Shown here: piece by piece, positions 1 to 64,000 of the stretch
Position numbering within the stretch: position 1 is the stretch's first letter
Layout: each line of letters starts with the position of its first letter
Assembly (NCBI RefSeq): GCF_002005105.1
Contig: NZ_MSCV01000016.1
Location: 62,001-126,000 of the forward strand
Origin: Methylocaldum sp. 14B
Lineage (GTDB): Bacteria; Pseudomonadota; Gammaproteobacteria; Methylococcales; Methylococcaceae
Reading direction: 5' to 3'
DNA length: 64,000 bases
The notes under the pieces: generated by a model
The model's database searches: none
Seen by the model: only the letters and a program-made list of their open reading frames with translations
What the model was told of the DNA's origin: nothing
Translations under genes and position numbers: made by a program

Positions 1-2
1 CC

Positions 3-710
3 TCGTCCTTCACCGGATGGAACAACTACATGATGGACTTCGGCAAGATGCTGTCCGACAAGGAGGCGATGAAGCATTTCGGCAATACGGTGGTCGTCTG
101 GGATCTTCACAGCCGCAAGCCTAAGAAGGTGTTCGACGTACCGGGTTCGCCCCTGGAAGTGCGTTGCGCCTGGGAAGAAAACCACAACTACTGCTTCACC
201 ACGACGGCACTCACCTCCAAGATCTGGCTGATCTACGAAGATGACAAGGGCGAGTGGCAAGCCAAGGAAGTCGCGGATATCGGCGATCCCTCGAAGGTGC
301 CGTTGCCCGTCGATATTTCGATCTCCAACGACGACAAGCGGCTTTGGGTGAATACCTTCATGGACGGCAACACCCGGGCATTCGATATCTCGAATCCGCA
401 CAAACCGGTGCAAATCTACGAGAAGCACATCGGCGCGCAAGTCAATATGGTGTCGTCGAGCTGGGACGGGAAACGGCTTTACTACACTTCGTCGCTGCTT
501 GCCAACTGGGACAAGAAGGGCAAGGACAATGAGCAGTACCTGAAGCTCTATCACTGGGACGGCAAGGAGTTGAAAGAGCAGTTCGCTATCGACTTCTACA
601 AGGAAAAGCTCGGACGCCCGCACCAGATGCGTTTTGGCGCTTACTCGCTGTATAAGAGCGTGGCCGAAGCAAAGCCGGCGGAGATTTTCGCGGAATTTCA
701 GCGTCGCTGA
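3..710 (+). CDS. Selenium-binding protein / methanethiol oxidase (SBP56 family), C-terminal part
   Basis: The frame is open from the first bases of the window, so the N-terminal half lies upstream; 235 residues are visible of a family usually about 430-470 aa long. The sequence opens with SSFTGWNNYMMDFG and continues with beta-propeller-like stretches such as VVVWDLHSRKP and VWDLH-type turns, ending with GRPHQMRFG, all typical of SBP56. Bacterial members (MtoX) are copper-dependent periplasmic enzymes that oxidise methanethiol to formaldehyde, H2S and H2O2; SBP1 is the animal homologue. The specific methanethiol activity is inferred from family membership. A strong ribosome site and a DUF4242 gene follow 93 bp downstream, so the two may be co-transcribed. 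Confidence 0.85.
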   Translation, partial: SSFTGWNNYMMDFGKMLSDKEAMKHFGNTVVVWDLHSRKPKKVFDVPGSPLEVRCAWEENHNYCFTTTALTSKIWLIYEDDKGEWQAKEVADIGDPSKVPLPVDISISNDDKRLWVNTFMDGNTRAFDISNPHKPVQIYEKHIGAQVNMVSSSWDGKRLYYTSSLLANWDKKGKDNEQYLKLYHWDGKELKEQFAIDFYKEKLGRPHQMRFGAYSLYKSVAEAKPAEIFAEFQRR

Positions 711-803
711 TGTGATGTACTTCGTAGCGGCCATCACGCGGCTCCGAAGTGCCGACGGTTTTTTGACGACTTTTGCTTACTTTCTCAATGAGAGGAGGCT
801 GAC

Positions 804-1076
804 ATGCCCAAGTATCTAATCGAACGCGATATTCCTGGAGCGGGAAAACTGTCCGATCAGGATTTGCATGCCATTTCGCAGAAATCGTGCAGCGTGTTGA
901 ACCGCTTGGGGCCGCAAATCCAATGGCTGCAGAGCTATGTCACCGATGACAAGGTCTATTGCGTCTATATCGCGCCCAACGAGGAAATGATCCGGCAGCA
1001 TGCCCAAGAGGGCGGCTTCCCGGCCAATCGGATTTCGGAAATCAAGACGGTAATCGATCCGACGACCGGCGAGTGA
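804..1076 (+). CDS. DUF4242 (SCO4226-like) small protein
   Basis: A 90-residue protein starting at ATG 804 behind a strong GAGAGGAGG ribosome site. It begins MPKYLIERDIPGAGKLS and has the family's ferredoxin-like alpha/beta length and the late conserved segment GGFPANRISEIKTVIDP. The Streptomyces relative SCO4226 binds nickel, but the function of the family in proteobacteria is unknown. It lies directly downstream of the SBP56 gene on the same strand and ends at a strong hairpin. Family assignment is firm; nickel binding here is unproven. Confidence 0.75.
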   Translation: MPKYLIERDIPGAGKLSDQDLHAISQKSCSVLNRLGPQIQWLQSYVTDDKVYCVYIAPNEEMIRQHAQEGGFPANRISEIKTVIDPTTGE

Positions 1077-1081
1077 TGAGG

Positions 1082-1113
1082 GGCGTGGGAACGGCTCCGA
1101 CCGTTCCCACGCC
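1082..1113. terminator. Hairpin between convergent genes
   Basis: A perfect 13-bp stem, GGCGTGGGAACGG pairing with CCGTTCCCACGCC, with a 6-nt loop. It sits in the 45 bp between the stops of the DUF4242 gene (+) and metG (-). There is no clear T tract, so it may act as a bidirectional terminator or mRNA 3'-end stabiliser. Confidence 0.6.
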
Positions 1114-1121
1114 TGCTTCGA

Positions 1122-3329
1122 CTACTTGACCCGCATTCCCGGCTGCGCGCCTTCGTCCGGGATTAAAACGAACGGTCCTCCGCGTTCGTCGCTCGCGGCC
1201 AGCACCATGCCTTCCGACAGACCGAACTTCATCTTGCGCGGCGCGAGATTCGCGACCATCACGGTCAGTTTTCCTTCCAGTTTCGCCGGATCGTAGGCCG
1301 ATTTGATGCCCGCAAACACCGTCCGGGTTTCGCTGCCGATATCCAGAGTCAGCTTCAACAGCTTGTCGGCGCCTTCCACGTGCTCCGCTTTGGCGATGCG
1401 GGCGATGCGCAGATCGATCTTGGCGAAGTCGTCGATCGATATGGTGTCGGCGATCGGTTGAATCGCGTGTTGCTGATGCTCGGCGTGACGCTGCTGGGAA
1501 TGAGGTTCCGGCTGGACGGCGGCTTGCAGGTTCTGTTTGTTGGCTTCCACGAGTGACTCGATTTGTTTAGGGTCGATGCGAGACATTAGGTGTTGATAAG
1601 GCTTGATAACGTGCCCTTCCGGCAAGAGAGTGAACGCGTCCTCCCATGTAAGTGGTGGAATGTTAAGAAACGCCTCTACGTTTGAGACCAAACCAGGCAG
1701 CACTGGTTTTAGGTACAGGGAGAGTAATCTAAAGATGTTGATGCAGACGGAGCTTACTTGATGTAATTCCTGGCTGGGGCCGGCCTTGGAGAGTTTCCAA
1801 GGTTCTTTAACGCTAACGTATTTGTTGGCAATGTCTGCCAGTAACATAATTAGGCGCAAGGCTTGATTAAATAGCCGCGCATCATATAGTCGGATCAACT
1901 CCTTTGATGCGGCTTGAAAATCCCGAAGCAAAATCTCAGGACTGCCGAGCCTAGTGAGCCATTCTGCTTCCTCTTCGAAAACCTTTCGAATATAACTCTC
2001 CGAAAAATCGTCCCGCTCGAACTCACGATTTGTAATAGCGGCGAAAGATTGCTCAAGTTTTTGATGGGTTGGTTCAGGGATATTTGCTAAGCGACCATTA
2101 AACGAATTAGTGATAAATGCAGCTGTCCGGCTGGCAATATTGACGTACTTCCCAACCAAATCACTATTCACCCTCGCCACGAAATCTTCCAAGTTGAGAT
2201 CGATGTCCTCCATCGTCCCATTCAGCTTGCAGGCGTAGTAATAGCGCAGCCATTCGGGGTTCAAGCCCTGCTGGAGATAACTTTCCGCCGTGATGAAAGT
2301 GCCGCGGGATTTGGACATTTTCTCGCCGTTCACGGTCAAGAAGCCGTGGGCGAAGATCTTGGTGGGAGTGCGGAAATCCGAGTGTTCCAGCATCGCCGGC
2401 CAGAACAGCGCGTGGAAATAGAGAATGTCCTTGCCGATGAAGTGGTAGAGCTCGGTACTCGAATCCTTGTTCCAATATTGGTCGAAATCGAGATTCAGCC
2501 GCTCGCACAGGTTCTTGAAGCTGCCCATGTAGCCGATGGGAGCGTCCAGCCAGACATAGAAGAATTTGCCCGGCGCGTCGGGGATTTCGAATCCGAAATA
2601 GGGCGCGTCGCGGGAAATGTCCCAGTCGGAGAGCCCCGCCTCGAACCATTCCGCCATTTTGTTGGCGGCTTCGGTTTGAAGTGGGGGTTCGGGAGTGAGT
2701 TGCCCGGTTGTCCATTTGCTTAGGAAATCATGGCAACGCGAATCCGAAAGTTTAAAAAAGTAATGCACCGACTCCTTCCGCACCGGAGCTGCGCCGGAAA
2801 CGGCGGAATAGGGGTTGATTAGGTCGGTCGGCGAATAGGTTGCACCGCAGGCTTCGCAGGAATCGCCGTACTGGTCCTTGGCATGGCACTTTGGGCACTC
2901 GCCCTTGATAAAGCGGTCCGGGAGAAACATTTCCTTGACCGGATCATAGTACTGCTCGATCGAGCGGTCCTCGATCAGCTTTCGTTCTTTCAGCCGACCG
3001 TAAATGGTTTCGGCTAACTGCCGGGTTTCCTCCGAATGGGTCGAGTAATAGTTGTCGAACTCGATGTGAAAACCGGTAAAGTCCCTAAGATGCTCGCCAT
3101 GGACCCGTCGAATCAGTTCCTCCGGGGCGATGCCTTCCTTTTCGGCCCTGAGCATGATGGGCGTGCCGTGGGTGTCGTCGGCGCAGACATAATGGCAGGT
3201 GTTGCCGCGCATCTTCTGAAATCGCACCCAGATGTCGGTTTGTATGTACTCGACCAGATGGCCCAAGTGAATGGGGCCGTTGGCATAGGGTAGGGCGCTG
3301 GTGACGAGGATCGTTCGATGGGTGGTCAT
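1122..3329 (-). CDS. metG: Methionyl-tRNA synthetase
   Basis: A 735-residue cytoplasmic class I aminoacyl-tRNA synthetase that charges tRNA-Met. Visible features in order: the HLGH signature at residues 21-24 after TSALPYANG, a zinc knuckle (CPKC...CEACG) near 150, [12 protein letters not shown] near 345, an alpha-helical anticodon-binding domain, and a C-terminal EMAP/tRNA-binding domain beginning [15 protein letters not shown] chose ATG 3329 because [18 protein letters not shown] matches the usual family N-terminus; an in-frame ATG at 3374 would add 15 untypical residues. It is about 60 residues longer than the E. coli enzyme, mostly in the anticodon-binding region. That region (about 1560-2200) is also markedly AT-richer than the rest of the gene. 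Divergent from apbC. Confidence 0.97.
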
Positions 3330-3517
3330 GTGGCGAAATTCAATGTTTTCTTGGGTCGCAAAATTATCCCACATTTCGGCCGAGCGTTCAGAGGCGCATA
3401 GCCACGGCGGACGCCGTAGAGTGGGGCTCCGAACCTGGTGCGTCGCCAGTCGAAGAAGCCTTTGATCCGTTAAGCTTCGCGGCCAATTGTGTAGAATAAC
3501 GCCTTATTTGGCCCGAG

Positions 3518-4621
3518 ATGCCGGAGATTCGAATGCCGCTGACTCAATCCGATGTTGAGAATGCCCTTAAGACCTTGGTGGATCCCGATCTGGAGCGGGA
3601 TTTGGTATCGACCAAGTCGATCAAGAAAATCGAAATAGACGACTCCCGGATTCGGGTGAAAGTGGCTCTGGGTTACCCGGCGGCCAGTTTCCACGCCGAA
3701 CTCAAGAATCTGATCGAACAAAAGCTCCGTGCGGAAACCGGCGCGACCGAGGTGACGGTGGAAATCGTTACGGAGATCGTTTCCCACTCGGTCCAGAAGA
3801 ATCTAAAGCCGATGCCCGGCGTCAAGAACATCATCGCGGTCGCTTCCGGCAAAGGCGGTGTCGGGAAATCGACGACCGCCGCGAATCTGGCGCTGGCATT
3901 AGCGGCGGAAGGTGCGCGAGTCGGTATTCTGGATGCCGACATTTACGGACCAAGCCAACCGCTCATGCTGGGGATTTCCGGGCGCCCGGATACCGAAGGC
4001 GGAAACCGGTTGATCCCGATGGTCGCCTACGGCGTTCAATCCATGTCCATCGGTTATCTGATCGAGGAGGACGCACCGATGATCTGGCGCGGCCCCATGG
4101 TGACCGGTGCCTTGCAACAATTGCTCAAGGACACCAAGTGGGACAACCTGGATTATCTGATCATCGACTTGCCGCCCGGTACCGGCGATATTCAATTGAC
4201 GCTGGCGCAGCAGATTCCCGTGTCAGGCGCGATCATAGTAACCACGCCTCAGGACATTGCGTTATTGGATGCCCAGAGAGGCCTAAAGATGTTCGAAAAG
4301 GTGGGGGTGCCGGTCTTGGGGATCGTAGAAAACATGAGCATTCATATTTGTTCGAATTGCGGCCATGCCGAGCCGATCTTCGGCGAAGGCGGCGGTGACA
4401 AGATGGCCCAAAAATACGGCGTCGAGCTACTCGGTTCTCTGCCGCTCGACATCAGCATCCGGAAGAACGCGGACGGCGGCCATCCCACGGTCGTCGCCGA
4501 GCCGGACAGCAAGCCGGCGCAAATCTACAAGGACGTGGCCCGTAAAATGGCGGCCCGATTGGCTTTGAAGGCGAAGGATTACAGTGCGCGTTTCCCCACT
4601 ATCACCATCGTCAACGACTAG
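3518..4621 (+). CDS. apbC: Iron-sulfur cluster carrier ATPase ApbC/Mrp
   Basis: A 367-residue cytoplasmic P-loop NTPase that carries Fe-S clusters to apoproteins. An N-terminal MIP18/DUF59 domain (about residues 8-85, with [11 protein letters not shown]) precedes the deviant Walker A motif [10 protein letters not shown] at 110-119. The switch [13 protein letters not shown] and the cluster-binding pair in [18 protein letters not shown] follow. Length and domain order are normal. An alternative start five codons downstream (MPLTQSD) is equally plausible. It is divergent from metG, an arrangement often seen in gammaproteobacteria, and sits 1 bp upstream of dcd, so the pair is probably an operon. 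Confidence 0.95.
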
Positions 4622-4622
4622 C

Positions 4623-5189
4623 ATGGGCATCAAATCAGACCGCTGGATCCGTCGCATGGCGGAAGAATATGGGATGATCGAGCCCTACGAGCCGCAGCAA
4701 GTAAGGGAGGTGCAGAATTCCCGCGTCATTTCCTACGGAACATCGAGTTACGGCTACGACATTCGCTGTTCGAGCGAATTCAAGATCTTCACCAACATCA
4801 ACTCCGCGATAGTAGACCCGAAAAATTTCGACGAAAACAGCTTCGTCGACGTGAGCTCGGACGTGTGCATCATCCCGCCCAATTCCTTCGCCTTGGCGAG
4901 GACCGTCGAATATTTCCGCATTCCGCGCGACGTGCTGACCATATGTCTCGGCAAGTCCACCTATGCCCGCTGCGGAATCATCGTCAACGTGACGCCGTTG
5001 GAGCCGGAGTGGGAAGGGCATGTGACCCTGGAGTTTTCCAATACCACGCCGCTGCCCGCCAAAATCTACGCCAATGAAGGGGTGGCCCAGGTGCTGTTCA
5101 TCGGTGCGGACGAGATTTGCGAAGTTTCTTACAAGGATCGTGGCGGGAAGTATCAGGGACAGACCGGCGTGACCTTGCCCAAGACATAA
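4623..5189 (+). CDS. dcd: dCTP deaminase
   Basis: A 188-residue enzyme deaminating dCTP to dUTP in thymidylate supply. The start is ATG 4623, one base after the apbC stop, giving [21 protein letters not shown], the standard N-terminus. The motifs [42 protein letters not shown] and GVAQVLF are all present and hold the trimer active site. The E. coli enzyme is of similar length (193 aa). An upstream in-frame ATG at 4584 would overlap apbC and adds residues not found in the family. Confidence 0.96.
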
Positions 5190-5255
5190 TAATTCGAGCA
5201 GGTATCGGTAGCTGTTTTCGAGACAGAGATTTCCAGAATTTATTGAGAGAAGACT

Positions 5256-6536
5256 ATGGCCGACGTGTCCGCATTGTTCGCGGAAGCTCAAACCTACATT
5301 CCGGGCGGTGTGAATTCGCCGGTTCGTGCGTTTAAAGGGGTCGGCGGAACCCCTATCTTCGTGGAGCGCGCCGAAGGGCCTTACCTGTTCGGTGCGGATG
5401 GACGCCGCTATATCGACTATGTCGGCTCCTGGGGGCCCATGGTTGTCGGGCACGCTCATCCTGAAGTCTTGAAAGCCGTGCACGATGCCGTGGATCGCGG
5501 GCTGAGCTATGGCGCTCCTACGGCTATCGAGACCGCGATGGCGAAAAAACTGTGCGAGCTGGTGCCTTCGTTGGACATGGTGCGGATGGTCAATTCCGGC
5601 ACCGAAGCGACCATGAGCGCCATCCGCCTGGCGCGCGGCTACACGGGTCGTGACAAGATCGTCAAGTTTGAAGGTTGCTATCACGGGCATTCGGATTCCC
5701 TTCTGGTCAAGGCGGGTTCCGGGGCGCTGACTCTGGGCGTGCCGAGTTCGCCCGGCGTTCCGGCCGGTTTGGCCGAACACACGCTGACCCTCCCGTTCAA
5801 CGACGGCGACGCGGTGCGCGAGGTGTTTTCGCGTTTCGGCGGAGAGATCGCCTGCATCATCGTGGAACCGGTCGCCGGCAACATGAACTGCGTGCCGCCG
5901 AAATCGGGCTTCCTGGAAACCCTGCGGGAGGTCTGCGATGCCCACGGATCGGTACTGATCTTCGACGAAGTCATGACCGGATTCCGCGTGGCGCTGGGCG
6001 GAGCGCAGGCGCATTACGGCATCTCGCCCGATTTGACCACGCTCGGCAAAGTCATCGGCGGCGGCATGCCGGTCGGCGCCTTCGGCGGGCGGCGCGACAT
6101 CATGGAAAAGCTGGCTCCGCTAGGTCCCGTTTATCAGGCGGGTACCTTATCCGGCAATCCCGTGGCCATGGCGGCGGGATTGAAGACCTTGGAACTGATT
6201 TCCGCGCCGGGCTTTTTCGATCGCTTGAGCGAAAGAACCCGCTATCTGATCGAGGGCTTGCAGGAGCGGGCGTTAAAGGCCGGAATTCCATTTGCGGCCA
6301 ATTGGGTCGGCGGCATGTTCGGTCTCTTTTTCACCGAGGAGAAGGCCATCGACAGTTTCGAAAAAGTCATGGGCTGCGATCAGGAGCGCTTCAAGCGCTT
6401 TTTCCACGCCATGCTGGACGAAGGCGTTTATCTCGCTCCGTCCGCGTTCGAGGCCGGCTTCGTCTCGGCGGCCCATGATTTTGACGTTCTGGATCAAACC
6501 CTACAGGCGGCGGAGCGCGTCTTTAATCGACTTTGA
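5256..6536 (+). CDS. hemL: Glutamate-1-semialdehyde 2,1-aminomutase
   Basis: A 426-residue PLP enzyme converting glutamate-1-semialdehyde to 5-aminolevulinate, the C5 route to haem. It shows the N-terminal [16 protein letters not shown], the cofactor-binding [18 protein letters not shown], the [13 protein letters not shown] segment and the Schiff-base lysine in [18 protein letters not shown] ribosome site (GAGAGAAG) lies just upstream. The next gene overlaps its stop by 4 bp, indicating translational coupling. Length and motifs are normal. Confidence 0.96.
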
Positions 6537-8446
6537 GCTTTGAAACGATTTACGCATGGATCGCACTGCATCCCCACCACGCCGGCCTAGCGGTCTTTTT
6601 GATTGCCATGGCCGAATCCTTGGCAGTGGTGGGGCTAGTGGTTCCCGGCGTCGCCATGATGTTCGCCGCCGGGGCGCTCGTAGGCGCTGGAGCTCTTTCC
6701 TTTGCTCCGACCTGCGCTTACGCGATAGCCGGAGCGGTAGTCGGCGACGGGATCAGCTTTTGGCTGGGATGGCGTTATCGCGATCGCTTATCGTCTCTGT
6801 GGCCGTTTACGCGCTATCCGGGAATGATCAACCGCGGCATCGATTATTTCCACCGCTACGGGGGACGCAGCGTGCTGTTCGGGCGTTTCGTCGGTCCGGT
6901 CCGCGCAGTGATCCCCTTGGTGGCGGGCATGCTGACGATGCCGGCGCGGCGGTTCGTTTATATCAATGTGTTGTCCGCCGTTCTCTGGGGTCCCGCATAT
7001 TTGCTGCCGGGCATGGCCTTCGGCGCATCCCTCGATCTGGCGTCAAAGGTGACCGGACGCTTGGCCGCCCTATTGATTGCGTTGCTAGTGGTCCTATGGT
7101 TCGGGGCCTGGTTGAGCAAGCATCTTTATCTTTACTTCCAGCCCCGGGCGCACCAGCTCATTCTGGCGACGTTCGACCTTAGCCGAGAGCACCCCCTGCT
7201 GGGACGTCTCACCGCTCCCCTCATCGATCCTGAGCAACGCGATTACGCCGGCCTATCGGTGTGGGCGGCGATTTTGGGCCTGTCTGGTTTGCTGGCCTGC
7301 TTCTTGGTACCAGCCGATTCGGTGCCCGTGTCCTTGGAAGCCTGGCGAACTCCTTGGTCCGATTATGCCTTGATCGTGTTCGAGGAATTGGGCGAGACCT
7401 TGTCCGTGTCGGTTTTCTCGGCGGTCGTGCTCGGCTGGTTATTGATCCGGAAGCAAGCTGTCGCCGCGGCGCATTTCCTGGGAGCGCTGATTTTCGCGTT
7501 GGCGCTCGGAACGGTCTGCCGTTTCGTTGACGATAATCCGCTGATCGATAGTCATGTCCTGAACGGCGGCGCGGTGTACGGTTTTGCGGCAGTGTTGACC
7601 GCGGACAGCGCGACGCCGCGTTGGCGCTGGTTGATTTACTCCGGGGCGACCCTGCTGGTCACCGTTATCGCGTTCGCTCGCGTCTATGCCGATACGGGCG
7701 AGTTTCTCGCGGCTTGCTTTACTCTGTCGATGGTTCTGATCTGGCTGGTCCTGCTGGGGGTGGCCTATCGGCGCCATCGGCACGGCGATGTACCGATCAG
7801 AGGCTTGATCGGGATCGTGATGGTTTCCCTAGTGGGCATCGGGGCGGTTGTTTGGTATAGCCACTCGCTGGAAGAGTTTTACTATCGGCGACCGCTTCTA
7901 AGCGTAAGCGAGGAGCACTGGCTCGAACAGGGCTGGCGGTTTTTGCCGGCCTACCGGGTGAAGACGATCGGCCGATCCGAGCAGGCGCTCAGTGTTCAAT
8001 GGGCATCGTCGATCGATACTATCCATTCGGATCTGGTTAAACTTGGCTGGCAAGAGCCGAAGCCTTTGACACCGACCCAGGCGCTGCACTTTCTGAATCC
8101 TCAGACCGGAATGGCGGACTTGCCGGTTTTACCTCACTTCAACCAGATCGATGTGGATACTCTTCGTATGATCAAGGCGACTTCCGACGGGCGGTGGTTG
8201 ATCGTTCGTTTCTGGCCGAGCGGACAACAGTTGCAGCCGGGAGCCATCCCAATCTGGCTGGGAAGTGTCGCCTTTTTGGAGGAGCGTAATGTCTTCGGTA
8301 TCCTGAAGTTGTCCGAAGAGGCAGTCGACGGTACGGACGCACTCAACATCTTGACCGATGATCTCCTGTCGCTTCGTCCGTTCGTCCTGAGAACGAGCGA
8401 GAACGATCAGGTCGTCGTGTTGCTTCCCCCCAGTAAATCTCGATGA
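6533..8446 (+). CDS. DedA / PAP2-like / LssY three-part membrane protein
   Basis: A 637-residue inner-membrane protein. Residues about 1-210 form a DedA (SNARE-associated, VTT) domain with [13 protein letters not shown] and [17 protein letters not shown]. Residues about 240-440 are a multi-spanning segment in the position of a PAP2 lipid phosphatase. Residues about 460-625 are a soluble LssY C-terminal domain ([44 protein letters not shown] split over the region). DedA proteins translocate lipid head groups or undecaprenyl phosphate; the substrate here is unknown. The middle domain lacks the PSGH and Rx3Hx3D phosphatase residues. The start is TTG 6533, overlapping the hemL stop by 4 bp (TTGA). 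Confidence 0.85.
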
Positions 8447-8476
8447 TCAGGTCTTTTTTCCGGGCAGCGTGGGCCG

Positions 8477-9970
8477 ATGGATAATACACATTGGGTGGCG
8501 AATATCGATAAGCTGCCGCCTTCTCTGATTCTGGCTGTCGGCATGCTTTTGGGACTGTCCGTCGGATGGCTGATAGCGTCTTTGCGCCACAGAGGACATC
8601 ATCCGGAATTGTGCCGGCGATTGACTGAGGAGCAGGCGCAGAAAATTGCTGAATTGTCGGAAGAGCTGGCTGATCGCCAAGATCGAGTCTATTCGTTGAG
8701 CACGGGGCTGGCCGTCGCTGAAGAAAAAGCGGGACGCATCCCGCTACTGGAAAGCAGACTGGCCGAAACAAGCCAGCAGCTTACGGCCGCGCGGACGGAA
8801 TGCGCCGAACTCAGGACGCGCCTCGAGAACGAAGAGAAAAACACCGAAGGAAAGCTGGCGCTGCTTCGTAACGCGGAAGTTCAACTGTTCACCCAGTTCG
8901 AAAATCTGGCGCAGAAAATACTCGAGGAAAAGACGCAGAAATTCACCGAACAGAACAAGAGCCAACTCGACGGCGTTTTGACGCCGTTTCGCGAACAGCT
9001 CGGCGATTTCCGAAAGAAGGTGGACGAAATGCATCTCCACGACGCGAAGGACAGGGCATCTCTGCGCCAGGAGATCGAGAACCTTCGCTTGCAGACCCAG
9101 CGTATCAACCAGGAAGCGGTCAATCTGACTCGCGCGTTGAAAGGCGACAAAAAATTGCAAGGCGCCTGGGGGGAACTGATTCTGGAGCGGGTGTTGGAGC
9201 AGTCCGGCTTGCGCAAGGGCATCGAATACGAAACTCAAGGCGGTTATCGCGACGGCGAAAATCGCTTATTTCGACCCGATGTCATCGTGCACCTGCCGGA
9301 AGGCAAGGACATCATCATCGATTCCAAGGTCTCGCTGGTGGCTTACGACCGCTGCTGTTCTCTGGACGACGGACCGGAGCGGGAGTCGGCGGTGCGCGAG
9401 CATGTTCTGGCCGTGCGTAACCATATCAAAACCTTGGCGCAGAAAGATTATTCCGGCTTGAATGGGCTGCGCTCTCTGGATTTTATTCTGCTGTTCATGC
9501 CGATCGAGTCGGCTTTCATGCTGGCCTTCCAGCACGACGACAAGCTGTTCTCGGATGCGTTCTCCAGCAATATCGTAGTGGTGACCCCGACCACCTTGCT
9601 GGCTACTTTACGTACCATAGAAAACATCTGGCGCTACGAGCGGCGGAATGAAAATGCGAAGTTGATCGCGGACAAGGCGGGCTCGATTTACGACAAATTG
9701 CGCGGATTCGTGGAAGACTTGGAAAAATTGGGCACCCAGCTCAGCAGCGTCCACAAGACTTATGACGACGCGATGAATAAACTTACCCGCGGGCGCGGCA
9801 ATTTAATCCGGCAGGCGGAAAGTTTTGTGGAACTGGGCGCAAAAGTGAACAAACGGCTCCCAAAAAGTATTTTGGAGAAAGTCGATCTGGACGTCGAAGA
9901 CGACATGTACGCCGCGCTAAAGCTGGAACTTCCGGCAATCGGGGAGACGAGCGAATCGTCCGAAGGATGA
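8477..9970 (+). CDS. rmuC: DNA recombination protein RmuC
   Basis: A 497-residue RmuC family protein, thought to limit DNA inversions and rearrangements. It has an N-terminal hydrophobic segment (SLILAVGMLLGLSVGWLIA), a long coiled coil at about 45-210 rich in Glu, Lys and Gln, and a C-terminal nuclease-like RmuC domain with GAWGELILERVLEQSGL, RPDVIVHLPEGKDIIIDSKVSL and PTTLLATLRTIENIWR. Length is typical. It lies 30 bp after the DedA/LssY gene and is convergent with rho. Confidence 0.94.
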   Translation: MDNTHWVANIDKLPPSLILAVGMLLGLSVGWLIASLRHRGHHPELCRRLTEEQAQKIAELSEELADRQDRVYSLSTGLAVAEEKAGRIPLLESRLAETSQQLTAARTECAELRTRLENEEKNTEGKLALLRNAEVQLFTQFENLAQKILEEKTQKFTEQNKSQLDGVLTPFREQLGDFRKKVDEMHLHDAKDRASLRQEIENLRLQTQRINQEAVNLTRALKGDKKLQGAWGELILERVLEQSGLRKGIEYETQGGYRDGENRLFRPDVIVHLPEGKDIIIDSKVSLVAYDRCCSLDDGPERESAVREHVLAVRNHIKTLAQKDYSGLNGLRSLDFILLFMPIESAFMLAFQHDDKLFSDAFSSNIVVVTPTTLLATLRTIENIWRYERRNENAKLIADKAGSIYDKLRGFVEDLEKLGTQLSSVHKTYDDAMNKLTRGRGNLIRQAESFVELGAKVNKRLPKSILEKVDLDVEDDMYAALKLELPAIGETSESSEG

Positions 9971-10034
9971 TTATACGGCTTGTTTTGAGCTGAACGGCTT
10001 GGATCGGCTTGAAGGAGGGGCTTTTCTTGCTCCT

Positions 10035-11291
10035 TCAGCGCTTCATCATGTCGAAGAACTCGGCGTTAGTCTTGGTGTCCTTCAGTTTGCCCAGCAGGAA
10101 TTCGCTGGCTGCCATTTCGTCCATCGGTTGCAGGATTTTGCGTAAAATCCAGCATTTTTGCAGTTCGTCCGCCGGAACGATGTATTCCTCGCGGCGGGTT
10201 CCGGATCGGTTGATATTGATGGCCGGATAAACGCGCTTCTCGGCGATTTTCCGCTCGAGATGCAATTCCATATTGCCGGTGCCCTTGAATTCTTCGTAGA
10301 TCACTTCGTCCATGCGCGACCCGGTATCGATCAGTGCGGTAGCGATGATCGTGAGGCTGCCGCCTTCCTCGATGTTACGAGCGGCACCGAAAAAGCGCTT
10401 GGGACGTTCCAGGGCGTTGGCGTCCACGCCGCCGGTCAACACTTTGCCCGAGGACGGGATCACTGTGTTGTAAGCTCGGGCGAGGCGGGTGATAGAGTCG
10501 AGAAGGATGACGACATCGCGCTTGTGCTCGACTAGGCGCTTAGCTTTTTCCAGGACCATCTCCGCCACTTGCACGTGACGCGCCGGCGGTTCGTCGAAGG
10601 TGCTGGATACGACTTCGCCCTTGACGCTGCGCTGCATCTCGGTGACTTCTTCCGGCCGTTCGTCGATCAGTAGGACGATCAGGTAACATTCAGGGTTCTT
10701 TTCGGCGACCGAATGGGCGATGTTCTGGAGGATCATGGTCTTGCCGGCTTTCGGCGGCGACACGATCAAGCCGCGCTGCCCTTTGCCGATCGGTGCGACC
10801 AGGTCGATCACCCGAGCGGTCAAATCCTCGGTGGTTCCGTTGCCGATCTCCAGTTGCAGGCGTTCGACAGGAAATAAGGGAGTTAGGTTAGAGAATAAGA
10901 TCTTGTGCTTGGCGTTTTCCGGCGGCTCATAGTTGATTTGCTCGACCTTGAGCATTGCGAAGTAGCGCTCGTTGTCCTTGGGCGGACGAATCTTTCCGGA
11001 AATCGTGTCTCCGGTTCGTAAGCTAAATCTACGAATCTGACTGGGCGAGACGTAAATATCATCGGGTCCGGCCAAAAAGGAGCTGTCGGCGGACCTCAGA
11101 AAGCCGAATCCGTCGCTCAGGATTTCCAATACCCCGTCGCCGTAGATATCTTCCCCGCTTTTGGCCTGTTTTTTCAGGATCGAAAAGATCAAATCCTGTT
11201 TGCGCGTTCGAGCAACGCCTTCGATGTCGAGTGATTCAGCGATTTCGATGAGTTCGGAAACGGGTTTGCGTTTAAGATCGGTCAGATTCAT
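10035..11291 (-). CDS. rho: Transcription termination factor Rho
   Basis: A 418-residue hexameric RNA-dependent ATPase. It shows the N-terminal Rho domain [21 protein letters not shown], a cold-shock-like RNA-binding domain ([35 protein letters not shown] over about 55-95), the P-loop SPPKAGKT near 180, Walker [16 protein letters not shown] and the Q-loop region. Length and motifs match the E. coli type with no insertion. trxA lies upstream on the same strand, the common proteobacterial trxA-rho order. A weak 8-bp inverted repeat (TGAAGGAG/CTCCTTCA, 10010-10037) overlaps its stop codon. Confidence 0.98.
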
Positions 11292-11467
11292 AGACGTTAG
11301 TGAAGAGCAGATGTAAATGATCTAAGGAATTGCGCTCGTATGAGAGACGAGCTTGGAGAGAACGGCCGGAAGTGGCCCGGTTAAGAGGACGACGTTAAGA
11401 GTTACACCAAAGTTAGCACAGGCGTGCGAGGCCGTCTAGTCAGAACCGGCCCGCACATGCCGGATGC

Positions 11468-11794
11468 TCAAATATTGGCGTCAAGGAATGCAGCCAGTTG
11501 CGATTTGGCCAAGGCTCCTACCTTAGTGGCTTCCACTTCGCCGTTCTTAAACAAAATCAGCGTTGGAATTCCGCGTACGCCGTAGCGCTGGGGCGTTCCA
11601 GGATTGTCGTCGATATTGAGCTTGGCGATCGTCAGCTTACCTTCATAATCCCCAGCGACCTCCTCCAGAATAGGTGCAATCATCTTGCAGGGACCGCACC
11701 ATTCGGCCCAGAAATCGACTAGTACAGGGCCGCTCGCTTTGAGGACCTTATCCTCGAATTCGGCATCGGTAACTTGAAGTATGCGTTCGCTCAC
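11468..11794 (-). CDS. trxA: Thioredoxin 1
   Basis: A 108-residue thioredoxin with the redox motif WCGPC at 32-36 and the cis-proline loop [11 protein letters not shown]. It reduces cytoplasmic disulfides. The start codon is GTG at 11794, supported by GAGGAG six bases upstream on the minus strand. It is followed by rho after 176 bp; the gap may hold a separate rho leader and promoter, although I see no clear motif there. Confidence 0.97.
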
Positions 11795-12033
11795 AATGAA
11801 CTCCTCACGGTCTCAACGGGGAAATTGGAAGGGACTGGGGCGCCAACGGCCAGTACGAATGGGAATGGTGCAGCTTTCCCTTGCGTACGTGCATTTCAGC
11901 TTAAACGAATGACAATTTCAAGCCCCATGGTTCCGTACGTAAATTGCCTTCGGTAAACACCGGAATCGGCTCGCGGACGGACGGGCAAATGGGGGCGACG
12001 GACTTGTTTCGGGGATTGGCGCCGCGGTCGATT

Positions 12034-12690
12034 TCAGCTTGGAGGCATTAGCTCGCGAAAGTCCTCAATGGCGTCGAATTCGACGATGTTTCTTGGAGGT
12101 TGCCGGCTATCGGGTTTCTTCACGGCAACTACGTGCCGGATGCCAAATTGGCGGGCGGCGTGTAATACGGTCACGCTGTCGTCGACCAGTAGCGTCTTAT
12201 CCGCCGAAAAGGGTTCTATGGCGCTAAGGGCTTTCCAAAAGCCGGGATGCTCCTTCGGAAATCCGAATGCATGCGAAGAGAAGATTTCGTCAAAAAAACC
12301 ATGGAGGCAGGTTCGCTCCAACTTCAAACCCAAGCTTTTCGGGTGTGCGTTGGTTACCAGCACCAAACGCTTTTCGGCTTTGCGTACGGCATCGAGGAAG
12401 TCGGTGACATGAGGTAGTATCGCTATCAGTCCCGCGATTTCGGCTTTTAAGCCTACGATGTCCAGGCACAAACGATCAGTCCAGTAATCCAGGCAGTACC
12501 ATTCGAGTCGTCCCTCGGTTTCCTTGAACCGGGGTGTCAATTCGGCTTTGGCTTCCGCGACCGAAAGTCCGTGCCGTTCGGCGTAACGCAGCGGAACGAA
12601 TTCGAGCCAAAAGTGGTTATCGAAATTCAGGTCCAACAGCGTGCCGTCCATATCGAGAAACACGCTGCTAATGTTTCGCCAATCGATCAT
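12034..12690 (-). CDS. yrfG: GMP/IMP nucleotidase YrfG (HAD family)
   Basis: A 218-residue HAD hydrolase. Motif I is VFLDMDGTLLDLNFDNHFW near residues 11-29, motif II is the VTNAHPKSLGLK segment near 114, and motif III/IV is FPKEH followed by TLLVDDS near 170. WYCLDYWTDRLCLD and the overall length match E. coli YrfG, which dephosphorylates GMP and IMP. It is divergent from cysQ with only 88 bp between the chosen starts, so the two promoters share this gap. Confidence 0.88.
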   Translation of the reverse strand: MIDWRNISSVFLDMDGTLLDLNFDNHFWLEFVPLRYAERHGLSVAEAKAELTPRFKETEGRLEWYCLDYWTDRLCLDIVGLKAEIAGLIAILPHVTDFLDAVRKAEKRLVLVTNAHPKSLGLKLERTCLHGFFDEIFSSHAFGFPKEHPGFWKALSAIEPFSADKTLLVDDSVTVLHAARQFGIRHVVAVKKPDSRQPPRNIVEFDAIEDFRELMPPS

Positions 12691-12778
12691 GGTTTAATAT
12701 TTTACTCGGTTGCTTTCAGTCATTATCTTCGATTCCCTCCATTCAGCGTATCCAGTGAGTAGCTGCGGATTTCAAGCC

Positions 12779-13597
12779 ATGCCCCTCAGAAAAGAACCCT
12801 CCCGCTTTCTCGAGACCGTAGTCGCTCTCGCCAAGGAGTCCGGGCGTCGTATCCTCGAGATCTACGGATCGGATTTCCGCGTCGGCGTAAAAGAAGATAG
12901 TTCGCCGCTCACCGCGGCCGATCTCGCTTCCCATCACTGTCTGGTCGAAGGGCTCGCGGCTTTGCGTCCGGCCTATCCGATCATTTCGGAAGAATCCAAA
13001 AGTTTGCCGTTCGAGGAACGATGCGACTGGGAGACCTTTTGGCTGATCGATCCTCTGGACGGTACCAAGGAGTTTATCAAACGAAACGGCGAGTTCACCG
13101 TCAACGTGGCCTTGATTCATCGTCATCAACCAGTGCTCGGCGTAGTGTACGCACCGGCGAAAGACCTTTGCTACTTTGCATCCGAGGGATGCGGCGCCTA
13201 CAGGCAGATCGACGATTCGCCCCCGCAAAACATCGAAGTGACGACGAGTGCTCACTATCCGCTGAGAGTGGTCGGTAGTCGCTCGCACCAGACAGAGGAA
13301 TTGGCAATCTACCTGACCCGACTGGGCGAGCATGAACTGATGTCGATCGGCAGTTCTCTGAAACTCTGCTGGGTGGCGGAAGGCGCGGCGGATCTCTATC
13401 CCCGCATCGGTCTGACCTCCGAATGGGATACCGCGGCGGCGCATTGCATAGTGAAGGAAGCCGGTGGCGAGGTGACCGACTTGCGCGGTCAGCCACTGCT
13501 TTACAACACCAAGCCGTCGCTGCTCAATCCTTATTTTCTGGTATTCGGCGACAAATCCAGAGACTGGTACAGATACGCGGGCGGCATAGAGGGCTGA
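12779..13597 (+). CDS. cysQ: 3'(2'),5'-bisphosphate nucleotidase CysQ
   Basis: A 272-residue Mg-dependent phosphatase that removes PAP formed during sulfate assimilation. It carries the inositol-phosphatase signatures ISEE, WLIDPLDGTKEFIKRNGEFTVN and WDTAAAHCIVKEAGG, with SIGSSLKLCWVAEGAADLYPR. I chose ATG 12779 (MPLRKEPSRFLETVVALAKE) because it fits the family N-terminus; an upstream in-frame start at 12710 adds 23 untypical residues. Divergent from yrfG. Confidence 0.94.
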   Translation: MPLRKEPSRFLETVVALAKESGRRILEIYGSDFRVGVKEDSSPLTAADLASHHCLVEGLAALRPAYPIISEESKSLPFEERCDWETFWLIDPLDGTKEFIKRNGEFTVNVALIHRHQPVLGVVYAPAKDLCYFASEGCGAYRQIDDSPPQNIEVTTSAHYPLRVVGSRSHQTEELAIYLTRLGEHELMSIGSSLKLCWVAEGAADLYPRIGLTSEWDTAAAHCIVKEAGGEVTDLRGQPLLYNTKPSLLNPYFLVFGDKSRDWYRYAGGIEG

Positions 13598-13672
13598 CGC
13601 GCACCCCGCTTGGTCGAATAAGGCCTTGGGCAGCTTTGATGAAGACCGCCGGGGCGCCACTCCTGAACAATC

Positions 13673-13930
13673 ATGTTCCGCAAGACCCGAGGATGGCGCG
13701 GCATACGGCAACTAGCGGTGCATATCGAGGGAGTTGTTACGCCGGCGCGGGTCATCATGCTCGGAGCCAATCCATTCGAAGTGGAAATGTATCCAGAGCA
13801 AAAGTACCGGTTCGTCAACGCTGCGTAAGAGGCCGAAGTCACTATCGAGGCGTTTCCGCTGTCCAAGTACGGTACAATTCCGGGAAACGTCATGCGAGGA
13901 TCGAACGAACGCCATCCGCGTGGCCGCGGC
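13673..13930 (+). pseudogene. Remnant of a HlyD-type membrane fusion protein (C-terminal part)
   Basis: The frame beginning ATG 13673 reads RQLAVHIEGVVTPARVIM, then NPFEVEMYPEQKYRFVNAA, a TAA stop at 13826-13828, and EAEVTIEAFPLSKYGTIPGNV. This follows the usual type I secretion HlyD C-terminal order (QLAVHT..GGVVTPAQ, PLEVEA...GFV.AGQEAEV, FPFT.YGTI.G.V). The stop falls where the family has Gln, so a CAA to TAA change is likely. Similarity fades after about 13905. No partner ABC protein or full HlyD gene is nearby. The rest of the gap between cysQ and ilvB (13598-14040) holds only this and the ilvB upstream region. Confidence 0.7.
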
Positions 13931-13959
13931 TTGACGGAGAATGTGAATCCGAGTACCGT
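13931..13959 (+). promoter_or_regulatory. Possible ilvB promoter
   Basis: TTGACG at 13931-13936 is followed, after 17 bp, by TACCGT at 13954-13959. The -35 is good and the -10 weak. It lies about 80 bp upstream of ilvB and just before the hairpin at 13997-14025, so the hairpin would be in the leader RNA. Confidence 0.35.
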
Positions 13960-13996
13960 TATCGGCTATTTTTATTTTGTTGTCTCGGCCGAAACG

Positions 13997-14025
13997 GGCG
14001 TTTTCGAAACGCCTGATTCTTTTTT
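13997..14025 (+). terminator. Terminator-like hairpin in the ilvB leader
   Basis: GGCGTTT (13997-14003) pairs perfectly with AAACGCC (14007-14013) around a 3-nt loop, followed by a T-rich run TGATTCTTTTTT ending at 14025. It stands 15 bp before the ilvB start codon, in the position of an attenuator or of the terminator of an upstream unit. No convincing Ile/Val/Leu-rich leader peptide was found. Confidence 0.55.
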
Positions 14026-14040
14026 AGGGGTGTTGAAACC

Positions 14041-15771
14041 GTGGAGCTCAGCGGCGCGGAAATCCTGGTCCAAAGTCTTAAGGACGAAGGGGTTGAATAC
14101 ATTTTCGGTTACCCCGGCGGGGCCGTATTGCATATCTACGATGCTCTGTTCAGACAGGACGACGTGAAGCACATCCTGGTGCGCCACGAACAGGGTGCGA
14201 CCCATGCCGCGGACGGATACGCGCGCTCGACCGGCAAGCCCGGCGTGGTGCTGGTGACTTCCGGCCCCGGAGCCACCAATGCAGTCACCGGCATCGCGAC
14301 GGCCTACATGGATTCGATTCCGATGGTAATCATCACCGGCCAAGTGCCCTTGCCGGTCATCGGCAGCGATGCCTTCCAGGAGTGCGACACTATCGGCATC
14401 ACCCGGCCCTGTGTAAAGCACAATTTCCTGGTAAAGGACGTGCACAAGCTGGCGGAGACCATCAAGAAGGCGTTCTACATCGCCACCACCGGCCGACCCG
14501 GTCCCGTGGTGGTCGACGTTCCGAAGGACGTCACCGATCCCAATCTCAAGATTCCTTACGAGTACCCGCGCTCGGTTTCAATCCGCTCCTATAACCCGCA
14601 GGTCAAGGGGCATCGGTGGCAGATCAAGAAAGCGGTAGAGTTGTTGCTCTCCGCCAAGAGGCCGATGATCTATTCGGGAGGCGGCGTCATATTGGGCAAT
14701 GCGTCCGAACAGTTGAAGGAAATTACCCGGATACTCGGATTTCCGATCACCAGTACCTTGATGGGATTGGGGGCCTATCCGGCCACCGATCGGCAGTTTC
14801 TGGGCATGCTGGGCATGCACGGAACCTACGAGGCGAATATGGCCATGCACGAATGCGATGTGCTGTTCGCCGTCGGTGCGCGGTTCGACGATCGGGTTAC
14901 CGGCAAGCTCAGCCAGTTTTGCCCGCATGCGAAGATCATTCACATCGATATCGATCCTGCTTCTATCTCCAAGACGGTGCGCGTCGACGTTCCCATCGTC
15001 GGTGAAGTCGGCCCGGTCCTGGAGGACATGATCGAGATACTGGGGAGCAGTGAGAAGCGGGCCGATGAAGATGCTCTTACCGCATGGTGGGATCAAATCG
15101 CGCGCTGGCAATCCTTGGACTGCTTGCGTTACGATCGGAATAGTCCGTTGATCAAGCCGCAATACGTCATCGAGCAGTTGTACGAAGTCACCAATGGCGA
15201 TGCATTCGTAACGTCCGATGTCGGGCAGCATCAAATGTGGACGGCTCAGTTCTACAAATTCGACAAGCCGCGCCGCTGGATCAACTCGGGCGGACTCGGC
15301 ACCATGGGGTTCGGTTTGCCGGCGGCCATTGGCGCCAAGCTGGCTCACCCCGATGCGGACGTGGCCTGCGTAACCGGGGAGGCGAGCATTCAGATGTGCA
15401 TCCAGGAGTTGGCTACGGCCCTGCAATACCGCACGCCTATCAAAATCGTGAATCTCAATAACGGTTACATGGGCATGGTCCGCCAGTGGCAGGAATTCAC
15501 CTACGAAAGCCGCTACTCCCACTCCTACTTGGAGACCATTCCCGATTTCGTCAAGCTGGCCGAAGCTTACGGCCATATCGGCATGCACATCGAAAAGCCC
15601 GCCGACGTGCGCCCGGCACTGGAGGAGGCGTTCAAGCTGAAGGATCGTACTGTATTCATGAATTTCCTGACCGATCCGACCGAGAACGTATATCCGATGA
15701 TCGAGGCCGGCAAGGCTCACCATGAGATGCGCCTCGCTCCCGGCGTCACCATCGAGAGGGAGCTTGCCTGA
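14041..15771 (+). CDS. ilvB: Acetolactate synthase large subunit
   Basis: A 576-residue ThDP/FAD enzyme catalysing the first common step of Val, Leu and Ile synthesis. It shows the catalytic-Glu region VRHEQGATHAADGYARSTGKPG near 40-60, the FAD-binding middle domain, and the ThDP/Mg motif near residue 440 (VTGEASIQMCIQELATA...NNGYMGMVRQWQEF). In VTGEASIQM, Glu stands where many enzymes have Asp-Gly (GDGSF/GDASI). The start is GTG 14041, 10 bases after AGGGG. The stop overlaps ilvH by one base. Confidence 0.96.
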   Translation: MELSGAEILVQSLKDEGVEYIFGYPGGAVLHIYDALFRQDDVKHILVRHEQGATHAADGYARSTGKPGVVLVTSGPGATNAVTGIATAYMDSIPMVIITGQVPLPVIGSDAFQECDTIGITRPCVKHNFLVKDVHKLAETIKKAFYIATTGRPGPVVVDVPKDVTDPNLKIPYEYPRSVSIRSYNPQVKGHRWQIKKAVELLLSAKRPMIYSGGGVILGNASEQLKEITRILGFPITSTLMGLGAYPATDRQFLGMLGMHGTYEANMAMHECDVLFAVGARFDDRVTGKLSQFCPHAKIIHIDIDPASISKTVRVDVPIVGEVGPVLEDMIEILGSSEKRADEDALTAWWDQIARWQSLDCLRYDRNSPLIKPQYVIEQLYEVTNGDAFVTSDVGQHQMWTAQFYKFDKPRRWINSGGLGTMGFGLPAAIGAKLAHPDADVACVTGEASIQMCIQELATALQYRTPIKIVNLNNGYMGMVRQWQEFTYESRYSHSYLETIPDFVKLAEAYGHIGMHIEKPADVRPALEEAFKLKDRTVFMNFLTDPTENVYPMIEAGKAHHEMRLAPGVTIERELA

Positions 15772-16262
15772 TGCGCCACATCATTTCCATTTTGATGGAG
15801 AACGAATCGGGGGCGTTGTCGCGGGTGGCGGGACTTTTTTCCGCACGCGGATACAACATCGAGTCGTTGACCGTGGCGCCCACGGAGGATGCGTCCTTGT
15901 CGCGAATGACGCTGGTTACCACCGGCAGCGACGAGATCATCGAGCAGATTACCAAGCAGCTCAACAAGCTGATCGATGTGGTCAAACTCATCGATATTTC
16001 GGAATCTTCCCACATCGAACGTGAATTGATGATGGTGAAAGTGCGTGCCGTCGACAGGGCGCGGGAGGAAATCATTCGCCTGACCGATATCTTTCGCGGA
16101 AAAATCATCGATGTTACGCCGGTGAGCTACGTCATCGAGGTTACCGGCGAAAAGTCCAAGCTGGACGCGTTTCTCCAGACGCTCGATCAGGAGGCCATCA
16201 TCGAGGTCGTGCGCTCCGGCACAACGGGCATTCTGCGCGGCGACCGCGGGCTTCACGCCTAA
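15771..16262 (+). CDS. ilvH: Acetolactate synthase small (regulatory) subunit
   Basis: A 163-residue regulatory subunit with an N-terminal ACT domain (HIISILMENESGALSRVAGLFSARGYNIESLTVAPTED split across residues 3-45) and a C-terminal ACT-like domain (LMMVKVRA...IVDVTPVSYVIEVTGEKSKLDAF region). It confers feedback inhibition by valine on IlvB in the family. The start codon overlaps the ilvB stop by one base, implying translational coupling. Also named ilvN in some genomes. Confidence 0.95.
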   Translation: MRHIISILMENESGALSRVAGLFSARGYNIESLTVAPTEDASLSRMTLVTTGSDEIIEQITKQLNKLIDVVKLIDISESSHIERELMMVKVRAVDRAREEIIRLTDIFRGKIIDVTPVSYVIEVTGEKSKLDAFLQTLDQEAIIEVVRSGTTGILRGDRGLHA

Positions 16263-16275
16263 CTAATGCCGATGA

Positions 16276-17520
<1,245 letters not shown>

Positions 17521-17537
17521 TTCTTGCTTTCGGCCGG

Positions 17538-17559
17538 GCACGAGCCAATCGGTTCGTGC
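17538..17559 (+). terminator. Hairpin after ilvC
   Basis: GCACGAGCC and GGTTCGTGC form a 9-bp stem (one G-T pair) with a 4-nt loop, 17 bp after the ilvC stop. No T run follows, so it may be a weak or Rho-assisted terminator or an mRNA-stabilising end before pssA. Confidence 0.45.
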
Positions 17560-17633
17560 TCGACCCGCCGAACTGGCGGCGGGCTATGTTAAGCTAGCCC
17601 GCATTATCGGTTGATTCAACTTAAAGCGGGACT

Positions 17634-18377
17634 ATGGAAGAACAAATTCCCCCTGCGAGGCGTCGGCGCGGCATCTATCTCTTGCCGAACTTGTTCACGA
17701 CAGCAGCGCTTTTCGCCGGTTTCTACGCCATCACCGCCGCCTTTAACGGGCGCTTCGAAGTGGCTGCCGTCGCCATCTTCATTGCCATGGTTCTGGACGG
17801 TCTCGACGGACGGGTGGCGCGTCTCACCAATACGCAGAGCGCCTTCGGGGCCGAATACGACAGCATGGCCGACATGATTTCCTTCGGTGCCGCTCCCGCC
17901 TTGGTTGCCTACATCTGGTCGCTGACGACGCTGGGCAAGATCGGATGGGTTGCCGCTTTCGTGCACGCCGCCGGTGCAGCGCTTCGCTTGGCCCGCTTCA
18001 ATACCCAGATCGCAACCGCGGACAAACGGTATTTTCAAGGTTTGCCGAGTCCTTCCGCCGCCGCGATTTTGGCCGGGTTTATCTGGTTTAGCGAAACCTA
18101 CGGTCTGACCGGCGAGTCCATGCGCTATGTCTCGCTCGGACTAGCCTTGATGACCGGGCTCCTGATGGTCAGCAACTTCCGTTACTACAGCTTCAAGGAT
18201 GTGGATCTCCGCGGACGGGTGCCGTTCATGTGGGCTATCCTCGTGATGCTGGTATTCGCCTTCATTTTTACCAATCCGCCCCTGATGCTGTTTGTCATGT
18301 TTACGGCTTACGCTGTTTCGGGGCCGGTACTGACTTTGCTCGGGCGACGTAAAATGCGGAGCGAGCGCCGAACCTGA
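17634..18377 (+). CDS. pssA: CDP-diacylglycerol-serine O-phosphatidyltransferase
   Basis: A 247-residue membrane enzyme making phosphatidylserine. The CDP-alcohol phosphotransferase motif reads DGLDGRVARLTNTQSAFGAE-YDSMADMISFG near residues 47-78, with all acidic residues present. About eight hydrophobic segments follow, e.g. FRYYSFKD and FMWAILVMLVFAFIFTN. A GCGGGA ribosome site precedes ATG 17634. pssA between ilvC and leuA is a recurrent arrangement in proteobacteria. Confidence 0.94.
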   Translation: MEEQIPPARRRRGIYLLPNLFTTAALFAGFYAITAAFNGRFEVAAVAIFIAMVLDGLDGRVARLTNTQSAFGAEYDSMADMISFGAAPALVAYIWSLTTLGKIGWVAAFVHAAGAALRLARFNTQIATADKRYFQGLPSPSAAAILAGFIWFSETYGLTGESMRYVSLGLALMTGLLMVSNFRYYSFKDVDLRGRVPFMWAILVMLVFAFIFTNPPLMLFVMFTAYAVSGPVLTLLGRRKMRSERRT

Positions 18378-18448
18378 GAAGGGACGGGGAATCTGCTGAC
18401 ATTAAAGTCCTTCGCCGGATAAGGCGAAACTATTCCCCACTATGGCGC

Positions 18449-18477
18449 TTGTACGGTATTCGGATGAGTAATATAGT
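18449..18477 (+). promoter_or_regulatory. Promoter for the leuA leader and leuA
   Basis: TTGTAC (18449-18454) and TATAGT (18472-18477) are separated by exactly 17 bp. A start site near 18484 would place the leader peptide ATG (18502) about 18 nt into the transcript. This suggests leuA is not driven only by read-through from pssA. Confidence 0.6.
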
Positions 18478-18501
18478 TGCTCGAAAGGCAGTCACAAATC
18501 C

Positions 18502-18615
18502 ATGCATTCAATCGCCAACCTACAACGCCGGAAATCCGACCGACTCATCGGCCGGGTCGGCGCTGTCTGTCGCTCTGAATTCCTCGACCTTCTGCGTCTT
18601 CGTCTCCTGCCCTGA
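18502..18615 (+). CDS. Leucine-rich leader peptide upstream of leuA
   Basis: A 37-codon reading frame, ATG 18502 to TGA 18613-18615, ending [11 protein letters not shown]: six of the last ten residues are leucine, encoded by CTC, CTT and CTG. It follows a sigma70-like promoter and ends 96 bp before leuA. A 6-bp hairpin (CTGCCC/GGGCAG, 18607-18622) has the stop codon in its loop. The cluster of leucine codons directly before the stop is the hallmark of a ribosome-stalling leu leader. No T-tract terminator follows, so the mode of attenuation is unclear. The ribosome site is weak (AAGG, 13 bases away). Confidence 0.65.
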
Positions 18616-18687
18616 GGGGCAGTAGACTTGACGCATTCCAAAATCCTAAGCGCGAACATAAATGCAGGGTCCTCTTGAAGAGAGGCC
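18607..18687 (+). promoter_or_regulatory. Candidate leu leader RNA structures
   Basis: Two hairpins follow the leucine codons: CTGCCC-TGAG-GGGCAG (18607-18622), and one with GG-CCTCT / AGAGG-CC arms and a bulged T (18668-18687). Both precede the leuA ribosome site GACGAGG near 18697. Neither has a T tract, so control might act on translation or through Rho. Confidence 0.4.
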
Positions 18688-18711
18688 ACGAGAGATAGAC
18701 GAGGTTTTATC

Positions 18712-20259
18712 ATGAGCGACAAACTCATCATTTTCGACACGACGCTGCGAGACGGCGAGCAAAGTCCCGGCGCTTCCATGACGCGGGACGAAAAGGTGCG
18801 CATCGCCAAGGCGCTCGAGCGTCTGCGGGTGGATGTGATCGAGGCCGGTTTTCCGGCGGCGAGTCCCGGCGATTTCGAATCGGTGCAAGCTGTGGCTCGG
18901 GCGGTCAAGGAAAGCACGGTATGCGGTTTGGCGCGGGCTTTGGATAGGGACATCGACCGTGCGGGCGAGGCGCTCAAGGAGGCCAATCGGGCGCGTATTC
19001 ACACGTTTATCGCGACTTCGCCGATTCATATGCAGAGAAAGCTGCGCATGGAGCCCGATCAGGTGATCGAGTATGCCGTAAAGGCTGTAAAAAGGGCGAG
19101 GCAGTATACGGATGATGTCGAGTTTTCGCCGGAAGACGCCGGACGTTCGGAAGAAGATTTTCTGTGTCGAATACTCGAGGCGGTTATCGATGCGGGCGCG
19201 AAAACCTTGAATATTCCCGATACCGTCGGTTACAGCGTGCCGGAGCAATTCGGCGCCACCATCCGGCGTTTGAGAGAACGTATTCCCAACTCCGATAAAG
19301 CTATTTTTTCGGTGCATTGCCACAACGATCTGGGTCTGGCGGTGGCAAATTCGCTGTCCGCCGTCATGAACGGGGCGCGGCAGGTCGAATGCACGATCAA
19401 CGGCTTGGGCGAACGGGCCGGCAATGCCGCGCTGGAGGAGATCGTCATGGCGGTCAAGACCCGTAAAGACGTGTTTCCCTGCCGAGTCGAGATCGACACC
19501 CGAGAAATCGTTGCGTGTTCCAAACTTGTCTCGAATATCACCGGTTTTCCGGTGCAGCCCAACAAGGCGATCGTCGGAGCCAATGCTTTTGCGCACGAGT
19601 CCGGCATTCATCAGGACGGCGTTTTGAAGAGCCGCGAGACCTATGAAATCATGAGCGCGGAGGAAGTCGGCTGGACTGCAAACCGGATGGTGCTGGGCAA
19701 GCATTCCGGGCGCAACGCGTTTCGCACGCGCATGCAGGAACTGGGGATAGAGTTCGGATCCGAGGCGGAATTGAACGACGCATTCCAGCGTTTCAAGGAC
19801 TTGGCTGACAAAAAGCACGAAATCTTCGATGAAGACCTGCAGGCTTTGATCACGGAAGCGGGCGTCGAGGCGGAGGACGAGCGGGTTAAGCTTGTCGCGC
19901 TCAAGGTATGCTCGGAAACGGGCGAGGTTCCTTGCGCGCGAGTGTCGCTCAAGGTCGAAAACGAAGAAGTGAGCGGCACCGCCCAGGGCAGCGGCGCTGT
20001 CGACGCGAGCTTCAAGGCCATCGAATCCGTAGTTCATACCGACTCCACCTTGTTGCTGTATTCGGTCAATAACATCACCACCGGCACCGACGCTCAGGGC
20101 GAAGTGACGGTTCGCCTGGAAAAGGGCGGGCGGATCGTCAACGGCCAGGGCGCAGATACCGATATCGTGATCGCTTCGGCCAAGGCCTACATCAATGCGG
20201 TCAACAAACTCCTGGCGCCGCGGCAACGCATGCATCCTCAAGTGGCGGGAGACGTTTGA
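18712..20259 (+). CDS. leuA: 2-isopropylmalate synthase
   Basis: A 515-residue enzyme, first committed step of leucine synthesis. The TIM barrel starts [19 protein letters not shown] and includes [17 protein letters not shown], the metal-binding [14 protein letters not shown] and [18 protein letters not shown], and [12 protein letters not shown]. The C-terminal LeuA allosteric domain (about 390-505) binds leucine for feedback inhibition. Length is that of the long bacterial form. Preceded by its own promoter and a Leu-rich leader. Confidence 0.97.
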
Positions 20260-20306
20260 TAATGCCCGAGTTTTGCGAAGAGGCGGTCTAAGAACGGTTC
20301 CGGCCT

Positions 20307-21050
20307 ATGCCTCGCGATGAACGACGCCTGGATTATCTCCATTCGATGGGTATCCAAGTTTGGGTACCCCGGCGGCGTGCCGCGTTCGAGGCTGCCGAAA
20401 ATCCGGACCTACCCCAGGCTACGCCGGATGGCTTGAGTGAGAGCCTAATAAGCGCGGTGAATTCGCCTCCGATCGATGCTGTGTCTTCGGGTTGTCTGCC
20501 GGATTGGGCGGATTTGGAGGCCCGCGTAGCGGGATGTACCGCCTGTCCGCTACACCAAGGCCGTACTCAGACTGTTTTCGGCGTCGGCAATCGCGAAGCC
20601 GAATGGATGGTGATTGGCGAAGCGCCTGGAGAACAGGAAGATCTGCAAGGCGAACCATTCGTGGGGCGGGCCGGGCAATTGCTCAACGAAATGATTCGGG
20701 CCGTCGGTCTCAAAAGGGAAGCCGTTTACATCGCTAACGTGATCAAATGCCGTCCGCCCAGGAATCGCGATCCGGCCCCGGAGGAAGCGGCGGCCTGCGA
20801 GGGATATTTGAAAGGGCAGGTCGCCTTGATCAAACCTAAGATTATTCTGGCCGTAGGCCGTATTGCCGCGCAAAACTTATTAAAAACCGCGACGCCCATC
20901 GGTAAACTACGCGGCCAGGTGCATTATTACGACCAGATTCCGCTGGTGGTGACTTACCATCCCGCTTACCTGCTGCGCTCGCAAACGGAAAAACGTAGGG
21001 CATGGGAGGATCTCAAACTAGCCATGCGGGCTTTTCGACAACAAGCATAA
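20307..21050 (+). CDS. Uracil-DNA glycosylase, family 4 type
   Basis: A 247-residue Fe-S uracil-DNA glycosylase. After a variable N-terminal arm (LDYLHSMGIQVWVPRR) the catalytic domain shows CTACPLHQGRTQTVFGVG, the motif GEAPGEQEDLQGEPFVGRAGQLLNEM, IANVIKCRPPRNRDP and a further Cys in EEAAACEGYL. The four cysteines fit a [4Fe-4S] site. VVTYHPAYLLR is the second catalytic motif. It removes uracil from DNA. rimI starts 2 bp after its stop. Confidence 0.9.
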   Translation: MPRDERRLDYLHSMGIQVWVPRRRAAFEAAENPDLPQATPDGLSESLISAVNSPPIDAVSSGCLPDWADLEARVAGCTACPLHQGRTQTVFGVGNREAEWMVIGEAPGEQEDLQGEPFVGRAGQLLNEMIRAVGLKREAVYIANVIKCRPPRNRDPAPEEAAACEGYLKGQVALIKPKIILAVGRIAAQNLLKTATPIGKLRGQVHYYDQIPLVVTYHPAYLLRSQTEKRRAWEDLKLAMRAFRQQA

Positions 21051-21052
21051 TT

Positions 21053-21607
21053 ATGTCCGCCATGTTCGATTTGTTCGGCTTGTTCGAGCGCATCAGGAAA
21101 TTCATCAGTTATGATGCCGAAACCGAGTTTTATTACCGACACTTTCCCAGCCTCGTGAAGAGTGCCGAGTTGATCATTCGTCCGATGCGGCGGTCAGACC
21201 TTAAAGTGGTGGCCGCCATTGAGCAAAGTGCATACGAATTCCCTTGGGAGCCGACCACTTTCCGGGACTGCTACACCGTAGGATATTGTTGCTGGGTAGG
21301 CGAAAGGGCAGGCCAGGTTGTAAGTTACGGGATCGCGTCGGTGGGGGCGGGGGAGTCGCACGTACTCAATCTCTGTGTGTCGCCGCAAAATCAGGGACAG
21401 GGCTACGGGCGCTTGATGCTCGAGAAACTCATGGCGGTCGCCAAGGAGCACAAGGCCGAAACGATTTTTCTCGAAGTGCGTCCTTCCAACAAGCCCGCCA
21501 TCAAACTTTATCACCAACTGGGGTTCAACGAGATCGGTACCCGCAAAGGCTATTATCCGGCCCGAAACGGCCGGGAAGATGCCCTGGTCATGGCTCGCAT
21601 GCTGTAA
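21053..21607 (+). CDS. rimI: Ribosomal-protein-alanine N-acetyltransferase RimI
   Basis: A 184-residue GNAT acetyltransferase modifying the N-terminal alanine of ribosomal protein S18. The acetyl-CoA motif is VLNLCVSPQNQGQGYGRLMLEKLM, followed by LEVRPSNKPAIKLYHQLGFNEIGTRKGYYP split over residues 142-172. ATG 21053 follows the glycosylase stop by 2 bp; the frame is open further upstream but only inside that gene. It has about 40 extra N-terminal residues relative to E. coli RimI; ATG 21062 is another possible start. Confidence 0.9.
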   Translation: MSAMFDLFGLFERIRKFISYDAETEFYYRHFPSLVKSAELIIRPMRRSDLKVVAAIEQSAYEFPWEPTTFRDCYTVGYCCWVGERAGQVVSYGIASVGAGESHVLNLCVSPQNQGQGYGRLMLEKLMAVAKEHKAETIFLEVRPSNKPAIKLYHQLGFNEIGTRKGYYPARNGREDALVMARML

Positions 21608-21629
21608 TCGCCGGATCGAAAGGCATCTC

Positions 21630-21699
21630 GTAGGTCGGCAATCCATTGCCGACAAGTTCCTCGCCGATCCAGCGTGTCGGCAACGGATTGCCGACCTAC
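21630..21699. repeat. Inverted repeat GTAGGTCGGCAATCC between convergent genes
   Basis: GTAGGTCGGCAATCC (21630-21644) is matched by its exact inverse GGATTGCCGACCTAC (21685-21699), with more pairing inside (TTGCCGAC...GTCGGCAA). It lies between the stops of rimI (+) and the RND gene (-) and may serve as a bidirectional terminator. The same core occurs in the larger elements at 40385 and 58713. Confidence 0.7.
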
Positions 21700-21747
21700 G
21701 ATTTCACAATCCTCAACATTAATCCGCAGTAAAAATCGCTCTAGCGT

Positions 21748-24700
21748 CTACGACGGCTCAGAAAAACGTGGCGGCTCATCGAGGGTTTCGAACCGGCCGA
21801 ATTTGAGCAATATCGTCGGCATAAGCAGCAGATTGAAAAGGGTGGACGATACCAAACCTCCGATAATGATCGCGGCCATGGGACCCATGATCTCGCGACC
21901 CGGATTGTCGCTGTCGACGGCGATGGGCAGCATCGCAAGCGCGGTGACTAGCGCCGTCATCAAGATCGAAGGGAGGCGTTCCTGTGCACCCTGAATCGCG
22001 GTTTCCAGATTCCACGACTTGTTTTCCCGTTCTACCAAATGCCGGTAATGGGAAATCAGCATAATCGCATTGCGTACCGTGATTCCGAACAAGGTGACGA
22101 ACCCTACCATCGACCCGACCGAAAGCGTACTGCCCGTCAGGAATGCGGCAGCAACGCCTCCGGCCAGCGAAAAAGGCAGATTCACCAAGGTGAGGAGGGT
22201 ATGGCGCACACTGTTGATGGCCAAAAAAATCAGCAACATAACGCCAACACCCGACAGCAGCGCATGGACCGTCAGTTCCCGGCGTGCTTTACCTTGCTCC
22301 ACGGCGGCGCCGCTGAACTCGGGATAGACGTCCGGCGGAAAATCGATGGCGGTGAGCGTTCGCCGGCGAAGTTCTTCCATAAACGACGCCGTGTCCCGAC
22401 CGGCCACGTTTGCCGTGACGGTCTGCACACGCTGGCCGCCCCGATGAAGTATGTTATACCGTCCGCCGACCTGCTGGATCTCCGCGATTTGGCTCAATTC
22501 CACGATAAGACCATCCGCGGTGCGCAGCGGTACGTGCGCTACCGTTTCCGGCCGGTGCCGCAATTCCGGCGGCAGAATCACCGCTACCTCGTAAGCGCGA
22601 TTGTCCAAGTAATAGGCGCCCGCGATCCGTCCCTGCAAAGCCGTTTGCAGGACATCGGCCACTTCCATCGGACGCAAGCCATAAGCGGCCAAATCGTCGA
22701 GTTTCAGCCGGATTTGAAGCTGAGGCGTGCTCGGAGGCGATCGCAGTTGTACGTCGATGGCGCCGGGAATGGTTCGGACAAGATCGGCGATCTGGCGCGC
22801 TTTCTGATTGAGTTGGTCGAGGTCGCTTCCGTAGAGATTGATCACGATCGGTGCCGTGTAACCGGAAATGGTTTCGTCGACCCGCTCGGTCAGAAAGGTG
22901 TTCGCTTCGAACAGGATTCCCGGAAAATCGTCCAAGATCTGTCTGAGCCGGTTCAGCACAGATTGTTGAGCTTCGCCTGAAAGCGGCTTCAGCCGAACTT
23001 CGTACTCGCTGTAGTGGCTGCCGTAAGTGTCGGCACCGCGCTCGGCTCGGCCGGCCCATTGCGAGACCGATTCGACTTCCGGGATCTCGAGAAATTGCCG
23101 GGTCAGCAGCCCGCCGATTCTGAGCGATTCCTTCAATGATGTGCCAGGAAGGCTGCTCGTGTGTACGATGTAATGGCCCTCTCGAAGTCGGGGCAGGAAT
23201 TCTCCGCCGAGATCGGTCAACGCCAGAATCCCTAATCCGCAAATAACCGCGCTGATCGACAGCGTTGCTCTCGGCCGTTTTGCAACGGATCTCAGCAGGG
23301 AGGCGTATTTAGGCTGAAGCAGCCGAATCAGCGGCGGGATCTTGTCGGTCTTGCCGCTCTTCAAGAGCATGTAGCAAAGCGCGGGCGTTACCGTCAGCGC
23401 TACGAGCAGGGACATGAGAATCGCCAGGATATAGGCATGACCGATCGGAGCGAACAAGCGTCCTGCAATTCCGCCGAGCGTCAGGAGCGGCACAAATACC
23501 AATGCGACGATGAAACTGGCGTACACCACGGAGCTGCGTACCTCCATGGAGGCATCGTAGACCACGCGGAAAGTCGGACGCGGATTCGGCCTTAGCCGGT
23601 TTTCCCGGAGGCGGCGGAAAATGTTTTCAGTGTCGATTATGGCGTCGTCAACCACCTCGCCCAAGGCGATCGCGAGTCCGCCCAAGATCATGATGTTGAG
23701 ATTGACACCCAGGTTCAGCAAGGTCACCACGGCGGCGGCTAATGAAAGCGGAATGGCGACAGCGGAGATGAATGCGGTGCGGAAATCGAACAAAAACGCG
23801 TAAAGCACCGAGACCACCAGAAAGCCGCCCACCAGCAAATGCCCGGCGAGATTTTGCAAGGATCGCTCGATGTAATCCGCCGGCCGGAATAGCCGGGGGT
23901 GGAAATCGATAGCCCGTTTGGCGAAGAGCTGCTCGAACTCCTCGAGCACGCTTTCGACGTTTCGCGAGACGCTCAGCGTATTGGCGCCGTACTGACCGAT
24001 CACCATCATGACGATGCCGGGCTTTCCGCCGACGGCTGCTGCGCCGATGGGCGGTCTAGGCGCCGTGGTTACGGTCGCGACATCCGCCAGCGTGATATTC
24101 GCGCCGTTCTGGCGCAACAGTACGACTTGCCTCAAGGTCTCCTCGGCCGCCGGAAGGCCGACGATGTTCAAACTGATCCGCTGGTTGTCGTTTTCCACGA
24201 ACCCGGCCCCCGGCATGCCGCTCGCCTGGCGGGCTGCGAGCACGACATCCCCGGCAGCCAGGCCGTAGCGGCGCAGCCTGGCCGGATCGATTTGAATCTG
24301 CAATTGGCGGATTTCGCCGCCGAATACGTTCACATCCGCAACGCCCGGTACGGCCAGCAAACGCGGCACGATGGTCCAGTCCACCAGATCGCGAAGCTCC
24401 ATGAGGCTGTGGGAAGGCGAGCTAAGTCCGATAGTGAGAACCGTCGCGGAGGCCGATGAAAGCGGTACCATCACCGGTGGACCGGCGCCTACGGGCAGTT
24501 TGCCGGCGAGCATGTTCAGGCGCTCGCCGACCAGCTGCCGGTTACGGTAAATGTCCGTGCCTTCCTCGAAGACGGCCGTCACCACCGAGAGGCCCTGGAT
24601 GGATTCGGACCGGATGCTGTCCAGACCGACCAACCCCGCAAGATGCCTTTCGATGCGCGAGGTGACGAGAGTTTCCGTCTGTTCGGCCGTAAGACCCGGT

Positions 24701-24858
24701 GCTTCGGTCTGAATAACCACGCGGGGGGCGGAAAATTCGGGAAAGATGTCGAGGTTCGCCTGACCGAGACGGAGCGCGCCGTAAATCAGCAGCAGGAGAG
24801 AGAGTGCAACGACCACTCCGCGCCGGTGCACGGCGAAGCGAATGATGGCAGACAGCAT
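21748..24858 (-). CDS. RND efflux pump permease (CusA/CzcA-like)
   Basis: A 1036-residue inner-membrane RND transporter. The start ATG 24858 gives MLSAIIRFAVHRRGVVVALS, the usual first helix; the frame is open further upstream but only within the adaptor gene. RND features include NLDIFPEFSAPRVVIQTEAPGL, the TM4 motif GEVVDDAIIDTENIFRRLRENR with the acidic proton-relay residues, and a TM11 region VGFVTLFGITVRNAIMLISHY. It groups by sequence with the heavy-metal-efflux branch. I do not see the Met triad of copper exporters, so the substrate is open. Start and adaptor stop overlap by one base. No TolC-type gene is nearby. Confidence 0.9.
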   Translation of the reverse strand: MLSAIIRFAVHRRGVVVALSLLLLIYGALRLGQANLDIFPEFSAPRVVIQTEAPGLTAEQTETLVTSRIERHLAGLVGLDSIRSESIQGLSVVTAVFEEGTDIYRNRQLVGERLNMLAGKLPVGAGPPVMVPLSSASATVLTIGLSSPSHSLMELRDLVDWTIVPRLLAVPGVADVNVFGGEIRQLQIQIDPARLRRYGLAAGDVVLAARQASGMPGAGFVENDNQRISLNIVGLPAAEETLRQVVLLRQNGANITLADVATVTTAPRPPIGAAAVGGKPGIVMMVIGQYGANTLSVSRNVESVLEEFEQLFAKRAIDFHPRLFRPADYIERSLQNLAGHLLVGGFLVVSVLYAFLFDFRTAFISAVAIPLSLAAAVVTLLNLGVNLNIMILGGLAIALGEVVDDAIIDTENIFRRLRENRLRPNPRPTFRVVYDASMEVRSSVVYASFIVALVFVPLLTLGGIAGRLFAPIGHAYILAILMSLLVALTVTPALCYMLLKSGKTDKIPPLIRLLQPKYASLLRSVAKRPRATLSISAVICGLGILALTDLGGEFLPRLREGHYIVHTSSLPGTSLKESLRIGGLLTRQFLEIPEVESVSQWAGRAERGADTYGSHYSEYEVRLKPLSGEAQQSVLNRLRQILDDFPGILFEANTFLTERVDETISGYTAPIVINLYGSDLDQLNQKARQIADLVRTIPGAIDVQLRSPPSTPQLQIRLKLDDLAAYGLRPMEVADVLQTALQGRIAGAYYLDNRAYEVAVILPPELRHRPETVAHVPLRTADGLIVELSQIAEIQQVGGRYNILHRGGQRVQTVTANVAGRDTASFMEELRRRTLTAIDFPPDVYPEFSGAAVEQGKARRELTVHALLSGVGVMLLIFLAINSVRHTLLTLVNLPFSLAGGVAAAFLTGSTLSVGSMVGFVTLFGITVRNAIMLISHYRHLVERENKSWNLETAIQGAQERLPSILMTALVTALAMLPIAVDSDNPGREIMGPMAAIIIGGLVSSTLFNLLLMPTILLKFGRFETLDEPPRFSEPS

Positions 24859-25907
24859 CAGTCGTCGTCCTCGTCCGGAATATTTCCGCGGAACTCCTCC
24901 GAGAGCAATAACTGTCCGCCGGTTACGACGATCTTGTCGCCGGCGGCAAAGCCGTGGTCGACGAACCAGAAATCGGCGTGCTCGCGGTAGGCGGTGATTT
25001 CGGTGCGGATGAATGTGCGGTCGTCGGACTGGCGGTAGGCCCAGGGTTTTCCGGCATGCCAAACGATGGCCGACAGTGGCATGGCGATGCCGATCAAGGG
25101 CTCACCGGAGGTCGGCAGCCAGGCATTGACTCTCATTCCGGCGCGCAGTCGGTCGCTTGGCGCATGAAAGAAAAAAGTTTCGCCCTGCACGAGATCGTCG
25201 GTTTTCGGGGCGGGAGAAATGAGTTCTGCCCGGTGTGCCGCGCTCCGGTGGTTTTCACGGGCGACGAACAGAGATCGCTTGTCGGGCGGCAAGGATTGGC
25301 CGCTCGGCAAGGCGATCAGAAGCAATACCCGGCTCCGGCTCAAGAAATCCTGAAACAGACGCGATTCGCCGTCGAAGGCGATGCGGGTTAGTTCGTCGCC
25401 CCAGGCCTGCCGGGCTTCGTGCCGAATCTCCCTCATCAGTCGGCGGGCGGCCTCGAGCTTGGCTCGATCGGCCTGATATTGCGCCTCGGCTTGCGCCAAA
25501 TCGCGGCTGGCCACGATGTCCTCGCGGTGCAGGGTCGTCAGCCGGTTGCGGTTTTTTTGAGCCAACTCGACGGCGGCGTTTGCGATTTCGGCCTCGGTGC
25601 CCGCCGTTTGATAACGAACGTGCAAAGCCAATAAAGGCTGAATGTCGACTACTTTGCCGTAGGCCATTATCTCCGGGTGAAACGTCAATGCGTTCAAAAC
25701 CTCGACGGTCAAGCCGCTAGCCTTTTGTTGCTCCGCTGTCATTCGGACCGCCGCGGCTCTGCGGGACTCGGGTTCGCTTTTTTGAATCGACGCCGGCCGG
25801 TCGGAACGCGCTTTCGCGTCGGGGTCGTCATCATCGGAGAACGCCGGAAAGACAAGAGCAGCTGAAAGCAGAACCGCCATGACGGGCGGACATAAGGTCG
25901 GCTTCAT
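24858..25907 (-). CDS. Periplasmic adaptor (membrane fusion) subunit of RND pump
   Basis: A 349-residue secreted adaptor. A signal peptide (MKPTLCPPVMAVLLSAALVFPAFS) is followed by an acidic linker DDDDPDAK. A coiled hairpin covers about 110-170 (AEIANAAVELAQKNRNRLTTLHR...QAEAQYQADRAKLEAARR), with barrel and membrane-proximal domains after it, ending GDKIVVTGGQLLLSEEF. It links the permease gene, which overlaps its stop, to an outer-membrane channel encoded elsewhere. The lipoyl half is short and divergent, so the family match is less exact than for the permease. Confidence 0.82.
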   Translation of the reverse strand: MKPTLCPPVMAVLLSAALVFPAFSDDDDPDAKARSDRPASIQKSEPESRRAAAVRMTAEQQKASGLTVEVLNALTFHPEIMAYGKVVDIQPLLALHVRYQTAGTEAEIANAAVELAQKNRNRLTTLHREDIVASRDLAQAEAQYQADRAKLEAARRLMREIRHEARQAWGDELTRIAFDGESRLFQDFLSRSRVLLLIALPSGQSLPPDKRSLFVARENHRSAAHRAELISPAPKTDDLVQGETFFFHAPSDRLRAGMRVNAWLPTSGEPLIGIAMPLSAIVWHAGKPWAYRQSDDRTFIRTEITAYREHADFWFVDHGFAAGDKIVVTGGQLLLSEEFRGNIPDEDDD

Positions 25908-26043
25908 TGAAAAAGTCGTAACTACGTGAGATTAAAGCGAAAAAAAGATAGTTTCAGAGCCGCGAGACTATAACCCGGCCGATTTGCGAAACACAAACTA
26001 TCGGCCTGAAAACCCTGACGTGCGTCTCTAATCAGACATGATC

Positions 26044-26085
26044 TGTCAAAACGATTTGACACTGTATCGACCGAAAACCAAAATG
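26044..26085 (+). promoter_or_regulatory. Palindrome overlapping the DUF3365 promoter
   Basis: TGTCAAAACGATTTGACA (26044-26061) is a perfect inverted repeat with 7-bp arms. Its right arm contains a consensus -35 TTGACA (26056-26061), followed after 17 bp by CAAAAT as a -10. A regulator bound there would block the promoter. The DUF3365 gene starts 118 bp downstream of the -10. The rest of the 296-bp gap 25908-26203 shows nothing else clear. Confidence 0.5.
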
Positions 26086-26203
26086 AAAGGCGGATGCTTT
26101 CCCGTCATGGCCGGGAAGCTGTCCGACGGATGATGCGTGTAGCACGCATGTCCGGCGACTTAAATTCCACACATCCCATAGAAAGAAAAAGAGGAAAAAC
26201 CAA

Positions 26204-26704
26204 ATGAGACTCAAGTGTTCGCTCTCTGCTTTGCTATTGGCCGCTGTGGCGGGTACCGCGGGTGCCAACGAAGATCCGGCTGTCGCACGCACAATCGACC
26301 AGGTCAAAATGCTCGATGCGTTGTACAAGACCGCGGTCGTGCTGATTACCGAGCATTATGTGGAAAATCCGTCCTCCATTTCGGCAGCAACGGCGTCGAA
26401 GCTGTTGTTCGCGGAAATGAAGAAGAACGGGTTTCATGAGGCCCGCCTGATCGGATTGACGGATCAACTGACCAATCCCGAAGAAAACCGTCCGACGGGA
26501 AATTTCGAAGAGACGGCGAAGGAAAAGCTATTGTCCGGTGACGAATACTATACGCGGGTGATCAAGGAAGGCGACAAGCGCTATCTTTATATGGCCACAG
26601 GAGTCCCGGTCGTGATGGAAAAGTGTGTAATGTGCCACGCCAATTTCAAGGGTAAGACCGGTCCCATAGGCGCACTGGCCTATAAGGTTCCCGTCATCGA
26701 ATAA
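26204..26704 (+). CDS. Periplasmic DUF3365 c-type haem protein
   Basis: A 166-residue protein with a signal peptide (MRLKCSLSALLLAAVAGTAGA), a Tll0287-like/DUF3365 sensor fold and one haem-attachment motif CVMCH at 141-145. Family members are c-type haem sensor domains, free or attached to histidine kinases and cyclases, and proposed to sense redox state or gas. As a free periplasmic protein it could be an electron carrier or sensor; its partner is unknown. AGAGG precedes the start. A palindrome sits over its likely promoter. Confidence 0.82.
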   Translation: MRLKCSLSALLLAAVAGTAGANEDPAVARTIDQVKMLDALYKTAVVLITEHYVENPSSISAATASKLLFAEMKKNGFHEARLIGLTDQLTNPEENRPTGNFEETAKEKLLSGDEYYTRVIKEGDKRYLYMATGVPVVMEKCVMCHANFKGKTGPIGALAYKVPVIE

Positions 26705-26853
26705 CTTATCCAAAGCCGAGGAAGCACGGTCTTGGGCCGTGTTTCCCACCCGGCGCTTCTCCATTCCGTTCGTCTTAACCGGCAAGCTGACGAAACGTTG
26801 CGGTGCTTCTAACGGATCATTTATTCTGCAATGAACTGCCAAGGAGTCCGTCT

Positions 26854-27423
26854 ATGTTCGATCCAGCGCAATACGGCCCGGTTTTTCAGCCCTTGTTAGA
26901 CCAAGAGCGATTGAATTCGCTCGGTCCGGGTACGCCTAACGATAAGGCTTTTCCCTTGCTTCAGGCATTGTCGGTCGAGCAGGCATTTCTTCCTCGCCCG
27001 GTAAAAGATGTCGGCATGGCCAAATGCTGTCTCGCCGGCTTGTGGCTTTATCACGACTATCTCGAAGAGAGCCATCGCATCAGTCAATCCGTCTCTACCT
27101 CCACCGGCAGCTATTGGCACGGCATCATGCACCGCCGAGAGCCGGATAGCTGGAACAGCAAGTATTGGTTCGATCGGGTAGGACAACATCCGGTTTTTCC
27201 GGATTTATGCGAGGCTGCAAAAAATCTCGCGGAGCGAGATTCGCCCCTTCCCGAGACGCGATTCTTGCTCGAGCAGAAGCGCTGGGACCCGCATCGGTTC
27301 GTCGATCTTTGCGAGGCCAGCCGAACGGGAAAAAGCCGAGGCGAAAACCTGTGCCGAAAGATTCAACTGCGGGAATGGCAATTGCTGTTCGATTATTGCT
27401 ACAGGCAGGCTGTCGGGATGTGA
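26854..27423 (+). CDS. Conserved protein of unknown function
   Basis: A 189-residue soluble protein with no signal peptide; ATG 26854 is preceded by AAGGAG. It has a Trp/His-rich middle (STGSYWHGIMHRREPDSWNSKYWFDRVG) that looks like a conserved core, and CCLAGLWLYHDYLEESHRISQ before it. I do not recognise a characterised family. It lies 149 bp after the DUF3365 gene and is convergent with the alcohol dehydrogenase. The His residues could bind metal, but this is only a guess. Confidence 0.75.
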   Translation: MFDPAQYGPVFQPLLDQERLNSLGPGTPNDKAFPLLQALSVEQAFLPRPVKDVGMAKCCLAGLWLYHDYLEESHRISQSVSTSTGSYWHGIMHRREPDSWNSKYWFDRVGQHPVFPDLCEAAKNLAERDSPLPETRFLLEQKRWDPHRFVDLCEASRTGKSRGENLCRKIQLREWQLLFDYCYRQAVGM

Positions 27424-27461
27424 TCGCCGCGGACTAGCGTGCGGACTGTCCATAGCGCTTT

Positions 27462-28490
27462 TCACGCCACCCGCAGCACTTTCGCTCCACGAATCCGGCG
27501 CATTTTGAGGTCGAGCAGCGCGCGATTGGCATCTTCCAGCGCGTATTCTTCGACTTCGGGGCGAATGGGAATCTCGGCGGCCAAGGCCAGAAAATCGCCG
27601 ACGTCGCTTCGGGCGACGTTCGCCACGCTCTTGATTTCCTTTTCCATCCACAGATGGCTCGGATACTCCAGCCGTAGCAGAGAATCCTTATCGGCATCCT
27701 CCTTGCGGATCGCATTGATGACCAGCCTTCCGCCGGGGGCGAGATGCCTCAGGGATTCGACCACGGGCTTCCAAACCGGCGTGGTATCGATGATGGCGTC
27801 CAGTTTTGCCGGAGGCTCGTCGTCGGTGTCGCCGGCCCATGCCGCGCCCAACTCCAGGGCAAAGGTGCGTTCCTCCGGATTTCTGGCGAACACGAATACC
27901 TGCGTTCCCGGATAACGGTGGCGGACCATCATCAGGACCAGATGGGCCGACGCGCCGAACCCGGTAAGCCCCAGGATCTCGCCATCCTTGAGTTCCGTCA
28001 GTTTGAGCGAGCGATAGCCGATCGCGCCGGCACACAGCAAGGGCGCGGCCTCGACGTCGGAGAACGCGTCGGGAATGGCGAACACGAACTCTGCCTGTGC
28101 CGTCATGTATTCCGCGTAGCCGCCATGGGCGTCACGCCCGGCGGCTTCGAATTGCTCGCAAAGATTTTCGTTTCCTGCCCGGCAATAGGCGCAGATTCCG
28201 CAGGCCGAGTGAATCCAGGCGACGCCTACGCGATCGCCGACGGAAAAACCGGTGGCCGAAGACCCGAGTTCGTCCACTCGGCCTACGACCTGATGCCCTA
28301 GGATCACCGGAAGCCGGGGCGGGGGCGTGCGGCCTTCGATCTCGTCCAATTCGGTATGGCAGACGCCGCAGACGGAGACTTTGATCAGCAACTCGTCGGA
28401 ATGCGGAACCGGTTTTGGCCAATCCGCCAGGGCCAGCGGCGCCGGATTCTCGGCCAGCTTGGAAATTCGTTCGAGGACCATCGCTTTCAT
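27462..28490 (-). CDS. Zinc-dependent alcohol dehydrogenase family protein
   Basis: A 342-residue medium-chain dehydrogenase. ATG 28490 gives MKAMVLERISKLAENPAPL. Catalytic zinc ligands are in CGVCHTELDEIEGR and GHQVVGRV, and structural zinc cysteines in CGICAYCRAGNENLC. A Rossmann domain with LTGFGASAHLVLMMV follows. The substrate is unknown; primary or aldehyde-derived alcohols are usual for this class. Upstream in-frame codons to 28889 belong to the lipoprotein region and are not family-like. Confidence 0.9.
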   Translation of the reverse strand: MKAMVLERISKLAENPAPLALADWPKPVPHSDELLIKVSVCGVCHTELDEIEGRTPPPRLPVILGHQVVGRVDELGSSATGFSVGDRVGVAWIHSACGICAYCRAGNENLCEQFEAAGRDAHGGYAEYMTAQAEFVFAIPDAFSDVEAAPLLCAGAIGYRSLKLTELKDGEILGLTGFGASAHLVLMMVRHRYPGTQVFVFARNPEERTFALELGAAWAGDTDDEPPAKLDAIIDTTPVWKPVVESLRHLAPGGRLVINAIRKEDADKDSLLRLEYPSHLWMEKEIKSVANVARSDVGDFLALAAEIPIRPEVEEYALEDANRALLDLKMRRIRGAKVLRVA

Positions 28491-28522
28491 GACATCGCTC
28501 CTGTGGGAAAGTCCTGCCGGTG

Positions 28523-28831
28523 TCATCGGCGTGGATCGTACTCGTTGAGATAGGTTGTAATGCCGTAGGAAACCGGCCAGAACAGGGTCTCTATGGCGGC
28601 GCCGAAAGGCAGCACCAAGCCCGCCACCGCGCGCTCGGTGAAGGTCGGTTCGGTAAACATGTCGAAATCCCTTCTGAGCTTTTCCCGATCGTCCGTCAGA
28701 AGGGCATATTGCAGGCGGGTATCGTGAAACGCCATGGGCCGGTCGGTTCCGCCCAGGCTCAGCGAAGTACAACCGGTTAAGGCCGTCATTGCCATCGAAA
28801 CTAGCAGCGCCCGAACAAAAAAGGTATTCAT
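28523..28831 (-). CDS. YceK/YidQ-like small lipoprotein
   Basis: A 102-residue lipoprotein. The signal ends in the lipobox LTGC at about 17-20, and GGTDRPMAFHDTRLQYALLTDD and GLVLPFGAAIETLFWPVSYGITTYL follow. The closing hydrophobic Pro-rich segment and short length resemble the YceK/YidQ (DUF1375) group of unknown role. GGAGG precedes ATG 28831. It lies just upstream of the alcohol dehydrogenase on the same strand. Confidence 0.65.
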   Translation of the reverse strand: MNTFFVRALLVSMAMTALTGCTSLSLGGTDRPMAFHDTRLQYALLTDDREKLRRDFDMFTEPTFTERAVAGLVLPFGAAIETLFWPVSYGITTYLNEYDPRR

Positions 28832-28922
28832 TTGGCCTCCGGTCCCCTGTTGAGATTCGGCATTCGGATAAATTCTCCGGGCAGATCAAGAAATAGTCAC
28901 GAGGGCAGGGGGCCTCGGATGT

Positions 28923-29492
28923 TCAGGCGCGATGGGTACTCTCGCCCCGGGAGATGCCGCCGGCGATGATGTGAGCGGTGCGCAAAGGCTCCGGCAGCCG
29001 GCCATGAACCGCATGCAGCCGGATTAGAGCTTCGGTTTCCCTTACCGACAAGCCGGCACGCTGAACGTAAACTCCGGCGATGGGCTCCATCGGTCCGGCC
29101 CGTTCGATAAGCCGCCATTTTCGTTGTCCGCCAGGAACATGATCGAGCAAGGCATCGCGGATTTTAACGAGATTCGGGAGATGGCGGGCTACGACGAGCA
29201 CCGGCCGTTCCAGTGTATTCTGCAGCCGGTGTATGTCGACGACATTGAATCCGGCGAAAGCGATTCCCTGAAGCAAAACGGCCTGAAGATGGGGATAAAA
29301 GCGAGAACCCGTAATCAGTTGAGCCAATATCCGAGTCGCGTTCGCACCGTCCCGGCGCACTTTTCCCGAGAGGACGCCGTCAAGACGAGCGCCCGCGTAG
29401 AAGGCGCCTACGATCATGACATCGCCCCGATGATGTCGGTCGAAAGGCGCATCATCGAACCCGATCGCATGAGAAAGACGAGGAGATGCCAT
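28923..29492 (-). CDS. DUF99 family protein
   Basis: A 189-residue protein matching the DUF99 pattern: HAIGFDDAPFDRHHRGDVMIVGAFYAG near the N-terminus, RLDGVLSGKVRRDGANAT, LQAVLLQGIAFAGFNVVDI, RPVLVVARHLP, and LPEPLRTAHIIAGGISRGES at the end. Archaeal members have been described as endonuclease dU-like; no function is established in bacteria. The ribosome site is weak. It lies between the lipoprotein and the GGDEF gene, all on the minus strand. Confidence 0.75.
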   Translation of the reverse strand: MASPRLSHAIGFDDAPFDRHHRGDVMIVGAFYAGARLDGVLSGKVRRDGANATRILAQLITGSRFYPHLQAVLLQGIAFAGFNVVDIHRLQNTLERPVLVVARHLPNLVKIRDALLDHVPGGQRKWRLIERAGPMEPIAGVYVQRAGLSVRETEALIRLHAVHGRLPEPLRTAHIIAGGISRGESTHRA

Positions 29493-29611
29493 TGAGTCTT
29501 GCAGTCCGGCGAAATAGCCTCGAAGTTCCAGAACGCGTTATCGTGCTCGACTGTACCGGTTGAGCCGGTGTTCCGACCGGGGGCTCGCGGCGCCGTTTCC
29601 GGGTTCAAGTC

Positions 29612-30574
29612 TCAGCCTAAGTCGGTCTCGTTGATGACCAAATTGCGTCCGCTGTCTTTCGCTTTGAGGAGGCAGCGTTCGGCTCGTTGCATCAGATCGG
29701 ATAGGGTGTCGCTGGGATGCATTTCTGCAACGCCTGCGCTGATTTTCACCGGGATGGCTTTGCCGTTGTATCGCAATGGAATCCGGTCCAGCAAGGTACG
29801 GAGACGGTCAAGAGCGAATGTGGCTCCCGAGGCGTTGCCGCCCGGGAAAACGGCGACGAATTCCTCATCGCCGAAGCGAGCGAAAATATCCTGCGTTCGC
29901 AACAGCCCGCGGGCTGCCGTGACCAAATGGGTCAGCGCCTGATCGCCGGCGTCACGACCATGGGCGTCATTGATCTGGCTGAGCCAGTCGATATCGATCA
30001 GGCCGATCGATATCTGATCTTTCTGACGCCGGCTTCGCGTGAATTCGCGAGTCAGGACGATGTCGAGACCGCGCCGGTTCAAAATGCCCGTCAGCGGATC
30101 GATTCGGTTCAAGCTTCGGCTTTCCTTTATTTCATCCTGGACACGTTGGAGCAATTGCTGGGTTTCCCGTAACTCGGCCTGGGAGTCGGCGACTCTTTGC
30201 CTGAGCTGGGAGAGCGTCTTCATGATTTGGCTAAGCGCCTGCTCCACCGAAAAGTCTTGCGTATCGGCGCTCTTCTCGTTGAAAAGCTTCTGAAAGTGGC
30301 CATCGAACGTCCCCAACTCAGCGGCGAGACCGAATGTCGTGTCGGTAAGAATCTGCAAGATCGTGTCGACGGCGGCGGTTACTTCGGCCTCGGGTGTTGA
30401 TTCACCCGGCGATGGCTCCGGCTTTTGTCCGCTCAATTCCCCGGCGATCAGATAATAATGCTCCGCATAATGATCCGGGGTAGGCGGCAAACCCGATTCC
30501 GTCAGGCGTCGTAATGCTTGTCGCGCTACCGCAACGGGTTGAGGAGAGATGGTCTCGGCTGTCATTTTGGGCAC
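29612..30574 (-). CDS. GGDEF-domain protein with degenerate GDEEF signature
   Basis: A 320-residue cytoplasmic protein: N-terminal helical region (about 1-150, including QALRRLTESGLPPTPDHYAEHYYLIAGELSG in two parts), a short coiled coil at 125-165, then a GGDEF domain starting DPLTGILNRRGLDIVL. The active-site loop reads FARFGDEEFV, so the second Gly of GG(D/E)EF is Asp. An RxxD inhibitory-site motif (RTQD) stands five residues before it. Diguanylate cyclase activity is therefore uncertain. The N-terminal region with PDHYAEHYYL resembles those of several proteobacterial GGDEF proteins. Confidence 0.85.
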   Translation of the reverse strand: MPKMTAETISPQPVAVARQALRRLTESGLPPTPDHYAEHYYLIAGELSGQKPEPSPGESTPEAEVTAAVDTILQILTDTTFGLAAELGTFDGHFQKLFNEKSADTQDFSVEQALSQIMKTLSQLRQRVADSQAELRETQQLLQRVQDEIKESRSLNRIDPLTGILNRRGLDIVLTREFTRSRRQKDQISIGLIDIDWLSQINDAHGRDAGDQALTHLVTAARGLLRTQDIFARFGDEEFVAVFPGGNASGATFALDRLRTLLDRIPLRYNGKAIPVKISAGVAEMHPSDTLSDLMQRAERCLLKAKDSGRNLVINETDLG

Positions 30575-30692
30575 TTCATCCGTATGGGCGTGGGTTTATA
30601 GCGAAAAATAGACTAAATAGCTTGGTTAAGTAAGTTTTGAGCGACATGAACCTAGCGCAAAGCTTCTGGCCTCCGGCCGAAAATTCGGAACG

Positions 30693-32024
30693 TCAAACAT
30701 CCGCCATTCTAGCTGCTTCGGGATAGTGGCGGCTCGCGGCGGCGAACATGATCGCAGTGGCGAGCATCAGCAGCGAAAAAAACCAGAAATAATCGGCTCC
30801 GGCCAGTTTCGAAGTACCATCGGGGTTCTGAATGAAAAAGTTGACCGCGCTGGTGAAAAGATTTCCGGCGGCGACGGAGACCATGAAAAAGGACATCACG
30901 AAGGATTTCATGGTTGGCGGAGCCTGAGTGTAGGAGAACTCCAGACAGGTGATCGACACCATGACTTCCGATGCGGTCAGAACGACATAATTGAGCAGCT
31001 GCCAACCGATGGACAGGGAAACGCCGGCATCCAACGCACGCTGAATCCAAGCCGCGAATGCGAATGAAAAAGCCGCCAGCAACATGCCCGCGCCGATTTT
31101 CCTCAGCGCCGTGACAGGCATGCGACGTTCCAGGCTCGGATAAATGCCGTAGTAGAAAAGCGGCGTCAGAATCATGATGAGCAACGGATTGGCTGCCTGG
31201 ATCTGCGAGGGCAGAATCCGGTAGCCCAGAAATGTCTGATCCATCTTCTGGGCCTGTAGCACCCAAGACGAACCGGTCTGATCGAACAGTGCCCAAAACA
31301 TCGCTACGAACGCATAGATGACGCCGAGCCGGGCAAGGATCCGCCAACTCTCATGACTCAATATTCCCTGCAAGAAAGCGACCCCGCCGGCAGGAATGTG
31401 GGCGAAGCGGTAACGGCCCGACCAAAAAATGACCGTAGCAATGAGCATCAGGACTCCCGGCAGCGCGAACGCTGTCGAGGCACCGTAGTGCTCCAGCAAC
31501 CAAGGTGTCACCAGCATCGATGTGAATGCGCCGAAATTGAGGGCGAAATAAAACCAGCTATAAACCCGGCTGAGCAAATGCCGGTTGGTTTTCGCGAATT
31601 GATCGCCGACGTGGGCGGAAACGCAAGGCTTGATGCCGCCCGCGCCCAATGCGATCAAGCTTTGTCCGATCAGGAGCCCGGTGCGGGTGTCGTCCAGTGC
31701 GAGGGCCAAGTGCCCCAAGCAATAAACCAGCGACAGCACGATGATCGTGCGGTATTTTCCGAGCCACCCGTCGGCGAGCAGCGCCCCCAGGATCGGGGTG
31801 AAATAAGTGGCCGAGACGAATAAGTGAAAATAGCCCTTGGCTTCCTCTTCGCTCATAGGATCTGGATAACCCGCAGGGCTCATCAGGTATTGGCTCATGA
31901 ACACCACCAGCACCGCACGCATGCCGTAATAACTGAATCGCTCCGCCGCCTCGTTGCCGATGATGTAAGGGATGCCGGGCGGTAGTCCTTCGATCGGAAG
32001 AGGCTTGGTGCGGTACGGCGTCAT
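30693..32024 (-). CDS. Proton-dependent oligopeptide transporter (POT/PTR2)
   Basis: A 443-residue inner-membrane MFS transporter importing di- and tripeptides. The signature GNEAAERFSYYGMRAVLVVFMSQYL (positions 23-47) contains the ExxERFxYYG proton/peptide motif, and FYFALNFGAFTSMLVTPWLLEHYG is the second POT signature. About twelve membrane helices are visible. Divergent from the 51-aa protein; an FNR-type box lies in the shared 217-bp gap. Confidence 0.9.
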   Translation of the reverse strand: MTPYRTKPLPIEGLPPGIPYIIGNEAAERFSYYGMRAVLVVFMSQYLMSPAGYPDPMSEEEAKGYFHLFVSATYFTPILGALLADGWLGKYRTIIVLSLVYCLGHLALALDDTRTGLLIGQSLIALGAGGIKPCVSAHVGDQFAKTNRHLLSRVYSWFYFALNFGAFTSMLVTPWLLEHYGASTAFALPGVLMLIATVIFWSGRYRFAHIPAGGVAFLQGILSHESWRILARLGVIYAFVAMFWALFDQTGSSWVLQAQKMDQTFLGYRILPSQIQAANPLLIMILTPLFYYGIYPSLERRMPVTALRKIGAGMLLAAFSFAFAAWIQRALDAGVSLSIGWQLLNYVVLTASEVMVSITCLEFSYTQAPPTMKSFVMSFFMVSVAAGNLFTSAVNFFIQNPDGTSKLAGADYFWFFSLLMLATAIMFAAASRHYPEAARMADV

Positions 32025-32128
32025 GGTTGCATCACGGTTTGCAGATCGCCTAGGAATGCCGGCGTACCGGAAAAAGCGACGCCGTGCGGACGTGTACTGT
32101 GACGGGCCTCCGCCAATCTCGGCCTTTT

Positions 32129-32170
32129 TTGATTTAAATCAAGAAACGCAGAATTTCCATTGGTTACTGT
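32129..32170 (+). promoter_or_regulatory. FNR/ANR-type box with a class II promoter layout
   Basis: TTGATTTAAATCAA (32129-32142) is a perfect match to TTGAT-N4-ATCAA. A -10-like TACTGT lies at 32165-32170. A start near 32177 would put the box centre at -41.5, the class II activation position, driving the 51-aa protein gene at 32242. It could also affect the divergent POT gene. Confidence 0.6.
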
Positions 32171-32241
32171 ATACCCGCGCGCCAATTCCGGCGCAGTAAT
32201 AAAAACAATCATTCGCAAAAAACTATTCTGAGGAAGCCGTA

Positions 32242-32397
32242 ATGGAAAAAGAGAAAGACTACTTCTGGTTCTACATTGGCGGTGTCATCATCGCAGTCGC
32301 GATCACTTTGATGATGGTCAAAGGAAGCGAGCACGACAAATACGCCACGGCCGCCAAGGCCATAGCCGAGGATTCCACCAACTCCTCTTACCGATAA
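32242..32397 (+). CDS. 51-aa single-span membrane protein
   Basis: ATG 32242 follows GAGGAAG by 6 bases and the frame closes at TAA 32395. The N-terminus is charged (MEKEKDYFWF), then a hydrophobic span YIGGVIIAVAITLMMV (11-26) and a polar tail KGSEHDKYATAAKAIAEDS. I do not recognise the family. The strong ribosome site, the FNR-type promoter upstream and the terminator downstream make a self-contained unit. Small single-span proteins of this kind often stabilise cytochrome oxidases or transporters, but that is only a suggestion. Confidence 0.7.
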   Translation: MEKEKDYFWFYIGGVIIAVAITLMMVKGSEHDKYATAAKAIAEDSTNSSYR

Positions 32398-32459
32398 AGG
32401 CCGGCACGAGCTGCTTTACCGGTCCCGACCCTATCACCAAGCGTATTAGGCAGCCAAAT

Positions 32460-32511
32460 GCAACGTAGGATGAGCGGTTAACCGTGCCCATTCTACGTTG
32501 CTAGTTTTTGA
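32460..32511 (+). terminator. Rho-independent terminator after the 51-aa gene
   Basis: GCAACGTAG (32460-32468) pairs with CTACGTTGC (32493-32501), enclosing a smaller CGGTTAACCG palindrome, and is followed by TAGTTTTTG. It lies 62 bp after the small gene's stop. Confidence 0.65.
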
Positions 32512-32631
32512 GCAGTCGAAAAACGAGCTGCAAGGGGCCTTGCAACCGCGACCGGTATACGAGACCTCGATGCTCATTTCAAGCGCAACGCTTTTTTAGT
32601 GCTTTTTCCTCCGGATTATCCGTCGGACTGC

Positions 32632-35286
32632 TCAGGACAGACTCTTCATCGCTACCTCGTAGACATCCTTCGAAACATTCTCGATTCCGGCGATCCGCTG
32701 AAGTTGCTGGCGCATCGATTGCTGCCGCTCCGTGTCGTAGCGCCGCCATGGCGTCAAGGCCGTCAGCATTCGGGCGGCCACTTGCGGATTCAAGGCATTC
32801 AAGGCGATGACATGGTCGGCGAGAAACGCGTAGCCCGCGCCGTCGCGGACGTGGAAATTGACCGGGTTGGCCTGGGAAAACGCGCCAATCAGCGAACGAA
32901 CCCGGTTTGGGGTTTTCAAGTCGAAAGCGGGATGCGAAAGCAATTCTTTGACCCGATCCAATGTTCCGGGTAGACGGCAGGTGGCCTGCAGGGTAAACCA
33001 CTTGTCGATCACCAGGTCTTCTTCCCGCCAATGCTCGTAGAACTCGGCCAGACAATCGGTTTTTTCCGGATTGCGGCTGTTCACGATCGTCGATAACGCC
33101 GAGATTTGATCGGTCATCGTGCGCGCATCGCGGAACTGCCGGACGCTGAGGCGATAAGCTTCTTCGGTCTCCAGCTCGCCTAGGTAAGCGAGACAGACGT
33201 TCTTCAGCCGGCGCCGGCCGACGGCCTCGGCGTCGAAGCGGCCGGCCTCGTCGAGATGATGTGTCTGATACAGGCGGCGGAATTCCTGTTCCAAGGTGCG
33301 AGCCAGCGCCCGTTTTACGGTTTGCCGGGCTTGGTGAACGGCATCGGGATCGATCACCTTCATCGATGCGCTGATGTATTCCTCGGACGGCAGGGTCAAT
33401 AGCAACGCCAGATAGGACAAATCGGGCCAGTGATCGGAAATCACCTGCCGATAGGCCTCGGTGAGATGGCTATCGACGGTTTCCGGCGTCTCTCCCTTGG
33501 AGAATTGGCCGACGAGATCGAGGATCACCTGGGTGGCCAACTGTTGTCCGGCGTCCCAGCGGTTGAAAGGATCGGGATCGCGGGAGAAAAGGAAAGCGAG
33601 TTCCTGGTAGCCGCGTTTCAGATGCAGCCGGACCGGTGCGGAAAATCCTCGCAGGGCGGAGACCACGGGTTTTTCCGGCAGACCGACGAAGCGGAAGCGC
33701 TGTTCGGATTCCTTTACGTCCAGCACCCGGGTTTTCTGCCGATGCGGCTCGGATTCGCCCTCGAGCTGCAAGGGCAGCTCCGTGCCGTCCGGCGCCAGCA
33801 GGCCTATTGCCAAAGGAATGTGGAACGGGGTCTTTACCGGTTGGCCCGGCGTGGGCGGGCAGCTTTGCCTCACGGTAAGATTGAGAGCTTGGGTTTCCGC
33901 ATCGTAATCGGCGGCGATACGCACTTCGGGCGTTCCGGCCTGGCTGTACCAGCGGCGGAACTGCGTGAGATCGACGCCGTTGCCGTCCTCCATGCACCTG
34001 ACGAAGTCGTCGCAGGTCACCGCTTGTCCGTCATGGCGCTGGAAATAGAGATCCGTGCCGTTGCGGAAGCCGTCCTTGCCGAGCAGCGTTTGGATCATGC
34101 GGACCACTTCGGCGCCTTTTTCGTAGACGGTCAAGGTATAGAAATTATTGATTTCGATATACGACTCGGGTCGCACGGGATGGGCGAGGGGGCCCGCGTC
34201 CTCCGCGAATTGCCGGGTGCGCAGCATGTTGACCTCGTCGATGCGTTTGACGGCTCGGGAAGTCCGGTCGGCGCTGAACTCCTGGTCGCGGAACACGGTC
34301 AAGCCTTCCTTGAGGCTGAGCTGGAACCAATCCCGGCAGGTGATTCGGTTGCCGGTCCAGTTATGGAAGTACTCATGGCCGATGACGCCCTCGATATGCT
34401 CGTAGTCGGCGTCCGTAGCGGTGTCCGGCCGGGCCAGAACGTACTTGGTGTTGAAGATGTTGAGCCCCTTGTTTTCCATGGCGCCCATGTTGAAATGACC
34501 TACCGCCACGATCATGTACAGGTCCAGGTCGTATTCCCGCCCGTAGTTCTCCTCGTCCCAGCGCATGGCGTTCTTGAGGGATTGCATGGCGTGATCGCAT
34601 TTGTCGAGGTCGTGCTTTTCGACGAAGATCTGCAAGGTGACTTCCTTGCCGGAGCCCGTCACGTAACAGTCTTCGAGGCATTCCAGCCGTCCCGCGACCA
34701 GCGCGAACAGATAGGATGGTTTCTTGAAGGGGTCCTCCCATTTCACCCAATGGCGGCCGTTCTTCAGCTCGCCGGTCGCGATGCGGTTGCCGTTGGACAG
34801 CAGCACCGGATAACGCGATTTGTCCGCGACCAGGGTCGTCGTGTATTTGGCCATCACGTCCGGGCGGTCGGGGAAATACGTGATCTTCCTGAACCCTTGG
34901 GCTTCGCACTGAGTGCAGAGCATGTCCTTGGAGAGATAAAGCCCTTCCAAGGCGGTGTTCGCTTTGGGGTTGATGCGGGTGACGATCTCGAGATCGAACG
35001 GACGGTCGGGAACGCTCGGAAGCACCAGGGTTTCTTCGGTCAGACGATACTCGGGGGCGCTTAAATTGCGGCCGTTCAGCCGGATCGATTCGAGCAAGAG
35101 CTGTTCGCCGTTCAGTTCGAGTTCCCGGTGCTCGCGCGGCGATTCCGGATTCCGCCGCACCCGAAGCTTGGCGGTGACGCGAGTATTTTCCTCGTCCAAT
35201 TCGAAAAAAAGATCGACGGTTTCGATGAGATAGTCCGGCGGCGTGTAGTCTTTGAGGTAGACGGTGTTTGGTGTGTGTTCGCGCAT
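32632..35286 (-). CDS. pepN: Aminopeptidase N
   Basis: An 884-residue M1 metallopeptidase cleaving N-terminal residues from peptides in the cytoplasm. The GAMEN exopeptidase motif (HFNMGAMENKGLNIF) is near residue 267 and the zinc site HEYFHNW near 301-307, with the downstream Glu in SLKEGLTVFRDQEFS. DUF3458-type C-terminal helical domains follow. Length equals that of E. coli PepN. It pairs functionally with the peptide importer at 30693-32024. Confidence 0.96.
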   Translation of the reverse strand: MREHTPNTVYLKDYTPPDYLIETVDLFFELDEENTRVTAKLRVRRNPESPREHRELELNGEQLLLESIRLNGRNLSAPEYRLTEETLVLPSVPDRPFDLEIVTRINPKANTALEGLYLSKDMLCTQCEAQGFRKITYFPDRPDVMAKYTTTLVADKSRYPVLLSNGNRIATGELKNGRHWVKWEDPFKKPSYLFALVAGRLECLEDCYVTGSGKEVTLQIFVEKHDLDKCDHAMQSLKNAMRWDEENYGREYDLDLYMIVAVGHFNMGAMENKGLNIFNTKYVLARPDTATDADYEHIEGVIGHEYFHNWTGNRITCRDWFQLSLKEGLTVFRDQEFSADRTSRAVKRIDEVNMLRTRQFAEDAGPLAHPVRPESYIEINNFYTLTVYEKGAEVVRMIQTLLGKDGFRNGTDLYFQRHDGQAVTCDDFVRCMEDGNGVDLTQFRRWYSQAGTPEVRIAADYDAETQALNLTVRQSCPPTPGQPVKTPFHIPLAIGLLAPDGTELPLQLEGESEPHRQKTRVLDVKESEQRFRFVGLPEKPVVSALRGFSAPVRLHLKRGYQELAFLFSRDPDPFNRWDAGQQLATQVILDLVGQFSKGETPETVDSHLTEAYRQVISDHWPDLSYLALLLTLPSEEYISASMKVIDPDAVHQARQTVKRALARTLEQEFRRLYQTHHLDEAGRFDAEAVGRRRLKNVCLAYLGELETEEAYRLSVRQFRDARTMTDQISALSTIVNSRNPEKTDCLAEFYEHWREEDLVIDKWFTLQATCRLPGTLDRVKELLSHPAFDLKTPNRVRSLIGAFSQANPVNFHVRDGAGYAFLADHVIALNALNPQVAARMLTALTPWRRYDTERQQSMRQQLQRIAGIENVSKDVYEVAMKSLS

Positions 35287-35420
35287 CGTGGTCGAGCCTT
35301 ATGTCGATGATGGTGGAATGATACGGCTTAGACCGGGGAAACGGGAGAGCTGTCGGCTTCCGATTCGCTTTCGATCTTGCTCGATGGCTGAACATGGCCG
35401 AAAGCGGTTACCATGAGCGA

Positions 35421-36401
35421 ATGATACGCCCAATTTACAATGCTTCAGTCCTTGCGGCGGCGCTGCTGCTTCTCGGTTGTGGACAGGACCAATCGAGCCG
35501 CCGCGTGGTCGGCATTCTGGAATGGGATCGAGTGGAGTTGATTGCCGAAGTATCGGAGCCTATCGTCGAAATTCCGGCCGAAGAAGGCGACTGGGTCGAA
35601 TCGGGGCAAGTTCTGGTGCGCCTCGATCCGGCACGGCAACAGGCTCGGCTGAACGAGGCGGCGGCGGCGCGGGATCGGGCTGCCGCCCGGTTACAGGAAC
35701 TGGAAAGGGGACCCCGGATCGAGCGCATCCGGGAGGCAAAGGCCCGGTTCGAAGGCGCCCATCAGGTGTACGAAGTACGCCGTCGCGAATTCGAGCGGGT
35801 GAACGAGTTGCTGCCCCGTAAGCTCGTCAGTCCGGACGAGGTGGACCGGGCAAGACGGGAGTTTAAAGCCGCTCTTGCCGAGCGCGACTCGGCTTCGGCC
35901 GTACTCGAGGAGCTCAAGGCCGGCACCCGTGTGGAAGAAGTGGAGCAGGCGCGCCAGGCGCTGGCCTCCGCCGAGGCGGCCGTGCAAGTCGCCGAAACCA
36001 ATCTGGAACGCCTGACCGTGCGGGCGCCTGTGGCGGGGCGTCTTGACAGCCTGCCGCTCAAGCTCGGAAATCAGCCGCAAGTCGGCGCGGTGCTGGCCGT
36101 GCTGCTCTCCGGTGCTGCGCCCTATGCACGGGTCTACATTCCGGAACCGATCCGTGTATCCGTCATGCCCGGAGACGCCGCCCGGGTTTGGCTGGACGGT
36201 GTCGCCGAGCCGTTTCAAGGCACCGTTCGCATGGTGAGTTCGGATCCCGTCTTTACGCCCTTCTTCGCCCTGACCGAGCGCGACCGGCGGCGTCTAAGCT
36301 ATGTCGCGAAAATCTATCTGAGCGAAACGGTCCGAAACGTGCCGGCCGGGCTTCCGGTCGAGGCTGAACTCTCGGCCGTTGGGCGGTCCGAGCGGCCATG
36401 A
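35421..36401 (+). CDS. HlyD/YbhG-family adaptor lipoprotein of ABC exporter
   Basis: A 326-residue periplasmic adaptor. The lipobox LLLLGCGQ (about residues 14-21) suggests a lipoprotein; barrel-sandwich halves (EISEPIVEIPAEEGDWVESGQVLVRLD region and NLERLTVRAPVAGRLDSLP) flank a long coiled coil (about 65-190) rich in Glu, Arg and Ala. I chose ATG 35421 over an in-frame ATG at 35394 because it begins directly before the signal sequence. The stop overlaps the ATPase start (ATGA). Function: links the ABC exporter to an outer-membrane channel; substrate unknown. Confidence 0.85.
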   Translation: MIRPIYNASVLAAALLLLGCGQDQSSRRVVGILEWDRVELIAEVSEPIVEIPAEEGDWVESGQVLVRLDPARQQARLNEAAAARDRAAARLQELERGPRIERIREAKARFEGAHQVYEVRRREFERVNELLPRKLVSPDEVDRARREFKAALAERDSASAVLEELKAGTRVEEVEQARQALASAEAAVQVAETNLERLTVRAPVAGRLDSLPLKLGNQPQVGAVLAVLLSGAAPYARVYIPEPIRVSVMPGDAARVWLDGVAEPFQGTVRMVSSDPVFTPFFALTERDRRRLSYVAKIYLSETVRNVPAGLPVEAELSAVGRSERP

Positions 36402-37342
36402 GCGGCGACTATGCGATCACGGCGCGCGGGCTGACGCGCCGTTTCGGTACCGTCATCGCCGTCGATCACGTCGATCTCGCCATTTCCCGCGCCACGATCT
36501 ACGGATTTCTCGGACCGAACGGCTCCGGCAAATCGACCACGATCCGCATGCTGTGCGGTCTGCTGACGCCGTCGGAGGGTGAGGCCGAAGTCTTGGGGCA
36601 TCGTATTCCCGGCGAAGCCGAAGCCATCAAGCGAAAAATCGGCTACATGACCCAGCGTTTCTCGCTTTACGAAGATCTCACGGTCCGGGAAAACCTGGAG
36701 TTCATGGCCGATGTCTACAGTCTGCCGCGTAGGTCCGCCCGGCAGCGCATCGGCCAATTGCTCGATAAATACAATCTCGCGGACCGTGAGCGGCAGCGGG
36801 CCGGGACACTCAGCGGAGGCCAAAAGCAACGCCTCGCGCTAGCGGCGGTGACGGTGCACGAGCCGGAACTGCTGTTTTTGGACGAACCGACCAGCGCGGT
36901 CGATCCGCAGAGCCGGCGCGATTTCTGGGAAAGCCTGTTCGAGCTTTGCGACAAGGGGACGACGATTTTGGTGTCCACCCACTACATGGACGAAGCGGAG
37001 CGCTGCCATGGCCTCGCAATCCTGGACCGCGGTCGGGTAGTCGCGGATGGCGCGCCGCAGGAGTTGGAAAGGCGCATCGACGCCAGCGTCGTGGAAATGG
37101 AAACCGGCGATTCGAGGACCGTGCGGCGGCTGCTGACGGATTTGCCCGGCGTGCTCAGCGTGACCCAGCTCGGCATGCGCCTGCGGGTGCTGCTAGACCG
37201 ATCCGTTGCCGATCCGCTGGCGCTAATCCGTACGGGTCTCATCGGGCAGCGGCTTCAATTCGATGCCCGGTTGACCCACCCGAACCTCGAAGACGTCTTC
37301 GTCGCCGCCACCCAGGGCCGCTATCTCAAAGCGCAAGCGTGA
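36398..37342 (+). CDS. ABC transporter ATP-binding protein (YbhF-like)
   Basis: A 314-residue ATPase with Walker A GPNGSGKST at 39-47, Q-loop MTQRFSLYEDLTV, signature LSGGQKQRL, Walker B LLFLDEPTSAVDP, and an H-loop STHYMDEAERC. A C-terminal extension (about 220-310) is typical of ABC-2 exporters. Single nucleotide-binding domain, whereas E. coli YbhF has two. Overlaps its neighbours by 4 bp on both sides. Confidence 0.92.
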   Translation: MSGDYAITARGLTRRFGTVIAVDHVDLAISRATIYGFLGPNGSGKSTTIRMLCGLLTPSEGEAEVLGHRIPGEAEAIKRKIGYMTQRFSLYEDLTVRENLEFMADVYSLPRRSARQRIGQLLDKYNLADRERQRAGTLSGGQKQRLALAAVTVHEPELLFLDEPTSAVDPQSRRDFWESLFELCDKGTTILVSTHYMDEAERCHGLAILDRGRVVADGAPQELERRIDASVVEMETGDSRTVRRLLTDLPGVLSVTQLGMRLRVLLDRSVADPLALIRTGLIGQRLQFDARLTHPNLEDVFVAATQGRYLKAQA

Positions 37343-38439
37343 AAGGTCTGCTGCGACTTTTTGCCATCCTGCGGAAGGAGGTCCGCCAGCTCAGGCGCGA
37401 CCGGCTGACGTTCGGCATGATCGTCGGCATTCCGCTGTTGCAGATCACGCTGTTCGGTTTCGCCATCAATACCGATGTGCGCCATTTGAGCGCCGGCGTG
37501 GCCGATCACGCCAACACGCAGTTTTCCCGCATTCTGGCCGCCGACGCGCAAGCATCTCAAGTCGTCGACATTACCCGGCGGGTAGAAACGCCGGAACAAT
37601 TGGAAACCCTGCTTCGGCGAGGTGAAATCTCGGTCGGGATTTTCATTCCTTCGGATTTCGGGCAGCGTCTGGCAAGGCGTGACAGACCGGCCGCCCAGCT
37701 CATGATAGACGGGTCCGACCCTCTGATCCTGGCTGCCGCGCGTCAGCTTACCGGAATGAGCTTGCGCTACGATACGGCGCCCAGGCAGACCACCGATGTG
37801 CCTTTGTTCGAGATCCGCAATTATTACAACCCGGAACGGCGCTCGGCCGTCAATATCGTGCCCGGCTTGATGGGAGTCATTCTGACGATGACCATGGTGC
37901 TGTTCACCGCGGTGGCCATCGTGCGGGAGCGTGAGCGCGGCAATCTCGAACTGCTCATCAATACGCCGGTAAGAAATCTTGAGCTCATGGTGGGGAAGAT
38001 CATTCCCTACGTCATCATCGGATTGATCCAAGTGAGCCTGATACTTTTGCTCGGAGTTCTGCTGTTCCACGTGCCGATTCAAGGCCGGATGATCGATATT
38101 TATCTGGCCGCATTGGTGTTTATCGCGGCCAACTTAACGATGGGATTGGTGATTTCGACACTGGCCCGGACGCAGTTTCAGGCGATGCAGACCACTTTTT
38201 TCTTTTTCTTGCCCTCGATACTTATTTCGGGCTTCATGTTTCCCTTCGACGGCATGCCCAGGGCGGCACAATATATTGCCGAATTGCTTCCGCTGACCCA
38301 TTTCGTCCGGCTGATCCGGGGTATCATGCTGCGCGGCGCGGAATTGTCGGAACTGCTGTCCGAAATGTGGGCTTTGATGGCGTTCATGCTCATCACCCTG
38401 GGCGTCGCCATGCTGCGATTCAAGAAGCGGCTGGATTGA
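37339..38439 (+). CDS. ABC-2 type exporter permease (YbhS/YbhR-like)
   Basis: A 366-residue permease. GTG 37339 overlaps the ATPase stop (GTGA). An N-terminal helix (FGMIVGIPLLQITLFGFAIN), a large periplasmic domain (about 45-170) and five more helices with the conserved RERERGNLELLINTPVRNLELMVGKI and FPFDGMPRAAQYIAELLPLTHFVRLIRG follow. Only one permease gene is present, so it probably works as a homodimer. The next 345 bp (38440-38784) hold no gene I can support. Confidence 0.9.
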   Translation: MKGLLRLFAILRKEVRQLRRDRLTFGMIVGIPLLQITLFGFAINTDVRHLSAGVADHANTQFSRILAADAQASQVVDITRRVETPEQLETLLRRGEISVGIFIPSDFGQRLARRDRPAAQLMIDGSDPLILAAARQLTGMSLRYDTAPRQTTDVPLFEIRNYYNPERRSAVNIVPGLMGVILTMTMVLFTAVAIVRERERGNLELLINTPVRNLELMVGKIIPYVIIGLIQVSLILLLGVLLFHVPIQGRMIDIYLAALVFIAANLTMGLVISTLARTQFQAMQTTFFFFLPSILISGFMFPFDGMPRAAQYIAELLPLTHFVRLIRGIMLRGAELSELLSEMWALMAFMLITLGVAMLRFKKRLD

Positions 38440-38784
38440 TCGCGCGAACGTCGCGAAGGTAGAGTATCCTCTCGGGATACGCCGTTGTGGTGCACTCTTT
38501 GCTGGATTTTTCGAGACCCCAAGGTGTCTTATTGGAATCCGTTCGAGAATTTCCACCGTCCGGAGTTGCCACCGATCGATGTTCGCTCTGCCCTCGCTCT
38601 TTCAGACCGGATTGCATTGACACAGTGCTGCGAGGGAGTCGCCATGCGGAAATCGTCGGCGAGCGGTAACACGTGTACCCCTCTGGCGAGGGCGGCTTCG
38701 AGAATGGTGGACCAGCCTTCTGTTCGCTCGAGATTTTGCGGTGACCGGTGCAGGCGTGCTTAAAGTCCAATTCGGATATCGGGT

Positions 38785-40338
38785 ATGAGAATTCCTGATC
38801 GCTTCCGTCGCTCCCGTCTCGCTGGGAAGGAGAGAAATTCCATCCATGCGGATGAAATGCGAGCGTCGCAGATCAAGCTTCTGTATCAACAGCTTCCGTC
38901 GGCTTTGATCGCCACGGCGGCCAACGCCGCGATCCTGGTCCTCATTCTCTGGCGAGAGGTTTCCCGACCGTTGGCAATCGCTTGGCTATTGGCCGTCGGT
39001 GCTCTCGTGTTGGTTCGTTACGGCCTGCTCCGCGCCTATGCGCAAGCTAATCCGACGAGCACCGATGCACCTCGCTGGGCCCGATTTTTCTTGCTCGGCG
39101 TCGCCGCCAACGGGGCGCTGTGGGGCTTGGCAGGATTTTTCCTTTTCGTCGAGCACAGTTATGTGCACCAGATATTTCTCGGTTTCGTGCTCGGCGGAAT
39201 GGTCGCGGGAGCGATGTCGACCTTATCTTCGTTCCGTCACGCTTTTCTGGTCTTTCTGCTGCCGGCACTGCTTCCGTATACGGCGCAGATACTACGCCAC
39301 GGCGGAGATGTCCATATCGCGATGGGAGCGATGTTAGTGCTCTTCGTAGCCATGATGTGGATGATTTCCGAGCGCTTGTACGCGACCGTGGCGGAATCCT
39401 TGCGGCTTCGTTTCGATAATCTGGACCTTTTGAGCGATCTCACTTCGGCAAGGGATCGGCAAAAGGCGGTCAATCAGGAATTGTCCGGTCAGATCGCGGA
39501 AAGACGAAGGGTGCAGCGCGAGTTGCAGGAGTCTTGCGAAAAACTGGAACAGCGGGTGAGAGAGCGCACCGAAAAACTCGCCCGATCCGAAGAGGCGTTG
39601 CGTGACGCCAACCGCCGCAAAGACGAATTTCTCGCGATGCTGGGCCATGAACTCAGGAATCCGCTAGCACCCATCCGGAATGCCGTGCAGGTCATGCGAA
39701 AACTCGAGCCGGACGAGCCGAGGCTTCGATGGGCGCGCGACATCATCGATCGCCAAGTCGATCATCTGGCTCGGCTGGTCGACGACTTGCTCGACGTGTC
39801 CCGCATCGTTCAGGGAAAGATCAGCCTGCACCCGACGACTCTGGATCTCGCGACGGTCATCGATCAAGCCGTCGAGGCCAGCCGGCCTCTGATCGAAGCG
39901 CGCGATCATGATCTCCTGGTGACGATGCCGGACCGTCATCTCCAGGTTAAAGGCGACCGGGTACGATTGGCGCAGGTCATTTCGAATCTGCTCAATAATG
40001 CCGCCAAATATACGGATGTAGGCGGAAAGATATGGCTGGCGGTCGAAGCGTCTGAGTCCCGCGTGAGCATCCGCGTCAGGGATAACGGCGTCGGCATACC
40101 GGAAGAGCTTCTGCCTCATGTCTTCGACCTTTTTAGCCAGGCCGATCAAAGTCTTGCGCACGCTCAAGGCGGCTTGGGCATTGGGCTCACTTTGGTCAAG
40201 CGATTGGTGGAGATGCATGGGGGAGAAGTCGAGGCCCATAGTGCCGGCCCCGGCCGGGGTTCGGAGTTTTCGATACACCTGCCGCGTTTTTTCGACGATG
40301 CCGACGAGGTCGATGCAGTCCGTTCGAATACCGCGTAA
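38785..40338 (+). CDS. Membrane sensor histidine kinase
   Basis: A 517-residue kinase: six hydrophobic spans over about 30-200 with no obvious periplasmic domain (MASE-like), a coiled coil at 215-290, the phosphoacceptor box FLAMLGHELRNPLAPI near 293-308, and the ATPase domain with NLLNNAAKYTDVGG (N box), RDNGVGIPEELLPHVFDLFSQ (G1/F) and GGLGIGLTLVKRLVEMHGG (G2). No response regulator gene adjoins, so it is an orphan here. Signal unknown. Confidence 0.9.
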   Translation: MRIPDRFRRSRLAGKERNSIHADEMRASQIKLLYQQLPSALIATAANAAILVLILWREVSRPLAIAWLLAVGALVLVRYGLLRAYAQANPTSTDAPRWARFFLLGVAANGALWGLAGFFLFVEHSYVHQIFLGFVLGGMVAGAMSTLSSFRHAFLVFLLPALLPYTAQILRHGGDVHIAMGAMLVLFVAMMWMISERLYATVAESLRLRFDNLDLLSDLTSARDRQKAVNQELSGQIAERRRVQRELQESCEKLEQRVRERTEKLARSEEALRDANRRKDEFLAMLGHELRNPLAPIRNAVQVMRKLEPDEPRLRWARDIIDRQVDHLARLVDDLLDVSRIVQGKISLHPTTLDLATVIDQAVEASRPLIEARDHDLLVTMPDRHLQVKGDRVRLAQVISNLLNNAAKYTDVGGKIWLAVEASESRVSIRVRDNGVGIPEELLPHVFDLFSQADQSLAHAQGGLGIGLTLVKRLVEMHGGEVEAHSAGPGRGSEFSIHLPRFFDDADEVDAVRSNTA

Positions 40339-40384
40339 CGCCCGCTCTGACTTCGAGCCTGAGGGGCGCTAGATTCACGGCAGG

Positions 40385-40655
40385 CTAGAGCGTTTTTCAT
40401 CTCGGCGTACGGCTTCGTGTCGGGTGGGAAGAACGTAGGTCGGCAATCCCTTGCCGACGTATCGGCTCGGCAAAGGATTTTGTTGGAAGGGGCGTCCTGG
40501 CGCTCCCAGGACGGCCGTTTTGCGATTGGAAGGGTCGCGACTAAAGCGACCGTTTGCGATTGGAAGGGTCGCGACTAAAGCGACCGTTTGCGATTGGGAA
40601 GGGATTGCCGACCTACCTATCGGGCTCTCTGACACCGAATCGGAAAATGCTCTAG
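40385..40655. repeat. MITE-like element, copy A (271 bp, with two 34-bp modules)
   Basis: The ends are inverted: CTAGAGCGTTTTTC at the left and GGAAAATGCTCTAG at the right. Inside are GTAGGTCGGCAATCC (40435 on) and GGATTGCCGACCTAC as a second inverted pair, plus a GGCGTCCTGGCGC...CCAGGACGGCC hairpin. Two exact tandem 34-bp modules at 40530-40563 and 40564-40597 contain GGTCGC-GACTAAA-GCGACC and TTTGCGATTGG. Copy B at 58713-58916 is the same element inverted and lacks both modules. The right end supplies the stop codon of the yccF gene. Confidence 0.85.
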
Positions 40656-41032
40656 GACTGAATCGGCCGGAAGTCCCGCCCAAAAGGAAACAGCGATAAC
40701 GGAATCAGCTTGATGTGCTGCAAGGCGAAAGGAATGCCGATGATGGTGACGGCGAGTACGGCTGCGCTGGCAAGGTGCGCGAGCGCGATTTCCCAGCCGA
40801 AAAGTAGCAGCCAGATCAGGTTGAAAATGATTCGCAAAGGGTTGTTCGCGCCGTCGAGTTCCACCACCTCTTTGCCGAACGGCGCGAATACGGCAAACCC
40901 GAGCTTGATCGACTGAACGCCGAAGGGTATGCCGATCAGGGTAAGACAGAGGCCTATTCCCCCGATCACATATCCCAATCCGGTGATCAAACCACCGAAG
41001 ATCAGCCAAATAATATTGCCCGGTAAGCTCAT
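40652..41032 (-). CDS. YccF domain-containing membrane protein
   Basis: A 126-residue inner-membrane protein with two YccF repeats, each with hydrophobic Gly-rich helices and GIPFGVQSIKLGFAVFAPFGKEV / GIPFALQHIKLIPLSLFPFGRDF. ATG 41032 gives MSLPGNIIWLIFGGL, the usual start. Function unknown. The TAG stop lies within the terminal CTAG of the neighbouring MITE, so the C-terminus may have been set by the insertion. Confidence 0.85.
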   Translation of the reverse strand: MSLPGNIIWLIFGGLITGLGYVIGGIGLCLTLIGIPFGVQSIKLGFAVFAPFGKEVVELDGANNPLRIIFNLIWLLLFGWEIALAHLASAAVLAVTIIGIPFALQHIKLIPLSLFPFGRDFRPIQS

Positions 41033-41073
41033 GACGACAGCAGCATGATTCGGAACCCTTCCTTTTCGAGTCG

Positions 41074-41610
41074 TTATCCGTGCGCTTGGTTCGTTACGGA
41101 ATCCGATAATAAGGATAACAAACCGCGCAGCAAATCGATCGGGGTCGGCGGACACCCGGCAATGGCGAGATCCACCGGGATTACATTGGAAACCGCGCCG
41201 CAACTGGCATAGGACACGCCGAACTCGCCGCCGCAGACCCCGCAGTCGCCCACGGCGATCACCCATTTGGGATCGGCCGTCGCCTCGTAGGTTCGTTTCA
41301 AAGCGGCTTCCATATGACGCGAGACCGGCCCCGTCACCATCAGGATATCGGCATGGCGCGGAGAAGCGACGAAATGCACGCCGAAACGCTCAACGTCGTA
41401 ATAAACATTGTTGAGGGCGTGGATTTCCAATTCGCAGCCGTTACAGGAGCCGGCATCCACCTGGCGGATGGACAGGCTGCCCCGAAAACGTTTGTCGATC
41501 ACTGCCTTGAGCCTGGCGCCCTCGCGTTCGACGGCCTCGTCTTTTGAGGCTGGCGGAATGCCCTCCGTTAGCACTCCGGTTCGAAAAATTTTGCCATACA
41601 GTCGTAACAT
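41074..41610 (-). CDS. hyfI: Hydrogenase-4/complex I small subunit (HyfI/NuoB-like)
   Basis: A 178-residue Fe-S subunit. ATG 41610 follows GGAGG by 6 bases. Four cysteines for the proximal [4Fe-4S] cluster are visible in DAGSCNGCELEIHAL, GDCGVCGG and GCPPTP; the Cys-x2-Cys spacing is the hydrogenase form, not the adjacent pair of NuoB. It would pass electrons to or from the HyfG-like subunit in a membrane-attached cytoplasmic arm. Last gene of the minus-strand operon; a 57-bp stretch of short CAGCCATCAGC-type repeats separates it from hyfG. Confidence 0.9.
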   Translation of the reverse strand: MLRLYGKIFRTGVLTEGIPPASKDEAVEREGARLKAVIDKRFRGSLSIRQVDAGSCNGCELEIHALNNVYYDVERFGVHFVASPRHADILMVTGPVSRHMEAALKRTYEATADPKWVIAVGDCGVCGGEFGVSYASCGAVSNVIPVDLAIAGCPPTPIDLLRGLLSLLSDSVTNQAHG

Positions 41611-41697
41611 CGAAACCTCCAGGAGAAAGCTGTCAGCCATCAGCCGTCAGCCATCAGCTGAAAACTGACTGCTGACGGCTCAAAGCTGATACCTATC

Positions 41698-43341
41698 TCA
41701 AAGATCATGACCGGAATAAGATCCGTTGACCGATTTATTGCAGACCGGAAAATCCGGCACGATGTTGCCGAGCACGAGTTTTTCCAGGGCCGGCCAATTG
41801 ATGACGCTGGGATCGCGCGGGTAATAGCGGCTTATGCGGCCGCCCGCGCCGAAACGGACGTAGCAGAGAATTTCGCCTCGCCAGCCTTCCACGGCACCGA
41901 AGCCTTCGGCGCCTTCCTTCGGTGTTCGCCATTCCGAGACAAGGTCCCCGGAAGGGAGGCCGGCCAGCATTTGCTCGATCAAGCGCAGTGCGGCGCGCAG
42001 TTCCTTATAACGGACCCAGAATCTCGAGGCCACATCACCCTGGACTTCCACTGGCACACGTACCTTCAGACTTTCGTAAGGGGAGTAGGGGACATCGCGG
42101 CGCACGTCGAACCGCTGTCCGCTCGCCCGGCCCACGTAGCCCAAAGCGCCAAGAGCAGAAGCCAGTTCGCTGGACAGCACGCCGGTGGTCAGGAACCGGT
42201 CTTCCAGCGACGAGTTGGCGTCGAGTATGGGCAGCAGTTCGTCCAGTTCCCGTCGCAGCGATGCAGTCGAATCCTGCATGCGACCAGCCGCATCCGGCGG
42301 GACATCCACGGATACGCCGCCCGGAACCAATGTATTCATCATCAAACGATGGCCGAACAGCGCCCGATTTTCCCTAAGCCATAGCTCGCGCAAACGGCCG
42401 AACTGATAGTAGCCCGCGGCGAATCCCACGTCGTTGCACAATGCAGCCAAGTCCCACAGATGATTGATCACCCGCTCGCGTTCCGCCAGGATGCCGCGGA
42501 TATAAGCCGCGCGCAGGGGAATTTCGACCTTGGCCGCGCGCTCCATCGCCATGCAGGCGGTCCAGCTATGACCGACCGGCGTATCGCCCGATACTCGCCC
42601 GGCCAGCTTGACGAGTCCTAACGGATCACGTCCTTCGGCGATTTTCTCGATGCCCTTGTGTACATAACCGAGTCGTTCCTCCAGGTGCAGGATGGTTTCC
42701 CCCACCGCCTGGAAGCGGAAATGGCCGGGCTCGATGATTCCCGCATGGACCGGGCCGACCGGAATTTCGTAGACGCTCGCGCCATGGGCCTTGAGGAAAG
42801 GGTAGTTGCTGTCCGGTGGCGTCGAAGGCGGCGGTTGTCCGTCGGCCGGGAAGTTTTTCCGCAAGGGATAGGCGTTTTCGTCCCAAGCCTGATGGCGAAT
42901 CCAGCGCTTGGGGTCCGGGTGGTCGATGAAACGGATGCCGAACAGATCCTGGATATGCCGCTCCGCCCGATCCGCCGCCCAGTAATATGGCGCATGCGAA
43001 GGCAGGCTGGGCTCGTCCGGCGGCAGATAGGTTCGGAGGATCAGATAGCGCCCTTCCTTCTCGAGGCAGGCATTCATTGCCAGGTCGGAGCCGCGGTCTT
43101 CCGCCCATGCCCCGGCCCAGCGCCAGTTCTGCGCGCTCGCTTGCTGCGCGGTTTTGCCCCAGTCTTCGCTTTCGATCTCGGTCAAGTCGGCCGGCAGCAA
43201 CGGACTGGGCGTGATCGGCAGGATTTTCACGCCTTCCGAACGTAGGGCCGCATCGAGCATTGCACGCGCGTCGAGGTTTTCCGTAATGATCGACTCCTGC
43301 CGGCCGGAATTCTTCGAGACGAATTCCTTAGACTGATTCAC
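41698..43341 (-). CDS. hyfG: Hydrogenase-4-like large subunit without NiFe ligands (HyfG-like)
   Basis: A 547-residue fusion of a NuoC-like domain (about 1-160, with HAPYYWAADRAERHIQDLFGIRF) and a NuoD/large-subunit domain. Where NiFe hydrogenases have RVCGICG..H this protein reads RVSGDTPVGHS (about 42570-42600), and the C-terminal DPCxxC is replaced by DFPVCNKSVNGSYSGHDL. It therefore cannot bind NiFe in the usual way and belongs to the hydrogenase-related (Ehr-type) group. I chose GTG 43341 (VNQSKEFVSK), which overlaps the sulP stop by 14 bp and follows GGAGAG; ATG 43260 is an alternative. Confidence 0.85.
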   Translation of the reverse strand: MNQSKEFVSKNSGRQESIITENLDARAMLDAALRSEGVKILPITPSPLLPADLTEIESEDWGKTAQQASAQNWRWAGAWAEDRGSDLAMNACLEKEGRYLILRTYLPPDEPSLPSHAPYYWAADRAERHIQDLFGIRFIDHPDPKRWIRHQAWDENAYPLRKNFPADGQPPPSTPPDSNYPFLKAHGASVYEIPVGPVHAGIIEPGHFRFQAVGETILHLEERLGYVHKGIEKIAEGRDPLGLVKLAGRVSGDTPVGHSWTACMAMERAAKVEIPLRAAYIRGILAERERVINHLWDLAALCNDVGFAAGYYQFGRLRELWLRENRALFGHRLMMNTLVPGGVSVDVPPDAAGRMQDSTASLRRELDELLPILDANSSLEDRFLTTGVLSSELASALGALGYVGRASGQRFDVRRDVPYSPYESLKVRVPVEVQGDVASRFWVRYKELRAALRLIEQMLAGLPSGDLVSEWRTPKEGAEGFGAVEGWRGEILCYVRFGAGGRISRYYPRDPSVINWPALEKLVLGNIVPDFPVCNKSVNGSYSGHDL

Positions 43342-45001
43342 CGCGGCCGGCTCTCCAGTTGAATAGCTTGCGGCGGCGCGCCGCCAGCGGATGATCCGAA
43401 TAGGCGTCGTATCGCTCCAGGCCATGAACTTCGCACCGGCCGCCTGCCGCAATATAGTCGTGACGGAAGTGTTCGATGAACTCCATGACGGTATGGTCGA
43501 CCAGGGATGCGTAGGTCAGATCGAAAACGATGGTTTCGCCGGCCGGCAGTTCGGCCAGCTCATCCTTCAGGGCCAGAAAATTGGAAAAGATGGCCGCACC
43601 GTTGAGCTTGATCCGGAAGCCGTTCGTGTCCCGCATAATCCGATAGGAGAGCTGGAACAGATTCCCGAGTTTTACGCCTTGCCAGCGGTGTATCAGCAAC
43701 TTGGCCGCAATGCCGATGGCAACCCCGATCAGGAGGTCTGTGGTCAAAATGCCCACGATGGTAATGATGAACAACGCGAGCTGTTCGAAGCCGATATCGA
43801 GCGTCTTGGCGAACGCCTTGGGCGAAGCGAGTCGATACCCGGCGTAGACCAGCAAAGCCGCCAACGATGCCAGCGGAATATCGCGGATGAGACGCGGGAA
43901 CAAGGCCACGAACAACAGCAGAAAGAGGCCGTGGAAGAAATTCGACCAACTGCTGCGCGCGCCGTAACCGACGTTGGCGGAGCTGCGGACGATCTCGGCA
44001 ATCATGGGCATGCCGCCGATCAATCCCGATAGCGTGTTGCCGACGCCGATGGCGGTAAGATCCCGATCGAGATCGGAGCGGCGGTGCTCCGGATCGAGAC
44101 GATCCACCGCGGAGGCGACCAGCAAGGTTTCGAGACTGCCGATCAGCCAGAGACTCAAAACGGCATTCCAAAAGGCGAGCGTCCCGATTTTTGAAAAATC
44201 GGCGAAGACTAGGCTGTCCAAGAAGCTATCCGGAATATCGGCGAGAAATTGCGGAGTATTCACAAAGACATGCCGGTGCCAGGCTTCATTTTCGGGACCC
44301 TCGGAAAGGAGATAAAGCTCAGCCTGGTTCAAATCGAACGCCCGCCCCAGTATGAACCCGCTCAGAACGACCAGAATGGGCGCGGGAACCCTGCCGAAAC
44401 CTTTGTTTCCCAGCAGCGGCCAGGCAAACATGATCAGAAGGCCGATGCCGCCGATCAGGAAGATTTCCGGATTGTAATGAAGAAGGCTTTGGGGAATATG
44501 CGCCAGACTCTGCACGGGCGTTTCGACGGCGGGTCCGGCGCCGACCAGGATATGGATTTGCCTCGCGATAATCATGATGCCGATGGCGGCCAGCGTACCG
44601 TGGGCAATGGCGGCCGGAAAGAAAGTCGCCAGCCGTCCCGCCCTGAAAACGCCCAGCAGGAATTGCAGAATGCCCGCCACGACGATCGCCGCCAAGGTGT
44701 AGCGGTAGCCGGCGAAGAGATCGCCTTCGCCCAGGGTATGAACCGCGGTGAACAAGACGGTGATCAGCCCGGCGGCAGGGCCCGTGATCGTCAGGCGGGC
44801 GCCGCCGATCCGGGAGACGACAAAGCCTCCGATAACGGCGCTGAGGATACCCGCCATCGGGGGAAATCCGGAAGCCATGGCGATGCCGAAGCACAAAGGC
44901 AGGGCGATTAGGAAGACCAGAAAGCCGGAGACCACATCGGTTCGCCAGTTCTCGGCGAGATCGGTCACACTGCTTCGAATTGACTGAGGAATCCGTTTCA
45001 A
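43328..45001 (-). CDS. SulP family anion transporter with STAS domain
   Basis: A 557-residue transporter. The TTG start at 45001 overlaps the hyfF stop (TTGA) and follows AGGAG by about 10 bases; the long open frame upstream is only an overlap inside hyfF. The membrane part (about 20-410) shows PLCFGIAMASGFPPMAGILSAVIGG and GARLTITGPAAGL, and the STAS domain (about 435-540) includes GETIVFDLTYASLVDHTVMEF. SulP proteins carry sulfate, bicarbonate or other anions. The location inside the hyf-like operon points to a role linked to it, bicarbonate being a candidate. Confidence 0.9.
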   Translation of the reverse strand: MKRIPQSIRSSVTDLAENWRTDVVSGFLVFLIALPLCFGIAMASGFPPMAGILSAVIGGFVVSRIGGARLTITGPAAGLITVLFTAVHTLGEGDLFAGYRYTLAAIVVAGILQFLLGVFRAGRLATFFPAAIAHGTLAAIGIMIIARQIHILVGAGPAVETPVQSLAHIPQSLLHYNPEIFLIGGIGLLIMFAWPLLGNKGFGRVPAPILVVLSGFILGRAFDLNQAELYLLSEGPENEAWHRHVFVNTPQFLADIPDSFLDSLVFADFSKIGTLAFWNAVLSLWLIGSLETLLVASAVDRLDPEHRRSDLDRDLTAIGVGNTLSGLIGGMPMIAEIVRSSANVGYGARSSWSNFFHGLFLLLFVALFPRLIRDIPLASLAALLVYAGYRLASPKAFAKTLDIGFEQLALFIITIVGILTTDLLIGVAIGIAAKLLIHRWQGVKLGNLFQLSYRIMRDTNGFRIKLNGAAIFSNFLALKDELAELPAGETIVFDLTYASLVDHTVMEFIEHFRHDYIAAGGRCEVHGLERYDAYSDHPLAARRRKLFNWRAGRGESV

Positions 45002-46464
45002 AGGGGTGATGCTCCTGAAATGAGTTGAGTGGCCTGGCTGAACCAATCGCCCAAGAAGCCCGGAATGGATAGTCCGAGCCAGAGCACCAGAGCCAGGTGG
45101 ATCATTACCGGCAACAAATTGGCCGGGATGGGCTTTTGGCCCTCCGGGACGTCCCCGTAGACCATGAGTTGCAAATGCCGGAACAGGCCGGCAAAGGCGA
45201 CGCCGATGCCGATCAGAAGCAAAGGCGTCAGCCAGGGGTAATCGCGCATGGTGGCGATGAGCACCAGGAATTCGCTGGCGAACACGCCGAAGGGCGGAAA
45301 CCCGGCGATGGCCACGGTGCCGATAAGAAGCCCCCAGCCGATGGCGGGCTGGGTCAGGATCAGTCCGCGAATCCGGTCCATGCGCTGGGTGCCGGCGAGC
45401 TGGGCGGCATGTCCCACGGTGACGAAGATCGCCGATTTGGTCAGCGAATGGGTGGTCATGTGGAACAGGGCGGCGAAGGTGGCCCAAGGGCTGCCGATGC
45501 CGAAGGCGAAGGTCATGAGTCCCATGTGCTCGATGGAGGAATAGCTGAACAGGCGCTTGATGTCGGTCTGCCGGTGCAGAAACAGGGCCGCCACCAGAAA
45601 GGACAGGAGGCCGAAGCCCATCATCAGATAACCGGCGACCTGGGTGCCGAGGGAGCCGTCCACCAGCATCTTGCAACGCACCACCGCGTACAAGGCGTCG
45701 TTGAGCAATAGCCCCGAGAGGATGGCCGACATCGGGGTCGGGCCTTCGGAATGGGCATCCGGCAGCCAGTTGTGCAGGGGCACGAGGCCGATTTTGGTGC
45801 CGTAACCCACCAGCAGGAACACGAAGGCCAGTCTCATGATATTGGGTTCGAGCGCGCCGGCGTTCACGTGCAGTACCGTCCATAGCAGCGCGTTGCCGCC
45901 TATGCCCAGTTTTTGTTCGGCGGCGAAATAAAGCAGCACCGTGCCGAACAGGGCGAGGGCAATCCCCACGCCGCACAGGATGAAATACTTCCAGGCCGCT
46001 TCCACCGACTCGGGCGTGCGGTACAGGCTGACCAGCAGCACCGTGGCCAGGGTCGCGCCTTCCATCGCCACCCAGAGGACGCCCATGTTGTTGGTCGTCA
46101 ACACCAGGTACATGGCCAACATGAAGCCCTGATACATCGCATAGTACAGCCGCAGGCGCTTGACGTTGACGCGCCCGGTTTCCAGTTCGTGCGCCATGTA
46201 GGGGCCGGAGAAGATGGACGTGGTCAGCCCCACGAAAGCGGTAAGCACGATCAGATAGACGTTGAAGGAGTCGATGTAGAGAAGCTGACCCGAAGACAGT
46301 CGGGGGCCGTGAACCAGCACGTCGATGGCGAGCCAGATCGAAGCCGCCAAGGCCCAGGCGTTGCAGTGCACATTGATGCGTCCCGCCCGCCGGCTGTCTG
46401 CCAGAAGTCCGAGAATCGCCATGCCAGCCAGAGGAATCACCAGAACGAGATAGGCCGCGATCAT
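44998..46464 (-). CDS. hyfF: Hydrogenase-4 component F / antiporter-like subunit
   Basis: A 488-residue polytopic subunit of the NuoL/M/N (Mrp antiporter) family. The central motif KIGLVPLHNWLPDAHSEGPTPMSAILSGLLL and FSYSSIEHMGLMTFAFGIG, with a Lys/His-bearing TM8 region (HMTTHSLTKSAIFVTVGH), match HyfF. It should form a proton channel in the membrane arm. Start overlaps the hyfE stop by 4 bp, and its own stop overlaps sulP. Confidence 0.92.
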   Translation of the reverse strand: MIAAYLVLVIPLAGMAILGLLADSRRAGRINVHCNAWALAASIWLAIDVLVHGPRLSSGQLLYIDSFNVYLIVLTAFVGLTTSIFSGPYMAHELETGRVNVKRLRLYYAMYQGFMLAMYLVLTTNNMGVLWVAMEGATLATVLLVSLYRTPESVEAAWKYFILCGVGIALALFGTVLLYFAAEQKLGIGGNALLWTVLHVNAGALEPNIMRLAFVFLLVGYGTKIGLVPLHNWLPDAHSEGPTPMSAILSGLLLNDALYAVVRCKMLVDGSLGTQVAGYLMMGFGLLSFLVAALFLHRQTDIKRLFSYSSIEHMGLMTFAFGIGSPWATFAALFHMTTHSLTKSAIFVTVGHAAQLAGTQRMDRIRGLILTQPAIGWGLLIGTVAIAGFPPFGVFASEFLVLIATMRDYPWLTPLLLIGIGVAFAGLFRHLQLMVYGDVPEGQKPIPANLLPVMIHLALVLWLGLSIPGFLGDWFSQATQLISGASPL

Positions 46465-47141
46465 GGCTTATCTACCTCGGTTAGCTTGCTGAGCCGGTCC
46501 ACGTCGAGAGAGTCGATACTCTCGCGGATCTGGAAGAAGAACACGCCGAAAACGACCGCGGCGACCAGGACATCGGCCGCGACCCCCAATTCCACCACCA
46601 TCGGCATGCCGTAGGTGGACACCACGGCCGCGAAGAACAATCCGTTCTCGATGGACATGAAGCCGACCACATGAGCCACCGCCTGCCGCCGGGTGATCAT
46701 CAGCAGCATGCCCAGGAGGACGACGGCCAGGCTCACAGCAATGGCGTTGAGCGTCACCAGGGGCGAATGGGCGACGACGGGAAGACTCACGTAATAACTG
46801 AAGACCACCAGGAACGCCCCGCCCATCATTACCCTCGCCGGATGCTCGATCGTGTCGAGTTCACGGTGCAGTCCCAAGCGATAGATCATCCGGTGCAGCA
46901 TGACAGGGATGAGTATGCCTTTGAGCAGAAAGCTCAAACCCGCCGAAATGTAAAGATGGGGAAAATCCAGGACGCCGGCGACCATGGCCGTGGTCGCGGC
47001 GAGCAGGATGCCCTGGATGGCGAATACCAGGACCAGTCTGACCAATCGGGACTGGCCGAGCATCAGGAACGAGGTCAGCGCGATGAGTCCCGCCAGCAGC
47101 AGGACAGCTTGGCTGTACAGGCTGAGTTCGGCGAAATCCAT
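46461..47141 (-). CDS. hyfE: Hydrogenase-4 component E
   Basis: A 226-residue subunit with about seven helices. The NuoK-like part ends in MSIENGLFFAAVVSTYGMPMVVELGVAADVLVAAVVFGVFFFQI, split by two acidic residues as in HyfE. The ATG overlaps the hyfC stop by one base (TAATG). Open frame upstream of 47141 is only overlap within hyfC. Confidence 0.9.
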   Translation of the reverse strand: MDFAELSLYSQAVLLLAGLIALTSFLMLGQSRLVRLVLVFAIQGILLAATTAMVAGVLDFPHLYISAGLSFLLKGILIPVMLHRMIYRLGLHRELDTIEHPARVMMGGAFLVVFSYYVSLPVVAHSPLVTLNAIAVSLAVVLLGMLLMITRRQAVAHVVGFMSIENGLFFAAVVSTYGMPMVVELGVAADVLVAAVVFGVFFFQIRESIDSLDVDRLSKLTEVDKP

Positions 47142-48085
47142 TAGCGCGCGGCCTCCAGAATGATGTGGCTGAGCATGCCGAGAACGCTGAGAAGGTAGGC
47201 GAAGCTCAAATACTCCTGCACCCGAAAAATACGCATCTTGGCGAACAGCACCTCGGAAACGGCCAGCATGACCGCCAGTACGGCGAGCTTTAGGGTAATC
47301 ACTCCGAGACCTAATGCCAGCGCATTCACAGTGAAGGTTTGGGCGATCCCCCACGGAAAGAAGATGTTGGCGATGAGAACGCCATAGAGCATGAGTTTGA
47401 TCTGGGATGCCCACTCGATCAGAGCTAGCCAGCGACCGCTGTATTCCAGGATCATGGCCTCGTGGATCATGGTCAGCTCCAGGTGGGTGGCAGGGTTGTC
47501 CACGGGAATGCGTCCGGTCTCGGCGATCGCCACCAGCATCAACCCCCCGAGGGCGAACACGAAGGACGGGCGCAGCACCAGTCCGGTGTCGAGCACGAAG
47601 TTCACGGCTTGGGACAGATTGGTGGTATGCGCGCTCATGGCCAGGGTGAACACCGCCATGAGCATGGCGGGCTCGGCCAGAGAGGAAATCGTCATCTCGC
47701 GCGACGAACCCATGCCGCCGAAGGCGGTGCCGACGTCCATGCCGGCCAGCACCAGGAACATCCGGCCGAGGGCGAAAAACCCCACCAACACGATGACATC
47801 GGCGATGCGCGCCGTGGGCAAATGAATCGCCGCCAGGGGGACAGTGGCCGCCGCCAGCACGGTGGATGCGAAGACGATGTAGGGGGCGGCACGGAAGATC
47901 CACGAGGCTGGATGCGGCACGATGGGCTGCTTCCGGTAGAGCTTCCGCAGATCCCGGTAAGGCTGGAACAGAGAAGGGGCCTTCCGGTTTTGCAGCCGGC
48001 ACTTGACCCGCTTGATCCAGCCGGAAAGCAAGGGCGCCAAGGCGATGAAAAGCAGAGTCTGAAGTATTGCCATCAACCAGGCCAT
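47141..48085 (-). CDS. hyfC: Hydrogenase-4 component C / NuoH-like subunit
   Basis: A 314-residue NuoH/HyfC family subunit that anchors the Fe-S arm. Characteristic segments are KAPSLFQPYRDLRKLYRKQPIVP, GSSREMTISSLAEPAMLMAVF and IAETGRIPVDNPATHLELTMIHEAMILEYSG, with the conserved charged residues of the quinone/proton loop. ATG 48085 overlaps the hyfB stop (ATGA). Confidence 0.93.
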   Translation of the reverse strand: MAWLMAILQTLLFIALAPLLSGWIKRVKCRLQNRKAPSLFQPYRDLRKLYRKQPIVPHPASWIFRAAPYIVFASTVLAAATVPLAAIHLPTARIADVIVLVGFFALGRMFLVLAGMDVGTAFGGMGSSREMTISSLAEPAMLMAVFTLAMSAHTTNLSQAVNFVLDTGLVLRPSFVFALGGLMLVAIAETGRIPVDNPATHLELTMIHEAMILEYSGRWLALIEWASQIKLMLYGVLIANIFFPWGIAQTFTVNALALGLGVITLKLAVLAVMLAVSEVLFAKMRIFRVQEYLSFAYLLSVLGMLSHIILEAAR

Positions 48086-50199
48086 CAGCTCACCACCCAC
48101 AGCAGAATGATCAGGGTAAAAAAAGCGTACCCGAGATAAGTGCGGATATTGCCGGTCTGCACGCGCCCGACCCAGCGGGCCAATCGGGTGACGGCCCGTC
48201 CCGACGGCTCGTACAGAACCGCCCAGGCGCGATCCAACACCTGGAATTGATATCGAAGCCCCGTCACGCGTGTGCTCGCAGGTCCTTCGGTTTGTTCTTC
48301 GACCGTCTCGCGGGTATCGAACACCGGCTCGAAAATGCGGCGTATCGGCATGCTGAATGAGCCTGAGGTGTATTGGGTACGAGGAGTCAATCCACCGAAA
48401 CCGCAGTCCCAGGGTTCGGCCCGGCGCGGCTCAAGACCGGTGCGGCGGTAAAGGAGGTAATAGCATAGCCAGCCCACCGCCACGGTGCCCAGGAGGACTA
48501 GCGCCGGCGAATACGCCGCCACCTCCGGCGACACTGGCGTCAGCCATAGCCAGCCGAGGGCCGAGATGTTCGGCAGCACAAATCCGGTCAAGGATTGCGT
48601 CAAAGCGCCTAGCGCGTTGATGAGGGGCATCGGCAAAACGCCGAACAGCACACAGCAGGCGGCGAGTAAAGCCGGCCCCGCCAGCATGCCGGGGTGGCGG
48701 ATCTCACGGGCGCGAGCGATGTGGCGGGAGCGGGGAAGCCCCAGGAAAGCCACGCCGTACACCTTGACGAAACAAGTGGCCGCCAATGCGGAGGTCAGTG
48801 CCAACACCGCGCTGGCAGTCGGAATCAGGCTGCGGAGTATGCCGCTTTGGATGCTGCCGGCCTGCAAGGCCGTTTGGAATATCAGCCATTCGGAAACGAA
48901 GCCGTTGAAAGGCGGCAGGGCGGAGATGCTCAGCGTGCCGATCAAAAACAAGGCCGCCAGTTTCGGCATGCGGTGGATGAGACCGCCCATGTTCTCAAGG
49001 CTCTGTTCATGGGTTTGATGCAGGATGGCGCCTGCGCCGAGAAACAGAAGGCTCTTGAACAAGGCGTGGTTGAGCGAATGCAGTAACGCCGCCACCAGCC
49101 CCAGCGTTCCCAATAGGGATTGTCCGCTGCTTTGGAAAATCAGCGCAAGACCCAAAGCGGTGAAAATGATCCCGACGTTTTCCACCGACGAGTAGGCGAG
49201 AAGCCGCTTCAGGTTTTGCTGCTGCAGCGCATAAAGAATCCCGAGCACGGCTGACGCCGATCCGATCAGGAGGACCAGCACGCCCCATTGCCACAAAAGA
49301 GACGGCAGTAAATCGAAGGTGAAGCGGATGAAGCCGTAGATCGCGATTTTCAGCATCACCCCGCTCATCAAAGCGGAAACGTGAGACGGCGCGGCCGGGT
49401 GGGCTTCCGGCAGCCACGTATGCAGGGGGACGAGCCCCGCCTTCATGCCGAAGCCTGCGAGCGCCAGTGCGAAGGCGATGCTCGCCCACAATGGGTTCAG
49501 CGCCGCACTGCGCAAAGCCTCGAACGTCAATCCACCGGAAAATCCCGCGAGGACGCCGAAAGCCAGAATGATCGCGATCGCCCCGATTTCCGCCATCAGC
49601 AAGTAGAGAAAGGCTGCGCGGCGATGGGTCGCGTGCTCGTGCTGGTAGGCGACCAGAAAATAACTGGCGACCGACATCAATTCCCAGGCAATCATGAATA
49701 GGAAGGCGTCGTTGGCGAGCAGTACCAGTTCCATGCCGGCAACGAACAGCCCGGTGAAAAGACCGAGGACCGAAAGCTTGTGTTTGCCGTGCTCGAATTC
49801 CCGAACGTAACCGGGACCGAACAAGCTGGCGGCGATCAGAGGAATGCCGAGCACGCAAAAGAAGAAACCGGCTAGCGGGTCCAGCGCCAAGTGCCAGTTC
49901 AGCCAGGGCAGACCGAAGGGCAGCGTCACGGTGCGGGTGGCGCCGCCGAGGAGCGCGATGAGGCCGGCTGTTACGGCGAACCCGCCCGATGCTCCCAACA
50001 GAACGAAGGGCATTGTCCGCGCCAGACGGGAAAAGCGACCCGGGGTAAGTCGTTCGTTAGTCCGCGCCGGACGGAAAGTCGCTTGCCCGACCCATCGCAG
50101 CATTCCGTGCCATAACAAGCCGTTCGGCCCCGAGACCAGTGCTGCAAGGGCGGACAGCAGCGCAGCCAGGACCGAAATGCCGGCTAAAAATAGGGACAT
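48085..50199 (-). CDS. hyfB: Hydrogenase-4 component B / NuoL-like subunit
   Basis: A 704-residue antiporter-like subunit and first gene of the operon. It shows GMKAGLVPLHTWLPEAHPAAPSHVSALMSGVMLK, LLAYSSVENVGIIFTALG and LPPFNGFVSEWLIFQ, and a long C-terminal part as in HyfB. Lysines in TM5 and TM7/8 are present (GMKAG). The ribosome site is not obvious. No ferredoxin-like subunit (HyfA/HyfH/NuoI) and no hydrogenase maturation gene is in the operon. Confidence 0.93.
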   Translation of the reverse strand: MSLFLAGISVLAALLSALAALVSGPNGLLWHGMLRWVGQATFRPARTNERLTPGRFSRLARTMPFVLLGASGGFAVTAGLIALLGGATRTVTLPFGLPWLNWHLALDPLAGFFFCVLGIPLIAASLFGPGYVREFEHGKHKLSVLGLFTGLFVAGMELVLLANDAFLFMIAWELMSVASYFLVAYQHEHATHRRAAFLYLLMAEIGAIAIILAFGVLAGFSGGLTFEALRSAALNPLWASIAFALALAGFGMKAGLVPLHTWLPEAHPAAPSHVSALMSGVMLKIAIYGFIRFTFDLLPSLLWQWGVLVLLIGSASAVLGILYALQQQNLKRLLAYSSVENVGIIFTALGLALIFQSSGQSLLGTLGLVAALLHSLNHALFKSLLFLGAGAILHQTHEQSLENMGGLIHRMPKLAALFLIGTLSISALPPFNGFVSEWLIFQTALQAGSIQSGILRSLIPTASAVLALTSALAATCFVKVYGVAFLGLPRSRHIARAREIRHPGMLAGPALLAACCVLFGVLPMPLINALGALTQSLTGFVLPNISALGWLWLTPVSPEVAAYSPALVLLGTVAVGWLCYYLLYRRTGLEPRRAEPWDCGFGGLTPRTQYTSGSFSMPIRRIFEPVFDTRETVEEQTEGPASTRVTGLRYQFQVLDRAWAVLYEPSGRAVTRLARWVGRVQTGNIRTYLGYAFFTLIILLWVVS

Positions 50200-50426
50200 C
50201 GGGGACGGGGATTTGTAAACCGCATGGGAAAAGCCGCATGCAATTCCGTTGCCAACAAAACGTCATCCATCATTTCAAGCACCTACACCTATCCCGCGGC
50301 CGCATTAGGTTGAAAACACCCGCTATAAGCGGTGATACATGTTCAATAGCACCATCGAAATGGCGCTCTACATTGCATGTTGCGACGATGTCGAGTCCCG
50401 TCCGAGTGGTAAATCTTAAAACAATT

Positions 50427-50450
50427 AACATCTTATGTGCATAAGAAGTT
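50427..50450. promoter_or_regulatory. 24-bp imperfect palindrome upstream of the hyf-like operon
   Basis: AACATCTTATG / CATAAGAAGTT arms around TG: 11 of 12 positions pair. It lies about 230 bp upstream of the hyfB start in an AT-rich stretch and looks like a dimeric regulator site. The gap 50200-50813 holds otherwise only a possible eroded gene end on the minus strand (50576-50710, ending in RSADLRIRVPSNPAP). Confidence 0.4.
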
Positions 50451-50813
50451 ATCGGACCCCATATTGCGTGTTTGACACTGCTCATCTATCCCGATAAAAA
50501 AGCTACTTTCGAACGTTCGTGCGTGGACCGCGATGTTACTTGTTTGCAAATGGTGAGCAGGTTGATCCGGGAAGCTTATGGGGCCGGATTGGAAGGAACA
50601 CGTATCCGAAGGTCGGCAGAGCGAATCGTAACGCCGCGCCTTCGATAAAGATCGAAAAGTTCGTAGTAGTCGCGGATCAAGTCGTCCGTTTGTTGTAAAA
50701 ACGCTGTCTTTGGTCGTAGTATCGGCTTGGCGTGGGGGGATGTGGTGTCACTATTCGTTGACCGAATAACCGAGTTCGCCCGGAACCGCCGGAAAAAATG
50801 CGCGGGAGTTTCC

Positions 50814-50978
50814 TTAAGGAAGCTCTGATTAAGTCCTTCGACAGGCCTGTCCTGAGCCGAGTCGAAGGGCTCAGGACGAACGGTAAGGTATTGATTCCGT
50901 TCGTGGTGAGCTTGTCGAACGCTCTCCTGAGCCTGTCGAAGGGCATGAACGGAATCCACTTGTTCAGAGCTTCCTTAA
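50814..50978. repeat. Dispersed element with 15-bp perfect terminal inverted repeats
   Basis: TTAAGGAAGCTCTGA (50814-50828) and TCAGAGCTTCCTTAA (50964-50978) match exactly as inverted repeats. Inside are several copies of the CCTTCGACAGG/CCTGTCGAAGG and TCCTGAGCCGAGTCGAAGG type hairpin. This 165-bp element probably belongs to a non-autonomous dispersed family. It interrupts the weak minus-strand frame mentioned under 50427. Confidence 0.75.
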
Positions 50979-51148
50979 AGCGAAACGGAAAGCCTAGCCC
51001 GGCTAACAGGGTTGGTTTTTTGCAGTATCGGCGTGTCTCGATTCCCATAGCGAAAAAATAAGCCGAAAAACCGCCGTTTTTCGGTTTATCGCATTTTCGG
51101 CAGGAGGATGTCGGAAAACCAGGATGACAGTCCTCTGCTAAAGTTAAG

Positions 51149-51166
51149 CCGACAATTCATTGTCGG
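51149..51166 (+). promoter_or_regulatory. Perfect palindrome upstream of the binding-protein gene
   Basis: CCGACAATTCATTGTCGG: 8-bp arms around TC, 43 bp before ATG 51209. It could be an operator or a leader hairpin; it has no T tract. Confidence 0.4.
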
Positions 51167-51208
51167 TCCTCTCTTCAGAATAAGAACAAGAAAAGGTGTT
51201 GCTTGAGG

Positions 51209-51655
51209 ATGATGTCTAAATCCACCGGAAATTTGCACCGACTGATCGGGTGCGGGTGGGTTAGCTTTCTCCTATCACTTGCACTTGCGGTAATCGTTGC
51301 CCTTGGCTGTGCCGGCAAGCCCGTCATGGCAGGCGAGCCCAGCCCCAAAATTTATGCAGCGGAAGGGCGAGCTGATTCACTCTCCGCTGACACCCTGCGC
51401 GAAATCTTCTTCATGCGATTGACGAGTTGGCCTGATGGCACGCCAATTCGTGTTTTCGTACTGCCGGATAAACATCCTCTGCATGTCCGTTTTTCCAAGG
51501 AAGTGTTGGGTGTCTATCCCTTCCAGCTACGCGCGGCATGGGACCGGCTGGTTTTTTCGGGGACAGGTTTAATCCCGCATATGGTCGAGACGGTCGGAGA
51601 AATGCGCGAGATGGTTCGGGCGACTCCTGGAGGTATTGGATATGTTGACAAATAG
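51209..51655 (+). CDS. PstS-like periplasmic binding protein, short form
   Basis: A 148-residue secreted protein. The signal sequence spans about residues 15-40 (SFLLSLALAVIVALGCAG, possibly a lipobox at ALGC). The mature part (IYAAEGRADSLSADTLREIFFMRLTSWPDGTPIRVFVLPD) matches the short phosphate-binding-like family that often adjoins GGDEF genes. The end, TPGGIGYVDK, is the usual PstS-like ...GGIGY. It overlaps the porin gene by 14 bp. Ligand unknown. Confidence 0.8.
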   Translation: MMSKSTGNLHRLIGCGWVSFLLSLALAVIVALGCAGKPVMAGEPSPKIYAAEGRADSLSADTLREIFFMRLTSWPDGTPIRVFVLPDKHPLHVRFSKEVLGVYPFQLRAAWDRLVFSGTGLIPHMVETVGEMREMVRATPGGIGYVDK

Positions 51656-52892
51656 GGGTTTTCTAGGGAAGGCGCTGGCCATGCGGATCGTCGGTCCTCG
51701 AACGATCGCGCGTATGGCTGCAACGGTCGCCTGCTTTTTCGTATCCGGCGTGGCAGCGGCGCTGGATTTCAGCACTATTGACTGGCAGTTGCATGGTTTT
51801 GCGAGTCAAGGATTTACCTATACCACGAGCAATCAAGTGTTCGGCGCGAGCCGTGGCGGCAGTCTGGATTTCACCGAAATTGGCGTCAACGGATCCGTGC
51901 GATTGCTGCCAAACCTGTTGTTTTCCGCTCAAGGGCTCTATCGCAACGCCGGAGGTTCCGATCGGGAGGATTTTCGGCTCGATTTTGCCCAAGTGGATTA
52001 CAACGGCACGTTTCTCGACTCGGCTTTAACGCTTGGGGTGCGGGCGGGGCGAGTCAAAATACCGTTCGGACTATACAACGACACTCGGGATGTGGTCTGG
52101 ACCCGGCCTTCGGTGATTCTGCCCCAGTCGGTTTATTTCGACACGCTCGGGCTCAGGCAGGCGATGATCTCGGCCGACGGAGGACTGCTGTATAGCCGCT
52201 ATAACTGGGGCGATCATCGCTTCAATTTGGAATTCATGGTCGCGGAACCGCAGGATGATACCGGGGATGCCACCGATTTCCTCACCGGCATGCTCAACTC
52301 GCCCGGTAGAATGGATGGGCGTCCCTTGTTTCTCGGGCGAGCCGTCTATGAGTGGATGGGCGGGCGGGCGCGTGCCATGTTCAGCGTGGTCGACCTGGAC
52401 CGTGACTTCAGGTCGCGTGCAAGCGGAGTTCCATCCGGCAACATCCAGGCTTTATATCCTTTGTTCTCTCTGCAATATAATGCAGAGCGCTGGTCGTTGA
52501 CTGCGGAATACGGTTGGGTCGATGCCCGTCGCAGTGGTTTTACACCGGTTCCCATAGAGAATACCTCGGAGGGGTTTTATGTACAGGGAGAGTACCGATT
52601 GAGCGATGACTGGTCGGCCGTACTTCGCTATGACGTTTTTCATGCGGACCGTGACGACCGAAGCGGTCGTTCCTTGGCCGAGCAAACCGGCCAAGCACGC
52701 CACCGCTTTTACGCTTATGATCTTGCCGTCGGTGTCCGCTGGGAATTTGTGCGGAATTGGCTGATTGCGGCGGAATACCACAACGTGGAAGGTACCGCCT
52801 GGCTCTCTCCTCACGACAATTCCGACTTGCTGAGAGGCGGGGGAGATCCTCACTGGGATCTCTTTTCTGTAATGGTATCGTTTCGTTTCTGA
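51642..52892 (+). CDS. Outer-membrane porin-like beta-barrel protein
   Basis: A 416-residue protein; ATG 51642 follows GGAGG by 7 bases and overlaps the upstream gene. A signal peptide follows (MAATVACFFVSGVAAA). The mature chain has alternating amphipathic strands such as GVNGSVRLLPNLLFSAQGLYR, LGVRAGRVKIPFGLYNDTRDV and YDLAVGVRWEF, and ends in FSVMVSFRF with a terminal Phe, as outer-membrane barrels do. ATG 51681 is an alternative start. It may supply the ligand detected by the neighbouring signalling protein. Confidence 0.82.
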   Translation: MLTNRGFLGKALAMRIVGPRTIARMAATVACFFVSGVAAALDFSTIDWQLHGFASQGFTYTTSNQVFGASRGGSLDFTEIGVNGSVRLLPNLLFSAQGLYRNAGGSDREDFRLDFAQVDYNGTFLDSALTLGVRAGRVKIPFGLYNDTRDVVWTRPSVILPQSVYFDTLGLRQAMISADGGLLYSRYNWGDHRFNLEFMVAEPQDDTGDATDFLTGMLNSPGRMDGRPLFLGRAVYEWMGGRARAMFSVVDLDRDFRSRASGVPSGNIQALYPLFSLQYNAERWSLTAEYGWVDARRSGFTPVPIENTSEGFYVQGEYRLSDDWSAVLRYDVFHADRDDRSGRSLAEQTGQARHRFYAYDLAVGVRWEFVRNWLIAAEYHNVEGTAWLSPHDNSDLLRGGGDPHWDLFSVMVSFRF

Positions 52893-52913
52893 AGCCGTTG
52901 CTGGAAAGGATAA

Positions 52914-55742
52914 ATGAGGAATGACACAAACCGTTTTTGGACATTGCGCCGAAAAGGGTTTGTACTGTTGAGTCTGCTCTTGTTGACGCTCGGTGTCGCT
53001 TTCGGCGCACTGAACCATTGGAATTTAAGGACTCAATTCAAAAACCAGCAAGCCGTTCGCAACGCGGCTCTTAGGACTGAATTCAAAGAGCTTATAGAGC
53101 GTTCGGCCGACCGCTTGCAACGCCTGGGCGTGGTGCTTGCTTCGCTCGGTAGGTTGGATCGGTTCATCACGGCGCCGCGCGAGAATCAAACCGCTGCCCG
53201 TTTGCAGGGATTTTTTTCCAGCGTACGGTACGAATTGGACGTCGAGCGGATCGAGCTGTTCGATGCGGCAGGTAATTCAGTTCTGAGCTGGTCTTCGTCA
53301 ATGGCGAACGCGGTTCCACAAGACCGGTTACAGGACGTTTTGAGCCGAGTCCTCGAAACGGAGCAGCCGATGACAATCTTGACCTGTCAACCGGGTTGCA
53401 GCCTTCATGCTTTTGTTCCGTTGCTTTCTGCGGGACGAAATGTAGGCATCCTTTCTCTCAGCCAGATGATTACCGATCTGGTGCTGGACTTTTCGGCGGG
53501 TGCCGGAACGGCTGTCGCAATCCTCGTGGCCTCTCCGGGAACCGGCGAAAAGGTTCTGGAAGCCTGGGGCCTGCGTGTTGCTGCGTTGTCCAATCCGCAA
53601 CAGCTGGAGCCTTTCTTGAGGAATCTCGCCGAGCACTATCCGGGGCCGGATATGCTCACAGCCGACCAATGGCTGGAATGGAAGAAGAAAAAATTCACGG
53701 TTTATGCTTCGCCGCTGAACGACATCCTGGCGGGTGGCGAGACCGGCCAACTTATGTTCATCGTGGATGCTAGCGCTTCGGCCGCGGCGCTCGACCAGGC
53801 CAATCGGGACGCCCTGGTTGTCGTCGGGATGTCTTTAGCCATAGCCGAAGTCCTGCTGTTGGTATTGCTGCATGCTCCGCTACGGCGCATTCAACATCTT
53901 GCATCGACATTGCCATTGCTGGCTCACGGCAACTATCACAAAGTCAACGAGCGGCTAAAGACGCTCAGCCGCCTGGTCGAATGGAAAGACGAAATCGACA
54001 TCCTCTATGCCACGTCCATCCGTTTGGCTCATCAGATCGAAGAGCATCAAAACACCCTCGCGGCGGAGAGGGACTTTATTCAAGGGCTGCTGGACAACGC
54101 CCAGGTTTTGATTCTGACTCAAACTCGCGACGGCAGAATTCGTACGGTTAATGAATTGACGTCCCAGATCTTGGGACGTCCCGGCGAGACGCTCAAAAAC
54201 GCCCGATTCGTCGAACTGATCGAAATCGATAACGAAACCAGTGATATCGCCCGGAATCTCGAAAAGCTGTTCTCCAACCTGCTGCATCGTCTGGAACACG
54301 AGTCGGTCCTGACCTGCTGCGACGGCACCAAGCGGCATATCGTATGGGTGCATACGCGTTTGGGCTTGGAGCAGGAGAACGGCATTGCCGTGCTGTCCAT
54401 CGGTTTGGACGCTACTGAAAGAGTACAGGCCGAATCCCGTATACGCTGGCTGGCGAACCACGATTCATTGACCGGGCTCCACAATCGGCTCTGGTTCAAG
54501 GACGAGCTGGAGCGGAGTTTTGCCGAGGCGGAGCGGAACGGTACCCCGGCGGCCCTGCTCTTGTTCGACCTGGACCATTTCAAGGACGTCAATGACAGCA
54601 GCGGACACGCTGCCGGCGATGCGCTGCTGTGCCTTTTGGCCAACGAGCTGCAGGCGCGGGCACGCAAGTCGGATGTTCTGGCTCGCTTGGGTGGCGATGA
54701 GTTCGCCGTTCTGATGACCGGTACCGATCGGTCGGGAGCAGAGTACTTTGCTCAGGATCTCAATCAGCGCTTGACCGAGAAGCCTTTCCGCTTCGGCGAC
54801 CGAAGCTATCGCATTTCCGCGAGCATAGGTATCGCCCTGATTCCGGAGCATGGCAAGGATGTGGAAGAGCTTATGGCGAACGCCGACGCGGCCATGTATC
54901 AGGCAAAAAAAGCAGGGCGAGGACGGTGGCATTTGTTCTCGCACTCGGGCGAAGAACGCGCTCAGATCAGTCACCGGGCGTATTGGCGCAACGTTATCGC
55001 CCAATCTTTGGATCAAAAGCGTCTATTTTTTCATTATCAGCCCGTAGTGGACGTGGCGACGGGGCTTGTCGCTTATCACGAGGCGCTGCTTCGCTTGAAG
55101 CTGGACGACGGACGCATCGTTCTTCCGGGTGAATATATGGACGTCATTTTGCGTTCGGACTTGATGAGCGCCATCGATTCATATGTCACTCGGGAGGCGA
55201 TCGAAATCCTTGGCAAGGTTCGTTCGGCGCGCCTTTCGATTAATCTTTCCGCTGCCGCGCTGACCGATCCGGGATGGGCGGAGCCGCTCAAACAAGCGGC
55301 GCGCGACGGAGTCTTGGCTCCGGAACGTTTATTGCTCGAGATCACAGAGACTGCCGCGATCGCCGATTTAGAGGCGGCTCGGCGGATTATGGACGAATTA
55401 ACCGATATTGGCTTCGGATTCGCGATGGACGATTTTGGGGCCGGGTTTGCGTCCTTTCATTACCTAAGACACTTGCCGATCAAGCATGTGAAGATTGACC
55501 GTTCGTTTATCAGCCGTCTAGCCAATGACGATGACGACAAAGTGTTTGTCAGCGCCCTGACCACGCTCGCTCATGGCTACAGGCAAAAAATCGTCGCCGA
55601 AGGAGTTGAAAATGCGCAGACACTAATTCGGCTTCGAGAATTAGGAGTCGATCTGGTACAGGGCTTTTTTATCGGACGTCCCGATCGACAGTTAAAGCCG
55701 GCAACAATGTCCGTGATCGATTTACCGTTGGTTGGATCGTAA
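52914..55742 (+). CDS. Membrane GGDEF-EAL signalling protein
   Basis: A 942-residue bifunctional-type c-di-GMP protein. TM1 is at about 14-33, a periplasmic Cache-like sensor at 35-295, TM2 at about 298-325, HAMP/PAS-like segments to 510 (DNAQVLILTQTRDGRIRTVNELTSQILGRPG region), then a GGDEF domain with intact GGDEF at about 593-597 and an EAL domain with EALLRL at 723-728 and MDDFGAGFASFHYL. All catalytic signatures look complete. It starts 21 bp after the porin stop, forming a probable operon with the binding protein and porin. Confidence 0.92.
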   Translation: MRNDTNRFWTLRRKGFVLLSLLLLTLGVAFGALNHWNLRTQFKNQQAVRNAALRTEFKELIERSADRLQRLGVVLASLGRLDRFITAPRENQTAARLQGFFSSVRYELDVERIELFDAAGNSVLSWSSSMANAVPQDRLQDVLSRVLETEQPMTILTCQPGCSLHAFVPLLSAGRNVGILSLSQMITDLVLDFSAGAGTAVAILVASPGTGEKVLEAWGLRVAALSNPQQLEPFLRNLAEHYPGPDMLTADQWLEWKKKKFTVYASPLNDILAGGETGQLMFIVDASASAAALDQANRDALVVVGMSLAIAEVLLLVLLHAPLRRIQHLASTLPLLAHGNYHKVNERLKTLSRLVEWKDEIDILYATSIRLAHQIEEHQNTLAAERDFIQGLLDNAQVLILTQTRDGRIRTVNELTSQILGRPGETLKNARFVELIEIDNETSDIARNLEKLFSNLLHRLEHESVLTCCDGTKRHIVWVHTRLGLEQENGIAVLSIGLDATERVQAESRIRWLANHDSLTGLHNRLWFKDELERSFAEAERNGTPAALLLFDLDHFKDVNDSSGHAAGDALLCLLANELQARARKSDVLARLGGDEFAVLMTGTDRSGAEYFAQDLNQRLTEKPFRFGDRSYRISASIGIALIPEHGKDVEELMANADAAMYQAKKAGRGRWHLFSHSGEERAQISHRAYWRNVIAQSLDQKRLFFHYQPVVDVATGLVAYHEALLRLKLDDGRIVLPGEYMDVILRSDLMSAIDSYVTREAIEILGKVRSARLSINLSAAALTDPGWAEPLKQAARDGVLAPERLLLEITETAAIADLEAARRIMDELTDIGFGFAMDDFGAGFASFHYLRHLPIKHVKIDRSFISRLANDDDDKVFVSALTTLAHGYRQKIVAEGVENAQTLIRLRELGVDLVQGFFIGRPDRQLKPATMSVIDLPLVGS

Positions 55743-55778
55743 GCGGCATCCGCATACTACTTTTATCAACTAATAATT

Positions 55779-56744
55779 ATGAGCACGATCACGCTACCCG
55801 AATTTTACTGTCCGTTTCCCTCGCGCCTCAATTCTCATGCCGAAGCGGCTAATCGTCATACCCTGGCGTGGGTGAGGCGTTTCAATTTGGTTACCGACGA
55901 TCGCGAATGGCAGCGGCTGGAAGCTTCCAAGTTCAGCTGGTTGGCAGCCCGCGCCTATCCCGATGCTCCTTACGAAGGACTTAATATCGTCTCGGATTGG
56001 AACACTTGGCTATTCATTCGCGACGATCAATGCGACGAGTCGGGTTTCGGGCGGAGTCCGGATAAACTTGCCCATTTTCATGAGCGGTTGACTGAAATTC
56101 TTACCGGTCGCGAGCCTAACGAAACGGATCTGCCGCTTGCTCGAGCACTGCACGACCTTTACCTTAGACTGCGGCAAATAGCAAACGACGACTGGATGTG
56201 CCGGTTTATACTCAGCGTCGTCGAATATTTCGAATCCTCGGTTTGGGAAGCTAAAAACCGTGCAAGCGGAATTACGCCGGACCCGCTAACGTATGTGACG
56301 ATGCGCCCGTTTACCGGAGGACTTTATACCGATATCGAGCTGATAGACGTCGTGGAAGACATAAGTCTGCCGCTGCACGTGCGCAAACACGATACGCTGC
56401 AGAATCTGATCCGGATGGCGAACAATGTGGTTTGTTGGTCCAACGACATCATTTCTTTCGCCAAGGAAGTCCAGCACAATGATGTCCATAACCTGGTCGT
56501 GACGTTCCAGCACCATCGTCGGTTGTCTCTTCAGGATGCAATTCAGCAAGCGGCGGAGCTGACGAATAGAGAAGTCCGCAATTTCATCGCATTAAAAGAG
56601 CAATTGCCCACGTTCGGAGCTGCGATCGATAGCGACGTTCAGCGTTTTGTCTCGGTTCTGTGCTCGTGGATGCGCGGCAATCTCGATTGGTCCTACAGCT
56701 CGGGGAGATATGTAGTGTCGATCGTCGGCAATGGCCCGAAATGA
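55779..56744 (+). CDS. Class I terpene synthase
   Basis: A 321-residue cyclase. The metal-binding aspartate motif DDQCDE is at 82-87 and the NSE-type motif NDIISFAKE at 222-230, with the C-terminal RY pair (GRYVVS) that binds diphosphate. The N-terminus (LPEFYCPFPSRLNSHA) is that of bacterial sesquiterpene-type synthases. It should cyclise a prenyl diphosphate, probably farnesyl or geranyl; the product cannot be read from sequence. It lies only 36 bp after the GGDEF-EAL gene, so the two may be co-transcribed. No prenyltransferase or P450 adjoins. Confidence 0.88.
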   Translation: MSTITLPEFYCPFPSRLNSHAEAANRHTLAWVRRFNLVTDDREWQRLEASKFSWLAARAYPDAPYEGLNIVSDWNTWLFIRDDQCDESGFGRSPDKLAHFHERLTEILTGREPNETDLPLARALHDLYLRLRQIANDDWMCRFILSVVEYFESSVWEAKNRASGITPDPLTYVTMRPFTGGLYTDIELIDVVEDISLPLHVRKHDTLQNLIRMANNVVCWSNDIISFAKEVQHNDVHNLVVTFQHHRRLSLQDAIQQAAELTNREVRNFIALKEQLPTFGAAIDSDVQRFVSVLCSWMRGNLDWSYSSGRYVVSIVGNGPK

Positions 56745-56806
56745 TGAATAGAAAAACAGATGCCCCATGCGGTGGGGCGGATTGATCTCTGAACCAATAT
56801 GCTTTG

Positions 56807-56847
56807 GACGCTCCGGCCGGCGCATTCCGGTGCGTCCGACCGGCGTC
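56807..56847. terminator. Hairpins between convergent genes
   Basis: A GACG...CGTC hairpin with CCGG-rich arms (56807-56847), preceded by a GCCCC-N7-GGGGC hairpin (56762-56778). They lie between the stops of the terpene synthase (+) and the coiled-coil gene (-). Confidence 0.4.
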
Positions 56848-56848
56848 T

Positions 56849-57223
56849 CTAGGATTGTCTGACCGCCGGCTTGCGTCGATTCGTTAGACGCCGCTGCGAT
56901 TGGCAATCGGAAATTTCACGTTTCGTTTTTTCCCGTGCCTCCGCTTGTGTGGGGGTGTCAATGACCGTCGATATCCCGCGGCCAACCGGCGAAACCGGCG
57001 TGTCCGAGTCGGTTTGAGACCGCTCGACATCGGCTCCTGTAAGTGCCCGAAGCTGCGCCAGCTCTCTAGCTGTGGCATCGAGTTTCTCTCGGAGTTCGTG
57101 TATCAACTGATAGAGCTGTTCGAAATGAATCTGGAAGTACCGTGCCGACGGAAATGCTGGCGGGACCGGCGCGTCTGCTTGTATGGCTGGATCGCATTCC
57201 TGGCGCCTGAGTCTGGGTGTCAT
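56849..57223 (-). CDS. Small coiled-coil protein of unknown function
   Basis: A 124-residue soluble protein. A very good ribosome site, GAGAGGAG, precedes ATG 57223, which is the main reason to accept it. A likely coiled coil covers about 28-65 (HFEQLYQLIHELREKLDATARELAQLRAL in two parts), followed by a polar low-complexity tail. It is convergent with the terpene synthase. No family recognised. The next 500 bp (57302-57850) hold nothing I can support. Confidence 0.55.
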   Translation of the reverse strand: MTPRLRRQECDPAIQADAPVPPAFPSARYFQIHFEQLYQLIHELREKLDATARELAQLRALTGADVERSQTDSDTPVSPVGRGISTVIDTPTQAEAREKTKREISDCQSQRRLTNRRKPAVRQS

Positions 57224-57855
57224 CTGTTTCTCCTCTCGATCGTGAAATCACCGCCTCATGGCTGGGAAATGAGGCGGTGCCCCCAGTCGGCTAAGCACTA
57301 ATGTTTTGATAGAGCAGCAGTGCTGTTGGCGTTTGAAAAGAAGAACGACCAAGCAAAATTCGCCGCTTGAGCAACGGCTCCCTTAACCCATATCTAGGGG
57401 GCCGATGCAGTAAAACTGTGGAAACACCGCGAGTCCGAAAGAACACTTTTCACGAATGGAGCGCGGCGATGCCGCCAAAGCCGGCAGAGCATGACGATTG
57501 AGCGATGTCATGACTCTTGAGCATGAATGTTTCCATAAAAGGCAATCGCCATGCCACCCTCCTCAAGTGCTTGATGGGACGGCATCCGCGTCGGCTGATC
57601 CATCGGTGCGATCAGTGATTGGTATGGCAAAACACACAATCGATGTGACTTTTGCCCCGCCCGGCGCATCGCAGTCTCGAATACAGCCATTTTCTGTGGG
57701 TTGAATAGTGTGACCGTCGGGGTTTCGGTTCGAGACGTACTAGCGTGCCGGAACTTAATCATTCCATCGAGAACGTTCCGGTCGTGTAAGTGCCGTTTCG
57801 ATGTAACCCATTTCTCACCTCGGGGCGGATGTAAGCGAGAAGGTCCAGGCCGTTT

Positions 57856-58071
57856 TCACCGCTGCCAGGCGGCGACGAGTTTGAGGCAGGCGCGGCGCCA
57901 TTCGCAGTCGGGAACGGTGCATTGGAACCGTTCCTCGGTGCGGTAACAGGGGGTGCGCTGCTGGGCGCGTTGGACAGCCCGGACCCAGGCGGCCGGGGGC
58001 GGCGCGTCAGGTTCATCGGGTGCGGGGCGGGCAATCCGAAGTGGTGGTGCGGCATCCATCGGGCGGTCCAT
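57856..58071 (-). CDS. Small Cys-rich protein, possibly from an integrated element
   Basis: A 71-residue frame from ATG 58071 (or GTG 58131, same frame) ending RTPCYRTEERFQCTVPDCEWRRACLKLVAAWQR in two parts. The four cysteines (C-x8-C-x5-C-x5-C) could bind zinc. Small proteins with a similar C-terminus occur in integrative conjugative elements, from memory rather than any search. No ribosome site is clear and the neighbourhood is eroded, so it may be a remnant. Confidence 0.4.
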   Translation of the reverse strand: MDRPMDAAPPLRIARPAPDEPDAPPPAAWVRAVQRAQQRTPCYRTEERFQCTVPDCEWRRACLKLVAAWQR

Positions 58072-58322
58072 CCATGCAAAAGAGAGCGCCGCTCGCAGGC
58101 GGCGCCGGCAACCCAGTGAGGCGAATAGCACAGGCGCGGGCGGACGGCGGGCGCGGAGGAAGAGGGGGCTCCGCGCCCAAGCGCCCGCCCGGCGCTACCA
58201 GAAGACAGTGCAAGACAGGTGCCAGCCGTCAGGCCCGAGAACGCGGGCGCTCGCGCCAACCGCCGGTCGGACGGTGCGGGAAACGGCTGAGTGCGGTTAG
58301 GCTTTTCACCCGGCGCCACGCT

Positions 58323-58490
58323 TCAGTCGGTGTAATCGGAGGGGATGATCGCCGCCACCTGGCGCGAGCGCGGGCCGAGCGTCACCGGCATCTGGCCGCT
58401 GACGAAGGTCGCGGTGGTCCGGATGATCACCGGCAATGCCGGTATCGCATCGACCAGGGGAATCACAGGGATCGGGTCGCGGTCACGATC
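58323..58490 (-). pseudogene. exbD remnant
   Basis: The minus-strand frame ending at TGA 58323-58325 reads PVIPLVDAIPALPVII then TTATFVSGQMPVTLGPRSRQ. This follows the ExbD pattern NVIPLVDVMLVLLVIF..TATF...VDLP. Only about 50 residues survive, with the N-terminus fused to the exbB remnant in another frame. Confidence 0.55.
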
Positions 58491-58711
58491 GAGGCGCGCC
58501 GCTGTCCATCCTCATCGGGTGGAACGTGAGCATGATTCCCATGGCCGTGATCAGGACGCCGAGGTAGGGGATGTTGGCCGCGACTGTGCCGATCACCGTC
58601 AAATGGCGGGGCAGCTCGGTTTCGAGGAACTGGCTGGTGGTGTACTGGTCGAGCTCGACGCGGCGGTAGAAGAATCAGAGGTCAAATGCCATGGCGACCC
58701 CGCAGAGGCAG
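58483..58711 (-). pseudogene. exbB/MotA-family remnant
   Basis: The minus-strand frame reads VAMAFDL, a TGA stop (58675-58677, probably an original Trp), FFYRRVELDQYTTSQFLE, then LPRHLTVIGTVAANIPYLG and GIMLTFHPM. This is the ExbB/TolQ proton-channel core (..AA..P.LGLLGT..GI..TF). The upstream side abuts the MITE copy at 58713, and the downstream side is joined out of frame to the exbD remnant. Both are non-functional. Confidence 0.6.
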
Positions 58712-58712
58712 G

Positions 58713-58916
58713 CTAGAGCATTTTCCGATCCGGTATCAGGGAGCCCGATAGGTAGGTCGGCAATCCCTTCCCAATCGCAAAACGGCCGTCCTGGGAGCGC
58801 CAGGACGCCCCTTCCAACAAAATCCTTTGCCGAGCCGATAAGTCGGCAAGGGATTGCCGACCTACGTTCTTCCCGCCCGAACACGAATCCGTACACCGGG
58901 ATGAAAAACGCTCTAA
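58713..58916. repeat. MITE-like element, copy B (204 bp, inverted, no 34-bp module)
   Basis: It runs from CTAGAGCATTTTCC to GAAAAACGCTCTAA and matches copy A (40385-40655) in reverse orientation nearly base for base, including TAGGTCGGCAATCCC and the GGCCGTCCTGGGAGCGCC hairpin. Where copy A carries two 34-bp modules copy B has only the junction CCAATCGCAAAACGG. It sits at the end of the exbB remnant. Confidence 0.85.
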
Positions 58917-58988
58917 GTACATTCAGGGAAGTCTTGCGGCATAGGCAACCTGCAGGACAACCCCGCCAATCAAGCCAATCTGTCGAGA

Positions 58989-59060
58989 TTCCGCAAGTAT
59001 TTGCGGAATGTACTTAGCAGCAATAGGCCGTGCGGCAAATCCCGCAGTACGTTGCGGGAT
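58989..59060. repeat. Two similar hairpins in tandem
   Basis: TTCCGCAA-GTAT-TTGCGGAA (58989-59008) and ATCCCGCA-GTACGT-TGCGGGAT (59039-59060), both perfect 8-bp stems. AAGTACATTC at the MITE B edge (58915 on) and GAATGTACTT (59006 on) also form an inverted pair. REP-like; function unknown. The remaining gap to 59248 shows nothing else. Confidence 0.5.
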
Positions 59061-59248
59061 GCCACCCATTTATTGTGAACGCCGGGCGGGGAAGTGGGCA
59101 TGCAAAGCAGTTCTTTTCAAATCAAAACTGCTTTAACGGAACCGAGAATGCATGGCCCGCCGAGAGGAGGCTATGCCGAGCTAGAAAGCCTCCCAAGCTC
59201 GGGGCGGGCAATGCCAAAGTGCAGGAAAAAAAGTCGGGGCTGATGCGA

Positions 59249-60514
59249 TCAGTGCAGTTGTTTCGGCCACTTCAGACGCACGATTCCGCTCTGCTCGCTA
59301 TCGAGCTCGCCTAGAGACTCATTCGCCAAATAAATTCCGTTTTCCGCAGGTACGGCGGAAGCTATGGAGGCAAGCGGAAGGCCCTTATACATCGCCGCAT
59401 AGAGAGGCTTGCTTCCATCAGGGCTCACGACGATCACACCCGTACGCTGCGTCTGACGCAGCAGCAGTCGGGGCGGCAACCGCAAGAGCAGCGGTTTGAT
59501 CCACGCGTTTTCGTGGGCCCAGGTCAGGATGGGGCTTCTCTCTGTGAACAGGGCAAGCCAGATACGCCCGGACGCATCGCGGTCCATCCCGTCGTCCATG
59601 CCCGTAAGCCCATCGAGCACAACCTCGTAGCTCCCCGCTTTCGGACCCCGAAGATAGAAACGCGCCAGACGGAAAAGAGAGGTCTGGGTGACCAAAACCG
59701 ACTCCTCCCGCGGCTGGCCCGGATGCAGGTCGTATAGAACGCCGTTGATGAAGTGGAATCCCTCCGCGACAAGGCGGGTGGTTCCGGTATCCAGGTCGTG
59801 CCGCCACAGGCGCCCATTGGGAGGTAGGGCAATGGCTTCATCTACCGCGTCGTCTAGCGAAGCGTCTCTGTACGAGAACGGTTCGGAGAAATAGATGCGC
59901 CGGCCGTCCTCGGAGACTTCCAGGTTGTCGCAGACCACCAGCGGACGATGATCTCCGCCGCTGCCGTCGCGCCTCAATTCGGGCGCCTTGGGATCGTTGT
60001 CCGCATAGACGACCGGGTGATCGGGATCGATCAGCGTTGCCGGCACCTCGAGAACGATGGGCTCGATTTTCCGGGTGTCGAGCGCGAGACGGTAGAGTCC
60101 GACAGCCTCGCCCGGAAACGGCTCGCCATAGGCGTTGGAGGAGCAAAAATAAACATGGTTCGGGTCGCCGGGCGCTTCGTGTATGCCGAACGCCATCAGC
60201 GGCGCATCCACGAACGGCTCAACCGCGTGTGTGGCGAGGTCTACGCTCCAGATTTTTCCGTCCGTCGCTGTAACCAGGGCCCTGGTTCCGCCGGTGAGTA
60301 ACACGACATCGTCGTAACCCGGTAGGTCGGACCGAAAATGCTCCAGACCGGCAGCGAAGTCGGCGGAATGCTCGACTGCGGTGATCGCCGCTGCCGTCTT
60401 TGGGTCGAAGGAAATCGACTCGGCGACGCAGCAGCGAATTTCCGGTCTGGGGGCTGCGGCGATCCACCAGATTACGATGAGTAACACAAGGCCTATACCG
60501 ATCCATTTCTTCAT
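59249..60514 (-). CDS. SMP-30/strictosidine-synthase-like beta-propeller protein
   Basis: A 421-residue protein with an N-terminal membrane anchor (WIGIGLVLLIVIWWIAAAP). The propeller repeats include GKIWSVDLATHAVEPF, EDGRRIYFSEPFSYRD, GRLWRHDLDTGTTRLVAEGFHFINGV and GMDDGMDRDASGRIWLALF, the pattern of SMP-30/gluconolactonase and strictosidine-synthase-like (APMAP type) proteins. The active site would face the periplasm. Substrate unknown. ATG 60514 is preceded by GAGGATCAGG. Confidence 0.8.
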   Translation of the reverse strand: MKKWIGIGLVLLIVIWWIAAAPRPEIRCCVAESISFDPKTAAAITAVEHSADFAAGLEHFRSDLPGYDDVVLLTGGTRALVTATDGKIWSVDLATHAVEPFVDAPLMAFGIHEAPGDPNHVYFCSSNAYGEPFPGEAVGLYRLALDTRKIEPIVLEVPATLIDPDHPVVYADNDPKAPELRRDGSGGDHRPLVVCDNLEVSEDGRRIYFSEPFSYRDASLDDAVDEAIALPPNGRLWRHDLDTGTTRLVAEGFHFINGVLYDLHPGQPREESVLVTQTSLFRLARFYLRGPKAGSYEVVLDGLTGMDDGMDRDASGRIWLALFTERSPILTWAHENAWIKPLLLRLPPRLLLRQTQRTGVIVVSPDGSKPLYAAMYKGLPLASIASAVPAENGIYLANESLGELDSEQSGIVRLKWPKQLH

Positions 60515-60602
60515 GAGCCTGATCCTCAAGCATTATGAGACGTTATCTATCCAACCTTACCGGGTTATGGCGATAGCCCTTTATCGCCGGCTCAGCGGCG
60601 TT

Positions 60603-61625
60603 TCATCGCAGCGGCGGCAAACCGGCGTTCGGCGGCTTGTAATTGCGGTCTTTCTTGCGCCGTCTTTGTGCCGAGTCGTCGATCACCTCGTTGCCGAACC
60701 TGGCGGTACCTAAGGCGCGATAATGACGCTGTTGTGTGTGGGCATAAACCCCGTTGAGGAATTGTGCGTAGGAATCGGTAATCGCTCCGAGGTAATTATC
60801 GGCTCCCACGTCTATCGGAGTAACCCCGAGGCCCGCCGCCATGGCTTTATCTTGAATCCAACGCAACGTTAGGTCGGACAGGCGCCGATCCGGATATCCC
60901 CCGCCGACATCGCTGTGCGCACCCACAAACCAGCGCTGTTCCAGGTTTTGTTGGGGACTCGCATCGGGCGTCCATAAACAGATATCGTAATCCGTTCGAT
61001 GTTCGTCGATCGCGATGGCTTGGTAACCGTTTTCGACGATATGGCTCAATCTCGTGTCGTGGAACTGGTAAAAATACATGTTCAGGCGCTTCAAGATATC
61101 CAGCGGAATACCCAGTGCGCCGACCGTATCCCACACGCCGAGAAACTTAATTTTGATTTCCCGAGAAAACCTTGCCCTAAACTCCAGAGCGGTCGAAGAA
61201 TCGGGACCGTCGTCTCTGGTACGGTAGATGCCATAGGCCATGGCCATACGCAGGGAAAGCTGCTTGTTTTTCACCAGACCGCAATTGCGAATGAGTCCGG
61301 CCAAACTCCTGGCGGTATAGGCGCCGCGGCTGAAGCCGAGAATATAAACCTCGTCGCTTTCCCGATATTCCTTGGCGAGAAACTTGTAACCGTCGAGGAT
61401 ATTTTTCTCCAGTCCCGCTCCCGTGGAGCCGCCAATAAAGCGGTCATACCATTTTGTGCCTATGCCTTCGTCATACCATTTAACTTGCCGGATACCATCT
61501 GCCGCAGTGTCCGTGACCGATTTATAAAACCGGCAAACATTGGTCTCGATCTGCCGGTCGGCGGGCAAGCGTTCGTCGGCGGGTTTGTTCCATGTGCCGT
61601 CGAAGCAAATGACGATCCGTTTCAT
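60603..61625 (-). CDS. DUF2235 alpha/beta hydrolase (T6SS phospholipase-like)
   Basis: A 340-residue protein starting MKRIVICFDGTWN, with GIGTKWYDRFIGGSTGAGLEKNI, the nucleophile elbow ILGFSRGAYTARSLAGLIRNCG near residue 91, FLGVWDTVGALGIP and WFVGAHSDVGGGY carrying the Asp/His. This is DUF2235, which includes Tle1-type type VI lipase effectors, but no VgrG, Hcp or immunity gene is close. ATG 61625 follows GAGGGGGG. No signal peptide. Confidence 0.87.
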   Translation of the reverse strand: MKRIVICFDGTWNKPADERLPADRQIETNVCRFYKSVTDTAADGIRQVKWYDEGIGTKWYDRFIGGSTGAGLEKNILDGYKFLAKEYRESDEVYILGFSRGAYTARSLAGLIRNCGLVKNKQLSLRMAMAYGIYRTRDDGPDSSTALEFRARFSREIKIKFLGVWDTVGALGIPLDILKRLNMYFYQFHDTRLSHIVENGYQAIAIDEHRTDYDICLWTPDASPQQNLEQRWFVGAHSDVGGGYPDRRLSDLTLRWIQDKAMAAGLGVTPIDVGADNYLGAITDSYAQFLNGVYAHTQQRHYRALGTARFGNEVIDDSAQRRRKKDRNYKPPNAGLPPLR

Positions 61626-62017
61626 ATCAGCCCCCCTCAATAAAACTCTTTATTGATTCGATTTTTCGCCGTAATTCCGCCGCGCGCTGGACGGTAGGGG
61701 TAAGTTTCGACCCCTTGCCTTACGTGGTCACATCGAAAAGGCATTCAAGGCTATTTTTGAGAAAACAATGCGCTTGCGCCGAGCCGTTGTCAATCGATTA
61801 AAGCGGGTGGAAATGCGGCCCCGCGTACGGCAAAACCCCGGTCGACGGAAGGGTTTTAACCGGATATGGGTGTATGTGCTGCATAGGGGGCGTTTTGTAC
61901 CTTTTCAGTAGTTATCCTTGAAATGTCTTGCTGTTGCGGGATTGCGTGAAACATAATGTCGGCTGCGCCATGGAAAACCTGTGTAATTCCAAATCGCTTT
62001 CAATCAGGCATTCATTT

Positions 62018-62185
62018 CGTAGGGTGGGTTAGGCGCACATCAGCATTGATCGAACGCCGATCACTGTGCTTCGCGTGCGCCGTAACCCACCAAGCGACCT
62101 TCAATCGGCGGGTTACGCGGAGCCTGTCCTGAGCTCCGTCGAAGGGCCTGTCCCGAGCGGAGCCGAGAGGCTAACCCACCCTACG
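62018..62185. repeat. Dispersed element with 15-bp perfect ends
   Basis: CGTAGGGTGGGTTAG (62018-62032) and CTAACCCACCCTACG (62171-62185) are exact inverses. Inside are GTAACCCACC/GGCGGGTTAC and GTCCTGAGC..GTCGAAGGGCC hairpins. It lies in the 777-bp gap 61626-62402, which otherwise holds only a 7-bp AAAACCC/GGGTTTT inverted repeat (61832-61857) and no gene. Confidence 0.75.
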
Positions 62186-62402
62186 ATGAGTGTTCACGCG
62201 AAAGCCGAATGGAATAAATCGGATAGAGCGAGGCGGAAACCATAAGAGATTCAGGATTGTGGGATTATCGAGATCTTACGGCTTTCCATATCCTGAATGT
62301 ATTTCGAATAGATTCTGAATTTACGTCTTCCTCCAGCGGCGCAGCCTTTTCGATATACCCGCCCGTTCCCGTAATTCCAAGAATAAGGGGGTTGTGATCG
62401 CT

Positions 62403-63410
62403 ATGAACGAGATACTGAATGCAAAGAGCAAGGTCCTCGTCACCGGACCGACCAGCTTTCTCGGTTACCATGTCACCAAGCGTCTGAATGAAAAGGGTAT
62501 CCGGCCGCGTGCGCTGATCCCGCAAGACACCGATCCGTCCACCTTGCGGGATTTGGATGTGGACATCGTCCGAGGCTCGGTCGAGGATGCGATTTCCTTG
62601 CGTGCCGCCTGCGACGGGGTGGATACGATCTTTCATCTGGCTTTTCTGGTCAGCATCGGTGGAGGGCTAGAGGAGCGTATGCAGCAAGTGAACGTGGTCG
62701 GAACGCGCAATCTCCTGGATGTGTCCGCGGACTCGGGCGTTACGCGGGTGGTCGTGACCAGCAGCGCGCTCACCGTGGGCGTCAACCGGAAGCCGGAGCC
62801 GCTCGACGAGACGGCGGACGGCACCGTTCACCGCCTGGATCTCCCGTATGCGGCAAGCCGGCGACAGGCCGAAGAGGAGGCGCTCGGACGATCGAGCCCC
62901 AGTATGTCGGTAGTCGCCGTCAATCCTTCTTTTACCATGGGGCCCGAGGATTACGTCGGCGCGCCCGCCAATAAACTTCTCAAGGCGGTCAGCGCCGGCA
63001 AGCTTCCCTTCACCGTTCCGGTCGGTTTCGGCTGTCTGGACGTTCGCGATTTCGCGGACGGAATGCTGTTGGCTGCCGAACGCGGCCGCCCCGGCCAGCG
63101 CTATCTGCTCAGCGGCCACAACGTAATGGTGGACGATCTGTTGGGACAAACCGCCGCTATCGCGGGCGTGCGGCCGCCCCGTTTGCGGCTGCCGGTCTGG
63201 GCGGCCTATGCCCTGGTTACGGTGCTGCAGGCCGGTTACGCCCTGCTCCGAAAACCGTTCCCGGTTACCCGCAGCGTGCTCCAAATCCTGGGCCGCTACG
63301 CTTGGTACGACACCGCCCGTGCGCGCGAGGAACTCGGCTGGACGCCGCGTCCCTTGCAGCAGACGCTCGAAGATACCCTTCGTTGGCTACGCCAGAGCGA
63401 AGCCGGATAG
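62403..63410 (+). CDS. NAD-dependent epimerase/dehydratase (extended SDR)
   Basis: A 335-residue extended short-chain dehydrogenase-like protein. The N-terminal nucleotide motif is VLVTGPTSFLGYHVTKRL (about 12-29), then DIVRGSVEDAISL, DTIFHLAFLVSIGG and VTSSALTVG. The catalytic YxxxK is YAASR, with Arg for Lys. The C-terminal part resembles dihydroflavonol-reductase/3-beta-HSD-like proteins. ATG 62403 was chosen over GTG 62394, which is too close to AGGGGG. A patatin gene follows 25 bp downstream. Confidence 0.85.
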   Translation: MNEILNAKSKVLVTGPTSFLGYHVTKRLNEKGIRPRALIPQDTDPSTLRDLDVDIVRGSVEDAISLRAACDGVDTIFHLAFLVSIGGGLEERMQQVNVVGTRNLLDVSADSGVTRVVVTSSALTVGVNRKPEPLDETADGTVHRLDLPYAASRRQAEEEALGRSSPSMSVVAVNPSFTMGPEDYVGAPANKLLKAVSAGKLPFTVPVGFGCLDVRDFADGMLLAAERGRPGQRYLLSGHNVMVDDLLGQTAAIAGVRPPRLRLPVWAAYALVTVLQAGYALLRKPFPVTRSVLQILGRYAWYDTARAREELGWTPRPLQQTLEDTLRWLRQSEAG

Positions 63411-63435
63411 GAGTCAAAGTCGGGAGTACTAGGAT

Positions 63436-64000
63436 ATGGAATCAAGCATGGCAGAAGCCGAGAGCGGCCTGTCGCCAACCACGTTCGAAATCGGGTTGGT
63501 CATGGCTGGCGCGGTGTCCGCCGGCGCATACACGGCCGGAGTCATCGATTTCCTGACCGAGGCGCTGGACTCTTGGTATCGGGCGAAGCAAAGAGGAGTA
63601 CCCGATACGCCCCCGCACGACGTGAAGATCTCGGTGGTAACCGGCGCCTCGGCCGGAGGCGTTACGGCGGCGGTGCTGGCGTCGGAGCTGCGCGGCGGTC
63701 TGCTGCATATGAATTCGCAAACCGCCAGCGCGCGAAACAAGCTTTACGAGACCTGGGTCGAACGGGTCGATATAGGCCCATTGCTCGACGCTCGCGATCT
63801 GGAGCGGCCGGGTGCCAAGGTGCCTTCGCTGCTGGATTCGACCGTACTCGACGATGCGGCTAGAAACGCCCTGGCCACCGCATGGTCCGGAGCCCCGTGG
63901 CCCGAGTACATGGCCGATCCACTGGATGTGATCCTGTGCGTCACGAACTTGAGAGGCGTGCCTTATTCCATCCGTTTCTCGGCCGAGCAGGACCGCGACT
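63436..64000 (+). CDS. Patatin-like phospholipase, N-terminal part
   Basis: Cut by the window end; 188 residues visible. The oxyanion-hole region reads EIGLVMAGAVSAGAYTAGVIDFL (about 18-40) and the nucleophile elbow VTGASAGGVTAAVLASEL puts the Ser in GASAG at about 70-74. The Asp of the dyad lies beyond the window. Members hydrolyse acyl chains of membrane lipids. It is 25 bp after the epimerase gene and probably in one transcript with it. Confidence 0.85.
   Translation, partial: MESSMAEAESGLSPTTFEIGLVMAGAVSAGAYTAGVIDFLTEALDSWYRAKQRGVPDTPPHDVKISVVTGASAGGVTAAVLASELRGGLLHMNSQTASARNKLYETWVERVDIGPLLDARDLERPGAKVPSLLDSTVLDDAARNALATAWSGAPWPEYMADPLDVILCVTNLRGVPYSIRFSAEQDRD

Follow-up and report, generated by a model that had tools for sequence, protein, structure and literature searches.

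What does a leucine-rich leader peptide control when no terminator follows it? For Gram-negative bacteria, textbooks describe leucine control as it is known from enterics, by transcription attenuation with a terminator. The question arises at leuA, whose product catalyses the first committed step in leucine synthesis, in Methylocaldum sp. 14B, and more precisely in the stretch 18449-18711, which lies between a pssA-type gene and leuA, 3′ of ilvB, ilvN and ilvC. Coordinates refer to the window, meaning the whole 64,000-nucleotide stretch of DNA that was analysed. The features discussed here are the following.

17634..18377, plus strand: pssA-type CDP-diacylglycerol-serine phosphatidyltransferase gene, the direct 5′ neighbour, itself preceded by ilvB, ilvN and ilvC
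18449..18477, plus strand: probable sigma-70 promoter (TTGTAC 18449-18454, 17-bp spacer, TATAGT 18472-18477)
18502..18615, plus strand: predicted leader peptide ORF (ATG start, 37 codons, stop TGA 18613-18615, leucine-rich C-terminus)
18568..18575, plus strand: 5′ arm A of the predicted long-range helix, UGUCGCUC, leader codons 23-25, pairing with leuA GAGCGACA at 18714-18721
18582..18586, plus strand: 5′ arm B of the same helix, CCUCG, pairing with the leuA Shine-Dalgarno (SD) CGAGG at 18700-18704
18583..18612, plus strand: putative sensor codons, leader codons 28-37 (Leu at 28, 30, 31, 33, 35 and 36)
18607..18622, plus strand: stop-codon hairpin CUGCCC-UGAG-GGGCAG (arms 18607-18612 and 18617-18622), from the fold and class-wide variants
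18700..18721, plus strand: leuA translation initiation region, inside the predicted long-range helix (SD 18700-18704, AUG 18712-18714)
18712..20259, plus strand: leuA, 2-isopropylmalate synthase (TIGR00973 / NF002087)

A preliminary description of this DNA had pointed out a promoter with an exact 17-bp spacer, a 37-codon frame with six leucines among its last ten residues, a stop codon inside a hairpin loop and the lack of a T-run terminator, and all four hold. Both promoter hexamers and their spacer are present, and across the genus (four genomes) this block hardly changes, in contrast to the diverging sequence on its 5′ side. The promoter matches the consensus at just 8 of 12 positions, which makes it weak by that measure, and it was absent from the mechanical scan list because 9 of 12 were needed there. 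The frame is as described: a short predicted ORF 5′ of a biosynthetic gene, enriched in codons for the product amino acid. The UGA stop forms the first three bases of the UGAG loop, with a hairpin probability of 1.0 in the window fold, and no terminator-like site was found in 18300-18800.

The preliminary description had also made its reading depend on conservation of the leader in close relatives, and the leader is kept both in the genus and in the class. All four genus genomes have 37 codons, a Leu-rich end and an identical CUGCCC-UGAG-GGGCAG hairpin; in the three other genomes the ORF lies at the same place, with diverged N-terminal halves and CRSE(F/L)L...LLP ends. For the class, we combined named genomes (Methylococcales, Chromatiales and other Gammaproteobacteria) with an even sample, and the resulting 221 leuA loci gave 204 non-redundant upstream regions. 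The unit searched for was TGCC-N2..9-GGC(A/G) with at least three Leu in the eight in-frame codons directly 5′ of it. This combination of Leu codons and hairpin is found in 140 of the 204 gammaproteobacterial leuA upstream regions (69%) compared to 67 of 4080 dinucleotide shuffles (1.6%) and 3 of 204 reverse strands, related sequences being not fully independent in this and the other class-wide tests. By the pattern, the unit is missing from around 30% of the sampled leuA regions. The pattern was written from the first, named-genome set, and in the class-wide set, which was held out, 72 of 102 regions carry the unit. Across genera, the leader peptide is not conserved 5′ of its last residues. 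Judged from sequence, the architecture of Leu leader and hairpin is far from chance, and a leucine leader peptide controlling leuA is very probably real.

Next, we considered what such a leader could act on. In the minimum-energy fold of all four genus members (L001, L003, L004 and L005), leader codons 22-29 pair with CGAGG(SD)..AUGAGCGACAAAC of leuA, and the genus consensus fold (alifold) gives the same long-range helix of the leader with the leuA start. The leuA strand of the arm A helix (18714-18721) runs from the G of the AUG through codon 4. Within the genus, 95% of the cells of this helix are paired, and covariation is not detectable among these four sequences. At the scale of the class (n = 131), the 45 nt 5′ of the hairpin were compared with their own and with other leuA start regions after removal of row and column means. 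The Leu region shows an excess complementarity to its own leuA start of -2.1 +/- 0.31 kcal/mol (p = 2e-8), compared to -0.4 (not significant) for a control region further upstream and +0.7, that is pairing avoided, for the region 3′ of the hairpin; a background of -0.7 to -1.1 remains for the Leu region against other segments. The probability that the SD is paired with the Leu region is 0.38 for the real sequences, compared to 0.30 when the codon order is shuffled and 0.25 with the SD of other genomes.

We then modelled the ribosome as a 30-nt footprint moved codon by codon and computed the cost of opening the leuA start. Class-wide (n = 95), an A-site 5-9 codons before the stop cuts this cost the most, by around 2 kcal/mol, and an A-site at the stop the least (0.57); the drop in the swapped control is about 1.2 and 0.32, respectively. 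In the window, opening the leuA start costs 14.0 kcal/mol when the leader is ribosome-free; an A-site at Leu 28, 30 or 33 brings this to about 6.6 and one at Leu 31 to 9.2; at Leu 35/36 the cost falls only to 13.3, and at the stop it is 15.5 kcal/mol. Two of the relatives (L003 and L004) show window-like opening and the third (L005) no opening effect. When only the SD is considered in the window, stalling makes no change (0.47 to 0.46 unpaired), a test that is narrow because the helix also contains the AUG and codons 2-4. By folding, the RNA thus takes alternative states set by ribosome position, and the class-wide effects on opening and pairing are moderate in size. A stalled ribosome that opens leuA and a finished one that lets it close fit the needs of a translational leucine switch.

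On this modelling, the controlled step is probably the initiation of leuA translation, with the leader peptide acting as a leucine-sensing switch. A short transcript leader would encode a peptide with six Leu in its last ten codons. When leucine is plentiful, the ribosome would reach the stop codon in the hairpin and depart, after which the codons before and within the Leu run would form base pairs with the start codon of leuA and its Shine-Dalgarno, leaving the gene untranslated. When charged Leu-tRNA is scarce, the ribosome would stall at the Leu codons and mask the 5′ arm of the helix, so that the leuA start would be exposed. We infer from this scheme the response to leucine itself, the sign of the regulation (induction by shortage) and any secondary drop in transcript through polarity.

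The architecture had been likened beforehand to leu operon attenuation, with the reservation that the control step might differ from the enteric model. The leucine leader part of that likeness stands and its enteric sense falls, as both the terminator and the Rfam model fail: at E <= 1, the enteric leu leader RF00512 has no match in the window or in six relatives, and no other Rfam family gives a credible one. The reservation was well placed, since there is no consistent intrinsic terminator and the RNA structure favours leuA translation initiation. Transcription attenuation, whether enteric-like, with ribosome position deciding between terminator and antiterminator, or through the stop hairpin as a weak terminator, is accordingly unlikely here, even though the leader peptide is of the fitting kind. 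A T-rich stretch (..TCTTTTT) does come a few bases behind the stop hairpin in some AT-rich relatives (L043, L051 and L114), and in part of the lineage the hairpin might therefore serve as a weak terminator. Nevertheless, the window has no intrinsic terminator and the relatives no consistent one: their terminator-like sites number 21 of 137, where the reverse strand gives 11 and mononucleotide shuffles give 3.8, and the majority consist of the stop hairpin or the SD stem itself, without a proper U-run. The long-range pairing also targets the leuA start and not a terminator.

Slightly less likely again is attenuation by Rho, which would load between the leader stop and leuA once the leader is completed and leuA left untranslated, stalling preventing termination. 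The lack of an intrinsic terminator suits this mechanism, and a hidden leuA start would be expected to bring Rho polarity with it. However, the spacer is not notably C-rich or G-poor (C/G 1.30 compared to 1.34 upstream; 17 C and 15 G in the window), so that no Rho site is apparent by composition, and a ribosome stalled upstream would leave the spacer uncovered.

In the window, the stop-codon hairpin is lengthened by GUCU (18602-18605) pairing with AGAC (18624-18627). In the closed state, the hairpin coexists with the long-range helix, with a mean probability of 0.71 over the sequences folded. It is probably not the pairing that hides and releases leuA, the key pairing being the long-range one with the leuA start region; the hairpin may set the exit point of the finished ribosome, block reinitiation or aid the closing of the long-range helix. 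Among the 140 units, 99 have the stop codon 5 nt into the hairpin, 13 at +8, 9 at +14 and 15 at +17; the codon is TGA in 53, TAG in 48 and TAA in 39. The loop of the relatives varies as well (UGAG, GUAA, UUCG, CUAG; inner length 3-8). On alignment A3, the covariation score exceeds all 500 shuffles. Selection fixes the four core pairs in that alignment, and therefore the compensated versions found outside the pattern are the better evidence: TGCGCC-GCTA-GGCGCA (L081, L111), TGCGCG-TGCTG-CGCGCA (L094), TGCTGC-CCTGA-GCAGCG (L122) and TTGCCC-TTTA-GGGCAA (L109). Alignments A1 and A2, in which loop gaps are misplaced, were left out of the counting and of the model. Given these compensatory changes amid varying stop type, stop position and Pro codon, the sequences indicate that the conserved thing is the RNA.

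These variants also bear on whether the hairpin accompanies an arrest peptide. TnaC stalls a terminating ribosome at a Pro-stop, and a nascent ..RLLP at the stop might do the same here, perhaps with leucine as the ligand. An LLP-stop is the commonest ending, and the usual stop position 5 nt into the hairpin would agree with such a site. Yet the CC in the hairpin arm accounts for the Pro, each of the three stop codons occurs, and the residues upstream of the last ones differ between genera. The hairpin is kept in leaders ending LLAL* (L104/L109; asterisk, stop), LLLRR* (L081/L111), LLPLGR* (L059) and LLPRAGN* (L010). As variants without Pro and with shifted stops keep the hairpin, the constraint is on the RNA and not on a Pro-stop peptide, and TnaC-type arrest is improbable.

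A DNA operator, in which the palindrome would bind a leuA regulator and the ORF would be incidental, is the least probable alternative: TGCCC..GGGCA is palindromic and its covariation would appear alike in DNA, but the palindrome lies 3′ of and in frame with the Leu-codon run in 140 of 204 regions, contains the stop codon or comes just before it (+5, +8, +14 or +17), varies in loop sequence and length unlike a fixed operator, and stands downstream of the promoter.

The specificity of the proposed translational element for leuA was examined with a covariance model built from the Leu-run/hairpin unit, with which we searched the host genome and 140 genomes of the class. Across the latter, the 30 best matches all adjoin leuA, as do four of the next tier; the second-tier matches away from leuA (L259, L260, L263-L271, L273, L275-L278) look like chance and mostly fall in coding or low-complexity sequence. 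In the host genome, the best match is the leader in the window (E = 4.9e-6). The second-best (E = 6.7e-4) is a leader, MNRRQPSIPPLLALTPSLGLLLPRAGK*, that lies around 245 nt 5′ of a second 2-isopropylmalate synthase gene belonging to another subfamily (NF002991).

Host genome C4, about 205770-205811, minus strand: second unit (L223), ending ..LGLLLPRAGK*, with the hairpin TGCCCCGCGCGGGCA

Between this second leader and the NF002991-type gene, there is a 48-codon ORF beginning MNHLTPALPLLRLQ. Among the LeuA2-type genes of the class, the hairpin unit is found in 2 of 30 only, namely the copy of the host genome and a weak one. Leu-rich short ORFs without the TGCC hairpin are present 5′ of other LeuA2-type genes (L281, L284, L288, L293, L295, L302), so those genes may have other leucine leaders. 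Matches of the covariance model outside the class are mostly due to chance. One exception, L311, comes from another class of the same phylum and has the leader LLLQLALLP* and the hairpin TGCC-GUAA-GGCA 5′ of a LeuA2-type gene; the unit may extend beyond Gammaproteobacteria.

Several known systems resemble the element in part. Like the enteric leu leader (leuL; RF00512), it places a Leu-rich peptide before leuA and would use ribosome position as the leucine sensor, but it has no terminator/antiterminator pair and no RF00512 match. Translational attenuation of erm-type resistance genes (e.g. ErmB) works through a leader-stalled ribosome that frees a hidden Shine-Dalgarno. The same release is proposed here, with uncharged tRNA as the signal instead of the antibiotic.

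We found no description of the element in Rfam or in the open-access literature searched. We give even chances to the broadest reading: an undescribed, class-wide RNA element of Gammaproteobacteria in which a Leu leader and stop hairpin control leuA translation, adopted also by another, distantly related 2-isopropylmalate synthase gene, serving as a main leucine switch of leuA outside enterics and either related to the actinobacterial LEU element or its convergent counterpart. If true, a leader would control the initiation of leuA translation in a large part of the Gammaproteobacteria sampled (methanotrophs, purple sulfur bacteria, symbionts and others), with a recognisable RNA signature that is currently missed by annotation and Rfam. 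This reading offers a testable model, a search model for annotation and, for methanotrophs, a way to steer leucine-derived products.

The LEU element of actinobacterial leuA operons has a leader ORF with a run of Leu codons, for which pairing to the leuA Shine-Dalgarno is predicted, and a conserved pseudoknot enclosed by the base stem; no terminator was described (Seliverstov et al. 2005, PMC1262725). In that work, control through translation of the leader was considered doubtful, since mutating the Leu codons in Streptomyces did not give the behaviour of attenuation (PMC1262725). Predicted pairing of the Leu run with the SD and the lack of a described terminator are common to both elements. 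The actinobacterial element is described as a pseudoknot, and the present one has a conserved hairpin holding or preceding the stop codon.

In 42 of 137 leaders (L072, L099, L144, L168 and 38 others), a second conserved hairpin, CC(U/C)GGCG(A/G)GG, stands around 13 nt 3′ of the stop hairpin. ACGCA usually comes in the next few nt, and a three-base pseudoknot GCG:CGC is possible. Such a small pseudoknot (CCUGGCGAGG..ACGCA) could form in up to 42 of the 137 relatives and not in the genus of the window, which is without the second hairpin and in which three of the four genomes keep only GACGCATT.

In Epsilonproteobacteria, LeuL is a leader of 20-35 aa with several C-terminal Leu before leuABCD, and short terminated transcripts were read as transcription attenuation (PMC3847290). 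It shares with the leader described here the C-terminal Leu residues and the position 5′ of leuA; the available part of that report describes no stop hairpin or SD pairing (PMC3847290). Finally, in Pseudomonas putida without TruA, LeuA is up 4.2-fold in the proteome, a change that was not linked to a leader (PMC7822408) and that would be compatible with leader control of Pseudomonas leuA.
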